Assembly: GCF_000003815.2 (NCBI RefSeq)
Contig: NC_049984.1
Location: 27,382,920 to 27,446,919 of the forward strand
Length of the DNA stretch: 64,000 nucleotides
Source of the DNA: Branchiostoma floridae
Lineage: Eukaryota; Chordata; Leptocardii; Amphioxiformes; Branchiostomatidae
Direction of reading: 5' to 3'
A program made the position numbers and the translations under genes. A model generated the notes under the pieces. That model saw only the letters and a list, made by a program, of their open reading frames with translations. It searched no databases and was not told the origin of the DNA. Shown here in pieces: positions 1 through 64,000 of the stretch (positions are counted from its first letter, which is position 1; each line of letters starts with the position of its first letter).

Positions 1-325
1 TGAATTCAGTACGATACCTTGCCGTATGTGTTAGAAGACTGTGAATCTTCATTCAGTCACGTCCGGTACCTTCCTTCGTCAGTCCTCGCCTCCCTATCCA
101 CGTCCGGACATTTCTTCTTACGGTGCGATGATCCTCGGTAGAAAAGACAAAACGAAAATGAATTATTTTGGCTCAGAAATATAGGAAATATACCTTAGAC
201 TTAAGTTAAAGCACAGAAAGTTAAAGCAGAGAAAGTTAAAGCACAGAAAGTTAACTTGGTTTGTGATCAAAATTTCCGTTCTAGATTTAACATGGAAACA
301 GTGGGATGAATTTATGTGTAGTAAC

Positions 326-905
326 GATTGAGTGTGCTTCAATGAAATCCCAAGTAATGTTGACGTTTGTTTCAGTTTACATTTCAAGAGCTATGGCTGC
401 TTCAGTCTGTTTCTGCGGTATACAAGCCCGATGAATGGCTGATTCGGTTTCTGTGACTGTGTCTACGCCGAGAGGTCGAGTATTTCTATAGGAATTAACT
501 ACTAATATCAAATAGGTTCTTCAACCACCTGTCGTCCTTTCTGGCCTGTGCTATTCTCTTGGTTCGGGACCCAAGAGAGCGACACAAAGCAGATTATGTA
601 ATGGTCTAGGTTCCCGACAACCACTGACCATGACATAAAACAGAAATGACAACAGATGGTCAACCAGGGAAGACCCTGTTTTGTAAACAACAGAATTTAC
701 GTACAATAACTGACAAAATACACTCCCGGCAACACAGCCACAGAAACCAACAGAAACAAAAATCAGCCACACACCAGGCATGTACACCACGGAAACGGAC
801 TGAAGCCTTGACTACAAAAGGAGCCTCCATTTACAAAATGCACGTCCGAATATCTACCAGAAACATCCCTCGGTATGTCAACAAAACACACTCAATTCAT
901 TTACT
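326..905. repeat. Foldback pair 1 of a Penelope-like module
   Basis: The left half (about 326-545) read on the minus strand and the right half (about 646-905) read on the plus strand encode the same short protein module, so the unit is an inverted repeat around about 600. Shared residues include TETESAIHRAC on the left and KSATHQACTPRKRTEAL on the right. The same module recurs as a second inverted pair at 3225-3950. The left half lacks several codons after QTEA and has a stop. Such head-to-head copies are known for Penelope-like retroelements, but a simple inverted duplication is also possible. Confidence 0.6.
735..905 (+). pseudogene. Penelope-like element N-terminal module, copy B
   Basis: This reads KSATHQACTPRKRTEAL, then RNIPRYVNKTHS, which aligns with the copy at 3723-3925. 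In related invertebrate elements a module of the type LNFAxTPxxIP...TExA...LR..V...L..AKPPxxN lies upstream of the reverse transcriptase. No reverse transcriptase follows here, so it is an isolated N-terminal scrap. The family assignment rests on remembered consensus, not a search. Confidence 0.4.
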
Positions 906-930
906 TTCTATTGTGGCTATGACAAGTTAG

Positions 931-3224
931 TCCCAGTCCATATCTGCAAGATGTTACCATTTTAACCCCATAAGACACATAAGCACTTAACTTGAACATT
1001 GCGGCAGTAGTTGATCCGGGATTGATGGCACCACTAAGATCCCGGACTGAGCAAGAAAGTGAAAAATTTAGAGGCGTAATAACATCTAAGGAATAAGGCA
1101 CAAGGATGCCTTACATGTAAATGTTTTGCATTCTCTGGCGGTCACAAAAGAATTGAATGTTAACGATACGGATTACTAGTATATAATTATCGGACTAATG
1201 ATAACCGTAGAAGACGTATAAACACAATAAGGCACTTACTTACCTGTTGTCTCAAGCGGGGGCGATGTTGTTCTGTGCTGGGATGCTTCGAGCAGAGTCC
1301 TTCACCTCAGACGAATGACGGGGTTTCCGGTAGATTAAGACAGGGGCAGGTGCACGATTCGTCTAGTCTACAAAATTGATTAATTTCTTGACCAATCACA
1401 GACCAGTAATCTCTTTCACCTGTGTTGGGCACGCGTTTGTTAGCTTGTCTAGACGACGGCATTGTCATTCGATTTTTTAGTTATGCGAGACCGTAACCGC
1501 TTCGTCTCGCACCACCGTACGCAGAACTATCTACAAACGGCAAGGGACACAGGGGTTGCCGACGAGAGACGCCAACCTTTACTGCAGGTGTTTCACGATA
1601 ACGTCCGGGGATATCTCGTTTTATACGTCGAGACAGACGACAAGTTCTGCTATTCTATGTAGGTGGACTTTATCATTTATTGCTGTTTATTAGAGGTGTC
1701 CAGTTCTAATTGTGTGCCACATTTCCACTTACCGTTTGGCAGCCGTTGAACCTTTTTTTGCGTTTGTTGCAGCGGTACGAGAAAGCTGACGCGAGCCCGT
1801 CTCTTCTACTGGAATCGCACCGTATGGAAAAAAAAAATATCTACCGGTACTTCACGACACGTTCCGGGAGACGTCGGGAGAATCTCCGGGGTTCAATTTT
1901 GAGGAGATCCGCGGAGCTCAAAACAACAGGCTGACGACTAGGTCTTTCCCAGGCATTTAGAAGGTAAGGAAGCTATGTGTTGGAAGTATACAGGCTTTTC
2001 ATATGACGTCATCTGCGCCATGTTTGATTACAGCGTCCGCACTGTAACCACACGAAGATTCTACTGACTAATTCAATTACCCGTCAATATGGTCGTCGGA
2101 TGATTCAAATTATAATCAGTATGACGACATTGAAAAGCCTGCATTCATGAGGAAAAATACTAGTAATATGTAGTCATCATCAGATTTGTAAGACAGCAGT
2201 ATTTGTCAAAAGACCACATTCATTAATTTTACAGTTTCAATTTCTGTATAGGAACTCTGACAGCAGAAGTCGTGACTGCAAAATCAGTGAACAGTTCTGA
2301 AACACGGTTGGACCTGTGCTGGGGGAAGAAAGAGTACTGTGTGTGACAGGAGGGTGACACGACAGGCAGGAAAGCCTAATTCACCTGGGAACCCTGCAAG
2401 ATATCCCCCACAAGGTAAATATTGAAAAGTAGTACTATCAGAGGATCTAATTGTGTATCACATTCAACCAATGAACAGTCGTTGAGCCTTGCCGGTTGTT
2501 GCAGCGGTGGGCAATCAGCTGATGAATGTTTGTTTCTTTTACCGAAATCACAGCAAAATAATGTCTGGACGCACTAATAAGGGAGGAGCTGGATAAGGGA
2601 GGTGCCAGCTGCCAGCGTCACTGAAGGTGTTTCTCGACATCAGTGCATCACCAAGCCAAGGAGGCACCAAGCCAAACACGTAGGGTGTTCTTCTGAATTC
2701 AGAGTAAAGCGGTTTTGGAACCCCGCATACAGACCCTGATTACAATTTCGATATTCTATCAGGTAACTCTGTATGACTGGTTACCATTTCCACCCCCTGT
2801 GGGGCATAAAGGCGTCCCTGTGAACCTTTTAAATGTTTTAATTACATAAAAAGAAATGACGTTAGTCTGCCTGGTCCTAATTGCTCCTTAATTTCACGTC
2901 CTTGCAGTGGGAAGTCGCCGGGAAGGACATCTCTCAGTATCTTCCAGGATCAACCACACTGAAATGGTGGGACTGATCCCGGTGAGAGGTTGTCTAATGC
3001 CAAGTACGCCATCTCCACAACCAGAAAGGCCAGTGTTCGTGTGTACACCATACCAGAGGACCTGAAACTGTTAAGTTCGTACATATCTTACAAGGGTTTA
3101 ATTGTTTAAAACGGAATCATCTTGCAGAAATGGGCTGGGATTGACTTGACATCGGCATGATAGGAAGTAAATGATCTGTGATATTACATTCATAATTTTA
3201 GCTGATATTAAGATTCACTTTGTC
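931..3224. other. Stretch without recognisable genes
   Basis: Only short open frames without domain signatures are present. The segment around 1690-1775 resembles 2440-2515 (both carry 'ctaattgtgt.tcacat' and 'gttgcagcggt'), so an old diverged duplication of a few hundred bases is likely. Confidence 0.35.
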
Positions 3225-3324
3225 TACATGAGGCATTGTCGGCAGGGCTGATCAGTTTCTTGGTTGGTGGTAGGGTGCTTGAGTGTGTTTTGTTGACACC
3301 CTGAGTGATGTTGTTGGTAGGTGG

Positions 3325-3531
3325 CTAGGGCATTTTGTGAGTGGGGGCTTCTTTTGCACACGGGACTTCAGCCCGTTTCTGTGGTGTACAGGCCCGGTGT
3401 GTGGCTGGTTTGGCTTCTGTGACTGTGTTAATGGTTGAGATTGTGTTCGGAGTTACTGCGAAGTTCAGTCCTTTAGAGAGCAGGAATTTCCTGGATCTGT
3501 TGGCTTGTGACGACTTGGGTTCTTCTACCAT
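3325..3531 (-). pseudogene. Penelope-like element N-terminal module, copy C
   Basis: Read on the minus strand this gives FLLSKGLNFAVTPNTIS followed by a TEA...RAC...QKRAE segment. It is the best preserved of the four module copies at its N-terminal side. The 'SKGLNFAVTP' stretch is a familiar signature just upstream of the reverse transcriptase in Penelope-like and related retroelements. There is no start codon context or downstream RT, and the reading frame slips in the second half. Family call is by memory of consensus motifs. Confidence 0.5.
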
Positions 3532-3722
3532 CTGTCGTCTTTTCTGCCTTGTGTGATGGTCTAGGGCCGGGAACCTACTAGTAGACCATTACATAAGATG
3601 CCCTGTGTCGTAATCTTGGCTCCCGAACCAAGACGACGGCACAGGGACAGAAAGGAAGACAGGTGGTTGAAGAGTACAAGTTGTTGTGAGCTGACAGAAA
3701 CGGGAAGTCTCAGTTCTCTGAA

Positions 3723-3925
3723 GGACAGAACTTTGCACTAACTTTGAATGCAGTCTCAGCCATGGACATGGTCACAGAAACTGAATCGGCCATACATCGG
3801 GCCTGTATACTGCAGAAACAGACTGAAGCGCTGTGTGTAGAAGTAGCCACTGCTCTCAGAATGTCCTAACCTCCTACCAACAGCATTACTCGGGATGTCA
3901 TCAAAATGTACTCAACACCTTGTCG
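3723..3925 (+). pseudogene. Penelope-like element N-terminal module, copy D
   Basis: One frame runs NFALTLNAVSAMDMVTETES, continues through QTEALCVEVATALRMS, hits a stop at 3867-3869 and resumes PPTNSITRDVIKMYS. The stop falls where the family has Lys in a KPP tripeptide, so a single substitution or indel explains it. The helical TExA...EALxxEVxxAL heptad pattern is intact. Confidence 0.5.
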
Positions 3926-3950
3926 CTTATCAAGAGATCATGATTCTCTC

Positions 3951-4885
3951 CGCTGATAATGCTTCAGGTAGACAGAGGGGATGGGTGAACATTTCTAGGT
4001 TGAACCTAGACCTGAAACTACAATCACAAATCAAGTTACTTCCTGTCATGCCCCCAGCAGTCTGTAGATGAAGTTCTTGTTTTCACAGAATACAAAGTGT
4101 ACAATTTTACAGCCATCAAGTATGTTATATCCTATAGATACGCGTAGTTCAGTTTACTAAGAGTTACGTACTGTGTTCTGATGGCGTCTGGATTGGACTG
4201 TAGGCAGTAGTCGTTAAAAAAATCCTATACATAGTACAAATTGACGTATTTCTTGTATTCCTTCTACACATGTATGAAGGCTTTTTGTTCTCGATTACTC
4301 GTGTATTTTGTGGCTTTTCTAGTACAATACTAGCCACCTTGTCATAGAAAGTCATCTTGTCGAAGAAAACTAAGACCTGTAATCTTTTTCTGTGATTAAC
4401 GTTTGAAAATTAATGTCGAGTACAACCTGACCAACATATTGTACACTTTGTTTCCCCAAATGTATCAAGAAATATTATTGAATAAACAGTTTTAAACCAG
4501 GTGTAGTTTTTATTGCTCTCTTCCAACAACCTCAACCTTAAGTGAAATGATACGCACCTCCACCCACACCCTCCATCTGCAGAAAATGGATGGTCCCTCT
4601 CTCTTACCTCCTAAAGTGTGTGAAATGGTTGGTCCATTGGACTCCATTCCTTACCTGAACCTGAGGATCATCAAATGAATGTACCCTCTACCTTTGTCCT
4701 TCCCTTCCTGGCCCCTCACCTCCATATGAAATGGACGGTCCCTTTGTGGTGAAATCATTTGGTAGTTGTGTAGTGGCTGTAGAAAGGAAGTCATGTTCGA
4801 GAATGGTTAACCTCGGGTTTTGGCGATGGCAAAAATTCAGATCATTTACCAACGTAGTATTACAGTTTGTTCTCAGCAATCATTC
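3951..4885. other. Non-coding stretch with weak repeats
   Basis: No gene seen. A short phrase of the type 'gaaatgg.yggtcc' recurs near 4583, 4625 and 4727. An AATAAA at about 4481 could be a poly(A) signal of an unseen transcript. Confidence 0.3.
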
Positions 4886-5525
4886 AAATGAGGTCATTAT
4901 TTGCATAATTGATATTCATCGATATTCCTATGTTTCACTTCTAGAAAATCTAAGCTCAAACTTTCAAGCTCAGCTGCAGTATCGTAACCAGTCGCTATGA
5001 GGCCCATTATCAAACTTGACCTTTTTGTGACCCCTATCTATCCACAAAATATCACAAGGATCTATCAACAACGTCTCGAGTTATAATGCTATGATCGAAC
5101 TTGACCTTTTCTTTTCACAAACGCTACACACTTGCCTAATATAATTGAGATCCATCAACAACATCACGAGTTATCTTGTCCACAGCCAAGCGCACTAACG
5201 TACAAAACCAGTGACAGCACCGTAGGCAAAGTCAGGTATACCATTTTCGCACTTGATGACCTTTCTCTCCAAAACCGCTACACACCTAACAAATATCGTG
5301 AAGATACACTAGCATCTTCTCGAGTTATGCTGTCCACAAACAGATGCACACAAAAACAAAGGCCGCTGCAGTACCGTAGTAAAACGCCAGATAAACCATT
5401 TTCGACCTTGACTTACCTTTACACACACCTACATAATATCACCAAGTTCCATCTACAACTTCTCCAGTTATATGCTGGTGACCTATATACAGACTCAAAA
5501 CATTAATTATGCAAATGAGGTCTAC
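4886..5525. repeat. Diverged tandem repeat with 'cgagttat' anchors
   Basis: Units of roughly 80-160 bp repeat the order 'cttgaccttt', then 'caaatatc.c..agat', then 'atcaacaac.tctcgagttat' and 'gtccacaaac'. Anchors lie near 5087, 5166, 5322 and 5462. The block is bracketed by octamer-like 'ttgcataatt' (about 4898) and 'aattatgcaaatgaggtc' (about 5507), which are inverted relative to each other. It is probably an old tandem repeat, not a gene, although one frame stays open for 124 codons. Confidence 0.4.
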
Positions 5526-6264
5526 AACTGATACACCAACTGTAAAGGTTAAGGTCATTTTAAATTTGCGAAGTTTGATTTGATTTGATTTGAACGGCCG
5601 GAAAATGAACAAATAAACCCACGGCTTAAATTAATATTCTAAGATTCCAAAGTCATACAAATGACAGAACGACAAATTGACAGAATGCTTTAGCCAAAAG
5701 TCACAGGATTTCAGGTCACGCCTCCATACACCGATTGCATATACAAGTCAAATACAATTCGCATGTGTTCAATTCCTTTCCATAACGTAATACCTCAAGA
5801 CGTAAGATGAATATTCTGAAAAGTTCCTGGTAATTACATAAGACCTCATGCAGATGTATGACTGCAAAACACTTTCCGATTGGCCAATAGGATCCCACCC
5901 ACATAGCGGCTGTACCAGGAAATCTTACAAACTCTGAATAGGCCACAACAGGTTAATTTCCTGTTTCTCAGAATAAAAAAAAATAAATTGCTGATTGCAG
6001 AAGAGGAAATGAAACAGAGTAACAGAGGATATAACCTGTATCTAATGGTATACAGTTTAAGGGGACAATATGGTCAGATGCTAGTTTTCCTCTAGCTTTC
6101 TGTTTCAATCATTGGCATCTTGCTGAATTTGCACTAAGAAAAGTCAAAGAACTAGGAAAATAAATAAAAGCGCCAAACCAATGAATAAATAAATAAGTCA
6201 TAAATAATCATCCATCATGCCATTACATAAGCACTTCTTCATCTCACTTATTAGTCTGCCAGTT
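5526..6264. other. AT-rich stretch, nothing recognised
   Basis: No coding or structural signal beyond short AT-rich runs. It ends at an assembly gap. Confidence 0.3.
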
Positions 6265-6364
6265 NNNNNNNNNNNNNNNNNNNNNNNNNNNNNNNNNNNN
6301 NNNNNNNNNNNNNNNNNNNNNNNNNNNNNNNNNNNNNNNNNNNNNNNNNNNNNNNNNNNNNNNN
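6265..6364. other. Assembly gap (100 N)
   Basis: Exactly 100 N, the conventional size for a gap of unknown length. Open frames running through it are artefacts. Confidence 0.98.
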
Positions 6365-6542
6365 TGGGCAATTTGCTCATTCCGATTCACATAACATGTT
6401 GATGGCATCCTTCTGTCTAGCTCCTATATACAGTCCCACCCACCCTGTTGAAGTGTTTAGTACCTCTGTAGGCAAATGTACGTTGTGCGTATGCAATGTG
6501 GAAATACAACATCTATTTATGTTTTTTTCTGCACCACTGCAG

Positions 6543-6751
6543 CTCCTCAGGAACAGGCTCATAGTGTTGAAAATGATTCACCCTGAAGAGAACATGATTG
6601 CATCCTGGGTGCTGGAGTCCAATTCATGTCTGACGAGGAATCGGAGGCTAAGGACAAAAACGTGGTGCTACCACGGTGCTACCAGGAGGCCCTTGTCATT
6701 ATGTCTAAGTGGTCTTCTGGTCAGTGCTGTGGGCAGGGCAAGAGTCACAAG
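6543..6751 (+). pseudogene. Transposon-type exon with acidic SDEE motif
   Basis: The exon has an acceptor (T-rich tract then 'ccactgcag') and a consensus donor 'cacaag|gtgagt'. It first reads RNRLIVLKMIHPEENMIASW. After a single-base slip near 6625 it continues MSDEESEAKDKNVVLPRCYQ. An F/L-x-S-D-E-E acidic patch followed by a basic/proline segment is common in proteins of unclassified animal transposons, but I cannot name the family. The slip makes this copy non-functional as one exon. Confidence 0.45.
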
Positions 6752-7304
6752 GTGAGTCAGACGATCTTCAGGCCATTGAATGCAGCAGAAGGGGAAGCAT
6801 ACAGCCAGTAGCCATGTGAACTTTTTCACCAAGTTAATTAATACTGACATTTTATCTGTCAGTAAGATATTGCAAGGTCTGCTGCCGACATTGTGATGAG
6901 AACAAGTTTTTGTTGTATTCAAAACCTATTCGGCCATATTCCTAATTTTCAAAATATCTTTGTCCTGAGAATTGTATTTTTTCCATCAAGGAAATTCTGG
7001 TTTGATTTAGTTTGGTAAGGAATTAGAGTTAATGCAGATCAGGTTATTGCTTCCAACCTGCATGGCAGCTATGGTGTAACATATTCCTATGATGTAACAT
7101 GTTTGACTATGACTGAAAGACTGTGACACATGTATGGCCAGAAATTCACATTGTAGGCCCTGTGCAGATGTATACAATACGCCCAGAATTAATCTTGTTT
7201 TCAGAAAAATGCTACCAGTCAGTGCTCAAGTAACAGTCAGGCAGGCAAAGGATGACTTGATGGGGATTTCAGAGTACTGAAGAAGGAGAAAGGTGACTGA
7301 ATAG

Positions 7305-7582
7305 GAAGCGAGAGAACAGAGGGAGGTGCTGGCGAAAAAGATCGCTGAACTCCAGAAAACGAAGAGGATCGAGGTGCCAGCTAAGTTGGCGAAAGAACAG
7401 AATGTCATGGCAGGGAGCAGTGGGCCTCCGGTACAGCTGGATACCTGGGTTGCCATCTGGTATGGAGGTGGGGGTCCGGGCCCAATGCTCCAGGGGTAAG
7501 GTACCCAGGCCGAGTGGTGAAGGTATTGTCTGGGGGGAAATTGAAGGTAGACTTCATCCACCCTGACCCTCATCCACGGTAG
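7305..7582 (+). pseudogene. Coiled coil plus Tudor-like C-terminal module
   Basis: The first frame (7305-7499) gives a charged helix REQREVLAKKIAELQKTKR and then VQLDTWVAIWY. After a frame change YPGRVVKVLSGGKLKVDFIH follows, ending at a stop at 7580-7582. The spacing W-V-A-[IV]-x-Y ... Y-P-G-x-V-V ... V-x-F-x-H is the Tudor/SH3-like strand pattern found at the C-terminus of many animal transposon proteins. One or two indels between the halves make it a relic. Confidence 0.5.
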
Positions 7583-7828
7583 ACTGCCAGTATGTAACTC
7601 CTCATGTTAAGTACATTCAGAAAGCCCTGCCGGTGTTTGGCATTTTTTTCTGTACAGAAATATAGCAGAAAAAACAAAAATATTGCTATGAGGGCATTCA
7701 TGGTAAATGCATGACTGTTTCATGGTGTTTCTATGCAATCTTAATAATCCCAGGAGAGAGAACAACCCTGGTATACCAGTGTCCTTAACACATAACAATC
7801 TTTGAAATCTTTTAGTTTGTCTATACAG

Positions 7829-7957
7829 TTGATTGCTGGGATAATCAAAGATGCTTGGGATGATAAGAAGTTTGTTAGAAAGAAGCGCAGGGGTCATGTT
7901 CTTCCATCACCACTGCACATCCCATTTGACAGAATAGTCCCGGATGTGCTACATACG
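7829..7957 (+). CDS. Transposon-type exon (IPFDRIVPDVLH motif)
   Basis: Bounded by 'ttgtctatacag' and 'acatacg|gtaaat', the exon is fully open for 43 codons: LIAGIIKDAWDDKKFV, then PSPLHIPFDRIVPDVLHT. The motif hhPhxxhhxDxLH followed by a donor recalls a conserved segment of several animal transposases of unsettled family. It is too short to classify. It lies 250 bp after the Tudor-like module, so the two may be scraps of related elements in non-native order. Confidence 0.4.
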
Positions 7958-8164
7958 GTAAATATTGAGGAATTGTGCAAACAGATCTTTTATTTGAACA
8001 TTTGTGACAAAACACTTTTATCTTTTTTCCTACTGAGACCAAGCCAACACCTTGTCCAGCACCCGCCAACGCATTACCTTTAAAAAGTGGATAGAGAACA
8101 AGTCCAACGGCAATATTTTCAACGTAAGTATTTTTCCTAGTAAGTACATGTTTTACTAACGCCG

Positions 8165-8242
8165 ACCTTCGATACCTTTGTAGTAGTACTAGTAGTAGTT
8201 ACTGCCGATATCTATCATCAAATTACCAGTAATAAAAACCTT
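8165..8242 (+). repeat. Dispersed 75-bp repeat, copy 1
   Basis: Almost identical to 12892-12966 ('accttcgatacctttgtag' through 'accagtaataaaaacctt'). The two copies differ by a 3-bp 'tag' insertion and one substitution. Confidence 0.8.
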
Positions 8243-8473
8243 GGTCTTGGTGTATTTATCCACCTTTCATTGGTAGTCTGGCATGTCCTCCACAGGGATG
8301 GCCGTGAATTACTTATCCACCTCCCACTCAACAACTGCCCAAGTTTTAGCCAGGGCTATGCGTACACTGAACTTTCAAGATTTGGACCAAAAAAATCGCA
8401 ACGTCAATCGTATCAAAGCTGGATGTGAAAGAATGACGCGACTGGAGTAGGCGGACACTGTCGTCATCATGAC

Positions 8474-8531
8474 TGATGTATAGTACCTACCAACCAATCG
8501 CATGATGTATAGTACCTACCAACCAATCGCA
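8474..8531 (+). repeat. Two exact 29-bp tandem units
   Basis: Two perfect copies (8474-8502 and 8503-8531) beginning 'tgatgtatagtacctacc', followed by the first six bases of a third. The perfect identity points to recent slippage. Confidence 0.9.
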
Positions 8532-8629
8532 TGATGTCGTTTTTATCCTTAAACAGTCTCTACAATCTTGCCCACTGCAATCTTGACAACTTTTCAATAC
8601 ATACCACTCGTTCACTTTTAGTGGATGCA

Positions 8630-8885
8630 ATCTTGCCCACTGCTACCAGTGATCTCTAACAGAAATCTTTCAGAAGGGATCGTGCCACTGTATGAAACCC
8701 CTCCAACTACAATAAGCTCTGATGAGGCCACCACATATGCAGCTGAGTGGTAGGCACGGGGAGTCACTTTGGGGAGAGGTAGTGTTGTCCAGGTGTTGGT
8801 TGCATGATGTAGGCTGTAAAATCGTCTGAGCAAAGGACATAAACCGTCTTTGTCTCTGAGGCATCTCCAACCCGCCAAAAAGGAT
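8630..8885 (-). pseudogene. Kelch-repeat fragment
   Basis: On the minus strand one frame gives a FGGLEMPQ-type start. After a slip a second frame reads YSLHHATNTWTTLPLP, then PRAYHSAAYVV, then ELIVVGG. This is the order of a Kelch blade: a diglycine, Y-x6-W, PRxxHS and a second hhVVGG. Kelch blades form beta-propellers used for protein binding. Only about one and a half blades are visible, and the frame change between them suggests a pseudogene or a missed splice. A 'gatcactg|gtagc' donor-like border follows at the low-coordinate end. Confidence 0.5.
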
Positions 8886-8989
8886 GGCAAGTGTTTCTTA
8901 GACAGAGACGAGGGTGTGTGCAGTGCGAGGCATTGGTGTTGTTCCCTGCTGCATCTCATAATATACATATATTATAATATAATAATTAT

Positions 8990-9970
8990 AGTATAATTTA
9001 CCTATAATAGCCTCGACCTTGTTTGCGTCAAGTCCAGGAGCCCCAACCTATTCTTCACTGAGCTCTGTACGCCATCGTCTCTGTTGTAAAGACATCATTG
9101 CAGATACTTCTCGCCTTATCCAACAGTTATTTCCCGGGAAGGAGCTGCTTGGTTGAGGCGAGGATCGAACAAAAACATGAGTTCTGCTGCTGTACTCATC
9201 TCTCCTTTTTACTTTTTATTGGTATTTTTCACAGTTCCCACCCTCGACAGTCGGGCCTCAAGCGGTTACCATCGTTGGTTAACCGCAATCAGGTGATAGC
9301 AACAACTGGTTCAAGGAGAAACATCATATTACAAGAGACCCCCCCCCCCGCAATCCCCCTTGCACATAGTATTAAAACGCAGGTGCAGCAGTTATGAATT
9401 TTTTTTTCATCAAGAGAGCAGACATCAATGAGGCTAGCCCAAACATCTACAAATATGTCCTGAGCAGTACTGCCCAACCCCGGAAATACTGCCCACACAG
9501 GTGGGAGGGAGAGAAGTGGTATTACTGGGGGACCAACACGTATAGTTTATTCAAATAATGGCAGATACAGCATTTTGTACCACTTAATTGTACAATTTCC
9601 ACACAATGCTTAAAGACTCTGGTCATGATGCAACATCTTCTTTGTACATATATCACTTCCTTGAGCTCTCAATAACAGTGAAAAACTACATTTGCGTGAT
9701 ATTTCAAGTAAAAGAAGCAAAAGAGAAAAGCACAATATGTCAAAAACTTGCATGTAATCGCACCCCAACCAAATACAATTGACAATCTAAGGGTAAAATA
9801 GTGTTAGGGTTAAATGTACAGTAACAGCTTTCCCTTGCAGTACACATGGTTGTATTAAGCAATGAAGCTTTTAAAATTCCAAGAAATTAGGTTTCAGTTT
9901 ACTTGGTATCAGTTTACATATAAATGTCAGGTCTAAGAATTGATCACTCGTTGTAAGTGCTGTTGTAGGT
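8990..9970. other. Stretch without recognisable genes
   Basis: Holds a C homopolymer (about 9340) and AT-rich text. Open frames are short and lack domain signatures. Confidence 0.3.
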
Positions 9971-9977
9971 TTTCGTT

Positions 9978-10435
9978 CACTGGCGGGGCAGGCCCACGGC
10001 AAACTTATGAAAACTCTGCCTCAGTATGGGCCTGTTTTTGACTGGCAGGAAAGCCCTGCCAGCAGCGATGATGGAGCAGTTCTCTCTGGACCGGAATCTC
10101 AGCCGATGAACCCTTGGCTTCTCGTCAGCTGCCGGGGGAACTTTACGGATGGGAGGTCATCCTCGGTGTACCTCTCGTTCAGTGTCCAGTAGTAGAATGA
10201 CAGGTTGCTATCCATTCGCTCCCTGAATTGCCTGCAGAGACAAATAGATACAGTCAACGCCTGACTACAGGCACTTGAATGTAGAAGACAGTAATATGTA
10301 AATGATAAGTGTAATACATTGTAGTACTTTTACTAAGTCATGGGATTCGGGTAGACATGGTTTTTATTTTGACATAATCATGTCGTTGACCAATCAGTCT
10401 CTCATTCCATCATCCTGGTACCGAGTCGCTACATC
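9978..10435 (-). repeat. Inverted dispersed repeat, copy 1 (partner at 46.6-47.0 kb)
   Basis: The reverse complement matches 46555-47033 over about 450 bp with small gaps. Read on the minus strand it contains an acceptor 'ttgtctctgcag' and an exon-like frame RERMDSNLSFYYWTLNERYT, then EDDLPSVKFPRQLTRSQGF and a stop. The partner encodes the same N-terminal part. It is probably a mobile element with its last exon included. No family recognised. Confidence 0.65.
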
Positions 10436-10439
10436 ATTA

Positions 10440-11190
10440 CTGATAGCAGCTTTGACAGCTGCGAGTCTGTTGTCATTGAAACTTGGATATAAGTTGAAAG
10501 TCTACGAAAGGCCACTTCCATGGCCGGAATCATATCTAAAAGATAAAACTTACATACACATATACATTTGATGTAGCAGCCATTTAGAAAAGAACGACAA
10601 AGACACTATCAATAGAGTTTCAGTTTCTTTTATTAAATAATAATAACAACAATGTTACTACCACAGTGAACCCATTAAAGCTCTTAAACGCTTACTTAAA
10701 GAATCAACTATCCCTTAATTATCTTGTAAAAAAACTCAATATAACACTTATATATGTTAGTGTACAGCAGCTACATTAGAAAGTAAGTTTGTAGAAAGTT
10801 ATTCTATGTCTCTGTGACACTATTTTTTAGTCAATATATTGTATAAAGATAAATGCAGGTCTCTGTACAATGGAGGCACGGCATTAAGATTCATCGGTGA
10901 AGTAGAGTAATTACATCAGAACATAATGAAAAATACAGCGATACAAAAGTACACAATCAATACACCTACTTCCAGCACTTGAAAAATCAATGTACAAAAT
11001 TACACAATAAATCTACTAACATCCGACACATTTCATGTAGGTCTGAGGTCTACGAATTCTCGTTTGTTTTGTTTTTAGTATTTTTGCCTTTTTTCTTTAC
11101 ATATAAGCAGATGGGGTGTAGGGGACTTTCTGCACTCGTGGCCTTGTTTGGGAGGTTCTAGTAGCTGATTGTTTTTTCTGCGATTGGCTG
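10440..11190. other. AT-rich stretch, nothing recognised
   Basis: The frame just before it, ending near 10570, has a hydrophobic run (SLLIAALTAASLLSLKLG) but no family. Otherwise only AT-rich text. Confidence 0.3.
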
Positions 11191-11212
11191 TGGGCATCGG
11201 ATCTATATCCTT

Positions 11213-11600
11213 GCAGACGCGGTCGCCCGGTGGTGATGGGATGGGTGTGATGCGCGAGGTCTGCTGCTCTCTCTGTGCGGTAGGTTTGTACGGTAACCGG
11301 CGGCAGTCATCACGTAGCTGACGGCCCGGCTCGCCCAGGCGCGGTCGCCCGGTGGCGGGTCTGGTATGCTGCCTTCTTTGCTCGGCAAGGCTTTAGACTG
11401 GGCAGCGGCGATCCTCACGGGTACGAGGTTGAAGCGACTCGCTTAGACGCAGTCGCCCGATGGTGGATGTGGTCTGCTGCTCTCTCTGCCCGGCAAGGCT
11501 GTAGACTGGGCAGCGGCGATCCTCACGAGGTTGAAGCGGCTCGCCAGGACGCAGTGGCCCGGTGGTGGGGGTAGTCTGCTGCCCTCTCTGTACGCCAGGG
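11213..11600 (-). repeat. GC-rich coding tandem repeat (102-122 bp, four units)
   Basis: Anchors of the type 'gcggtcgcccggtgg' start at 11219, 11341, 11449 and 11551, giving unit lengths of 122, 108 and 102 bp. Each unit also holds 'ggcagcggcgatcctcac' and 'tctgctgctctctctg' or close variants. Base composition is far richer in GC than the flanks. Confidence 0.75.
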
Positions 11601-11821
11601 CCGTCGCTGTGTTGTCTCTCCTCATCTTCAGAGACCGAACTTTGGTGACCATCTTCATCTTCGCTGCTACCCTCATTTTCCGAACTCTCGCTCTGGCGGC
11701 TGTCGTGGTCTTCATGGCTGTCGAGTTGCTTGGGTTGTCCGCCACGGTAAAACGTGTCAGTGATGGCGGCCCTTACAACGCACTGTAATTTGAAGTTGAA
11801 TTCTTCTGAAAATGGAAACAT
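11393..11821 (-). CDS. Acidic serine-rich protein with C-terminal repeats, unknown
   Basis: From the ATG at 11819-11821 the minus strand is open for about 143 codons. Residues about 1-30 are mixed (FPFSEEFNFKLQCVVRAAI). Residues about 35-75 are strongly acidic (SESSENEGSSEDEDGHQSS). The remainder is built from about 34-residue units (GPLRPGEPLQP, EDRRCPVYSLAGQREQQTT) encoded by the GC-rich repeat. This could be a disordered exon of a real gene or a repeat-derived frame. No donor or acceptor is convincing and I do not recognise a family. Confidence 0.35.
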   Translation of the reverse strand: MFPFSEEFNFKLQCVVRAAITDTFYRGGQPKQLDSHEDHDSRQSESSENEGSSEDEDGHQSSVSEDEERQHSDGPGVQRGQQTTPTTGPLRPGEPLQPREDRRCPVYSLAGQREQQTTSTIGRLRLSESLQPRTREDRRCPV

Positions 11822-12469
11822 TGCAAAGAATGGTTTAGGAGCATTTACATACAAGGCTAAGAGCTGAGGTCTATACAATAGCAAACAAAAAATACCCGAG
11901 TGAGTAAAAAATTCAACGACAATTTTCTCACTCTTTGTGCGGTGATAAGCAGTGTGTTGGTCAAACTTACAAAAGTTACGCCTTCCTTAATTACTCCCGG
12001 AGAGACCCCACTCTTTACATCATCATCTTCTCATTACTACTAGCCCGTGTTATTATAAACACCAAGTGCACTCACGCGAAACTCCAAATCTTGACCATCC
12101 CTTGTGGCCGTAAACTGGCGACGCCGTTCCCTGCAAAGTAGTTTTGTTACGATGGACTCCATGAATACGTAGTAATATATCAAAGATAAACTGGTAATGA
12201 TTAAGATCATCCAGTCATGATTTGATAAATTGACCCGGACTGCTTTCGCAACCTCTTGTCTACTTACGCTCCCGTAACAGTCGCAGTAAGAATTGGAGCG
12301 AACAAGGTATGCAGGTTACAGCTGCGAAACAATGTTAGTGATACGTATGTAACTTAAGGATACAGACGTGCCCCTTTCGCTGAACATTTCTGCATGCATA
12401 ATTCAAGCCAATGAGTCTTTCACCTTGATCACATGATATGGAGACAGTTCAGAAGAAAAGAGTGAAATA

Positions 12470-12490
12470 GCTCGAAGTTCAACTTCGAGC
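12470..12490. repeat. Perfect 10-bp-arm palindrome
   Basis: Arms GCTCGAAGTT (12470-12479) and AACTTCGAGC (12481-12490) are exact complements around a single C. It lies about 85 bp upstream of the gag relic and could be part of the element's leader. Confidence 0.8.
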
Positions 12491-12561
12491 GTACACTCAA
12501 TTCGTGGCGCACGCCATCAAGCCAGAGGGCTAACTTGATTTTGCGTCACTAAGAGGGAGAT

Positions 12562-12890
12562 GCAAAACGAGAGGTGGCCTGCGTCACACCGAGTGAGAAA
12601 ACGGACGTGGATTCCCTCATCCGCGTGTTGCGGGTGGCATATTGGGACCCCGCGGCTAGTACCACCTTGCTGGCTAAATTCTATAGACGGGAGAAGAGGC
12701 CGGACGAGACCTACCGAGGATACGGTCTTGCCTTGCAGGAGCTGCTGAGGCGGGTCGAGAGGTGATGACCAGGTAGTGTGCAGGACCAGGACCGGGACCG
12801 GGCTATGCGCGACCGGTTCATTAACGGCTTGCGTGAAAGGGCACTCACGCAGCAGCTGAAGGCGTACGCGAGGCATCAATTATCCCAATC
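12562..12890 (+). pseudogene. Retrotransposon gag (capsid) relic
   Basis: The first frame runs DSLIRVLRVAYWDP, then LLAKFYRREKRPDETYRGYG and LALQELLRRVER to a stop near 12763. A second frame continues DRAMRDRFINGLRERALTQQ, then LKAYARH. This is the helical order of a Ty3/gypsy-type capsid: short-step acidic helix, Y/F-x-x-x-L-Q-x-L, then RDxFhxGh and a following helix. The relic ends abruptly at 12890, where a copy of the 75-bp dispersed repeat begins. No protease or RT follows in frame. Confidence 0.6.
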
Positions 12891-12891
12891 A

Positions 12892-12966
12892 ACCTTCGAT
12901 ACCTTTGTAGTACTAGTAGTAGTTACTGCCGATATCTATCATCCAATTACCAGTAATAAAAACCTT
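12892..12966 (+). repeat. Dispersed 75-bp repeat, copy 2
   Basis: Direct copy of 8165-8242. It starts immediately after the gag similarity ends, so it was either inserted there or forms the adjoining part of a composite repeat. Confidence 0.8.
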
Positions 12967-13004
12967 CAGATGTAATTGAAATTCATACCCGTTTTACAAC
13001 ATCA

Positions 13005-13289
13005 ATGTTTTCTCATTTAAAGAAATTCGCTCGTGAAGCATGGGATGTCGTCTCCAACAAAAAACTGCTCACCGGAGCGATCGCTGACCGCTTGCTGATC
13101 AAAGAAACTGTCAGAAGAGTATTACCGCTGTTGCCAGTGATAGATGGCCACCGTGCAAGGCAACTGGCATGCAAGAAAATCACACTGAATGGTAGACGCC
13201 AAAGATATTATGAAACCAAGAAGCGGAACAGAGGGTATGTGTACGATAGTCATATAATCTTAAGACGGATCGACCAATATAAAAATTGA
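13005..13289 (+). CDS. Basic hypothetical protein
   Basis: A 94-codon open frame with ATG: FSHLKKFAREAWDVVSNKKL, then IADRLLIKETVRRVLPLLPV and GRRQRYYETKKRNRGYVYD. It is rich in Lys/Arg with two amphipathic helices and no cysteine motif. No family recognised. A coiled-coil exon begins about 155 bp downstream on the same strand. Confidence 0.3.
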   Translation: MFSHLKKFAREAWDVVSNKKLLTGAIADRLLIKETVRRVLPLLPVIDGHRARQLACKKITLNGRRQRYYETKKRNRGYVYDSHIILRRIDQYKN

Positions 13290-13443
13290 TGGTCATTGAC
13301 CTGGGCTTCATAAAGCATCCGTCTGTCCCAATCAAGTTACCAACCCCCGTAAACCTGTTGCGTTGTTTTGGTGAAAGGTGTTCTCACTGAGTTTACAATT
13401 TGTTGCGTTATTTTGGTGAAAGGTATTCTCATTTTATTTACAG

Positions 13444-13564
13444 CTACCAGATGGGAAGTCTGCAGCAGCTGAAGGCTGACGTGGAGATGTGGCGCAAGCG
13501 GGCTTCGGTGGCCGAAGACGAGGTGGACAAATGGAGGAATCGGGCCTTGTCGGCTAAAAACTAG
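13444..13564 (+). CDS. Short coiled-coil terminal exon
   Basis: After the acceptor 'tttatttacag', the frame reads MGSLQQLKADVEMWRKRASV, then AEDEVDKWRNRALSAKN and a stop. Hydrophobic residues spaced in heptads with a W-R/K alternation indicate a coiled coil. It may be a last exon, as no donor precedes the stop. Gene identity unknown. Confidence 0.4.
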
Positions 13565-13871
13565 CTCCAGACGTAAGTACTCTGAACTTAACCCACCTGT
13601 ATTCATGTTTGGCAAATTAGACATGTCATAGAAAGACGGACAATTGTCCCCAGTTGGAAGTTCATTGCAGTATGATATGGGTGTGTACACTGAGAGGAAG
13701 TCTACTTGAAAACAGTTCATTTGTATTCACTTTACTTCTTTCAACATGCTTCGTTACTAAAACTTCACCTCAAACAGTATGAAGATGTCTTTGTATCTAC
13801 TCTAACTACCCCGTGGACATAATTTCATGTTTACTTACATCACAAGCTTCTTCTTCTATCTTACATCACAG

Positions 13872-13986
13872 GCTTAAGCAGGCATTATACCCTGATGAAC
13901 ATGGCAGAGTCAGCCTGAGTGACATCAAAAGCATTTTAAAGGGCTTTTTGTTGACACGGGAAAATGTTGGGAAGTATTCCCGTCAG
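13872..13986 (+). CDS. Exon with EF-hand-like D-x-x-G loop, unknown
   Basis: Sharp borders: 'ttcttctatcttacatcacag' and 'cccgtcag|gtatgt'. Open frame LKQALYPDEHGRVSLSDIKS, then ILKGFLLTRENVGKYSRQ. The DEHGRVSLSDI segment resembles the loop and second helix of an EF-hand but lacks a clean set of ligands, so calcium binding is not claimed. Confidence 0.4.
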
Positions 13987-14094
13987 GTATGTGATGTGCA
14001 TATCAAACAAGGGAGAGTAATGGGATCAAAGACATACTTATGAGGATGTGACATTAAAGCGTGTCCTGTCCGGTGGAAGCCCACAGCACCCTAA

Positions 14095-14351
14095 TGCAAC
14101 CTTCGTGCACATGTAGGACAGATCTCACTAGAGATTACTGGTAGTGCAGTAAGTGATACCAACAAATCTACGACAATCCTGCTTCCAGTGCCTCCCGGAT
14201 ATGAAGCAGTAGACCATCTCTCTGGGCCCTCATCTTTCTGCCTTCTCCCGCCTCCACCATCCTATGAGGAAACCATGTCATCACCAACAGTCAGTGACCC
14301 CAAAAGAATCAATCTATTACGGAGTTTCAGGGAAATTAATTGTTGTAAATA
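14095..14351 (+). CDS. Reading frame with two PPxY motifs
   Basis: An 85-codon frame without ATG, so an exon or fragment. It carries PPGY at 14191-14202 and PPPPSYEE (PPSY at 14254-14265). PPxY peptides bind WW domains, for example of Nedd4-family ubiquitin ligases, and pairs of them occur in cytoplasmic tails of membrane adaptors. The segment between is Ser/Pro rich and the tail is basic (PKRINLLRSFREINCCK). No transmembrane segment is visible in this piece. Confidence 0.35.
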
Positions 14352-14506
14352 GTACTGAAATTGTATGGAATTGCGAAATCACAGGAGTTGGAAAATGATA
14401 TGTGGAATACTTAATTCAAAATGTAGCAATTTAGTTATACGAACATTGATACAACTACAATGCCAAGATGAAATAATGACGAAGTTTGATCAAGTTCAAC
14501 ACCGCG

Positions 14507-14761
14507 TACACCATTGGCAAGGAGGAACTACCCTTCACAAAGTTCAAGCCCCCTTCCCCAACTGCAGCGGATTAATGGACTCAACATTAACACGACCTAC
14601 GCCAACGACACGGCCTCCGCCAAGTTCCTGCAGACGATCAGTGACTCCCTCAGAGAGAAGACTGCAGGTCGTACTTCGTCAAGCCTCTCTACATATCCTT
14701 CATGATTGATGGAGACACCGACGTTCGTTGCGATTCAAGAGTCTTGAAATTTTGGGGCTAA
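14507..14761 (+). pseudogene. hAT-like (ZNF862-type) transposase relic
   Basis: Three overlapping frames together give YTIGKEELPFTKFK, then LPQLQRINGLNINTTYANDT, ASAKFLQTISDSLREK and finally FMIDGDTDV. The AKEELPFTKF start, the second helix ending in DSLREK and the [FM]xxDGxTDV box are the standard order in hAT-derived ZNF862-like proteins. The Asp of the last box is the first catalytic residue of hAT transposases. Two frameshifts and loss of everything downstream make this a relic. Confidence 0.6.
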
Positions 14762-14779
14762 ATTTTACCATCGTGAACT

Positions 14780-15200
14780 TCCATCTCTCTAGCCCAAGCT
14801 CATACCAAGCCAACCCGGGGGTGCAAAACTTCCATCTCTCCATGTCCAGCCCGTCACAGTATCAACCAAGTCCCGTCGCAGACCGTTATGACATCTCCAG
14901 TCCCGAGTACCAGCCGAGCCCAACCATCCGGCGCCGTGGCGGCGAAGAAAACTATCCTGATGTCTCCACGGCAAACGATGTCTCCGACTTTAACGAAGAG
15001 GACAACCCGAATGCACTGACGTATGCTGTTTGAGAGAAGACCGCAATAGTGGCAGCGACCTGGGAGTTCACCGGTTAGAGTCTTCAGACGAGGACCCGTT
15101 CGATTTGTCAGACACAAACTACGAGCCATTTGACAGCTCATTTTACATCCAGCCCCAGAGAACACCAATGGAAAGACCAACCAAGAAACAAACTCGTAAC
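14780..15200 (+). pseudogene. Ser/Pro/acidic disordered coding segment with a frameshift
   Basis: The first frame repeats SP-x-x-Y-Q-x-x-P units (SPSSYQANPG, SPSQYQPSPV, SPEYQPSPT) and runs into EENYPDVSTANDVSDFNEED. From about 15030 a shifted frame continues with SSDEDPFDLSDTNYEPFDSS. The similar composition on both sides of the slip suggests one original frame. No domain. It could be the N-terminal part of a gypsy-type polyprotein, given the pol fragment that follows. Confidence 0.35.
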
Positions 15201-15332
15201 TATGTTAAACACTTTCTTTACTGCAAATATTTTATTTATCAAACGGGAGGTGATAAGTACGCATGCGGTGCAATGTCTAATTGATAAAGTGAATATAAGT
15301 CTAAACTAATACGTTGGATGCGGTGAAGAAGT

Positions 15333-16110
15333 TTGGATGCCTCTCTGTCTTCCCCTGGCGACTTGACGCCCCCCGCAACAGGAGACGAGTCCCCTTCTGT
15401 TTCCTTGTTTGCTGATGACTTTGTGACCAGTGAGGCCTTGCTCCTCTCATCCGACGACCTTTTGTCCCTTCACCTAGAACCTCCGCCTGATCCCTTTGAC
15501 TTCCCCTACATCCTATGGCATGACATCCCTTTTGACATCGACCCCAACAACGACAATGTCCTTTACGTTCCGGCCGGTTCCGCCGCCATCAGGCGGGCGG
15601 CCTGGTTTCATTGAGCCTTCCATCCCCTCGTTAGCCAGATTTGGGCTCTCGGGTGAACTTATCGCACATGTACCTTCTAAACGTTCTACCTATGTGTTTA
15701 TAGTTAATGAACAGGAGCACCCCGTTCACATCCCTGAGGGCACAACACTTGGTCTGTACCATCCATTCGACTCAACGTCGGCTTTCACTTCTAGTTTAAC
15801 TACCTCACCGTATGCCCCCCCTCCCAACCTTTCAAGTAGCCCCACCGATTAATGTAAGTGATACACCAGCTTTGATTGATAATGGGGGTTTCCCTGTCAC
15901 GTCCCATAGTAACGTAAACTATGTCCACGCGCCGGGGATTCCCCAGCCTCAGCCCTCGATTCAGTCTCTTCGGAACGAAACTGAAACTATTTTTGATATT
16001 TCCTACATTGCTGACCCTGTACATAAGAACTCTGCTTTCCCTGGAGCTACCGATACCGCAGAGACTATCTGGAATCGTGGGAGATGAACTGAATAGACCT
16101 CGGCGATCGA
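15333..16110 (+). pseudogene. Ty3/gypsy-type pol linker fragment
   Basis: Three successive frames are open. The middle one contains HVPSKRSTYVFIVNEQEHPV and HIPEGTTLGLYHP. The pattern of hydrophobic strand, N-x-[ST/E]-x-x-x-V-x-h-x-x-G-T-x-L-G is typical of the dUTPase-like/linker segment between protease and reverse transcriptase in gypsy-class polyproteins. The preceding acidic frame (FADDFVTSEALLLSSDDLLS) may be the linker before it. No YxDD or other RT motif is present here. Confidence 0.4.
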
Positions 16111-16299
16111 ACACTTTGTGTGTCCCGGCCTTTGACTCGAGTCTACACAGCAGTTGGTGGCTCTAGAGACCTTGTCCTAGGGCCTCCGTGAGGATCGTCA
16201 GAGGACAGACAACTTCTGGCAACCTTACATCTATACACCCAGAACAGTTGTGAGTCTGCAAATTCTCTCTTGAAAAGATGGTAGTCATTTTTACCGCAC

Positions 16300-16971
16300 G
16301 TGTTAGACAAGATCATTCAGACCATCAGAAAACTAGTTTCCTGGCAAGAGGAACAAATAGTCCTGACATATCTAGGCAAGCCTGATAAATGGGAAGGGAG
16401 GCACGAGGTCCTTAAAAGGGAACCAAATTGGTTGCTACAATCAAATACGACAAACAGGGAAGACAGAAAGAAACGACTGCTGTTCATGGGGATGCCACAA
16501 CATAACATTGCTAGTAACACAGAAAGTGAGAGACATCAATTGGAGAGAGATTCGCAAGAAACAGAGGTAACACCGCAGGTGGATAGTGTACAAAGTGAGG
16601 CAGAGATATCACTGGAAGAAGGGAACTGTGAAATTTGGGGAACAGTTATTTCAACTTACTAAAACGGGCTTGTCTCAGACCATTATTAAAGCTACTTTAG
16701 CAAAGGCAAAACATATTGTGGCAGCAGGGCAGATTAGAAAGGGCTTCAGTGGGACACAAGACCGAATCGTAGCAAGTCAAAAATCTACAATTCCACACTA
16801 TGTCGAAGAAACAAGAACAAGGGGGTTCAAGTATGACTGCATGGGATACAAATCTAACACATTCTGTGCGCACACACTTGTGTCAGCCTTTGACTGCAAC
16901 AACCTTAAAGTGTACATTGGCAATCTCTTAAAAAGGAATTACTACAAAATTCACACCCCTTTGTTCAGTTA
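16300..16971 (+). pseudogene. SWIM-type zinc finger protein with a frameshift
   Basis: The first frame (16300-16662) is charged and Gln rich. The overlapping second frame (16586-16971) carries the finger: FKYDCMGYKSNTFCAHTLVS, i.e. a Cys, a spaced Cys-x-His and the usual preceding aromatic. The first SWIM Cys of the C-x-C pair is replaced by Tyr. SWIM fingers of this kind (hxCxCxG[WY]K...CxH[ST]hAVA) accompany transposon-derived proteins. The slip near 16590 separates the halves. Confidence 0.5.
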
Positions 16972-17196
16972 AAGCCTCAAATCCTTGAGAAAAACGAACC
17001 AGTCACCAGAAAGATTAGACTGAATTCGCCAACAAGATCAAACCAACAACTTGAACAAACAGTACAAAAAAGACCTCTATAACTGGTAATTCCAAATCCC
17101 TGACTCTCCAGCAGTGCCCCTTGAGAAATTCTTTACATCACAATTTGTAGGGCGGATGTAAGCAACTGTTTTCAAATGTGAAACCCCCATACGGAG

Positions 17197-17325
17197 TTAT
17201 TCTTCGCCACTTCGAGGCCGATTTCAAAACGGGAACAAAAGACAGCACCCTCAGGGAATAGGTACTACCATTTAGGTGTGTAAAACTAAGGCACTTGTCC
17301 TTTGATTCTAAAGAGACAGATTTCA
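17197..17325 (+). repeat. Dispersed 130-bp repeat, copy 1 (partner at 51.5 kb)
   Basis: Shares 'ttattcttcgccact', 'gcaccctc.gggaataggt' and 'tttgattctaaagaga' with 51496-51631 in the same orientation, about 85 percent identical by eye. No coding sense. Confidence 0.75.
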
Positions 17326-18056
17326 ATTCCCGTCCCCCCTTCAGCGGTCCTTCTCTAGGGGCTTTCTTTCATCTCTAGGTTGCATTCTCTTGTAAAGCGC
17401 CGTACTCACACGGCGTCAGGGCTGGCCATAGATGCGTCCTTCTGGATGAAGAACTGCAAAATTACTTTAAAATACAAGCCCGGGTGTACCGTCGATTCTT
17501 TATTAACTGTCACTTCTGCTCTGCATATTTTCAACCAACCAAAATCGAGAGATTCGCATTTGTTATTCAGATTTGGCCAGGGGGAGGATCCCAAAAGTCA
17601 AGAGAATAAACGTCGAAACTTTGGAGAATTTGTTAGTCAGGAGGGCGGACAGCCTGACTCCAGAACTACTCTTGAAGCCAAGCAGAAGTGCGGACAAACA
17701 GAGACTTTCCAACTGGACACTTAGCTTGAGAGTAGAGCTGTGCTGCCGCTTTCTTGGACGAATTGTATGATCTTGGGGGAGGATTGAAACAAAGACATTG
17801 AACAGGACATCATCTCCGTTGCCTTGTCACTCGACATGACACCGGTGACCGGCTAGTCCGTAATCATCGTTTATCGTAATTTGCATAGGGGGTAAGGTTT
17901 TTTTCTACTATACCAGTTTTTCCACCTTAGTGACAACGACACATAACTCCCTCGCGATGATCCGAACTAAAGAGGATAATGACATTTTGTTCAAGATAGA
18001 CCAAGTGCACTGCTGACTCCTTTCTAACCAGCCTGGCAGACTTTCCGTCTGATCAG
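17326..18056. other. Stretch without recognisable genes
   Basis: Only domain-free short frames. It ends at the kinase exon acceptor. Confidence 0.3.
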
Positions 18057-18461
18057 GTATTTGACAATGACCAATTGGTTGTCGATAGATATGCATTTGT
18101 TGGACGTGGCTCATATGGCCAAGTGTTTAAAACCCATTTGTCAGATGTTGGCACAGTAGCTGTCAAATTGTATGAAAGGAAAGGGCAGTCAGCTGATGTG
18201 GCAAAACGGCACCTCTTAAAAGAAGTAAACATGGTGAGGGCCCTACAGGATATTGATGGTGTCCAAAAGCTTGTTGGCATTGAAACCAAGGCTCCTCCCT
18301 GCAAACTTTTGACAAAATTTGAGGGCCAGAATGGAAAGAGTTCCACAATTCACTACATTATGGAGAAGACCCCAGGTCTTTATGACAAAGGACGAATTTT
18401 GTGTGAAAATCTTACATTTTCAATTGGACATCTAACAGCAATAAATCGTGGCAATTATTAA
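18057..18461 (+). CDS. Protein kinase N-lobe exon
   Basis: After the acceptor 'ccgtctgatcag' the frame is open to a stop at 18459-18461. It shows the start of a kinase domain: hinge-like DRYAFVGRGSYGQVFK (glycine loop GxGxxG at residues about 16-21), VAVKLYE (ATP-binding Lys), then KEVNMVRAL with the helix-C Glu. The strand VQKLVGIETKAPPCKLLTKF follows. No HRD or DFG motif follows in any frame, so the catalytic half is missing or in distant exons. Kinases of this loose type are numerous in amphioxus-like genomes. Subfamily not assignable. Confidence 0.65.
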   Translation, partial: VFDNDQLVVDRYAFVGRGSYGQVFKTHLSDVGTVAVKLYERKGQSADVAKRHLLKEVNMVRALQDIDGVQKLVGIETKAPPCKLLTKFEGQNGKSSTIHYIMEKTPGLYDKGRILCENLTFSIGHLTAINRGNY

Positions 18462-19085
18462 CCCTAACGATGTGAGGAACGAAGTAACCAACCAAGAAAG
18501 GGATAGGTCTAAGCCCTAGTCAGTGGAAGACGTTGGAGCAGGTCCCAGTCATGGGCGTAGTTGCTGACTGTGCCTTTGCTACACTGGCCATAACCAACAC
18601 CGTCTTCATAACTCAAGCGCTTAACGTCCCTGCAGTCGGAGGTGCGGGCCACTCGCCAACCGTCCTCTCCATTATCATATTAAATTCCTATAGAAGAAAG
18701 CAGAGCAGAAGGAGGTATGCGTAGCCAGCCTGACATCCCCACACACCTCACGGTGGTGTCACTCCCCCACGTGCTTTGCACTCGTCATCAAAATAGCAGA
18801 GAACTTCGAAAAGTGAAGCCACTTCATGCAGATCCCCGACGCCTACAGCAAACACAGGAGGTGCAAAGCCTATGGAATCCGAACAATCTTTTTGCAATGA
18901 TGGTGAAGAATCAACTCAGGACATGAAGACTATGAAGACCATAAAGGCCAGTTTCCCAAAAGTAGGCAAAGGTACGGTTTTTCAAGGTTAGACTCTACTG
19001 CACCATGGCATGCTTGATTTTAAGAACCAGAATATGAAAATGACATGACAGCCAATCGAGAATACTGTCTCTGTTCACACGGGGT
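18462..19085. other. Stretch without recognisable genes
   Basis: A 63-codon frame at 18533-18724 is hydrophobic at the start (VVADCAFATLAITNTVFITQ) but has no identifiable family. Confidence 0.3.
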
Positions 19086-19430
19086 GACAGTAGTCTCAGA
19101 TGCGTTGTGAGAGACTGCGCTTTTGGTATGGGAGTACAAGTTAGCAACATTAGGCACGATGTTCACTGGGGGCCTTCCACTGACACTGTCCTACTGGCAG
19201 GAAGTAGGAAGGTGTGGGCGGGACAACGAACAAGGACATGCTAAGATGTATGTCTACCCCAGGTCGTTGGACATCCGTTTTATTGATGCTAATATGATAG
19301 CTTTAGTTAAGAGCACTGAGACCACAGGAAGACATTGCTCGAACACCTTTTTGTGCAGGGAATGGACAGAAACGACATCACTGCAGCATGTCACCTGGAC
19401 AGTGGATGCTGCAATTTCTGTGATACTTAG
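19086..19430 (+). pseudogene. RecQ-family helicase C-terminal fragment
   Basis: Three frames in succession give SLRCVVRDCAFGMGVQVSNI, then LSYWQEVGRCGRDNEQGHAK, and finally a tail with LLEHLFVQGMDRNDI and LDSGCCNFCDT before a stop. FGMGV is helicase motif V, and QEVGRCGRD is the motif VI arginine finger region (QExGRAGRD in RecQ). The closing Cys cluster matches the zinc-binding end of RecQ-like proteins. The enzyme would unwind DNA 3' to 5'. Motifs 0-IV are absent and two frameshifts are present, so this is a relic, sitting between two kinase pieces. Confidence 0.65.
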
Positions 19431-19950
19431 ATTGATGTTATTGTAAGACTACATTTTTGTTGACAATATCAAAATGAAAATCAATGAAATGAAATCAACA
19501 TCCCCGTGTTTGAGGAGCAAACAAATAAGAGGACATAAAAATATATGAACTGCGCAATACACATGAATCTTACATAGTTTTCATTATGCTGTACTTCCTT
19601 TATATATTTTGGAAACATTTGGCAACATTACTAAATCAGTTAAGTGTTTTGCGCAATCTCAAACCACAGGTCCAATTCGTTGGCAAGCTGTCTAATCTTT
19701 CTACCCGGAAATATGTAGATGGCCATAACTTGAATAAGGATTGTCAATTATTTAAGTGTCTTTGGATGTGTATCCCAAGAACTTGATTCATAGGCTCTAT
19801 GTGATACTGAGAAACTTTGGATGTACACCTCACTACAATAACAACATCTACAAAACGAATTCCTTATAATTCTGTGGCAGGTGAGCATCATTTTAGTAAA
19901 ATAGCAGTTATATCAAATAGTACGTCCACTGTTTCAGCTTAGACTTAATC

Positions 19951-20224
19951 TGTTGGATGAAGACAGCAAAATATGTAGGAAGAGGTTCCTTTGGAAAGGT
20001 GTGTAAAGTAATTGTCCCTCTTGTAGGGAAGGTGGCATCCAAGTCATTTGTGGACAATGGAAGATTTAGGCCAAGGCCAGGAAACAGTTATTTAAAGAAC
20101 TGAACATGCTGAGGGCACTCGAGGGTACAATGGTGTGCAGAAGCTTGTTGGCTGCGTTATTGAGGCACTGACATACAATCTGTTGACTATTTGTGGGGCA
20201 AGAAGTACTAAGTACAGCAATTGA
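19951..20224 (+). pseudogene. Decayed second kinase N-lobe
   Basis: Three frames reconstruct the same order as the exon at 18057: KYVGRGSFGKVCK, a degraded VASKSFVDNG in place of VAVKLYE (Lys kept), then KQLFKELNMLRALE and GVQKLVGCVIEALTYNLLT. Two single-base slips occur, near 20070 and near 20125. It is a paralogue of the first N-lobe, 1.9 kb away on the same strand, and is broken. Confidence 0.6.
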
Positions 20225-20803
20225 CAAGCACTCAACCTTACTTTTGTGCTTTAGTTGTTCAGTCTAGCAGGAATAAGAAGTTTGTAGAGAATGTGTCTAG
20301 TTTGTGTGAAGCACTGGTGCAGTATAGGACTTACCTACAGCAGTCTTGAATGGGCGTGCGGGTTTCGCAAAACAGGGCCTCAACAGCAACGTTAACACAG
20401 GAGGATGAAGTGATCAAAGATAAAGCAACCCAAGAGTTGGAAGTTGTACATAGCCCGTTCTAGTGGTCAATAGTTGGAAGAACTCAGAGGGCAAGACTCA
20501 ACAGCTCAGTTTCAACTCTCAACACTGAAGACGAAAGTTAAGTCCATGCATGACACATTTAATTTTTCTTTTACACAAAATTCAATTGTATCTCAGTGAA
20601 GTCCTACATGAGCGATTTGACTTCCCCGCCAATACTATAGAGGTGCACAGTTTACTGTGGCTTTTCATAATGTCTCTCAGATCAGCGCTAAGTCATTTCC
20701 TTCTGGATGTAAGAAGGGCCTAGGCGAAGAAAACACGCTTTGCCAAATCCTCAGCCACGCTTTGTCGCGATGCTGCCAGACAATGTTTGCAGTGTGAAGA
20801 GCA
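20225..20803. other. Stretch without recognisable genes
   Basis: Only short interrupted frames. Confidence 0.3.
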
Positions 20804-20983
20804 CGTCATCCCATCAACAAGTTCGTCAATGCCGTCACCGAGGCGAAGATCAACACCTTTGACTGTTTCAGTGACAACCATTCAAAGTGCAGATATGTGT
20901 CGTTCGCCTCGAACGACCCCGTGTACAAGCCATGCCACTTGGCCTGGAAGCAGAGTCTCTGCATGGCGGCGGATTGGAGCTAG
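20804..20983 (+). CDS. Cys/His-containing fragment, unknown
   Basis: An open run INKFVNAVTEAKINTFDCFS, then DNHSKCRYVSFASND and PVYKPCHLAWKQSLC. Codon texture and the D-C-F-x-D-N-H-x-x-C-R spacing look like real protein. The family is not recognised, though similar FDCFxDNHxxCR segments occur in animal transposon proteins. The opposite strand is also open for 150 codons, but with poor composition. Confidence 0.3.
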   Translation, partial: RHPINKFVNAVTEAKINTFDCFSDNHSKCRYVSFASNDPVYKPCHLAWKQSLCMAADWS

Positions 20984-21761
20984 TAAAAGGCAGCCAAACG
21001 GACAAGGCCTTCCTTTAATTGTATGGTGGACTCGCCGGACAACCACTGAAAACTGAACAAAGCTGATGCCAGGAAAATAGTTCAACATCATATTTGCCAT
21101 ATTATCTGCGGCAAAGACATGAGGAGACATCGTAATATCCGGGAAAGGGGCAGACTGTCCCATCAAGGGAGAAGCTGATGCAAGGTACCAGAGTCCACTG
21201 GGTTCGGGACGAGGGCACAAACCTGGACAGCCCTCATCCCACAGCTTCTGGACATTTGCCGAACGAAACGAATATGAAGAAGATTCTTGGAGTCTACCTG
21301 AGGAATAGAGCATGCACAACGTGCAAAAGGTCACAAGAGCTCAGCCAATATTGCAAAGCATGCTGTGATACTAGGGAATGAGGCAGAGGTCGGACGTCAA
21401 AAAGGAAAGCAACTTCTCAAGAATCACATCGTGTCTCACCTTGTGCACAAAAGAAGAACCTTGTGCACGATGACAACGGACATTTTGTAACGGGAATGTC
21501 TGAGCCTCTGAGGTGATGGAGGAAGAGACAGTCATGCCCACAAAATCACTGGCAGACAAAGTGCACCTGTTCAGAAAGACAGCAAGGTAAGCAACTCAAG
21601 GAACCTGGAGTCCCCAGATGTGGCCTGGAAGGACCCAGCATGAGAACCAGATGGGGCAAGAGCAGGTTCCTGCTTTCCTCTCAAGATGACAGAGCAGTTC
21701 ATCCAGAACAGTGATGGAAACAGTACAAAGTGTGCCTTGATGAAAGACTGTACCTGTGCAG
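20984..21761. other. Stretch without recognisable genes
   Basis: A possible short coding run around 21340-21470 (HAVILGNEAEVGRQKGKQLL) has no family. Confidence 0.25.
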
Positions 21762-21861
21762 NNNNNNNNNNNNNNNNNNNNNNNNNNNNNNNNNNNNNNN
21801 NNNNNNNNNNNNNNNNNNNNNNNNNNNNNNNNNNNNNNNNNNNNNNNNNNNNNNNNNNNNN
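21762..21861. other. Assembly gap (100 N) beside a C homopolymer
   Basis: 100 N followed directly by a run of about 14 C and then A's. The homopolymer probably caused the assembly break. Confidence 0.98.
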
Positions 21862-22434
21862 CCCCCCCCCCCCCCAAAAAAAAGAAGATGGCTGGAGCTT
21901 GGCCAAGGTAAGTCTTTTAAACGACTCTTTGGCAGATAAAGGCTCTGCATGAGTTTGAGCACCTGTGGAGGGAAAGCCTGTTCATCTGAACTTCACTGCT
22001 ACCATTCCCTGGCCGCGGCTCCGCCAGATGCTCGGTAGTACTAGAAATAATAATTAGTTACGTTAAGGTAATCGGTCGTTGACTACACAAACCCGAGAGT
22101 AGTAGGTTGATATCTCAATCAAAGACAGAATGAGGAAGTCTATCTCACACTGCAATTTTGCCTGCATAGTAAAAGAATTGAAGAGATAGCCATACAAGGC
22201 CTGTCCCGCCACAAGGCATCATCAATTGCATTGGGGTTAACCAGCAGATGGCCATCGACGCCTTGCAAGGGCGACAGCTAAATCGACATTTTTGCAAGAC
22301 ATTCATCACATCCCAAAACACAGTTAAGAGGGATAATAGTTATTTTCCACATTTCTTACCATGTTCTTTACATGTAAAAACATGCCTACATTGTATGTTC
22401 ACTGCATGTCTCTCTTCTTCTTCTTCAAACTCAG

Positions 22435-22567
22435 GTCAAACTTGGTTTCCTGGTGTGGGGCACACCCATCAAGACATCGATCAATTCTTCAGCCGCATTT
22501 CAAACACCCTCAAAAAGTGTAACGCCACCACACTTCCAGAACTGGAGTTTTTTAAAAATTATTTTTG
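22435..22567 (+). CDS. DUF7869-type exon
   Basis: A strong acceptor ('ctcttcttcttcttcaaactcag') opens a frame reading WFPGVGHTHQDIDQFFSRIS, then NTLKKCNATTLPELEFFKNY and a stop. VGHTH[EQ]DIDQxFSRhS followed by a helix and TLPEL is the signature block of DUF7869, a domain of presumed transposon-encoded animal and fungal proteins with RNase-H-like acidic residues. Upstream exons (the DNxxxxNKN block) were not found within 1 kb. A cluster of an 18-bp motif begins 350 bp downstream. Confidence 0.6.
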
Positions 22568-22920
22568 ATGACCTTCATTTGAGATTTGCTTTATTCTTCA
22601 AATATGATTATTCAAATTACAAACATATTACTTAAGAGGTTATTGAAGCGCGTGCAATGTGCAAACTAATGATCATAAGAACTGAGCTAACTTTCCTTCT
22701 TTCCGTCTACAGATCCCTGTTCTGGCCACTTCTACAACGGCTACTTCACAATCTAGTGTACCAAAAGGGGGTCACTAGGGGTGAAAATTCAACTCCATTT
22801 TATTCTTTTTTTGTTGTTAGCAGTTCAAAGGTACACACCTTGGGCTTACTATCCTAAAGGATCTCCGCACAACAAGCTTTTATAACTTCTGTACATGGGC
22901 TTTTATAAATGGATCACTAA

Positions 22921-24249
22921 GGGGGTACGGACGCTACAACTGTAGAATTACTGGAACTGCAGCATACTGTATATTCAACATTAGAACAGAAAATGGGTGT
23001 TTTATCCTTATCTTCTTGTATAATTAGCATTTGCTATGCTAGAAAATCAACTCAAGTTGCAGTATGACTATGTTAGGTCATTTTCTGGTCATCTGTTACT
23101 TAAGCAGCTATAATGATATGCGGGTATTTTGGCTTGAAGCAAAGATTAAATACTATAATTCTTAATCCAGGCACCATAGTAGCTAAATTTTGGTGGTTAT
23201 CTATCCTTATTGGGCTTCTACATAAAATTACAACAGATATAGTGTATAACATAACATAGAATCTTTCATATGACCATTAATGAACATTTCAATGGGGGGT
23301 ACGGACGCTACACAATTATAGTAAAGACTGGTAGTGAACAATGGAATTAGCCCACTAAACATGTCCATTTTCTAATAATCATTAACTATTTATTAATTGA
23401 AGCATCCATTAATGCTACTGCATCAGTTTAACAAAGAAAATAAGAATATGAATATGCCAGTTGAGATTCCACCCAGTTGGATCTGTACTCTACTTTTTGA
23501 TAACAGGCCTACTGATAGAAGATTTTACAGAATCTGTGATAAAGAAGTGATGGTTTACATAAAAGAATATAACACAGTGCTTCCCATGTCATCAAACCAG
23601 CAATGTATACTTGCATCTTTCTTGAATACATGCTATGTACATATTGGTTTGGACAAGAGAAACAATAGTGCAGGGGGTACGGACGCTACACAATACATAC
23701 TATGTAATACTATGTTTAATTTATGCCAAGTGTATAATGTAGATTTACCAAACTGGTGTTCTTATATCAGCTAAACTCATGGGGGAATATCAAATATAAT
23801 CTCACATCCGTCTTTGGCTGCTTTGGAATGAACCATTTATGAAGTCTGAGGGGGTGTAGCAAATGTGGATTTGTGGAGGAAATCTCAGAAAAATGCAGCT
23901 CAAATTCATTGAAAAGTCACATTTTTAGCGAAAAAAGTTAACCAATCATATCTGTAAGAACTGCAATTAATGTATTGAATCAGAATTGTAGCAGTTGGAC
24001 AGCAATTTTAACAGCATTTTGCTAAAAAGCTTCAAATGGGGGTACGGACGCTACAGGTGGGGGTACGGACGCTACAGGGGGTACGGACGCTACATTTTTA
24101 TGTTTACGGTGCTATACTAGACAGAGTTTTCAGGACAGCAATGGTTTAAAGGGTGTTCTAGTATGTGGTAATAGAGACCTCTAAACTGTCATAATCACAA
24201 GCTTGTGGGATTTACTTAGTACAGAAATTAAAGGGGGTACGGACGCTAC
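22921..24249 (+). repeat. Cluster of seven direct 18-bp motifs GGGGGTACGGACGCTACA
   Basis: Perfect copies at 22921-22938, 23295-23312, 23673-23690, 24038-24055, 24059-24076 and 24077-24094, plus a 17-base copy at 24233-24249. All are on the same strand. The first four are 374, 378 and 365 bp apart, then three are packed within 57 bp. Surrounding text is AT-rich and unrelated between copies, so the motif, not a longer repeat, is conserved. Subterminal repeats bound by a transposase are the best guess. No protein or RNA role is evident. Confidence 0.85.
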
Positions 24250-25380
24250 GGATTTTTTTCGGAAAATGACATCCTGGACTTTGCTTGTAAATAATATGTC
24301 ATAAGAGTGTGCTACTGATCTTATTCTACTTCTGACCTTATACACACACATTACCTTACTTTTACATACAAAGACAACACCAATATCACCAAACAATTAG
24401 CTGCTACAGACTACAGATATATCCAGTTAAAATAACATTGGAATCTGTCAACGTGTGGGTAAAATGGAAAAATAGTCCCTATGGAACCAAAAAATGGTCA
24501 TGTCCTTCAAAAAAAGCATAAAATCACTAGTAGTCAGATGACCGCATATCAAAAGCAAGTGGTTTCTAACTACCAACTACAATTTTTCTGTTAGATCAGA
24601 GGTTTAAGAATTAGTAAAAACTGAATGGTCCCCGATAACGCTTAAAATTGGGCATTTTTAGGTTATATTTTGGTTATATTTTCGCCAAATATTGACCGAT
24701 TTACAAAATTCTTTTTGTGACATGTTCCTTGTTGTACCAGGTTTTGGGAAATGAATTTATAAAACAGCTATAGACTGTGTATCTTTTGCTATCAACTGAT
24801 AACATGTCAGAAAAAAAATGGGTACATTAGATTGTGAAGTAGCCGCAAGTCTATGCGTCTCGTAAACACCCTGACATCTACGCCTCTGATATAATATCCC
24901 ACTACTGACCACTGAGTTTAGATCATATCTTCTACTTTGGCAAGCAATAATTCCCAAGTCGCAGACTGCTGTTTGTTGTAGACTCTTTCGTTTGTGGGTA
25001 CAAATATATCCCACACAGAACAAATGTCATTCCGCCATTTGAAAAGGGATCCATAACCCCAACTAGTCATGCATGACACTGATCGTTTCGCTACTTTCAG
25101 TCTTCTCTTCAGAAACACTGAAAGTCTTTACACCAGATGTTGTCGACAAATGTCATATCTATACGAATCTAATAGAAATCGAGGCAGTATCTGTGGATGC
25201 TCTCACATCGCGCCACTTGCCATGTGTTAAAATAACACACTGTACATCATGGAAAACTAATAACCGTCATGAAGATTGTAACCTGCACATGTAGTTTCAT
25301 GGTAAAGACGTGTAGACTTCCGATCCTGTACCGAGGTTGAAGAACCCCAGTTCTCTAGTAGTAGTAGGCCTAAGGTTGAC
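24250..25380. other. AT-rich stretch, nothing recognised
   Basis: No motif copies, genes or structural repeats seen beyond the last 18-bp motif. Confidence 0.3.
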
Positions 25381-25866
25381 TTGTCTGGTGCAGATTTGAC
25401 GGCAGAACAAAAAGAAAAACTGGAGAAGTTTTTAGATGAGCATTCTGATGTGTTCTCCTCACATAAACATGATTTCGGCTGTACAGATGCAGTTACTCAT
25501 AAAATACCAACTGGTGATTCACCTCCCACGAGAAAGCCTTACAGAAGAATTCCTCCTGCTCTGTACCAGGAAGTTAAGCACCACGTTAATGATATGCTAG
25601 AGCATGGCGTGATCTGGGAGAGTTGTAGTCCCTGTTGTGCTAGTCCGTAAGAAAGATGGAGGGTTAAGATTTTGTGAACACTATCATAAACTGAATGCAA
25701 AAACACATTTAGCATTCCCGTTAGCGCATATTGAGGAATCTTTGGACGCACTGCAGGGGGCAAGTCTGTTTTCGACCCTGGATTTAGTGGATAATGGCAG
25801 GTGAAAATGAATGAAAAATACCGAGAAAAGACTGCTTTTAACCTACTGTTTGGGTTATTTGAATTT
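25381..25866 (+). pseudogene. Ty3/gypsy reverse transcriptase fragment
   Basis: The open part (25381-25650) reads LEKFLDEHSDVFSSHKHDFG, then TRKPYRRIPPALYQEVKHHV and MLEHGVIWESCSPC. This is the usual approach to the RT: the FLDEHSDVFS helix, RxxPYRR[IL]PP and a MLxxGVIxxS turn. Shifted frames then supply VVLVRKKDGGLRFC and FSTLDLV (RT motif A) and EKTAFN. It is broken by slips and stops and lacks the YxDD motif, ending exactly where the stem-loop repeat at 25867 begins. Confidence 0.75.
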
Positions 25867-26172
25867 GATCAGCTGCTGACAACTGATTGAGGGGGTTTAC
25901 TTCTCCCAAAATTATATCTTGAACATCCAACAAACCCATCTAACTAAGCTGAACCAGCCCCCACTGAGCCAGAGACACAGTCCCCGAAGTCTGGGTTTCC
26001 AAGAGGCTGGACAGCTGTAACAATAGACCTGACTAACAACCCTGAGTAAGTTGGATGTTCTGACACAATAACTAAACATCGATGTCATCAGTGTTGCGTC
26101 ACGATTTGATCCACCACCAATTGTAACGTTTGATTGTAGTTAAATATTGTTTTGGGGACCTCATTTTATGAT
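25867..26172. repeat. Stem-loop repeat, copy 1 (long form)
   Basis: About 305 bp shared with 42043-42346. The core (25921-26060) has exact arms GAACATCCAAC and GTTGGATGTTC, an inner pair AGCTGAACCAGCC / GGCTGGACAGCT and a loop 'cagtccccgaagtctggg'. It interrupts the gypsy RT. The arms suggest a foldback MITE. No ORF. Confidence 0.75.
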
Positions 26173-26174
26173 AT

Positions 26175-27054
26175 TGACTTTGTCGACCAGAGTATGACAC
26201 TTCTCTATCGGAGGTGTCCATCTGTTGATATGGTCTGCACCAGAATATTGTGTTCATTGATGTTCGCCTCATCTCACGAGCTTCTGTACAGGAAATTAAA
26301 AAAAAAGAGCCAAGATTAGTTTTTGCCAGTTGACGCGATAGATTTGACTTTAAGTAGGTCTGGCAATAGCTGGTATTTCATAGCCAGCAGAGAAGTGGAG
26401 ACAGTTGATACACATGGTCGATAAACACTTTAAACATTAAGACGTCTTCATGGTTTGGATACACATTAAACAATGTATAACACAAACACAATGTATGATA
26501 TGTTCAACGAGTTCGAGAAAATGCAAAGTAGACCGATCCGGTCCGCCAACACGTAAACAAGATAATCCATTACAGATGTCAGTCGTGGTCGGCCTCACAC
26601 CTACAATTCTGGAGTCATTTTGTCACACGAATTGCAGTCGAAAAACGGGTGAATATCATCGACATAGTACAAGACCCTGGCTAGCATCAGAAACTACAAG
26701 TTCGGGACAAACCCCAAGGGTATGGACAAACCAAGGAGCTTATATTGAGACAAACTGACGTGTTGGTTGTGAGACACATTCCAAACGCTGCCTTACACAA
26801 CATGGCGTGGATAAAGGACACGGAAAAATCAATCGATGTTCCTAACCAAGAATTCGTCAACATACTCAAAATCTTTTAAGTATTCTTCCTACATAATGAC
26901 AAAACTAAGAGTATTTCCCAGGAAAACGTCAGAATTAGTACTGGCAACGGATCACCCACCTCTCGCCACCGCCCTTCTCCAACTGAAGCTGCGTGACTGT
27001 GCGAAGGGAAAGACTGTGCATATCCATCCGCCGTCAAACTTGCAAGCTGTATAG
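26175..27054 (+). pseudogene. Decayed coding block, unknown
   Basis: Several frames look protein-like: ILCSLMFASSHELLYRKLK, then IDLTLSRSGNSWYFIASREV, then VRDKPQGYGQTKELILRQTD and VLVVRHIPNAALHNMAWIKD. The last continues to a stop after IDVPNQEFVNILKIF. A further frame at 26836-27054 reads VFPRKTSELVLATDHPPLAT. At least three slips or stops separate them. The family is not recognised and I assign no function. It could be one large pseudogene of about 290 codons. Confidence 0.35.
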
Positions 27055-27059
27055 CAGCA

Positions 27060-28365
27060 AATACTTAATCGTGAACAACTAAATTCTTTTAATCATCAGG
27101 CACATATTATACCGAAGCATGAAATAAAAAGCCAGTGATCTAAAATCGAGCTCTAATTCGATGGATGCTTCCTCCTGGGGTGGAACTATTTTCTGGCGGC
27201 ACTTGTGTACATCCTGTGTAAGGAGGGTATTCGGTGTCGAGGGGTGGCGAGGCTCACGTAGGGTTTGACCAACGAGTGGATGTGGATAATGCAGAAAATG
27301 CAAATGGTTTTGAGTCGTGACTTTTACAGTTGCCCCATATAGCTTAATCATAACACAGCGAGTAATATTTGTGATTTTTTAAACTGTGACATTTAATAAA
27401 AATTTCACCCTCTACTGCAAATTAAAATAGTTGAAAAACTTGAAAGGGTAAAATTGTTATTTACAGTAGCTTAAAGATTTTCAACCATAACTAATGTCTT
27501 GTCAGACGTAGTTGAAAATGAACATAAACACGTGAAGTACTGTTAGACAAAGTCGCAGGTAAGAAAACATGAAGTCACCATGCGAAGGGCTAATTACCAT
27601 ATCTGAATGCACAGCTACCATGAGAACAACGAGAGACTGCAGCTTAGGTTTAGACGGGCTAACAACAGAATCTTACAAAATTTTCTGTTGTAGGATAAAA
27701 TCCTTAATAATAGGTTCCCTCAACGAAAGCTTTGTAAAAAAAAGGACATATTTCTTGCACTCAAAAGGAAGGGTGTTATCTCTTTGTTATTTAAAGGAAA
27801 TGATGATCATGACATATGTGGGGACCAGTTAACTAATTGGAGACCCATTTCTGTTTATTAATACTGACTAAAAAATAGGCGCCAAGAGGATTTGAAAACT
27901 GCTTATGTTCAGAAGAAAAGGTTAAATACAGAAGAGAGACGCTGAGTTAGATAAACTGAAATGTAAAATCAAAAAAGGAGCTGAGGAACATCTAGAAAAT
28001 TAAAGAGAAACAACGGAAATTTTCTTTGAAGGAATAATCAGTGAGCTGGAAGCAATGCTGGAGCAGGCTGAAGACAGGGAAGTTCAGTTGAAGCAACAGG
28101 TAGAGGCACATAAACTAAGTTGGTGACAAAATGCGGCAAGTCGTACACAGATTGATCTAAAAATGTCCCAGAATGTGCTTTCACAGGGCCGTAGACAAGA
28201 TCTGACACCTGGGGACATTTTGCCAGGTGTCACAGAGGTACGCAGTCTTGAGAAGAGACTGTTGACTGCAGTGAAGTCCTTCCTCCAGCGTAACTTAAAG
28301 GCATTCTCAGCCGTTCCCTGAACCAGCACTGCACGCCGTTGAGTCCCGCCTACCAACTACACACC
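27060..28365. other. Mostly non-coding stretch
   Basis: Around 28195-28320 a short run QDLTPGDILPGVTEVRSLEK, then TAVKSFLQRNLKAF looks coding but has no family. Otherwise AT-rich. Confidence 0.3.
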
Positions 28366-28369
28366 GTTG

Positions 28370-28467
28370 GAACTCCTGAATTTGGATGAATCAAAAACTT
28401 CAGACAACATCAGGATTCTAAGTTTGCTGAGGAGTCAGGGATGTCAACGCAGAATAATTGGGATCAG
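28370..28467 (+). CDS. DUF6589-like gene, exon 1 of 3 visible
   Basis: Ends with a consensus donor 'gggatcag|gtaagt'. The upstream half reads LNLDESKTSDNIRILSLL. The last codons, in a shifted frame, read STQNNWDQ, which splices in phase to LVVGDQATCK of the next exon. The DE[ST]KTSDNIRIL segment precedes the VVGDQxT block in DUF6589-like proteins. One slip lies inside the exon. Confidence 0.45.
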
Positions 28468-28783
28468 GTAAGTTTTTATTATGTGGTGTGCAAAAGTTAG
28501 TCTTAATTGAATATACCCAATCAAGACAGATTGACAAGAGAATATATTGTAAACTAAAAATCTATAAATCGGTAAATACCATGCTGTAATGAACAATGTT
28601 ACATTTCATCATATTTCTAATACTGTGGTGGCTATTATTCAATCAATTGGTTTTACGAAAACCCATTTTAGTAAAAACGTTTAGTTATGATAGTTACTCT
28701 TGTCCATAATTATAATCTTAAGCGTTCCCTCAAAGCGTAGTGAAATGTTCTCATGGTTATGATCTATTTTTTTTCTGTTACAG

Positions 28784-28877
28784 CTTGTCGTTGGCGACCA
28801 AGCCACGTGCAAGAAGAGACTGCGCCGAGACGACTGCAGCGTAGTAACCCGTCTCACCTGGGCAAAAGAAAATCCAG
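28784..28877 (+). CDS. DUF6589-like gene, exon 2
   Basis: Acceptor 'tttttttctgttacag', donor 'aatccag|gtatga'. Fully open: LVVGDQATCKKRLRRDDCSV, then VTRLTWAKENP with a split G/D codon at the border. VVGDQ[AL]T is the first acidic motif of the family. DUF6589 proteins are encoded by uncharacterised animal and fungal mobile elements. Confidence 0.6.
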
Positions 28878-28988
28878 GTATGAACCTCAGTTTACCAGTT
28901 GATTGCTAATTGATTTGGTGATTTGTATTCTGTCAGTGCCATTTTTCTTCACACAAAGATTTTGATTCAAGCATCACTGTATCTCTAG

Positions 28989-29110
28989 ATTTCCACTTCA
29001 CATGGGAGGGCGGAAATGCACTGTGATGGCCTATTGGACATCACCGGCGAATGCGTGCTCCCTGGCACATCTCCGAGACCTGATACGCAGAAACTCTATG
29101 GATTCAAAAG
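28989..29110 (+). pseudogene. DUF6589-like gene, exon 3 (early stop)
   Basis: The acceptor 'actgtatctctag' restores the split codon to give PG-DFHFTWEGGNA, then an in-frame TGA about 37 bases into the exon. PGDFHFxWE is the second conserved block of the family, with Asp and His. The donor 'tcaaaag|gtaaat' at the end is still present, so the stop seems recent relative to the splice sites. The intron is 111 bp. Confidence 0.55.
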
Positions 29111-29146
29111 GTAAATCTTTTCAGTGAACATTAATGTCTTAAAGAC

Positions 29147-29245
29147 TCCATCCCTGCAGAAATTTACAAAGAAGCTGGCACAGCTGTGATTGATAAGCTT
29201 CACCAACTGTTCACCATCATATGGGAACAAGAGTCAATTCAACCT
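29147..29245 (+). pseudogene. LINE reverse transcriptase fragment
   Basis: Reads SIPAEIYKEAGTAVIDKLHQ, then LFTIIWEQESIQP. The form G-I-P-A-E-[IL]-[YL]K...L.xLFxxIWExE.IP, just ahead of RT motif 1, is typical of non-LTR elements such as the jockey/CR1/RTE group. Nothing of the later RT remains. A tyrosine recombinase relic starts 46 bp on. Confidence 0.6.
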
Positions 29246-29290
29246 TATACGAAACTTGTACCATTCATATCAACCAGAACTTCGGTGCAG

Positions 29291-29627
29291 ATGAGGAGTG
29301 GAAGTCTATGCAGAAAAGACTTTCGTATCTTTGACTGGGGCGCGATTATCACGGTGAGATGGAGTAAGACAATTCAGTTTAAAAAGCGGACATTGCAAAT
29401 CCCCATCCCCGGGTCGCCCCTGTGTCCCACTACAGCATTAGGAACCGCGTTCTCCAGGACCAGCACATGCAGCGGCAGCGGACGGTACCGCGTTTGTTCT
29501 ACCCCAGGAAACGGGGCAGGGAGTACGCGGCGTTGACACACCAGCCTTTCGTGAAAACATTGCGTAAACTGTTATAACAATGTGGCTACCAGGACGCAGA
29601 CTACATTGACCACAGCGTTTTGCTATC
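29291..29627 (+). pseudogene. DIRS/Crypton-type tyrosine recombinase relic
   Basis: The first frame is RKDFRIFDWGAIITVRWSKT, then IQFKKRTLQIPIPGSPLCPT. A shifted frame gives REYAALTHQPFVKTLRKLL, a stop, then QCGYQDADYIDHS. WSKTIQF..R...IPIP.SPLCP followed by LTH..FV..LR.LL..CGY....Y.GHS is the catalytic-domain order of YR retroelements. The GHSFRRG box with the Arg and the final Tyr are not seen, so it is inactive. Confidence 0.65.
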
Positions 29628-29879
29628 TTTTTTTAATTCACAAAAGTCTCCGCCCTTTGCTTTTTTTCATAGGTGACTTTCACTTTGTTTCGGAGGCCCT
29701 GAAAACAGCTACGCTGTGCTGCTGGGGACTGTCTACAGAAGCGGGATCCCTCTCCCAGATTAGAGTGGCCATCAACCGGACACGGGCTGACAAAGGGTCA
29801 ACTTTCAAATATCAGATGAGTTTTTCTGCTCTGCCATGCCAGTAAAGAACACATTCTAGCTGCCCTCACAAAAAAAACG

Positions 29880-29960
29880 CCATCTGAGGTTAATCATTTT
29901 TGAAGATAATCAAGATGGCCGCTTTCAATCAATCTTGAAGATTTTCAAGATGGCCGCCAA
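29880..29960 (+). repeat. Two 'tcaagatggccgc' units 35 bp apart
   Basis: Near-identical 22-base units at 29901-29922 and 29936-29957. CAAGATGG resembles a YY1 core, which is only suggestive. Confidence 0.45.
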
Positions 29961-30262
29961 GGCGGTCGACCCCGCGAGCGGCTGAGAAGCCATGGCTGTT
30001 TTATAGCTGTTTTATAACCGTCACGTTGTTCTTCTCCACTCGTCCGTGGTACGTGACCCCGCAAGGCTTCACAGACGAAAGAACGCCCTGCTGTCGTGTC
30101 TCTTCTTGAGTTTTTCCCTCGATTGCCAACAGAAACGGATCGCCTTCCTCCCACCACGATGCCGAACTGTGAGATCTGAAAGGTGCGCAAAGACTACCAC
30201 TCGTAGAGGATCGGGGTAAGGGACTTGACGATATTTATGGGGGGGGGGGGGTCTGGTGCATA

Positions 30263-30357
30263 GGGGGGAGGGCCATTGACAAATATTTGGGCCTGGGGGG
30301 CGGACCATTGAAAAATTTTTTGAACCGGGGGGAGGGTCATTGAAAATTTTTTTTGCC
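30263..30357 (+). repeat. Three 31-32-bp G-run units
   Basis: Each unit begins with six or more G's, then a 'ccattga' or 'tcattga' phrase and an A/T run. Units at 30263-30294, 30295-30326 and 30327-30357. A further G run precedes at about 30239. Confidence 0.75.
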
Positions 30358-30962
30358 TTTTAGAGGAAGTAAGGAATATCTAAAATGTGCGCAAAAATCG
30401 TTTATACCATCCAGATTTTCGGAAATTTCGTGAAACATGTTGAAAAGTAACGCTATATAGTGTTGTGTATTCCAACTGTATCCCTATATTATCTAATGGA
30501 ATCGTCAAAATCCCATAACCCCTTGCAAAATCGCGAGCGTCTGCCAAAATGCGGTGGATCGGAGCGAAAAAAAACGCGAGGATTGTAGGCTTACTTTTGT
30601 GCAGAAGCGAAGCAACCTTCGGCATTCTAGTAATTTACATCCCAGGCTACGAATGTCGCTGCAGCCTCTGGATGCTGTTGAAACAATGGAGCAGCTTTCC
30701 GGGCTGAGAGATCGCACAAAGACTAGAGCGATGAGCGAAGAACAAAGCTTCGGCGCTGTTGAGAGTACTGGAAGAACTCCAGCTTCCAGAAACTGCAGAC
30801 AAAGGGTCTCCTAGCGGATGGCTGGACTTTGACTTCGCCCATGAACTCTTTTCGTCTTTTTTGTCACTTCGCCGATTTGTACCGTTTTCATTATGTTTGC
30901 CGGTCACCAAAAAAGGGCACAAACTAGAAAGCCCGACAAACCGCCGAAAACATGTTTAGAAA

Positions 30963-31248
30963 AGCCGGAGCCGAACCTCTGCTTGGAGAGCATCCATCAA
31001 TAATGCCAAATTCCGGGCGTTCATTCGTTAATCTCCAAGCAGATGTCGGTTCTTCCGGAGAACCAATGCTGTACGTGTGTATTTGATTGCCTGGTATTAG
31101 AGCTCCCGAGTGTCTTCTGTACTTGCAGAGACGATAAAAGAGACTAGGGAACTATAATGTCCTGTAATACCAGGCACAGGTTAAAATGTCGGCAAAGACA
31201 TACGTAAAACATTGAAACCACGTCAGTCCTACTCTCCAAGCAGAGGTT
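30963..31248. mobile_element. Foldback MITE candidate with nested inverted repeats
   Basis: Outer arms AACCTCTGCTTGGAGAG (30974-30990) and its exact complement (31232-31248). A second pair joins 30963-30989 with 31031-31057. A third pair is GCCTGGTATTA (31089-31099) with its complement at 31165-31175. No ORF. Related 'ctccaagcag' fragments lie near 31636 and 48575. Confidence 0.6.
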
Positions 31249-31383
31249 GAACTTGTTAAATTTCATTCTAAATATTGATGTGTTACGTCGAAGGGTGGCA
31301 ATCTACCGGCTACATAGATGCAGGTACACTAGCTGACTCGTGTAAGTCAAAATAACTTACTGTGTTTGTTTGGTCAATCTCAG

Positions 31384-31521
31384 AACACCTTGCGACCATC
31401 AGCTATGAGGTTAGCCGGCCAGACGACCCGGCGTTTGTTACAAGATTGAAGAAAAGGGTGCAGAACAAATGCAAGTCAGTGAGAAGCCAGCTCAGGAAGA
31501 AGGAAAAGAGCGCTGCTGCAA
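31384..31521 (+). CDS. Well-bordered basic exon, unknown
   Basis: Acceptor 'tttggtcaatctcag' and consensus donor 'gctgcaa|gtaagt'. The 138-bp exon is open: HLATISYEVSRPDDPAFVTR, then LKKRVQNKCKSVRSQLRKKE. The Lys/Arg-rich second half is helical. Clean splice signals make it a credible exon, of a host gene or a mobile element. No family recognised. Confidence 0.45.
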
Positions 31522-31639
31522 GTAAGTCTGTCATATATGACTTTGATATTAGTTTAAAAGATTTATCTCTTCTTAGTCAGGTTGTCCCGACCACTTCATT
31601 TACTACTTAACTACAGATTATTTTCCAAATTTCCAAGCA

Positions 31640-32450
31640 GATATGAGCCCATATAAGCCCATCTGAAGGCCGCTTTTGCTGTGAAAGCCGTGGATGCTCG
31701 ACGAAGGCAGCCCTTCGTACCGTATCACCCTTCTCGTCCTCATCCCAGTTGCCACCTGAGGTCGGACGTACCAATGCAGTGAAGTCAACGGGTGAAGACG
31801 GAAGAGAATCGGCCAGCCCTATTGTCCAGTCTCCCTCCAAGTCACCCTCCTTTGTCCTTTGTCCTGGCACCCTTCCTGCATTGTTATCACACTGGGCGGG
31901 GAGAGGGTAATTATCGAACAATAGGAGAAATCTGCAAAATTCAGGGTCAAAGGTTGTATCTATGTGTTGCTAGGGCAGCCAACGCCCACTTTGCTGGGGG
32001 TTTGTAGAAAGGTCTTAACCGAATTGAGTAATAGTACATGAAATTGCTAGACCTTCCAGTAATTAAACAAGCTCAGTCAACTTTGATCAGATATTTGTCC
32101 AAGCTGTAGGGCGACCCCCTCATTTAATGATGCCAGGTAATTATACCCGTGTTTTTTTGACATAAAGGGATGTCTTGTGTCTCCTCTCAACTAGCAATCA
32201 AGTCAAAATGTCAGCTGTATTGTCAAAATTCCGTTAACTAAGAGAAATGTACAGGACAACTTGTCCCCAGGAGTCTTGTCCTGAGAAAGTCAAGAACTAT
32301 AAAACTACTGATGTGGAAATGGGAAAATTGCTCATGTTACATTCTTCATACTGCCGTATCACCAACTACCTACAGAAGTTCATAGAACATGTCAAAGAGC
32401 TGATAGAATCTTGATAGAGCCTTGAAATCTTGAAAAACGGCTTAGGCCGA
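31640..32450. other. Stretch without recognisable genes
   Basis: Only domain-free short frames and AT-rich sequence. Confidence 0.3.
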
Positions 32451-32451
32451 A

Positions 32452-33000
32452 GATGCATCAAGGTTATATAAAGGTTGAAAAAAAGCCAGATGCGCCAGAA
32501 ACAATAGGGGGATTGTTTCTTTCCCTTCCTTCAGCTAGGGAATCTACAAAAGTACCGGCAATGCTGCACAGAAAACCACTTCAGTCCAATGGGGAAGAGA
32601 ACATTCCAGCGAGTACCGTCTGATTGCAATGCTTCTGTACGGACGTCACTTCAAGGTCTTGACTATTTTGCAGCTGAAGACAACAATACGCTTCTGCTCT
32701 TAAATGTGAAGACACAAATGTCAATGACAGACACAATTTCGTCACGGGTGTTCCTAGTACATCAAAGATTCCCGACATCACAGATCTATAAGCAAAATGA
32801 AAAAGAAGAGATGAAGGACAAATTGACATTTAGAGGAACAATCAGCTACTCTGCAGAACAGGCGACAAATAAAAAAAGCTGCAAAAGCCACCGAGACAGA
32901 GATAGTGGTGCTTCAAAACAGGAGGGCAGACGCTGCGAAGCAAAGGGAAAAGAGAAGGAAAGACCGACTCAGAAAGCAAGAACAAGCCTTAAAGAGGGAT
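32452..33000 (+). pseudogene. Disrupted coding region, unknown
   Basis: A first frame (about 32452-32608) reads VEKKPDAPETIGGLFLSLPS, then a shifted 137-codon frame runs to 33000: TSLQGLDYFAAEDNNTLLLL, TDTISSRVFLVHQRF, ending in a Lys/Arg-rich tail (GRRCEAKGKEKERPTQK). One slip separates them. Its family is unknown. Confidence 0.3.
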
Positions 33001-33380
33001 GACTGAGCCCTGGCCAGGTGTCTTAGATCTTAAATCATATATAATCATTATGCCAAAAGGTCAAACCTATGCATACAAATTCTTCATTTAGCAATGACAT
33101 TTCATTTCCTACATAAAGACTCTACATACATTTCACTAACAACCGTAAAGGCAATAGAGTGTAAGCCTTCATGTCTGTCGCCCAGACATTAAAGTATGCT
33201 TTGTTTTCATTTTCGCATGTTATTCGTTAGTAAATTGTAATGCCATGTCCGCGTGTTGCTTCACCTTGACGAATGTTGTTTTGATTTTCTCAAATGACCT
33301 ATTCTCACACAGTAACGTACATGAACATGGAATGACTGTGTCAATATCAACATGTAGATATTTCTATAATGTGCCCACAG

Positions 33381-33533
33381 GAGTCCGAAAAGTGGAAATT
33401 GAAAACGCATGTTACGGAGGTCCTAGTCCATGGACTGGGCATTGCCTTGGCCTTCGTGGACAATCTACGATGGCCACATGACAGCAATCTGACGATCAAC
33501 ATATTGCTGTCGACTCTGCGCAAGGTTTCCATG
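33381..33533 (+). CDS. Exon with HG...VD...PHD...LTxNxL pattern, copy 1
   Basis: Acceptor 'aatgtgcccacag', donor 'tttccatg|gtaaat', fully open. Residues THVTEVLVHGLGIALAFVDN, then LRWPHDSNLTINILLSTLRK match the frame at 52544-52720 at VT-x3-LHG, VD, PHD and LTLNhL. The two are clearly paralogous and preserved as spliced exons, probably of one mobile family. The product is unknown. The HG-x8-VD-x4-PHD spacing might be a metal or catalytic set. Confidence 0.5.
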
Positions 33534-33539
33534 GTAAAT

Positions 33540-34260
33540 CGACTTGTTTGTTTGCTTGTATTGTATACACAGTAACCATCTCGAGGTGAAACGTACCATT
33601 TTGTGGACGAAATGTACTTGGTCCAATCACACACGGATACCCTACTTTGTTGAGTGCGATGGGTTCTTTTACGTGCTCGAGGTATGGCTTTGTGTCACTA
33701 AAACACCAGTAACGTTATATAAAAGTTCACAAAGATATGTTCAGTTCAATCATGCCATGTTATGAGTGAACAAAAGTTGCATGAAACATATATTTTTTTC
33801 TAACAAACAAATATATATATATATATGGAAACAATGGAAGTAGAGATCAAGCATTAAGAAAAGAGCTGGACAACGACTTTAGAACACTCCAGCCAGAGAC
33901 TGTTCTACTTTAAAGAAAGAGGGATGTTACCTATCCAGATAATATCACCAGGCAAGGCCCACTAGCACTTATCTGGTCTTGGACCGAATCACTCTCAATC
34001 AAAGCACTGCCCTATTTTTGTATCACTACGCCACAGCACATGGAAGTAGATAGACAGAATAAATCTTAGTCCGATTATCCAGTGTTTCCTAGTCGTCAAT
34101 CGTAGTCAACAGAGCACTACAAGGAGCCAGGGAACACAACACAACAGTAACTTTATTTATTGATGATACTTTTAGAATGATACTCTCGGGCGAACATACG
34201 TCCACTATGTAATTTTGGTTTAAAATTTCAGTTTTTGTTTTTAACTGCGAAAACCAAAAA
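33540..34260. other. Stretch without genes
   Basis: Contains the (AT)n run. No coding or repeat signal otherwise. Confidence 0.3.
33811..33826. repeat. (AT)8 microsatellite
   Basis: Sixteen bases of alternating A and T. Confidence 0.95.
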
Positions 34261-34263
34261 TAT

Positions 34264-34629
34264 AACTCTCTCTCACAAATACAATCAACTGCACCTGCTG
34301 CAAAATGAAAAGGGGATGCGTTCACAAGGGTATTGTCAAATGGTTGCATGCGAAGTACCATCCAGCTGAAGTCTCATCTACAGAAGACAGTGATGTGAGT
34401 GAGCATGTCGACCCGGTTACAAATATGCCCAAAGATATGACAGCATACCTGAAGACGAAAACAATCCCTGCTGATTTTGACATCAAGGCATGTACAGGCC
34501 TAGAGTTGATGTCTAAGTGCATAGCGCCGAATGAAGCAATGTGTCCGACATGTGATGATCACCCTGAACTGCATTATGAGCTAGCAACATCTGCAGCCAG
34601 GATCATTGATCTGCAGGGTATGACCACAG
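34264..34629 (+). CDS. SWIM-type, HMGXB3-like exon
   Basis: The frame shows NCTCCKMKRGCVHKGIVKW: C-x-C-x6-C-x-H, a complete SWIM zinc finger (Cys codons at 34290, 34296 and 34317, His at 34323). Then MPKDMTAYLKTKTIPADFDI, APNEAMCPTCDD (a C-x2-C pair) and LATSAARIIDLQGMTTG, up to a donor 'ccacag|gtgggt'. The same order (CVHK..hKW, MTxY...IP, IPxExxCxxC, A.I....G) is found in HMGXB3-like proteins derived from KDZ/Zisupton-type transposons. No frameshift is visible, making it one of the better preserved pieces. Confidence 0.55.
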
Positions 34630-35038
34630 GTGGGTTAATATGTCCTACATTTTAACCGTTCTTTTTAGAATGTGATCTTTTGACATTAACTCATGTTTAA
34701 CAGTAATATAAATGCCATCATGTGATAATGTCTATGTCTAAGTTAGTTTTGTACATGATCAAAGTTTGGACAGCCATTTATAATTCTTTGATCATGACAT
34801 TCACATTAAAACATTACTGAATGTTATTCCATTAAAATTTGACCCAAAGTCCTGAAGTACACACAAAAAGAACAAATTTGGCTTTTCTTCTTTCAGCCTC
34901 AGAGTTTATGTGAGGAAGTGTCCACAGTGCCATAAAACGTTTGTTAGTGAAAGTTAGTGTTAGTTCATTAGTGCTTGGAAAAAGTTGCCTAAACTCCCTG
35001 TTCCTGCTGTATGACATTGCTGTATGACCCTCCTACAG

Positions 35039-35316
35039 CAGTTGATCATAGTGCAGCAGTGACCACAGGTGCCGCAGCAAACCGTGGTGATGTACTGGCC
35101 ACAGCAAGCCTCGGTGATGTGCTGGACACAGATACTATAGTAAACCCCTGTGATGTAATGGACACAGATGCTGTAGTAAACCCCAGTGATGTGTTGGACA
35201 CGGGTACCGTAGTAAACCCCAGTGATGTGCTAGACCCTGATGCAACAGAAAGCTATAGCTTCGTCATGCGTCAGCTTGGGGGGTTGCAAAGAGGGAGATT
35301 CAGCAACTCCCTTTGA
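35039..35316 (+). CDS. Exon with 36-bp (12-residue) internal repeats
   Basis: Acceptor 'gaccctcctacag'. Open for 92 codons. From 35086 to about 35250 the protein is built of units such as CDVMDTDAVVNP and SDVLDTGTVVNP, three full and two partial copies. The end reads SYSFVMRQLGGLQRGRF before a stop. Low-complexity acidic repeats of this kind vary in copy number between individuals. No domain assigned. Confidence 0.45.
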
Positions 35317-35397
35317 CGAGAGAAACGACGTGGAGAGATTGTTTCCCTGATAGTACAAGCCATAGCGACTTTAGGACTACTGCCGGGATCGGAGAAC

Positions 35398-35612
35398 TGG
35401 GGAAACTATTAGGGACTTCGCCCTGTCTCTACAGGAGTTGTTAACAAAGGCGGAGGAGAGGGCTCTGGCCGTGGCGGCCCAAGTTACAGACAGAACTTTA
35501 CGGGATAGACTAATTGACGGTCTCATGAGCTCAGGGATGACACCGTAAGGCGTCAATTGAAGAGAAAGATACAAATTGACAACGCAACGACTCATATTGT
35601 CTCCTGCCTTTG
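35398..35612 (+). pseudogene. Second gag relic
   Basis: Frame one: RDFALSLQELLTKAEERALA, then DRTLRDRLIDGLMSSGM and a stop. Frame two, after a slip: RRQLKRKIQIDNATTH. This is the same capsid helix order as the relic at 12.6 kb (LALQELLRR ... RDRFINGL), so both are Ty3/gypsy-class capsids, but the sequences differ enough to be separate families. Confidence 0.55.
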
Positions 35613-35765
35613 CTAATGATCACCTCTTTCACACACCAGCCCTGTCTAAATCCATCTCGACCTATTCCACTTTGCCTCTCTTTCCTCCAATGCCATGCTC
35701 AGGCTTCAGACAACTGGCAACCCAAATTTAATCTACAACTTTACACAGTTTTGAGGCTGGCAAAA

Positions 35766-35953
35766 ATGTCTCCTGCAGTCTACCAGCTAGTAGAGAAGAT
35801 ATTCAACAGATATTCAAAGACCACAAAGTCACAGTTCAACAGGCTCTATGGTATTAGTAAGGAATCTTATAAGGCCTACCTACAGAAGCTAGCCAGTGGT
35901 GAAAGCTGGGCCGCTGTGTTAAAAGAGGTGAAAGCAACCAGGCCTAAAAAAAG
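35766..35953 (+). CDS. Exon with ATG, helical DNA-binding-like, unknown
   Basis: Open from an ATG in good context to a consensus donor 'aaaaaag|gtaaga': SPAVYQLVEKIFNRYSKTTK, then SQFNRLYGISKESYKAYLQK and ending KEVKATRPKKR. Alternatively an acceptor 'tctcctgcag' (35778) opens it. It is a small basic all-helical segment, possibly a first coding exon. No family recognised. Confidence 0.4.
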
Positions 35954-35959
35954 GTAAGA

Positions 35960-36700
35960 AGTTAAAAACTGTATATCTGATTACTTAACTGTATATGTAA
36001 AACATCTTGTCATTTCACATACAGAATAGTGGTGAAATGGTATGTCCTAATGTTACATGGGACTTTTAAGTACTTTTACCATGTACTGATTGGCTGGTTT
36101 GATTGTAGTAGTTAATATGTTATGAATCATGAACCAAGCTGGAAAATCAACATTTTTATTAATGATAGATTTGAAGTTCGCCATGACGACAGGGCCCGAC
36201 AACACGGCTAAGAAAGGCAGGGGGGAGGGGCTTGCAGCCAGACCAAGAAATCTACCCGTGGGTGGGCACTTTGAATTTTACCAAGATACTATAACATCTT
36301 GAGAGAGAGATGGGGGATCCTAAGGAAACTGTCACCACTTACATGATGCTTAACATAGATGAATGCCACCTTCATATTTGACTCCAATGCGTTTCTGGTA
36401 TATTTAAAAGTAAAGAGCAAGTGGGGAAAGAATCCCCAGTACATTAATATATGTAGTATTGTCAGATAGTTTGTATCAGACTTACTTGCAACCATATCTA
36501 TGTTTTCTTTGAATTCTATCTTAACAGGTCATTTCCTTCAATTTGTCAAAAATGGGCTCCTGGCTTTTAAACTGTTAAATTAAACTACTTGTTCAGTATA
36601 TTTTCAATGTACATATTTCAGTTGACGAATGTGAGGTTCATTTTTTATCTTGTAATGAAAATAAACCTTATAAGTTAGACTTTCATTCTTTCTGCCTGTA
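35960..36700. other. Intron-like AT-rich stretch
   Basis: Follows a consensus donor and ends in a polypyrimidine tract and acceptor at 36703. No features. Confidence 0.3.
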
Positions 36701-36703
36701 CAG

Positions 36704-36923
36704 GATCTGTGCTGGTATCACTGAATATCCACTCCCTAAGACATTATGGGCAGACAGAGAGCTTGGGCCATTGTACGTACACTCCTGCTTCTTTTTCGAA
36801 GATGTGAATGGCCAGATTTTACGACTGATCCATGGAACACAGTGTGTTGAAGAACAGGCTAGTATATTGTCGTTACATGTCCCCCCTACCAGGGCCCCAC
36901 TGAAAAGCAGAGTTTTACACTAA
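36704..36923 (+). pseudogene. DUF4218-like transposon fragment
   Basis: Acceptor 'ttctgcctgtacag'. One frame starts NIHSLRHYGQ. A one-base slip near 36770 moves it to LGPLYVHSCFFFEDVNGQIL, then RLIHGTQCVEEQ. The block N-[VI]-H-x-L ... GPLW.HSCFxFEDxNGxL..L.HGTQxV..Q is the DUF4218 signature of CACTA/Plavaka-type animal transposons. It contains an HGTQ turn. A stop follows at 36921-36923. Confidence 0.55.
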
Positions 36924-36929
36924 GATGGG

Positions 36930-37470
36930 TCACCCTAAGTAAATAAAACAAACATTCCAAAAGATGCATGTTCTTGTATTTATATGTTCTGCATTTACAA
37001 TTGTAATCTGTAGCAGATATCCTCCCATCTCCATTTCATGAGTTCAACAAAATGTCAGTGACAAAATTCTGTATACACCAGTTGTGGATCAGTGCAGTTT
37101 AAGTCCAGGTAGACACCAGAAATACCTGCCCAGCTGCTGTTTTACCAGTTCACTGAATAAGGTGCAAATGAAGGTGGTATTTCAAACAAGGGAATCTGTT
37201 TTTTTATAGCCCGACTATAGCTTTTAACAGGGAGTTGTTTATCATGGCTCACAGCAGCTAAGGAAAAGAACTAGTTTGCAACTTAAACTTGAATTCATGT
37301 TAAAAATCATCTTTATTCCACACAAGATGAATAATACACACTAAAACCTAGGACAGCCCTTTGTCTGTTTCCCAGGAGGGCGCAAGGTATAAAAGGAATA
37401 CAATGTAATCGGACAGATTAAAATCGTTTAAAAACATTAACGTTACATTTCATTAAAAAAAAACAAGAAT
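36930..37470. other. Stretch without genes
   Basis: No signal seen. It precedes the minus-strand endonuclease-like frame. Confidence 0.3.
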
Positions 37471-37475
37471 CACAA

Positions 37476-37967
37476 CTAGTTCCTGTAGACAAACAGTCCT
37501 GACGTACAGTCCCATATTGGCGTGTTTCGGGCACAGTAGATAGCATAGGATCCACAGAGAGCGCACTTTCCCAGTCTACTCTTAAGATGTCTCACTTCAC
37601 GGTCTTTGTAACTGACCGGACAGAGTGACTTCAGCTTTGCAGTGTTCTCGCCGTTAATCCAACCTCTGCTCCCTACCTCAACTGTAACAATGCTAGCCCT
37701 GTAACAACTGTGCGAGTTTATTTCATTGATCAGACATTCGTATTTGGTCATTTTTCTGTCCTCGGCGTGCTGTGCATTCTGCTCAAATGGGACGGTAAGT
37801 TCAACCAAGTTCAGTGTTTGTTGTACAGGATCCTGAATGGTGATGTCTGGAACCAGTGAAGTCGGCAGGATGTCTGGAGGGTCTGTAGTGTGCGTTCCTC
37901 CTTCGATGTAGTCTTGGCTCAGATCGCACCTGATCACGGTCTGTGGATTTGCTTTGGAGTGCCACAC
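37476..37967 (-). CDS. Restriction-like endonuclease C-terminal domain of a retroelement
   Basis: An intact 163-codon minus-strand frame. Residues about 30-45 read DPPDILPTSLVPDITIQD, then LNLVELTVPFEQNAQHAEDR, KMTKYECLINEI and VTVEVGSRGWING. The arrangement PDh-x-n-hELTVPxE.....A..RK..KY..L ... VEVGxRGh is the common C-terminal domain of animal retroelement proteins and fits a PD-(D/E)xK fold (PD and E visible, Lys replaced). It ends with a Cys-containing tail and a stop. It is one of the few pieces without a frameshift. Upstream reverse transcriptase was not found. Confidence 0.6.
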   Translation of the reverse strand: MWHSKANPQTVIRCDLSQDYIEGGTHTTDPPDILPTSLVPDITIQDPVQQTLNLVELTVPFEQNAQHAEDRKMTKYECLINEINSHSCYRASIVTVEVGSRGWINGENTAKLKSLCPVSYKDREVRHLKSRLGKCALCGSYAIYCARNTPIWDCTSGLFVYRN

Positions 37968-38016
37968 CTATAGACTAGTTTATAAGACTAGTATTCCATT
38001 GTGTATTCACCTGCAG

Positions 38017-38141
38017 GTTTTGCGAGCGGTAGCAATCTTGCAAAAGTTTATGGAGGCGAGAGACGAATGTTTCAAGCCCGGGTCACCTGAAAAGAAACTG
38101 TATGACAGGATGTGCAATGTTGTACAATCACCAGAAGAAAG
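38017..38141 (+). CDS. Helical exon, unknown
   Basis: Acceptor 'tgtattcacctgcag', donor 'gaagaaag|gtactg'. Open: VLRAVAILQKFMEARDECFK, then PGSPEKKLYDRMCNVVQSPE. Mixed charged helix. It lies between KDZ-type and DUF4218-type exons, so may be from the same class of elements. Confidence 0.35.
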
Positions 38142-38820
38142 GTACTGAGTTCTTGGGCTTTGTAGAAAAATGTATGAATCTTTACATAGTGTTAATAACG
38201 TCATCAGTTAGATAATGAAATTCTTATTATAGGACCAGATTTTAGATACCAACATTTTGGTGTCTATCAGTCGCCAACATAAGAGCTTTTCAATTGAATG
38301 TTGGAACCTACAGGCTACAGCGCTCAGATGATGGGAACTGATAGGCACCTAAAGTTTGTCATGTATTTTATTGTCTGCTTTTATATAAAAACTGCATTCA
38401 TTTGTCTAACAATCTGACCAAACTCTTCATGAATGTTGCTAATGCAGAGCTGTTATGCCCTAAGGTCTAAATGCATGATAGGTCCCATATGTTGTGTAGA
38501 TAAGATGACCTTTATACATGCATTGTTTATGGCAAGGGCTAAACTTTATTTAGTTATCATGTTGATATCATCTCATGATACAGTGAAAATCTAGGGTAGG
38601 TGGTAACTTTGAATTCACAACTGAAACAGAGATAGCTGTGGTCCAACTGTAGCACATTCTTGGGTGTAATGATTGTTTGCTGTGTATGATGAGATGCAGC
38701 AAAAACCAGGAACTGAAAACAACCACAAATTTAAATGCCTGTATAGTATGACATGAGGCCAGAGAGTACAGAGAAATTGTGTAATGGTGACGTAGTGTCC
38801 TTTTTTTTTGTTGCGTGTAG

Positions 38821-38898
38821 GTCCAATTTTTCAGAGATAGGCCGTGGGTATTATGGAGTTGGGTCCCTGACGGAGCACAAAAGAATGAAAGGTTTCAG
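38821..38898 (+). CDS. Possible short exon
   Basis: Bounded by a T-rich acceptor ('tttttttttgttgcgtgtag') and 'tttcag|gtagaa'. Two frames are open, and the one reading GRGYYGVGSLTEHKRMKGF looks more protein-like. Weak. Confidence 0.25.
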
Positions 38899-39627
38899 GT
38901 AGAATATTCATGGTTTATGCAATGAATCACTGAGAAGGGCAACGCAGAGAGGGTGCCTACAGACCAACTGGAAACTGAAGATGACATTTTGCCTCCGCGA
39001 CATGGACGAGCACAGAAATCTACAAGTGGAATAAGTTTTGGTGGACCAGTCCAGTTTTGTCCAACTTTGTTAGGTAAACATTTCATTTTTAAACACCGCA
39101 ACAGGCGTCTTAGCTTAGAATCATTTATTTCGTATGTTTCATAGTATTCTAATTAGAAAATATCATTGCTACAAGACTAGACAAAACTAAAAAGCATATT
39201 GGTAAATAGGGGAAACTTATTCTCTGTTAGCGCTGGTGAGCTTTCTAAATGTCGAGTCGCATACAATAACTATTTCCGGATGATTATGAACTTGCCTCGA
39301 CGGTGTGCTGCCAGTACCATGTTTGTTTACCATTTTTCTCGGCTGACACTTTTGGATCAAGGCGAAGGAGGATATGTAATTCTTTCTTACAATGTATATC
39401 TCCTCCAATAATTTTATTACGAAGTGTTTGTTGAATTCTGACATAATTACAGAAACTCATTTTTCCACAACTGCTATGGTTTACTATACAGATGTTTATG
39501 TATTTATGGCATTGTGTGATTTTTTGTGAGTCTAAAGAAAGAAAGAATTTATTCCACCATGTAGATGCTGACCATTAGATTGTAAGCAGATAATAATAAA
39601 TTAATTTGTCATTTTCCTGCTTCACAG

Positions 39628-39808
39628 CTGAAGTACAGTACAAGGAGGTTGTCTGGTTTTGGACTTACAGATGGTGAGTTCGTGGAACGAATGTGTTCAT
39701 ACCTCCGCAGATTTGTCCGAACTACAAAGGAGATGACGCCATCCGGTAGGATTGATCTCCTCACTGATGCACTCCTGCATTACGCCAGGCGAAAGACCGC
39801 TGACATTG
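39628..39808 (+). CDS. KDZ transposase exon (GFGLTDGE block)
   Basis: Acceptor 'cctgcttcacag', donor 'gacattg|gtaagc', no frameshift. Reads GFGLTDGEFVERMCSYLRRF, then VRTTKEMTPSGRIDLLTDAL, LHYARRK. G-x-G-L-x-D-G-E-x-x-E-R-x-W-S-x-L..F...T[KR]EM.P..R.D.L is the C-terminal catalytic block (with the acidic DGE) of Kyakuja-Dileera-Zisupton transposases. Trp of xWSxL is Cys here. An earlier-ordered KDZ block lies downstream at 42.9 kb, so the two belong to different copies or were rearranged. Confidence 0.7.
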
Positions 39809-39809
39809 G

Positions 39810-40490
39810 TAAGCACATCACATTTTTAGCAATTATAATCCTGAAATTTGCTCTCATTCACAGAGCAAAAGGTCGGCATGAGGTAATTTGTGTGATACAT
39901 ATTACGATCTATAGTATTCTTCCTTCTACCAGTTGTATTGATATTGTATTTTTTTTGCAATAAGGGGCGAAAAGTGCAGTTGCAGAATCAATTAAGTTAC
40001 GGATATTTTTTCCATGTCTTGTTAATCGGGATTTTGGTATCTTACTGTGGAATTAGAAATCACCGACCATTGGTATAATCATCATAATCGTTACTGAATC
40101 ACCTCTCGATATAGCCCTTTCCGTTATCGACTGAAACTCCCCTTTGACTGTGCCGTAATGTAAGTATGCGACGCCTTCTTCATGACAACTAAGCAGGTCT
40201 ATGCTACCAAACCCACATTTACAAAAACCGATCTATTCATAATTCTAATAACTACATCACTTAATGTCTATTTCTCCACCAATAACATTCAATGTGTTTC
40301 GGTAACAATTATTTCGTTATTGTCATTTGTCAGAATCAACAGCGTTAAGGAAGTGCCTGTCAAGACAGGGAATCGCCATCAGAGCAGGAGTTTGACCCAT
40401 CACAGCCCAGACCAAGTCTTGGAAGACTCCGTAAATTGTACTAAAATGCAGACACATCAGCTGTAAAAGACATCCCTCCCCAAAAAGTTC
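39810..40490. other. Stretch without genes
   Basis: Follows the KDZ exon donor. No recognisable next exon. Confidence 0.3.
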
Positions 40491-40493
40491 ACT

Positions 40494-41244
40494 GAATTCA
40501 CTGAAAAAAAGTTTCAATGCCAATTGCATCACAATCTGAGAACAAAAAAATCACACAAGAGACCAGACGGGAAAGCTGTAAACTCTTCAAAGTGTCTGAA
40601 GAAGAAAATTATTAAACCCAACATGTCTTCAAACACTCAACTGAGTCAAAGTTAAAAGATCAAAGTCAATCCTGCAGAAACAGGAAATAAAACATCACTT
40701 TCAGTTCCCTCCACTTCATCATCAGGCCATGACAGACACTGGACAGACACCTGCTCAGATTCTGATCATGATGATGAGGTCGTAGTTGTACCTGAAATTG
40801 AACCTCACAACCTGCACCCTGAACTGGCTAACTTAGAGTCACAAACCTGCCAAAGGTACAAATGTAAGCTGACGTATGAACAGCTTCCTAAGGCACTTCA
40901 AGTGTTTGTATCTGAATACAAACGCAAAACTATTGTCAGATATATGCCACCTGCGTTAAGATGCATACATTAACTTCATGGCCATGTGGTCTAGAGCAAG
41001 TGAACCCTTACTAGCACACCTACAGGAGCAATGCATTGGTTTGTCTTGTCTACCGTGAGTTAGCCGATGCTGGGAAACCTGATTTCCCCTTCGAAAACTG
41101 GAAGTACAAAGGAAAGAACCAACAACAACGCCTTTAGAAAAAAAAAAGGCAGGCAAATTTCTAGAGGCCAGCTAGAGGCATTTGCAGATGCTCACTATCA
41201 GGAAATTATGAACTTCCTTACTGAAAATTCCTACAAGTTGGCAT
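40494..41244 (+). pseudogene. Broken mobile-element-type protein, unknown
   Basis: A single frame from 40494 to 40973 with one TAA (about 40651). It has a basic part (FTEKKFQCQLHHNLRTKKSH), an acidic part (SDSDHDDEVVVVPEIEPHNL) and a helical part (YEQLPKALQVFVSEYKRKTI). Shifted frames then give INFMAMWSRASEPLLAHLQE, LADAGKPDFPFENWKYKGK and SRGQLEAFADAHYQEIMNFL, ending at a donor 'ttggcat|gtaagt'. The nuclear-protein-like composition and spacing suggest one gene of about 250 codons. Family unknown. Confidence 0.4.
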
Positions 41245-41249
41245 GTAAG

Positions 41250-42040
41250 TCAACTTTAATGTACAGCTTGGGCAACACATATATAAATACACTACCAAAA
41301 AACTATTTTCTTATCTTGCAAATTTCTGCCCAACTCTGGGCTCAACAGGCCTACAAACTTGTACAGAATATCAATAGCTATATATAAAGGTATAGTTGAA
41401 CATAACTGTTATATATTAACATATTTTGTACAACTCAATCTACAAAATTAAAGGATCAGTTGCTTATAAAGGTATACTTGAGGCGTTTAGCCGTTTGACA
41501 GTAAAATGTCAAATTGTACAAAAATGTTGCTTCTCTATACTCATTTATTGTCCACAAACATGTCAATGCGTAAATGACGACATAACAATACCTTACAAAT
41601 GCTAAGAAACAGACAAAGACAGAGGCAATGGCTATTGAGTGGGCATGCAAATGGTTCCATTTGTAAGAGAGGTTCGGAAGAGAGTTTCAGTTAGAGACGG
41701 ACCTTGATATGAGGATCGCAATCCTGGAGTACAGTTCAGTTCACAGTAACAGAAGAGGTAAATCAGGTCATGTGTACAACATCTTAACAACGTCCTTACT
41801 GATGAATTTCTAATGGAGGTGTTCGACGGTGAGCCTTTCAATTTTCCAGATTTAAAAATATTGAAACTGATTCAACGTTTTAAACCAGTTTATACAGCAT
41901 CTTGATTTATCTGAGAACGTGTCTATTTGTATTGCGAGAAGCGGGTGGAGTGAGTTTCACATTATCGTTACCTCACGTGGCCATGTTTAATTAGTCATTC
42001 TAAATGTAATATCAAACCAAAATATGTTGAGGACATTTGA
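41250..42040. other. Stretch without genes
   Basis: Short open frames and AT-rich sequence only. Confidence 0.3.
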
Positions 42041-42042
42041 GT

Positions 42043-42346
42043 GACCAGCTGCTGACAACTGATTGAAGGGGTTTACTTGCCCAAAAAGTATAACTTGAAC
42101 ATCCAACATAACCAACAAACTAAGCTGAACCAGCCCCCACTGAGCCAGAGGCACAGTCCCCGAAGTCTGGGTTTCCAAGAGGCTGGACAGCTGTAAGAAT
42201 AGACCTAACAACCCCAAATTAAGTTGTATGTTCTGACACAATAACTAAACATCGATGTCATCATACATGTGTTGTGTCACGATTTGATCCGCCACCAATG
42301 GTAACATTTGATTGTAGTTGAATATTGTTTTGGAACCTCCTTTTAT
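42043..42346. repeat. Stem-loop repeat, copy 2 (long form)
   Basis: Matches 25867-26172 over its full length in the same orientation. Arms GAACATCCAAC (42097-42107) and GTTGTATGTTC (42223-42233) have one mismatch. The long form here is bordered by unrelated sequence. Confidence 0.75.
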
Positions 42347-42917
42347 GATCTGATCGAACGTTGCAAGCTGTGCTGACTTCATTTCAGTTCACAGGTAAAA
42401 TGTTTGAGTAATGGTGACCTTTCCTTTCCTTTCCGAGAATGCCATCGCGGCACTGGAGTTACTCTTCACACTTAAGGGGTAGGTAAACCTCATTGTATCG
42501 GTTTACAGAGAATTGTAAGAAAGCTTATCAACATCACGTTTGTCAATAGGAATACGTGATTCTAGGAAAGTGTTGTGCTAACTATTGCAGGAAGTACTGA
42601 GTGTTGGATTTACTGAGCCGACTTGAAATCAAGATTTTCAAATTGACTTTGGCTATCACATATCCATTAATCTATTTGTTTTCTAAGTATTGAACAAGCT
42701 CTTACCCCTTTCTCTACCCTTCTCAGTTTTCTGTTTCACTTCAGTTTTCTTTGATGTGATTATGAGTCTTCATATGGACTGATGTTTTACTCGACTTTAT
42801 CCCTACTTCAGCATTTGTTATGCGGTATTGTTATGTGACTGTATTACTAATACTCATCATGATTATACTACTGGCTGTTTCGCATTTTCATATTCTGTTT
42901 TCTATGATTATTGACAG

Positions 42918-43029
42918 TTTTGGATACCCAGTGTACCTCATCAAGAACATGTTGGACGAAGCTTCTGCAAGAAATAATCGTCTGAGAGTCATCTATGATG
43001 TGGCATGTTCTTTGTCTGCTCATCTTGCT
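42918..43029 (+). CDS. KDZ transposase exon (YDVACSL block)
   Basis: Acceptor 'atgattattgacag' and donor 'catcttgct|gtgagt'. Open: FGYPVYLIKNMLDEASARNN, then RLRVIYDVACSLSAHLA. The phrase [FY]xYPhYhhxxhh....h[RK]hhYDhACxLxxHL, containing an Asp and a Cys, is a core KDZ block that precedes GhGLxDGE in intact proteins. No frameshift. Confidence 0.6.
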
Positions 43030-43050
43030 GTGAGTTGTTTTATTTTTTTC

Positions 43051-43230
43051 AGCTGGGAACCGCTTGCATTCAGCTTTTGTCAGCTGGGAACCGTTTTCGA
43101 ACTCCACCCAGTACATGGTGACTGTGCTGTACCCAACAGACAGTGAAAACAGACAGTGTTGTACATGATCTTGATCCTGGACTGAGAAATTCCGGATGGA
43201 CACCAATATGGAATTGAATTTTCTGAATCT
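43051..43230 (+). repeat. 180-bp duplicated segment, copy A
   Basis: Shares 'cagctgggaaccg', 'ttcgaactccacccag', 'atggtgactgtgctgtac' and 'gaaattccggatggacacc' with 43487-43640. Copy A has an extra 'gtgaaaacagaca' and a repeated first phrase. Copy A starts 21 bp after the KDZ exon donor. Confidence 0.75.
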
Positions 43231-43486
43231 GATGTTCCCAGATCATCTGTACAAAGTCTGCACAGAGCATCTAACACCTTACCCTACAAGTTCCTTAGCG
43301 CCCCAAGAACGGTAATTACATAATGTCGTTCCACTGACGACTTTTTTTTCTTCACACCGTGCCAGCGAGCACACGAAGCCCGTGCTGACAAAGATAAAGG
43401 CCCTACTTCAACAAAGTTTGGCTTGTCCACCTCCAAGGAGGTAGTTATTGTTCGAAGAGACACAATAACCAGTGGTAAGACCTCAG

Positions 43487-43640
43487 CTGGAAACCGCTTG
43501 CATTCAGCTTTTGTCAGCTGGGAACCGTTTTCGAACTCCACCCAGCACATGGTGACTGTGCTGTACCCAACAGACAGTGTTTTACAGGCTCTTGATCCTG
43601 GAATGAGAAATTCCGGATGGACACCAATATTGAATTGAAT
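43487..43640 (+). repeat. 180-bp duplicated segment, copy B
   Basis: Direct copy of 43051-43230. One frame is open (RLHSAFVSWEPFSNSTQHMV, then TVLYPTDSVLQALDPGMRN) and looks protein-like but has no recognised family. Confidence 0.7.
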
Positions 43641-44113
43641 TTTCTGAATCTGATTGACAACAGTAATTTTCCCCACATGGGATTACTTTTTTTTTTCCAG
43701 AGGAGCAAGACAAAAATACTAAAAACACAACCAGAAGGTCATCGACTCACCAGACAAATACACCAACTTGATGATGAATGGGATTGGACCAAAAATCTAC
43801 CCTTGTCTCCCATATCGGGAAACGCACAAAGGTAATAATATGGCAGATTAAATGGTAACTATTATGATGGAAAAACCACCATGAGTCATGCAGTTGTAAC
43901 CAAATATTACTGGTCTTCCAAAAGGCAAACTGTAGAATCAAGGTAATAGTGTTAGTAACAGTATCAGATTAATCATAACAGGTTTTGATGCAACTTTAAG
44001 GCTGTTTAGATTCAACTAGCATGGCTTGAAATGATGACCATAATTTTTATTGATTCATTTATTATTCCAAAATGCAATCATTCCCTTCCAGGACACCTTC
44101 ACAGTAAAACCAG

Positions 44114-44230
44114 TTCTGCAAGGGCTTCGCTGAGAAGGCGAGACCCATGACACAACTGAGTAGAAAAGGAGTCAACTTCACTTGGGACAGCGAATGTGAC
44201 AGGGCCTTTGAGGCAGTGCCCTTGACGTGA
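44114..44230 (+). pseudogene. Ty3/gypsy RT/RNase H connection fragment
   Basis: Reads CKGFAEKARPMTQLSRKGVN, then FTWDSECDRAFEAV. The phrase F.KGFA.IA.PLT.L..KG..F.W..EC..AFE.L is the classic junction between gypsy RT thumb and RNase H. Ends in a stop. The rest of the polyprotein is absent. Confidence 0.75.
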
Positions 44231-45482
44231 CACCCGTGATGGTGGACCAAAGATACCATCACCGAAGATGAGCTGAAGTCAGCAGATGACCTTGAAAAAC
44301 TGTATGGAACGTCCAATTCCCGATTTATTTAAAATTGATGAATATAAAGACAACCATGGGAGATTTCGCTCTCGCCAGCATTTTGATTGGGCTTCGTTGT
44401 CACAAGGACTGCATTACGGTCACATCACGCCATGCATTCGGCAAAGTTCTTCAGCCCCCAAAACTTGCAGTTCCCAGTCACAGAGTGGAAAGCATGCAGT
44501 TGTCTTGCCCTCAACCACCCAACGCGTCAGACTTGTATGAATCAGCTCACGAACAGACAGCCACGTAATTACGCTAGCTGATTCCTTCGTACAGAAAGTT
44601 GCTGACTGTCCTGTTCGCATGTCCGGCACTTCCATGGCAGCTATTTATGAGAATTTATCAATGGAATACTAATTCATTATTCTAGACGAGAGCGTCCCTG
44701 GCTTTCCAATTGCAAGATTTCTGATTACTAAGATATCTCAGTCCAAATCAAAGTAACCAAAGTTGGTGACTACGAAGAGGTCATGTATCAAAAGGAACGA
44801 AATTTCGTCGGTCGACTCTGGGCCAAGGAGGTGTCCAGAGGATTGAAAGAGGGAGACACAAGGCGTGTTCATTCAAGTTAAGGTAGCATAAAGTAAAAAC
44901 ACTCAACAGTCAGAAAAGGCACGGGCCTGTTTTCACTGCCAAGGCATGTTGCAAGTTTGTCTACATGCACCGTGACCGGCAAGGTTGCCATCAACAGCGA
45001 ACACGACCTACGAGCAACAGCCTTGTACTCTGGGGAGGCACACCACCGGCGTAAGGCGCGCTAGACTCGTTAAATTAAGGGGAACGACCGTGAAGTTGAA
45101 AGAAACATACAGAAACATGACCGTTTACAAAGCCGCCGAACTGGCCACGAAAGTGTAGATCAAATCCTGGAAACAGTGCTGCACGAAGGTAAAAACTTCG
45201 ACTATTTTGTCATCTGGCAAGATGGATGACAATCAAGCTGACGTCTTAAAGTCTGTAGTGTGACTGCTTATTGTTGCTTCTGTTGCGAAGACCAAGGCCA
45301 AAGCCAGGGAAAAGAGGCCCAGCGGAAAGAGGAAGACGGTGTGGAAGCTACAGTGATTCTGGATAGACCCAACTATGTTTGATGCATTTAAAAAGACGGT
45401 TGTTCCCTACGTATAGTAGATACTTTAATTTATTGTTGTTTATGCATAGACAAAAGTATCATAAGGGAGACATTGTCTGTGG
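44231..45482. other. Fragmentary coding texture, no family
   Basis: Short protein-like runs occur (LADSFVQKVADCPVRMSGTS near 44577, then ISVQIKVTKVGDYEEVMYQK near 44737, and a Lys/Arg-rich run near 45295) but they are separated by stops. They could be the 3' part of a gypsy element ending at the candidate LTR. Confidence 0.3.
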
Positions 45483-45800
45483 TGTAACAGGTAATGTAGT
45501 CAAGTAGGAAATTGGCTAGCAATATAGACAGGTAGGAATTGTGACGAGTAACATGGGCAGGGAGAAATTTTGACAAGTAAGGAAGACATGTGAGATTGAT
45601 AAGTAACGAAGATAAACGTAAGCAGCCAAGAAGCCAAAAAGGTATTTGAACATATATCTTAGATAAGAGGACTCATCTCAGCTCAGGAGGACCAAAGACG
45701 ATAGAGATGTCAAGCTCAGCGATGTTGTGCACAGTGTTTTTTCCCCGAATAAAGTACACCCTTACTGCCCCTTTGATTTATATTGTCTTTCCATACAGTA
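45483..45800 (+). mobile_element. Candidate solo or 3' LTR
   Basis: Begins TGTAAC and ends ATACA, contains an AATAAA (about 45752) and is preceded by the purine-rich 'cataagggagac'. The order PPT-like tract, TG...CA and poly(A) signal fits a gypsy 3' LTR. The second LTR was not found, so this is tentative. Confidence 0.3.
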
Positions 45801-45963
45801 GTTCTCAAAAGGTTATCGTTCCAGCATTCAGATAACAGGCGTTAACATGGAAGTTTTGACGATACGCCAGATGTGGATTTCATAAGGCCATGAACCGACT
45901 TGATACTATAGCAGAACGATAAATCAACAGGGTAAAGTTTGTTAAGCGAATGACTGTTTTTTC

Positions 45964-46392
45964 ATGGGTAGTATACGTCTAGAGCGACATCGGGCTAACA
46001 ACCCGCCATCATGCATCCTGCGAACTACGTCAGATTGTGATAAGAGTTTTTATCGCGTAAGAAAAATGCTAAAGCATCTTGAGGAATACCACTTTGTGAC
46101 AGACCCTTTCTTCTTCGTTACTTTTCTAGATTGGGAGTGGCAGTACCTGAAAGTTGTTGGAAACAACAACCTGCAGCCTATCTTCGGACGGGTGGGAGCC
46201 AGGAGACTACTGGACCTGGCATCACGGGCCAACAATAATGTCTACATTAGGATTTGGCGGCCCCAGGGATAGCCCCAGGCACAGCCCCTTGAGGTACAGC
46301 CCCAGCCCCCCACCCAGGCACAGCCCCCGGTACATGATGGGAGAGTCCACAGATGACGAGCAGTGGGGTTGCTTCTTGCTATCTACAATCAG
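45964..46392 (+). CDS. Zinc-finger-like and Ser/Pro/Arg-rich frame, unknown
   Basis: The 102-codon frame has CDKSFYRVRKMLKHLEEYH, which spaces one Cys, an aromatic and two His like half of a C2H2 finger, then YLKVVGNNNLQPIFGRVGAR. A second frame gives a low-complexity run of SPRHSP and RYSPSPPPRHSP repeats. A single slip near 46255 would join them. Unknown family. Confidence 0.3.
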
Positions 46393-46554
46393 GTAAAGTA
46401 ATCTGTGATATAACCTCATTTACAATAGCTTAAAGATTATCGACAGTAACTGAGTAATTCTTGTCAGAATTCTGCCTCTCATTCCAAGTGGAATGACGAC
46501 TGGGATGGACTTAAGGAATTTTACTTTGACAGAAACACCACCAAGCTAACAGGA

Positions 46555-47033
46555 ATGATCTAGTGACTCGGTACCAGAATGATGGAATGAGAGACCGTCA
46601 ACGACATGATTACATTAAATAAAAACCTTGTCTACCTGAATTCCAGGACTAAGCATGTAAAAGTACTACAATGTATTACACTTACCATTTACATATTACT
46701 GTCTTCTACATTTAAGTGCCTGTAGTTAGGCGCTGACTATATTTGTCTCTACACATTTTAGGGAGCGTTTTTTTTAGAGAGCGAATGGATAGCAACCTGC
46801 CATTGTGCTACTGGACACTGAACGAGAGGTACACCGAGGATGACCTCCCATCCTTTGATGTTCCCTGACGGTAGCTGACGAGGAACCAAGGCTTCATCGG
46901 CTGAGATTCCGGTCCAGAGAGGACAGCTCTATCATCGCTGCTGGCAGGGCTTTCCTGCCAGACAAGAACAGGCCCACACTGAGGCAGAGTTTTCATAAGT
47001 TTGCCGTGGGCCTGCCACCAGTGATAATTGCTG
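46555..47033 (+). repeat. Inverted dispersed repeat, copy 2 (partner at 10 kb)
   Basis: The plus-strand copy of the 9978-10435 element. Contains an acceptor-like 'tctctacacattttag' and a frame RERMDSNLPLCYWTLNERYT, then EDDLPSFDVP and a stop. The other copy continues further before its stop. Confidence 0.65.
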
Positions 47034-47444
47034 TTCTCACTGTCAGGAAGAGAATGAAGCACATGAGGGTGCGTATGTGCTGCACCCGAGACAGGTCATC
47101 GTACAAAAACCAAGAGTAACTAGAAAAAGGAATGATTGGATGGAGATGCCAGACACCTCGAGTCCAACTTCCATGCACTAAGAAATGAACTGTTCATGAG
47201 TGACAGTGCATAGCCTCCTAAATATTGGAAGAAAGTATACGATTTGATGTGACAGTATATTTCTCCGTAGAGAAAGCTGAAGCATACTTAGATGAAGTGT
47301 TGGCTGAAATGGGACTTACCGGTACCTCGCCCTAAATCTCAAACGCATACGATTCTAGAGAGGAGCTAGTACCTTTCCAAGAGGTGTCCGGAGATTTAAC
47401 AAGACACCAAAGAAGTTTGGGCCTGAAAGCTGACTGGGAAGAAT

Positions 47445-47916
47445 TTGCTGGTCATGACGTTGCTGAAGCTGAGGCTTGGCTTACTAAATGAAGATCTGGC
47501 TGGCAGGTTTGGAGTATCAACAGCAACCTGCTCGCGCGCACTTACAGCGACACTGAAGTTCATGGCCTCAAATATTGAAGCCCGGCGAAGAAGTAATCCG
47601 AGCCAATCTGCCAAGAAGGTTTCGAGACTCCTCCCCAGTACAAAAATGTTTGAGACATTAAGACTGTACAGAATTCTTCATAGAAACACCCAAGAATGTT
47701 GAGGCAAAGGCACAGACATGGTCCAACTACAAGCACCACCAGCCTGCCCTGGTGTCTGTCACACCTAATGGATATTTGAACTTCTTGTCTGAAGTCTGGG
47801 GTGGGAGAATGAGTGACAAGGAGCTGACCCAGAGATCTGGTTTCCTGCACATTCTATCCCGGGAAGAGGCAGTCATGGCTGATCGAGGCTTCCCCATAGC
47901 TGAAGATGTTTGCTGA
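47445..47916 (+). pseudogene. Harbinger-type DDE (DDE_Tnp_4) transposase relic
   Basis: Frame one: LVMTLLKLRLGLLNEDLAGR, then FGVSTATCSRALTATLKFMA (the helix-turn-helix-like block). Frame two, from 47662: DCTEFFIETPKNVEAKAQTW, SNYKHHQPALVSVTPNGYLN and FLSEVWGGRMSDKELTQRSG, then EEAVMADRGFPIAEDVC and a stop. DCTE, GGRxSD and MADRGF are the conserved acidic blocks of this transposase family. A slip or short deletion near 47650 separates the halves. It is otherwise well preserved. Confidence 0.75.
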
Positions 47917-48407
47917 TCAACACACGTGCCGATCAGCACACTAGTGCTGGCGCCCCCTTCGATTTATGGCTACCAATGGTAATTCTTTGGTCATTGATTC
48001 CGAAGTTTCCTTGGTTGACCGAGAAGTGTGCGAAGATAGTGAAGTTTCTTTGACTGTAAAGCATGAACACAGCAGCTGCTGAGAGGTTTCTGACGGACAA
48101 TTTTTAAAATAAAGTAAAAAAAACGATGCTGTACAACAGGCAGAAGCTAGTCGAGTTACTGACGAAAGTTGGATACAACAAACACCTCCTCCCCGCTATA
48201 CAAACAATATGTTTAAGACCTTCTGATAGTATCAAGGAGGTTGCAAGAGCAATAAACAGCTTTTTAGCTGTAGCAACGGTGCTGTAAGCACACTTCGGTG
48301 TCTTCAACAATGCATTTCATAACATGTTCATGTTGATTGCCAATGCCCATATGTACATGTAACGTACTGTAGTACATGCAGGAGAGGACCTGTACTACAA
48401 GAAAAAA

Positions 48408-48603
48408 ATGATAAAAGGAAAACGTAAGCCTGTAATTAATGTAGAGGTACTGCAGAAGGGTGAGCCAGAGGAAGTATTTCGTGAGCTTCACGCGAGAGGC
48501 GTGGGTGTCCACAGCGGCAGGGACAAGACACTGAATCCCATAGCATGTCGTTTTTACTGGTGGCTTATTTTCCAGTTAATCTCCAAGCACTATAGCAGCT
48601 AAG
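48408..48603 (+). pseudogene. Integrase zinc-binding (H2C2) fragment
   Basis: Reads EEVFRELHARGVGVHSGRDK, then TLNPIACRFYWWLI. The His-x-n-His of an H2C2 finger (LHxxxxxxHxG.DKT...I...FYW) is visible, but the Cys pair that follows (SCxxCQ) is absent. This fits the integrase of gypsy/GIN-type elements. Truncated to about 65 codons. Confidence 0.5.
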
Positions 48604-48850
48604 TGAGGAGTGCTGCGGATGTCAAAAGTGAGTACAGTGTCCTGACTCCAGCACTGAAAGAGTACAAGGACCAGGAGCTCTCCACATCCCAGGTGCCCTT
48701 CCCTGGCAGACATTTGCAAGTTAACTGTACTCATTAAGATGTTAAGCGTTTACCAATAAAAAAAATCGGTTCAACAACTGAATAAGATTCAAATCAATCT
48801 GACATCTAGGGTACAGATACACGATCACAGTTCCCTTCCCGTTGTTCTAG

Positions 48851-49078
48851 AAACTGTCAATTCCGCTGTGCCGGGAGTTGCTGGAGGAAAAGCCCTTGGA
48901 GAACTGCTTCGCGGAAAGATCAATCAGGGTCCCTGCTGAGAAGATGACAGACCTGGGTCGTGGGTTTCAACCCCTCTTCCAACAAAGTGTCGCAAATATC
49001 ATATGGCATTACATACACTTAATACCCTTTATAAATATATACCTTGTAGTACCCAAAGTATCATTGCTCATTAAGTAA
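48851..49078 (+). CDS. Exon-like frame, unknown
   Basis: Acceptor 'cccgttgttctag'. First part KLSIPLCRELLEEKPLENCF, then AERSIRVPAEKMTDLGRGFQ reads like protein. The tail becomes AT-rich and hydrophobic, suggesting run-through into an intron. Family unknown. Confidence 0.3.
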   Translation, partial: KLSIPLCRELLEEKPLENCFAERSIRVPAEKMTDLGRGFQPLFQQSVANIIWHYIHLIPFINIYLVVPKVSLLIK

Positions 49079-49250
49079 GCGTTTAGGGTCAAATCTTTGT
49101 GTGCCACTGCTAAGTATGCAGGTAAGTCAGGCATACTGTGCTTGGGCCACTCGCTTTACAACAAACCGCATTCGTTTTACCACCAACAACAATGTTAGGG
49201 CCACATCTTGATTTTTCTCTGCTGTCAACCATTATCCTTAAAACCATCAG

Positions 49251-49568
49251 ATGAAACATGGAGTACAATGGCATCCGTCATCAGAGGACATCTCCACAAT
49301 TGTAAGGGACCACCTGTGGCATGCCAATCCAGCCTCAACTCCAGTAACAACGGCGAGCTCCAGCACTGCTATCTCTGCCCCCGGAGGACGAGATTGCCCG
49401 GTTTATAGCCTTACACTCCCACAACCAGGACGGCCTGCTCAACCGAGTCCGATAGGGGAAGACCCCGAGGAGCTCCTCGAGATGGCGGGCTTGGCAGGCC
49501 TCAGCCATACGCCTGGCACATTTGGCCAAAGACCTTTGACAAAGAAAAACTGCAGAAGTACTGTATAG
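49251..49568 (+). CDS. Pro/Ala-rich hypothetical frame
   Basis: 105 codons from an ATG: HGVQWHPSSEDISTIVRDHL, then a Ser/Thr/Ala linker and EDPEELLEMAGLAGLSHTPG. Higher GC than its neighbours. No family. Possibly a disordered exon. Confidence 0.3.
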   Translation: MKHGVQWHPSSEDISTIVRDHLWHANPASTPVTTASSSTAISAPGGRDCPVYSLTLPQPGRPAQPSPIGEDPEELLEMAGLAGLSHTPGTFGQRPLTKKNCRSTV

Positions 49569-49712
49569 AGATAATTGATGGCAACCATCGCTTAGACGCC
49601 AGCGCACAAAACTAATGGAAGCAGCTAGTGTGGAAGAAAGGGAGATTTTCTCCAAGAGAAATTTTACTCTGTACATGGGCCTATATGATAACATCTGCCT
49701 CGCTGTTGGCAA

Positions 49713-50065
49713 ATGGACGCCCGGACGAGAGCCTTACCGTGTACGCGGCGGCGCCTGGCAAGCCGGGGCGTCCCTGTTGTGTCAGAGTTGTTCGATCCAG
49801 ATAATCTGAACCTCCGATATCATGAACTCCTGCACAAATGTTTAGAGTTTATTGACTTGTCAGAGAGCCATATCAATACTGTTGAAAAGGACAACAGGAC
49901 ACAAGCAAAATGTCCGCCATAGAGCTGGTAGAATTGGAGCTTCTGTGAGTGGGGCTGTTTACCATAGCAACCCTGTACAGCCTCCTCGGTCACTCCTGAA
50001 GTCTATTTGCTACCCACATTTGTACAAGGTTAACACATAGGCCACAAGGCATGGTTGTTAGCATT
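49713..50065 (+). pseudogene. YqaJ-like nuclease N-terminal fragment
   Basis: Frame one ends FDPDNLNLRYHELLHKCLEF, then IDLSESHINTVEKDNRTQAK. The frame then slips to HRAGRIGASVSGAVYHSNPV and LLKSICYPHLYKVNT. In YqaJ-type (lambda-exonuclease-like) proteins the order is a helix ending E..TR.Q, then W...R.GRIT AS.FG.V, then SL[VL]K.ICYP. The first catalytic acidic residues should follow but the frame ends in a stop. Animal YqaJ proteins are usually mobile-element encoded. Confidence 0.55.
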
Positions 50066-51495
50066 TATTTCAGTAGAAGAATTGGAAATATATTACGACC
50101 TGCAAGAGAAGCAAATGGATAAATTCTATGAACAGGACAAGAAGACGGTAAAGTGGTCAAAACCATGAATTGTTCAAGAAATTGAGACGACAAGGTTGAG
50201 GCTGCTAAGAAACTGGTCTTTGACTAATGTAAACCAAACAAACGTTACAAGAAGAGGCAGGGCACCAACAAATCAGCTACTACCATGGCGGACATACTTG
50301 GCGTCCTTCACTCTACAGACCCTCCGTCGATACCAACCTTTGTTGGACATGCTTCATTGAAATCGACAAGTTGGCAGACGCAAGTTTTTTGTGGCAAACC
50401 TTGTAACTGCACAAGGAAACGACAAATTCACATTTTCTATGCACATCATACAGTTTGTTGATCACCACGGCTTTGTCGACGACCCGAAGGACGTCAAGGA
50501 TCTCATTTTGCGATACAGCCAAGTCCAGGAGGTCAGCTATGAGTTCGCCTCTGAGCTCAACGCTTCGTAAGTAAATTGTGATGATACATTGAATATATAG
50601 TTTGTTTAGGAATTTTTTGCCTTGATTTTTCTTAATTAGGGGATTGCGCAGATGAGACATGTATTACTGTTGATGCATTTCTGGTGATTTAATTTCGCGG
50701 TGAAAATGATTTTTCCAGGAGAGGAACATATATCGGCCCTAGCGGTAGCACTTTTGTCTCTTACTGCCGGATGCAGGAACATACTGAGTACATACAGGTG
50801 TGCTTTAATCCCCAACGTTTTCATACAATGATGAATGTAAACACAACTTTCCTGGTGGTTTTAAATTCACTGTGACCTCTTGAAGGTGAATTCATAATAC
50901 TGTGAATGTGTGACTGTGGGTTTCAAATATTTAACTAAATGTTCCTAATAGTACGGAATAGTATGTTTTAAGGTGTAAACACCACGGAAGCCTCCTTCGC
51001 AAACCACCACAGAAGTATTAAAATTTACAAAACATACAAAGCTAGATGGAGACGTGGTGGGAAGCCTGCAAGACGTACAGAAAAAGAAACAGGGAAGACA
51101 GATACGCAGGGCATGGCCGGACTAAGCGGATGTGTGGGAGACCATACCAGTTCTTTACGCCAAGAACTCACCTTTGGATTTACCAAATGTCAACTTATTT
51201 TGGTTTTACCACAGACAGCAAGGGCAATAGTATACGTGGCTGGCAAGCAGTCCCAAGATTCTCATGAATCTTGCCATCAGGAGCATGTTTCCAGCCTGAC
51301 TGTGCGGAAAGCGAGCTATCCATAGAGGTGTGGTAACCCTGCTGAGTGATCGCCTCAATTCTGTATCCATGAGTAAAGTGAAGAGACTGTTGCAACAGGG
51401 CCATGATGAGTGGTATTTGGAGTGACGTGGCCTTTACCAGACCCTCTTGTACAAAGCCCACACAGCTGGACCTACATCGTCCCAGAAGAGTATCC
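50066..51495. other. Stretch without recognisable genes
   Basis: Frames at 50313-50660 (minus) and 51046-51325 (plus) are open but lack signatures and are not supported. Confidence 0.3.
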
Positions 51496-51631
51496 TTATT
51501 CTTCGCCACTTTCAGGCCGATTTCAAAAGGAACAAAACACATAGCACCCTCGGGGAATAGGTACTACCATTTAGATCTTAGATGTGTTAAACTAAGGCAC
51601 CTGTCCTTTGATTCTAAAGAGAAAGATTTCA
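51496..51631 (+). repeat. Dispersed 130-bp repeat, copy 2
   Basis: Matches 17197-17325. Contains an extra 'atcttag' relative to copy 1. Confidence 0.75.
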
Positions 51632-52543
51632 GGGTTGATCATCGCCTGACAGGACAATAGAACATGTAAGGGAACTCATTGGTCATGATTTCACTTAATC
51701 TACTATTGTAAATCAGGATTAGGCATTTTTTTTAAAATTAGCATGTGCTATCAGGCAAGTACATAAAAATTGACCGAAACTGAAATGTCATTTTTCGCCA
51801 TGTATTTTCACTTCCAGCATTAAAGAAACGTCTTGTTATCCATCTAGCCAAGCAGCCTATAGCACAAATATAGCATAAGTTAGACTGAACAGGTAAGGAG
51901 GCTGTCTATTAAAAGAATTCCAGGCCCTCCTTCAACATCAAACGTAAAGAATCCTGTCAGAGTGGGTACTTGAAACAAACAAAAGACATTGCAAGAATAG
52001 AGGAAGACGAGGCCAACAAACAAAACATGCTGGTGTACCAATTATGTTGCTTGAAATATTGGTACTCAACTTTAACAAAATCTCATTCTTGTACAACGAT
52101 GTTATTTTACAATGATTATTGAATAGGAAAAGAAAAAAGTAATAACACAATGCTACAAACATTCAAAATATACTTTTCAAAATTCTATGTTAATTTTTCG
52201 GGCTGTTGAACATGGGCGAAAAGAGGCCAAGGTCAGCGGTGCGCTGCATACCCTGAAATAAGTATGTTCAGACCCAACCATCCAAAATTAAACAGATATA
52301 GCTTATCTTTACCAAACTGTTGAATAGTAATTTAACAAATAAAGTAGAATTCAGTTTTCATGATGGAGGTTACCAAAAACTTATTTAGCTGATCCACTGT
52401 TCCTTGAATCATGTGCACGAAAACCATACGGTGTATACTGACGTTATAGAAGAGGTGTGTTCGTTCCTGTTTAAAGACTGGTGTCTGTCTGATACATAGT
52501 CTTTTTGTTAACTTTGTAATAACGATGTTATTTCCCATTTTAG
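51632..52543. other. Stretch without genes
   Basis: AT-rich. Ends in a T-rich acceptor at 52543. Confidence 0.3.
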
Positions 52544-52720
52544 GATTTTTATCGTCTGTGTAGTCTCCAGTCCCAGGTGACTGGAGCCATACTTCATGGA
52601 CAGAGGAGGGTCTTTGCTCGGGTGGACCACATGGAGTATCCACATGACACAAAGCTCACCCTCAATGTCTTAACAGATATTCTTGAGGCAGTAGATGTAA
52701 CCGAACAAACCTTACCATGA
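52544..52720 (+). CDS. Exon with HG...VD...PHD...LTxNxL pattern, copy 2
   Basis: Acceptor 'tatttcccattttag'. Open for 58 codons to a stop: SQVTGAILHGQRRVFARVDH, then MEYPHDTKLTLNVLTDILEA. Paralogous to 33381-33533, about 35-40 percent identical by eye and aligned without gaps over the motif. This copy ends at a stop where the other has a donor, so it may be the terminal form of the exon. Confidence 0.5.
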   Translation, partial: DFYRLCSLQSQVTGAILHGQRRVFARVDHMEYPHDTKLTLNVLTDILEAVDVTEQTLP

Positions 52721-52877
52721 CAAACTAGTTTTACCATTACATTGGTCGACATGTACATACATATTTAACATCCATGTGCTGTTACAAGTAAGTGCACCTT
52801 AGAAATCTAAAACAAAATCTGGGTAGCGAGTGCAAGGAGCATTTTGAAAAGGCAGACTCACTAGAAAAGACCAACAA

Positions 52878-53357
52878 TCAAGGTCAAGGTAACTGGTCGA
52901 GACTACACCTGTCCACCAACTATCAAGGTCAAGGTAACCAGTCCAGACGACAACAGTCCACCAACTATCAAGGTCAAGGTAACCAGTCCAGACGAGAACA
53001 GTCCACCAACTATCAAGGTCAAGGTAACCGGTCCAGGTGACACCTGACCACCAACTATCAAGGTCAAGGTAACTGGTCAAGACTACACCTGGCCACCAAC
53101 TATCAAGGTCAAGGTAACCGGTCCAGGTGACACCTGACCACCAACTATCAAGGTCAAGGTAACTGGTCAAGACTACACCTGGCCACCAACTATCAAGGTC
53201 AAGGTAACCGGTCCAGATGACACCTGACCACCAACTGTCAAGGTCAACGTAACTGGTCAAGACTACACCTGTCCACCACCTATCAAGGTCAAGGTAACTG
53301 GTCAAGGCTCCACCTGTCCACCACCTATCAAGGTCAAGGTAACTGGTCAAGACTACA
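52878..53357. repeat. 45-bp minisatellite, ten full units and a partial
   Basis: Units start at 52878, 52923, 52968, 53013 and every 45 bp to 53328, each beginning 'tcaaggtcaaggtaac'. From 53013 two variants ('ccggtccagrtgacacctga' and 'ctggtcaagactacacctgg') alternate, a 90-bp higher-order period, up to about 53280. Because 45 is a multiple of 3, the plus strand is open for 82 codons (units NYQGQGNQSRR) and the minus strand for 233 codons (TSYLDLDSWWSGV). Neither is supported as a gene. Confidence 0.92.
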
Positions 53358-53359
53358 AT

Positions 53360-54130
53360 AGGCACATTTGATTTAAGTTGATCTGACGCATTTCTGTTAC
53401 TAGAGATTGGTAGTACATGTAAATGTCTTTGAAGACTTGGTGATTGAACAATTTGAGATCTAAAACAAATGACATGCGTCAAATATAGCCAACATATCAT
53501 TCCAATATCAAACTGGTCACGTGTCTAGTACTGTACCACATTGTTTATAAATCTAAATCTATATAACGTTCCCAGGTCATATGTTTAACACTGGACATGA
53601 TGTTGACGCATGGCCGTTTATCCCCTACAACCTTCCCAACACTACCGCAATATGTATTTTGCAATCTATCCAGATTGCAAGACGATTTGTGATGTCGACA
53701 CAAAAACAACAATGCTGAAGAAAGTGAAGCAGTGCTGATAAAATCCACATCAGCATGAAACGGCTCAACTATTTACTTGGCCGACAAAAAGTGCGGAGAT
53801 AGAAGGAAAAGATTCCACAGTTTACCGCACTAACGCCCAGGTTTACAATACCCAGGAAAATGATTGTGAGGCAAGTCACATGATTGAGACTCATTTCAGA
53901 AGAAATAACTCTCCACACAATGTAGACAGAAAGATGATAAAGTCAACAATTCAGCGAATACGGTGAGGTGTATGGTGTTACTGCCCTCTAATCCATATTT
54001 GCTTTGCTTGATATCCCAGACCCTGATCAGACAACACTTAACATGAAATTGGCTGCTGCTAGCGAGGTGTACGTGGAAGAAAACAAGCGGAGAACAGCTA
54101 CATTAGCAGGAGTTTAACGACTGTAACGGA
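53360..54130. other. Stretch without genes
   Basis: No coding or repeat signals beyond short frames. Confidence 0.3.
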
Positions 54131-54404
54131 CAGAAATTGTGTTGTAGTTAAGCATGTCTAGTAGTGGTTCATTCTGGGAAAGCCCGTTTCAGGCAGTTAC
54201 AAGAAAAATAGGTCACCTCCCCACAGGAGAGCATTCAGTGACAGTGCCTGTGACGTAAAGTAGGACCATATTTGGAGACTAAGGAACCAGGAAGTGAAAC
54301 CATCTCCATTTAAGAATGTAAGAACAACGAGGAACTCTCAGAAACTACCTGATGACAATAGTCTTTGGAATGTATGAGTCATATTACGAAGGACTTCCTG
54401 TCCA

Positions 54405-54665
54405 GTAAGGTATATAAAGGACACCAAAGTTCTCTGACTTGGTCAGTCTGTTCGAGTTGGCCAGTCAGTGTGTCTGAGACCAAGAAGTGCGGTCGGTCTG
54501 TGGAAGGAAGTCTATCCGTCTGTTTGTGTTCAACTGGTCAAGTAAGTCATAGTTATCTTATACATTAACACAATGTCCTAACGCTTCGGACACCTAAGGT
54601 ATTGATTGTTGATAGCGTAATGGTTATAGTGTTGTATCTGACTTAACTTGTCGTGATAATAAACT
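54405..54665 (+). promoter_or_regulatory. TATA box and downstream poly(A) signal, possible LTR
   Basis: 'aggtatataaagg' (54411-54420) is a strong TATA element. An AATAAA follows at about 54658. The 250-bp spacing of TATA, transcribed leader and poly(A) signal is LTR-like, but end repeats were not identified. Confidence 0.3.
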
Positions 54666-54841
54666 ACTATACACAAGAATGCAGAATCCAGTGATTGAAC
54701 ATTATTTCTTCTTGATTATATTGATAATTAAGGACATTAAAGCAGAACTGGGTATCGTTACACGGCATTATCTCTGGGCCAGTCTGAGGCAAAGTATCAT
54801 CAGGAACAAGAGCAAAAGGAACGAAACATTATTTGTGGCCT

Positions 54842-54984
54842 TGACATCCAGCAAACTCATCTAACTGAACTGAACCAGCCTCCACTGAGCCAGAGGCACA
54901 GTCCCCGAAGTCTGGGTTTCCAAGAGGCTTGACAGCTGTTATACTTAAGACCTGACTAACAGAACCAGAGTATGCTGAATGTCC
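54842..54984. repeat. Stem-loop repeat, copy 3 (short form)
   Basis: Only the hairpin core is present, without the flanks shared by copies 1 and 2. The central 70 bases ('ctgagccagaggcacagtcc' to 'ccaagaggct') are almost identical to the other copies. The arms changed to TGACATCCAGC and GCTGAATGTCC, with one A-T to G-C pair replaced on both sides. Confidence 0.7.
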
Positions 54985-55924
54985 TGCCATTGCCAATAAT
55001 TTTGCTCTGTCACCTGTTTATATTTGGATGTGTATGGAAGACAACATTGCAACAGCTCCTGTTGTTCCCATCAAGGGGCTGGTTGGTTGTCTCAGCATCC
55101 TGCTGTAGGTATAAGATGATTTCCAGACTTGATGCTGAACACTTCAAAGATCACCAGACCCATGTGGCATCTTGTACCTATGGGTTGACCTGTGAGACAG
55201 AAATGTTCATATTATTGTAAAGAATCAACAGTCGAGATTGTTCAATTAAATTAGAAAGTATCAATAAGCTTAAAACATTATACATATTTTCTCTGTTACA
55301 ACTGTGGCTGAGCATGATACATGCACATACATGCTCTCACTCTACCCGTTCTAATTCTACAGACAAGCGTGGTTACCTTTACAACATCGAGTTTAAGTTA
55401 ACGCACAGTGCATCTCAAAATCTGAGGACATTACAAATTTGGTAGCACTTTAACCCTTTAAAATCAAAATGCCACGTCAGGAACTTTCACTAATGAAGAC
55501 GGTTTACATAACCCAGTGAATACAAAGAACCCGTATGACCTGACCACACCACACCGGTCGGTAACAGAAACGGACCTTCACACACAAAAACATCACTGAA
55601 ACATCGTCCACAACCTCTGGGTAAAAATGATCGAGGTTGTGTTTTAAATACGCCAGTATCGTCGAGGATTTCAGACAAACTTTATCCTTTCCCTGACTTT
55701 TTAATTTAACGCCAGAGATTTCCCCCACAAATTTCTCCCCGACATGACCCTCACCAAAAACCAGTTTTCCTCGCCGTTAATATTTTTTTCCAGTTTCAAA
55801 TTGCAATGTACTAATTAACCACCGAAACAGCTATACTATAAGATGACAAGAAAGATTTCTGAGGCACAATGAAGTAAAATAAGAAGACAAGATTTGGTGA
55901 CACAGATGTCCGCCCTCACCTCAC
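54985..55924. other. Stretch without genes before the tandem array
   Basis: Short frames only. Sequence becomes array at 55925. Confidence 0.3.
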
Positions 55925-56403
55925 AAGGTCTCAGAACACAGTTTTTCGGGTATGGGGATTTACATGGTTAAGGACCCCAAAGTGAGGTGGTTCGACGACT
56001 CAAAACCTATAGTAGGGTGCAGATACAATTCACAAGAATTTAGTATGTTGAAGTTGAGGGTACAAGCTACAAAATATCTGAAGATGAGCATAGATTTGCC
56101 GGCTCGTTTTTCTATAACAGACACTTTGATTTCACCCCCAGCGGAGGTCATGGAACTGCAGGCGGCGAACAGGAAGTGCCGGTAACATATCAAGGCGCAA
56201 ATTCCCGCCGGCCGAAAAAGCGACGTAATCCAACTTATACAGTATGAACGCCGATGTATTCCTCTACTATTCACCACAGATTCCACCTCGCTGTCGTGCA
56301 CGGAAGAATAAATACGGCCTTTGCAAGTACCGCGATGCACTATTTTAACCCGAACTACTTTTGGGGACGGGGGTCGCGGATAATTACTGTGTTATGAGAC
56401 CTT
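55925..56403. mobile_element. TIR element (MITE-like), copy 1
   Basis: Ends are AAGGTCTCAGAACACAG and CTGTGTTATGAGACCTT, exact complements except one base. The left flank is unique sequence, so the element edge coincides with the array edge. A minus-strand frame of 126 codons (55960-56340) and a plus frame of 77 codons are open but lack any transposase signature. Superfamily unresolved, and no target-site duplication could be demonstrated. Confidence 0.7.
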
Positions 56404-56699
56404 AAGCCAACTTGACCTTGGATTTCTTTACGTTCATACAATAAAACTAGTCAAGATACAAAACCGTACCAAATTTTACAGCAGAAATCCAAATGGTTCC
56501 TGAGATATGGCCAACTTTGCACTTTGGCGCCTAGCACAGGTGTCGGCACTGTACAAGGACTATCTGAGGGGCCGCTAATTGGTCTCATTATCTCAACAAA
56601 CTTGATATTCTGGTTGACTTTTTCTGTTATAAGGAGCTTGACAGACCACATTCTACCGTTCTGAGTGATTGGGGTTGGGGGTTTGTCTTTTTTAGGGCG

Positions 56700-56800
56700 G
56701 AAAAAGGGGGGGGGGAGTCGAGCGGGCTTTAGACCGCACTAAGTCCTATACTTAAGCATAGGGAACGGTCTAGGCGGCCGTTGCCATGGTAACGGCGGGT
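56700..56800. promoter_or_regulatory. Spacer module: poly-G, 43-bp palindrome and RFX X-box
   Basis: Each spacer has 9-15 G's. Then comes a palindrome with arms TAGACCG/CGGTCTA, inner CCTAT/ATAGG and centre CTTAAG (56730-56772), then GTTGCCATGGTAAC. The last is a near-perfect palindromic RFX-family X-box at 56780-56793, repeated at 57767, 58750, 59737, 62323 and 63307 (each 14 bp). RFX factors bind this motif in animals. Regulation in this array is inference. Confidence 0.6.
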
Positions 56801-56907
56801 CAGACGGTAACGAAAATGTTACAGTTCAAGTCAGCCGAGGTCAATTACCAACATATCGGTCAAATTTAATGTGCTTGTCCGTCCCTGGGGAATTCACGCT
56901 GTGGATG

Positions 56908-57386
56908 AAGGTCTCAGAACACAGTTTTTCGGGTATGGGGATTTACATGGTTAAGGACCCCAAAGTGAGGTGGTTCGACGACTCAAAACCTATAGTAGGG
57001 TGCAGATACAATTCACAAGAATTTAGTATGTTGAAGTTGAGGGTACAAGCTACAAAATATCTGAAGATGAGCATAGATTTGCCGGCTCGTTTTTCTATAA
57101 CAGACACTTTGATTTCACCCCCAGCGGAGGTCATGGAACTGCAGGCGGCGAACAGGAAGTGCCGGTAACATATCAAGGCGCAAATTCCCGCCGGCCGAAA
57201 AAGCGACGTAATCCAACTTATACAGTATGAACGCCGATGTATTCCTCTACTATTCACCACAGATTCCACCTCGCTGTCGTGCACGGAAGAATAAATACGG
57301 CCTTTGCAAGTACCGCGATGCACTATTTTAACCCGAACTACTTTTGGGGACGGGGGTCGCGGATAATTACTGTGTTATGAGACCTT
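56908..57386. mobile_element. TIR element, copy 2
   Basis: 479 bp, same TIRs. Carries 'gatttcac', which leaves a 99-codon plus-strand frame that starts in the preceding spacer. Confidence 0.7.
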
Positions 57387-57894
57387 AAGCCAACTTGACC
57401 TTGGATTTCTTTACGTTCATACAATAAAACTAGTCAAGATACAAAACCGTACCAAATTTTACAGCAGAAATCCAAATGGTTCCTGAGATATGGCCAACTT
57501 TGCACTTTGGCGCCTAGCACAGGTGTCGGCACTGTACAAGGACTATCTGAGGGGCCGCTAATTGGTCTCATTATCTCAACAAACTTGATATTCTGGTTGA
57601 CTTTTTCTGTTATAAGGAGCTTGCCAGACCACATTCTACCGTTCTGAGTGATTGGGGTTGGGGGTTTGTCTTTTTTAGGGCGGAAAAAGGGGGGGGGGGG
57701 GGAGTCGAGCGGGCTTTAGACCGCACTAAGTCCTATACTTAAGCATAGGGAACGGTCTAGGCGGCCGTTGCCATGGTAACGGCGGGTCAGACGGTAACGA
57801 AAATGTTACAGTTCAAGTCAGCCGAGGTCAATTACCAACATATCGGTCAAATTTAATGTGCTTGTCCGTCCCTGGGGAATTCACGCTGTGGATG

Positions 57895-58373
57895 AAGGTC
57901 TCAGAACACAGTTTTTCGGGTATGGGGATTTACATGGTTAAGGACCCCAAAGTGAGGTGGTTCGACGACTCAAAACCTATAGTAGGGTGCAGATACAATT
58001 CACAAGAATTTAGTATGTTGAAGTTGAGGGTACAAGCTACAAAATATCTGAAGATGAGCATAGATTTGCCGGCTCGTTTTTCTATAACAGACACTTTGAT
58101 TTGACCCCCAGCGGAGGTCATGGAACTGCAGGCGGCGAACAGGAAGTGCCGGTAACATATCAAGGCGCAAATTCCCGCCGGCCGAAAAAGCGACGTAATC
58201 CAACTTATACAGTATGAACGCCGATGTATTCCTCTACTATTCACCACAGATTCCACCTCGCTGTCGTGCACGGAAGAATAAATACGGCCTTTGCAAGGAC
58301 CGCGATGCACTATTTTAACCCGAACTACTTTTGGGGACGGGGGTCGCGGATAATTACTGTGTTATGAGACCTT
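57895..58373. mobile_element. TIR element, copy 3
   Basis: 479 bp. Carries 'gatttgac', which shortens the plus frame to 82 codons while the minus frame stays open (Glu to Gln). One extra T-to-P change in the minus frame. Confidence 0.7.
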
Positions 58374-58877
58374 AAGCCAACTTGACCTTGGATTTCTTTA
58401 CGTTCATACAATAAAACTAGTCAAGATACAAAACCGTACCAAATTTTAGAGCAGAAATCTAAATGGTTCCTGAGATATGGCCAACTTTGCACTTTGGCGC
58501 CTAGCACAGGTGTCGGCACTGTACAAGGACTATCTGAGGGGCCGCTTATTGGTCTCATTATCTCAACAAACTTGATATTCTGGTTGACTTTTTCTGTTAT
58601 AAGGAGCTTGACAGACCACATTCTACCGTTCTGAGTGATTGGGGTTGGGGGTTTGTCTTTTTTAGGGCGGAAAAAGGGGGGGGGGAGTCGAGCGGGCTTT
58701 AGACCGCACTAAGTCCTATACTTAAGCATAGGGAACGGTCTAGGCGGCCGTTGCCATGGTAACGGCGGGTCAGACGGTAACGAAAATGTTACAGTTCAAG
58801 TCAGCCGAGGTCAATTACCAACATATCGGTCAAATTTAATGTGCTTGTCCGTCCCTGGGGAATTCACGCTGTGGATG

Positions 58878-59356
58878 AAGGTCTCAGAACACAGTTTTTC
58901 GGGTATGGGGATTTACATGGTTAAGGACCCCAAAGTGAGGTGGTTCGACGACTCAAAACCTATAGTAGGGTGCAGATACAATTCACAAGAATTTAGTATG
59001 TTGAAGTTGAGGGTACAAGCTACAAAATATCTGAAGATGAGCATAGATTTGCCGGCTCGTTTTTCTATAACAGACACTTTGATTTCACCCCCAGCGGAGG
59101 TCATGGAACTGCAGGCGGCGAACAGGAAGTGCCGGTAACATATCAAGGCGCAAATTCCCGCCGGCCGAAAAAGCGACGTAATCCAACTTATACAGTATGA
59201 ACGCCGATGTATTCCTCTACTATTCACCACAGATTCCACCTCGCTGTCGTGCACGGAAGAATAAATACGGCCTTTGCAAGTACCGCGATGCACTATTTTA
59301 ACCCGAACTACTTTTGGGGACGGGGGTCGCGGATAATTACTGTGTTATGAGACCTT
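58878..59356. mobile_element. TIR element, copy 4
   Basis: 479 bp, identical in type to copy 2, exactly 1970 bp away. Confidence 0.7.
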
Positions 59357-59864
59357 AAGCCAACTTGACCTTGGATTTCTTTACGTTCATACAATAAAAC
59401 TAGTCAAGATACAAAACCGTACCAAATTTTACAGCAGAAATCCAAATGGTTCCTGAGATATGGCCAACTTTGCACTTTGGCGCCTAGCACAGGTGTCGGC
59501 ACTGTACAAGGACTATCTGAGGGGCCGCTAATTGGTCTCATTATCTCAACAAACTTGATATTCTGGTTGACTTTTTCTGTTATAAGGAGCTTGCCAGACC
59601 ACATTCTACCGTTCTGAGTGATTGGGGTTGGGGGTTTGTCTTTTTTAGGGCGGAAAAAGGGGGGGGGGGGGGAGTCGAGCGGGCTTTAGACCGCACTAAG
59701 TCCTATACTTAAGCATAGGGAACGGTCTAGGCGGCCGTTGCCATGGTAACGGCGGGTCAGACGGTAACGAAAATGTTACAGTTCAAGTCAGCCGAGGTCA
59801 ATTACCAACATATCGGTCAAATTTAATGTGCTTGTCCGTCCCTGGGGAATTCACGCTGTGGATG

Positions 59865-60150
59865 AAGGTCTCAGAACACAGTTTTTCGGGTATGGGGATT
59901 TACATGGTTAAGGACCCCAAAGTGAGGTGGTTCGACGACTCAAAACCTATAGTAGGGTGCAGATACAATTCACAAGAATTTAGTATGTTGAAGTTGAGGG
60001 TACAAGCTACAAAATATCTGAAGATGAGCATAGATTTGCCGGCTCGTTTTTCTATAACAGACACTTTGATTTGACCCCCAGCGGAGGTCATGGAACTGCA
60101 GGCGGCGAACAGGAAGTGCCGGTAACATATCAAGGCGCAAATCCCGCCGC
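59865..60150. mobile_element. TIR element, copy 5 (truncated)
   Basis: Type of copy 3. Breaks off at 'caaatcccgccgc' before an N, with one T lost from 'aattcccgcc'. Probably an assembly join, not a biological end. Confidence 0.7.
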
Positions 60151-61466
60151 NCCTTTCTTTAACCTTTTTCTGTCTGCAAAGGTTGTCAGATAAGAGAACT
60201 CATAAAGGCTACATTACTGCACTTATTGCTCCTGGTTGAGCACAAATGAAATGTAATAACTCCACAATTCACTCCTGCCCGAGAGAGGCTACGGGCTCCT
60301 GGTAGCAATAACTGCCCTTTCATTGACACCTAAAGCGGTCCAACCTGAGAGCCTTGGATTTAGCTGCATAAGAATAATATCAGCTGGATATCATAATGAT
60401 TTCTGTGATAATTTCTGTCAAAGAAGTGTCACCTTGGATATGTGCGAGGTAGGTAAAGTCTTGCTGCAAGTTCCTAATTGTGCACAAGTGAGCCCAGAGG
60501 ACTTAGTCAATAAAATGAGCAGCAAGAGACATTTCAAGTACTTCTAGAAGACCCTATTTACCATTACACATACACTGATGTGTGTGATCTTACAAAATAC
60601 ACTTCAATTTCCTAACAACACACAAAGTTTCTAATGAAAGTCTTCAGTGAGAGACCAAATATCTTTTCCATAGATCTCTGCCAGCTTACTTCAAGCTAAT
60701 ATCATGGGCGATACTTGGCTTTTCTACATGCACATGAAAATAGCAGGTGAAGAAGAAAGACTGGCACATGTATATACATCAAGTATTCTGTCTCCCCCTC
60801 CATCTTTATGCCAAGAAGTCCCTCAAACCAATAAGTCTCTCAAACCAAGAAGTCTCTCAAATCAAAGTCCCCAAAACAAAAAAGTCTCTCAAAGTCAAAC
60901 CAGACAGAATCCAGACAGTCTGAACTTATACTGTTATAGGTCAACATGTGTTCTCAATAGCAGAGGTCCCTTTTATCTGTCCTACTTTATGGAAGACCTC
61001 TTTCGAAACTTAGAAGTTCAGGTTTCCTGAAAACTCATCAACAAAATCTTTCCAAGGTGTCTAATAAATCAGAAAGTTGTCCATAAAATTTAACATTCTG
61101 TAGATGCCCCCTATGTGTAAGTTTTAGCGGTAACAACATGAGTAATTCTTCATTCTTTAAGTATAACACTACCATGTGTAGCTTCTCGAATGGACAATAT
61201 TAATTAGCAATAGATAAATTGAGTTATCCAGAATATGATCTATGGCAGCTGAACATTTTTCAGTGCCAAGTCACCACATAAGGAAAACTCAAGGTCGGCT
61301 CTGCATGTGTACAACTTTGCTGAGCATTTAGACTGCCTGAAGGGATAGCAATTTTGATAAATGGGTTTGGTGGAAAGGAGTGAGGGAGGAGCTAAAAAGG
61401 AGCTGAGGTGCCTTGTTGTGTTTTCACTGCATGAACTGGGGAGGGGCGACAATTCTACAAGTAATG
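60151..61466. other. Unique segment between the two arrays
   Basis: Starts with a single N at 60151. A short tandem phrase 'aagtctctcaaacc' recurs about five times at 60811-60896. Frames at 60323-60547 and 60704-61030 are open but lack domains. Confidence 0.5.
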
Positions 61467-61945
61467 AAGGTCTCAGAACACAGTTTTTCGGGTATGGGGA
61501 TTTACATGGTTAAGGACCCCAAAGTGAGGTGGTTCGACGACTCAAAACCTATAGTAGGGTGCAGATACAATTCACAAGAATTTAGTATGTTGAAGTTGAG
61601 GGTACAAGCTACAAAATATCTGAAGATGAGCATAGATTTGCCGGCTCGTTTTTCTATAACAGACACTTTGATTTGACTCCCAGCGGAGGTCATGGAACTG
61701 CAGGCGGCGAACAGGAAGTGCCGGTAACATATCAAGGCGCAAATTCCCGCCGGCCGAAAAAGCGACGTAATCCAACTTATACAGCATGAACGCCGATGTA
61801 TTCCTCTACTATTCACCACAGATTCCACCTCGCTGTCGTGCACGGAAGAATAAATACGGCCTTTGCAAGTACCGCGATGCACTATTTTAACCCGAACTAC
61901 TTTTGGGGACGGGGGTCGCGGATAATTACTGTGTTATGAGACCTT
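61467..61945. mobile_element. TIR element, copy 6
   Basis: 479 bp with complete TIRs. Left flank 'caagtaatg' is unique sequence. Confidence 0.7.
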
Positions 61946-62450
61946 AAGCCAACTTGACCTTGGATTTCTTTACGTTCATACAATAAAACTAGTCAAGATA
62001 CAAAACCGTACCAAATTTTAGAGCAGAAATCCAAATGGTTCCTGAGATATGGCCAACTTTGCACTTTGGCGCCTAGCACAGGTGTCGGCACTGTACAAGG
62101 ACTATCTGAGGGGCCGCTAATTGGTCTCATCATCTCAACAAACTTGATATTCTGGTTGACTTTTTCTGTTATAAGGAGCTTGCCAGACCACATTCTACCG
62201 TTCTGAGTGATTGGGGTTGGGGGTTTGTCTTTTTTAGGGCGGAAAAGGGGGGGGGGGGAGTCGAGCGGGCTTTAGACCGCACTAAGTCCTATACTTAAGC
62301 ATAGGGAACGGTCTAGGCGGCCGTTGCCATGGTAACGGCGGGTCAGACGGTAACGAAAATGTTACAGTTCAAGTCAGTCGAGGTCAATTACCAACATATC
62401 GGTCAAATTTAATGTGCTTGTCCGTCCCTGGGGAATTCACGCTGTGGATG

Positions 62451-62929
62451 AAGGTCTCAGAACACAGTTTTTCGGGTATGGGGATTTACATGGTTAAGGA
62501 CCCCAAAGTGAGGTGGTTCGACGACTCAAAACCTATAGTAGGGTGCAGAAACAATTCACAAGAATTTAGTATGTTGAAGTTGAGGGTACAAGCTACAAAA
62601 TATCTGAAGATGAGCATAGATTTGCCGGCTCGTTTTTCTATAACAGACACTTTGATTTGACCCCCAGCGGAGGTCATGGAACTGCAGGCGGCGAACAGGA
62701 AGTGCCGGTAACATATCAAGGCGCAAATTCCCGCCGGCCGAAAAAGCGACGTAATCCAACTTATACAGCATGAACGCCGATGTATTCCTCTACTATTCAC
62801 CACAGATTCCACCTCGCTGTCGTGCACGGAAGAATAAATACGGCCTTTGCAAGTACCGCGATGCACTATTTTAACCCGAACTACTTTTGGGGACGGGGGT
62901 CGCGGATAATTACTGTGTTATGAGACCTT
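62451..62929. mobile_element. TIR element, copy 7
   Basis: 479 bp. Has 'gcagaaacaatt' where copies 1-6 have 'gcagatacaatt'. Confidence 0.7.
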
Positions 62930-63434
62930 AAGCCAACTTGACCTTGGATTTCTTTACGTTCATACAATAAAACTAGTCAAGATACAAAACCGTACCAAAT
63001 TTTAGAGCAGAAATCCAAATGGTTCCTGAGATATGGCCAACTTTGCACTTTGGCGCCTAGCACAGGTGTCGGCACTGTACAAGGACTATCTGAGGGGCCG
63101 CTAATTGGTCTCATCATCTCAACAAACTTGATATTCTGGTTGACTTTTTCTGTTATAAGGAGCTTGCCAGACCACATTCTACCGTTCTGAGTGATTGGGG
63201 TTGGGGGTTTGTCTTTTTTAGGGCGGAAAAGGGGGGGGGGGGAGTCGAGCGGGCTTTAGACCGCACTAAGTCCTATACTTAAGCATAGGGAACGGTCTAG
63301 GCGGCCGTTGCCATGGTAACGGCGGGTCAGACGGTAACGAAAATGTTACAGTTCAAGTCAGTCGAGGTCAATTACCAACATATCGGTCAAATTTAATGTG
63401 CTTGTCCGTCCCTGGGGAATTCACGCTGTGGATG

Positions 63435-63913
63435 AAGGTCTCAGAACACAGTTTTTCGGGTATGGGGATTTACATGGTTAAGGACCCCAAAGTGAGGTGG
63501 TTCGACGACTCAAAACCTATAGTAGGGTGCAGAAACAATTCACAAGAATTTAGTATGTTGAAGTTGAGGGTACAAGCTACAAAATATCTGAAGATGAGCA
63601 TAGATTTGCCGGCTCGTTTTTCTATAACAGACACTTTGATTTGACCCCCAGCGGAGGTCATGGAACTGCAGGCGGCGAACAGGAAGTGCCGGTAACATAT
63701 CAAGGCGCAAATTCCCGCCGGCCGAAAAAGCGACGTAATCCAACTTATACAGCATGAACGCCGATGTATTCCTCTACTATTCACCACAGATTCCACCTCG
63801 CTGTCGTGCACGGAAGAATAAATACGGCCTTTGCAAGTACCGCGATGCACTATTTTAACCCGAACTACTTTTGGGGACGGGGGTCGCGGATAATTACTGT
63901 GTTATGAGACCAT
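63435..63913. mobile_element. TIR element, copy 8
   Basis: Same as copy 7 up to GAGACC at 63911. The last two TIR bases and the next roughly 36 bases differ from all other copies, then the spacer resumes at 'tacaataaaactag'. Confidence 0.7.
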
Positions 63914-64000
63914 AACCTGCAATATTGCAATTTTGTAATAACTCTTTACAATAAAACTAGTCAAGATACAAAACCGTACCAAATTTTAGAGCAGAAATCC

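What the first reader, a model, noticed from the sequence alone, without database searches (positions are those of the whole stretch)
22921..24249. Seven same-strand copies of an 18-bp motif in unrelated sequence
GGGGGTACGGACGCTACA occurs six times exactly and once as 17 bases within 1.33 kb, while flanks share nothing. The first four are spaced 374, 378 and 365 bp, then three are clustered within 57 bp. I saw no further copy elsewhere in the window. A protein-binding array is the simplest reading, for example subterminal repeats of a transposon or a recombination or replication control region. It lies just downstream of a DUF7869 exon, so that protein could be the partner.
Basis: partly seen in the sequence, partly recalled or inferred. 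Interest (0 to 1): 0.75.

Follow-up and report, generated by a model that had tools for sequence, protein, structure and literature searches.

The report
Transposon carrying a conserved 18-base array
The repeated 18-base motif is a fixed internal part of a small, apparently gene-less jumping DNA element, and a sister family in the same genome carries the same array with the same two bases changed at each shared site, which suggests a partner protein that reads it.

Summary
Observation confirmed: six exact copies and one 17/18 copy, all + strand, no other match in the window. I count 24 young copies in the genome. Of 22 with both ends read, 19 have a 3-bp and 3 a 4-bp direct repeat. It is a non-autonomous DNA transposon ("A").

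The motif is conserved: 3 private non-CpG substitutions against 19.6 expected in 24 copies. Sister family "B" (29 copies) has six of the seven sites at homologous places in sequence otherwise 32-74% identical. In the one B copy read, all six have GG where A has CT; genome-wide all 100 listed of 135 B-type sites do. Best reading: docking sites for a trans-acting, family-specific DNA-binding protein, like TNPA sites of CACTA or VANC sites of VANDAL elements. Binding is inferred; no transposase or reader protein was found.

DUF7869 is not supported as partner: its exon lies outside the element; none of 23 other A or 29 B copies lies within 60 kb of a match.

The parts
22738..24845 (+). Non-autonomous DNA transposon, family A, 2108 bp
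22738..22762 (+). Left terminal inverted repeat, 25 bp
24821..24845 (-). Right terminal inverted repeat, 24 of 25 matching the left
22735..22737 (.). Target site duplication CAA, left copy
24846..24848 (.). Target site duplication CAA, right copy
22921..22938 (+). Motif copy 1
23295..23312 (+). Motif copy 2
23673..23690 (+). Motif copy 3 (no counterpart in the B copy read)
24038..24055 (+). Motif copy 4, first of the close cluster
24059..24076 (+). Motif copy 5
24077..24094 (+). Motif copy 6
24233..24250 (+). Motif copy 7 (last base G here, A in the family consensus)

Best explanation
A 2.1-kb non-autonomous cut-and-paste DNA transposon whose seven same-strand 18-bp motifs are docking sites for one sequence-specific DNA-binding protein acting in trans on all copies of the family. 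I think it most likely an accessory protein of an autonomous partner that is lost or unseen, one that helps transposition or lifts silencing. Shown: transposon anatomy, conservation of the motif, and the same two-base difference at all six array sites shared with sister family B. Inferred: that a protein binds, that the two families use different specificities, and what binding does. My split, given a binding protein: transposition accessory (TNPA-like) about 55%, anti-silencing or transcription (VANC-like) about 30%, a host factor about 15%.
For: Inverted repeats and exact ends in 15 of 15 fetched clusters; direct repeats of 3 bp in 19 and 4 bp in 3 of 22 copies; no Pfam match inside over its cut-off in the frames scanned. 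Conservation: 151 of 164 readable motif cells exact; private substitutions 8 against 22.8 expected (p 0.00025) and sites with shared substitutions 3 against 9.2 (p 0.018); non-CpG private 3 against 19.6, base-matched. Sister family: six sites at homologous places, all GG for CT, in sequence 32-74% identical per 100-bp bin; 100 of 100 listed (135 in all) B-type sites read GG, control 0; on contigs C1-C15 100 of 105 B sites exact where 46-73 would be expected at 4.5-2% assumed divergence. One orientation throughout (68 lists).
Against: No binding protein, transposase or autonomous copy found; the terminal 16 bases occur 98 times, all but one (C8:23905482, not read) at A or B copies, fragments or relatives already listed. 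Only one B copy was read base by base. Related 17-18 bp units form tandem minisatellites outside both families, so the motif class is not private to them. The deficit of private substitutions is larger than selection on active copies alone would easily give. P values treat sites as independent.
Confidence: 0.68

Rival explanations
1. A host DNA-binding protein (for example a poly-C2H2 zinc-finger repressor or activator) reads the motif; the element exploits it or is its target, and the A/B difference records a host-transposon conflict.
For: 18 bp suits about six fingers (general knowledge). Zinc-finger genes on contig C200 begin, just after a splice-acceptor-like CAG, with sequence matching the right end of B in 36 of 42 bases. 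Minisatellites with the same motif class exist genome-wide.
Against: The C200 likeness extends outside the transposon-like start in the three gene copies compared, so it marks gene duplication, not three insertions; no test of what these fingers bind; a repressor target should be lost, not kept.
Confidence: 0.12
2. No binding function: short-repeat homogenisation (gene conversion or slippage) keeps the copies alike and changed them together.
For: Minisatellites of the same motif class exist in this genome and are homogenised within arrays; three copies sit within 57 bp.
Against: Four copies are isolated by 150-380 bp of unrelated spacer; positions are kept between A and B while spacers diverge to 32-74%; conversion would have to stop at the motif edges each time.
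Confidence: 0.12
3. The motif copies are seeds or remnants of the genome-wide 17-18 bp minisatellite: the transposon picked up units, or the transposon clusters seeded the minisatellites.
For: Unit GGGGTACGGACACTACA differs from the A motif core in one base; seven chosen stretches are tandem arrays.
Against: Does not explain conserved isolated positions, conservation within families or the A/B block difference; may be true alongside binding.
Confidence: 0.05
4. The motif acts through nucleic-acid structure (hairpin).
For: The A 18-mer gives a weak predicted hairpin (-2.0 kcal/mol), and the three-copy stretch folds at -17.0 (A) and -9.3 (B) on the motif strand; no shuffle control was run.
Against: The B 18-mer gives none (0.0), so the shared B change does not preserve pairing; isolated copies have no partner.
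Confidence: 0.03

Closest known systems
CACTA (En/Spm) transposons with TNPA-type repeated motifs, e.g. soybean Tgmt* and Tgm1 (PMC2613891, passages read)
   Same: 3-bp target duplication, inverted repeats, repeated motif of similar length (17 bp), asymmetric arrangement, and two co-resident subfamilies whose motifs differ (six positions).
   Different: Ends read CGGCTAC..., not CACTA; motifs are internal and in one orientation, not direct and inverted in the subterminal regions; no transposase seen. Animal CACTA-like TRC elements in PMC1636069 (passages) have CCC ends and 2-bp duplications.
Arabidopsis VANDAL elements and VANC anti-silencing proteins (PMC5735166, outline, abstract and passages)
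   Same: Short motif in non-coding parts, same orientation, several per element, family-specific and evolving together within elements.
   Different: VANC motif is 9 bp and often in tandem repeats; binding and demethylation were shown there by experiment; plant MULEs, no relation shown.
Amphioxus minisatellites, 'mirages' (PMC3087553, passages)
   Same: Short tandem units homogenised within clusters, in what I take to be the same kind of genome.
   Different: Mirages span exon-intron borders with varied unit lengths; no likeness to the motif was tested.

Membership tests
Cut-and-paste DNA transposon, non-autonomous | Terminal inverted repeats at exact, shared ends | tested here: met
Cut-and-paste DNA transposon, non-autonomous | Target site duplications of fixed length | tested here: met
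   3 bp in 19 and 4 bp in 3 of 22 copies with both ends
Cut-and-paste DNA transposon, non-autonomous | Dispersed copies at unrelated sites | tested here: met
   24 A copies on many contigs; flanks differ
Cut-and-paste DNA transposon, non-autonomous | No own transposase | tested here: met
   No Pfam match over its cut-off in the + frames or - frames of the window copy; frame-breaking indels in copies
CACTA / EnSpm | CACTA (or known animal CCC) ends | tested here: not met
   Ends CGGCTACTTCACAAT (A) and CGGCTGTTTCACAAT (B)
CACTA / EnSpm | 2-3 bp target duplication | tested here: inconclusive
   3 bp in 19 of 22, but 4 bp in 3
CACTA / EnSpm | Related transposase in an autonomous partner | tested here: inconclusive
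   No autonomous copy with these ends found; the transposase family itself was not searched for
VANDAL/VANC-type target | Same-orientation family-specific motifs in non-coding DNA | tested here: met
VANDAL/VANC-type target | Bound by an element-encoded protein that removes methylation | not testable with these tools
   No protein found; no methylation data
DUF7869-associated element | DUF7869 gene inside or regularly beside copies | tested here: not met
   1 of 24 A and 0 of 29 B copies within 60 kb of any of 70 matches

The most novel reading that the evidence does not exclude
Two co-resident families of an animal non-autonomous DNA transposon carry the same multi-site address with a two-base 'dialect' difference at all shared sites: a fossil record of a DNA-binding specificity switch, an animal counterpart of VANC/VANDAL or TNPA/CACTA. 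The same motif class, with further triplet variants, also makes up minisatellites across the genome, so the address may be a widely used selfish code.
Probability: 0.4. Interest if true: 0.72.

Novelty: new variant of a known kind. Interest (0 to 1): 0.52.

Why it matters
Non-autonomous elements are usually read as ends plus filler. Here an internal array is kept against mutation and differs as a block between families. The two dialects, two bases apart, are a ready-made specificity control for fishing out the protein that tells the families apart. That would make testable how animal DNA transposons co-evolve with their partner or silencing proteins; the comparable cases in the papers I read are from plants.

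Tried and rejected
DUF7869 as partner: rejected. Coding use of the motif: copies fall in different frames with stops between them. Likeness of motif and inverted repeat: no better than shuffles (0.47 and 0.11). Autonomous partner: C237 (5.6 kb between ends) is a copy with a nested insert holding most of 2595 N; C6:3064000-3074430 shares only the left 136 bp, no right end in 10.4 kb, and holds a retroelement gag-like frame; C139 is a degenerate copy; C9:12961333 shares only about 64 bp; C200 holds zinc-finger genes. The wide pairs on C13 and C16 were read and are copies with inserts or N; the wide B pairs at C17:14088870 and C9:19094530 were not read. Prokaryote control: GGGGGTACGGACGSKACA gives 8 stretches with one match each in the GTDB set. 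Papers: 'DUF7869' 0, the 17-base motif 0, 'LanceleTn' 0, amphioxus+EnSpm+non-autonomous 0. Repbase was not searchable, so the family may already have an entry.

Full report
What was claimed and what is there. The seven motif copies are real and at the stated places. The array lies inside a 2108-bp element.

It is a repeat family. The exact 18-mer occurs 154 times in the 513-Mb genome, reversed control 0; the tool listed 100 places. I read about 10 kb around each of the 15 other clusters in that list: 15 of 15 are copies of the element with the same inverted repeats. A search with the inverted repeat gave 50 hits. A search with the element gave 55 pieces, which I group into 24 young copies (89-100% identical) plus older fragments and B copies (a lower bound by the tool's note). 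Of 22 copies with both ends read, 19 have a 3-bp and 3 a 4-bp direct repeat at the borders, of varied sequence. Nineteen of the 24 aligned copies differ by 0.8-1.4% from their consensus and five by 4.3-4.5%. No Pfam family over its cut-off was found inside the window copy, + frames or - frames, and copies carry frame-breaking indels. It is a non-autonomous DNA transposon; I call it A.

The motif is kept. The 24 copies used for the count all appear in the list found by their ends, so the count does not require intact motifs, although the window copy and 15 others were first met through the motif. Of 168 motif cells 4 were unreadable; 151 of the other 164 are exact. Private substitutions in the motif: 8 against 22.8 expected for random 18-mers of the same element (p 0.00025); sites with shared substitutions: 3 against 9.2 (p 0.018). 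With base composition matched and CpG left out, 3 private changes against 19.6. These figures treat sites as independent. Private changes should mostly be neutral ones made after insertion, so this deficit is itself odd: either most differences were gathered while source copies were still under selection, or something goes on protecting the motif in resident copies. I cannot tell which.

A sister family carries another dialect. One hit of the inverted-repeat search, on contig C15, is a 2128-bp element of the same design (L048), with a 4-bp direct repeat TGCT. Outside the motifs it is 32-74% identical to A in 100-bp bins. Six of A's seven sites have a counterpart at the homologous place, and all six have GG where A has CT (one of the six has four leading G instead of five); the third site has none. 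A genome search for the motif with a base other than C at that place gave 135 hits, control 0, and all 100 listed read GG. The B end sequence gave 58 hits, among them the window A copy and relatives, and the B element gave 29 B copies at 87-93% identity to L048. On contigs C1-C15 there are 21 B copies, the same 21 loci as the listed motif clusters; five sites per copy can match the searched form, and 100 of 105 do. At an assumed divergence of 2-4.5% from a common source, 73-46 would be expected; the true divergence of B copies from their consensus was not measured.

What this means. Six separate sites in diverged spacers carry the same two differences. A changed reader protein explains this; homogenisation between sites could too. 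Fixed positions, unaffected spacers and isolated sites favour the first. The invariant part (GGGGTACGGAC and ACA) and the variable part would be contacts kept and contacts changed. I therefore read the array as docking sites for a trans-acting protein. A hairpin is less likely: the A 18-mer gives a weak one, the B 18-mer none, although the three-copy stretch of both folds to some extent (-17.0 and -9.3 kcal/mol, no shuffle control).

The wider motif class. A search for GGGGTACGGAC-H-NN-ACA gave 151 hits against 8 for the reversed control. Seven small stretches that I chose among clustered hits are tandem arrays built of 17-18 bp units such as GGGGTACGGACACTACA, or of longer units containing it, with other triplets in other arrays. 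Single hits were not read. Among the 100 listed places, C2:3180968 lies in an old relative of A and C5:16814568 in a B copy; I saw no other at the listed A or B coordinates. Whether transposons seeded the minisatellites, were seeded by them, or share a reader with them is open.

What it is not. The DUF7869 exon is real but stands 190 bp outside the element. Of 70 DUF7869 exon matches (29 on contig C6), none lies within 60 kb of any other A copy or of any B copy. The motif is not translated in one frame.

The missing partner. The terminal 16 bases occur 98 times; all but one (C8:23905482, not read) fall at A or B copies or at the fragments and relatives already listed. No copy with a transposase was found. 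The superfamily stays open. A 3-bp duplication suits EnSpm or canonical Harbinger (PMC12730594, passages); a mix of 3 and 4 bp might suit Academ (recalled). By Repbase practice (PMC4455052, passages) such an element is classed by its first 11 bases and duplication length against Repbase entries, which I could not search.

Known parallels. A soybean CACTA element has a 3-bp duplication and a 17-bp motif, and motifs differ at six positions between two co-resident subfamilies (PMC2613891, passages). Arabidopsis VANDAL elements carry same-orientation motifs bound by VANC proteins, with motifs differing between families and evolving together within elements (PMC5735166, outline, abstract and passages). 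The present case works like these as far as sequence can show; it is not shown to be a member of either group.

Noticed in passing
own genome, e.g. L064-L070 (C5:376420-377200, C3:9323190-9323360, C4:23557960-23558060, C7:25707600-25707700): Minisatellite arrays of 17-18 bp units (GGGGTACGGACACTACA and triplet variants) that closely resemble the transposon motif; origin unexplained.
   Followed up: partly
L060, L061, L062 (contig C200): Zinc-finger (C2H2) genes whose first matched exon begins, after a splice-acceptor-like CAG, with sequence like the right end of family B (36 of 42; 13 of 17 beyond the 25-mer, chance about 1.5e-5 by resampling). The reading frame in L060 is split between two frames.
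   Followed up: partly
window 22434-22547, 33381-33560, 52562-52720: Three DUF7869 exon fragments in the window; 29 of 70 genome matches lie on contig C6, many at 26-28 Mb, suggesting a local expansion.
   Followed up: partly
window 22434-22740: The left inverted repeat begins 27 bp after a splice-acceptor-like site that follows the DUF7869 exon, so the insertion may have broken a DUF7869 gene or pseudogene.
   Followed up: no
own genome C6:26496435-26496623 and C6:26737212-26737400: Two right-end pieces (82% to the A right end) without the rest of the element; possibly a further family.
   Followed up: no
window 55922-64000: Nearly identical direct repeats of about 984 bp running to the window end.
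   Followed up: no
window 9987-10447 and 46545-47016: Inverted repeat pieces 83-94% complementary, about 36 kb apart.
   Followed up: no
window 47427-47699: HTH_Tnp_4 helix-turn-helix of a DDE transposase, E 3.5e-13.
   Followed up: no
window 52870-53357: 45-bp tandem repeat, about 10.8 units.
   Followed up: no
window 21762-21882: 100-base N gap followed by runs of C and A, probably an assembly artefact.
   Followed up: no
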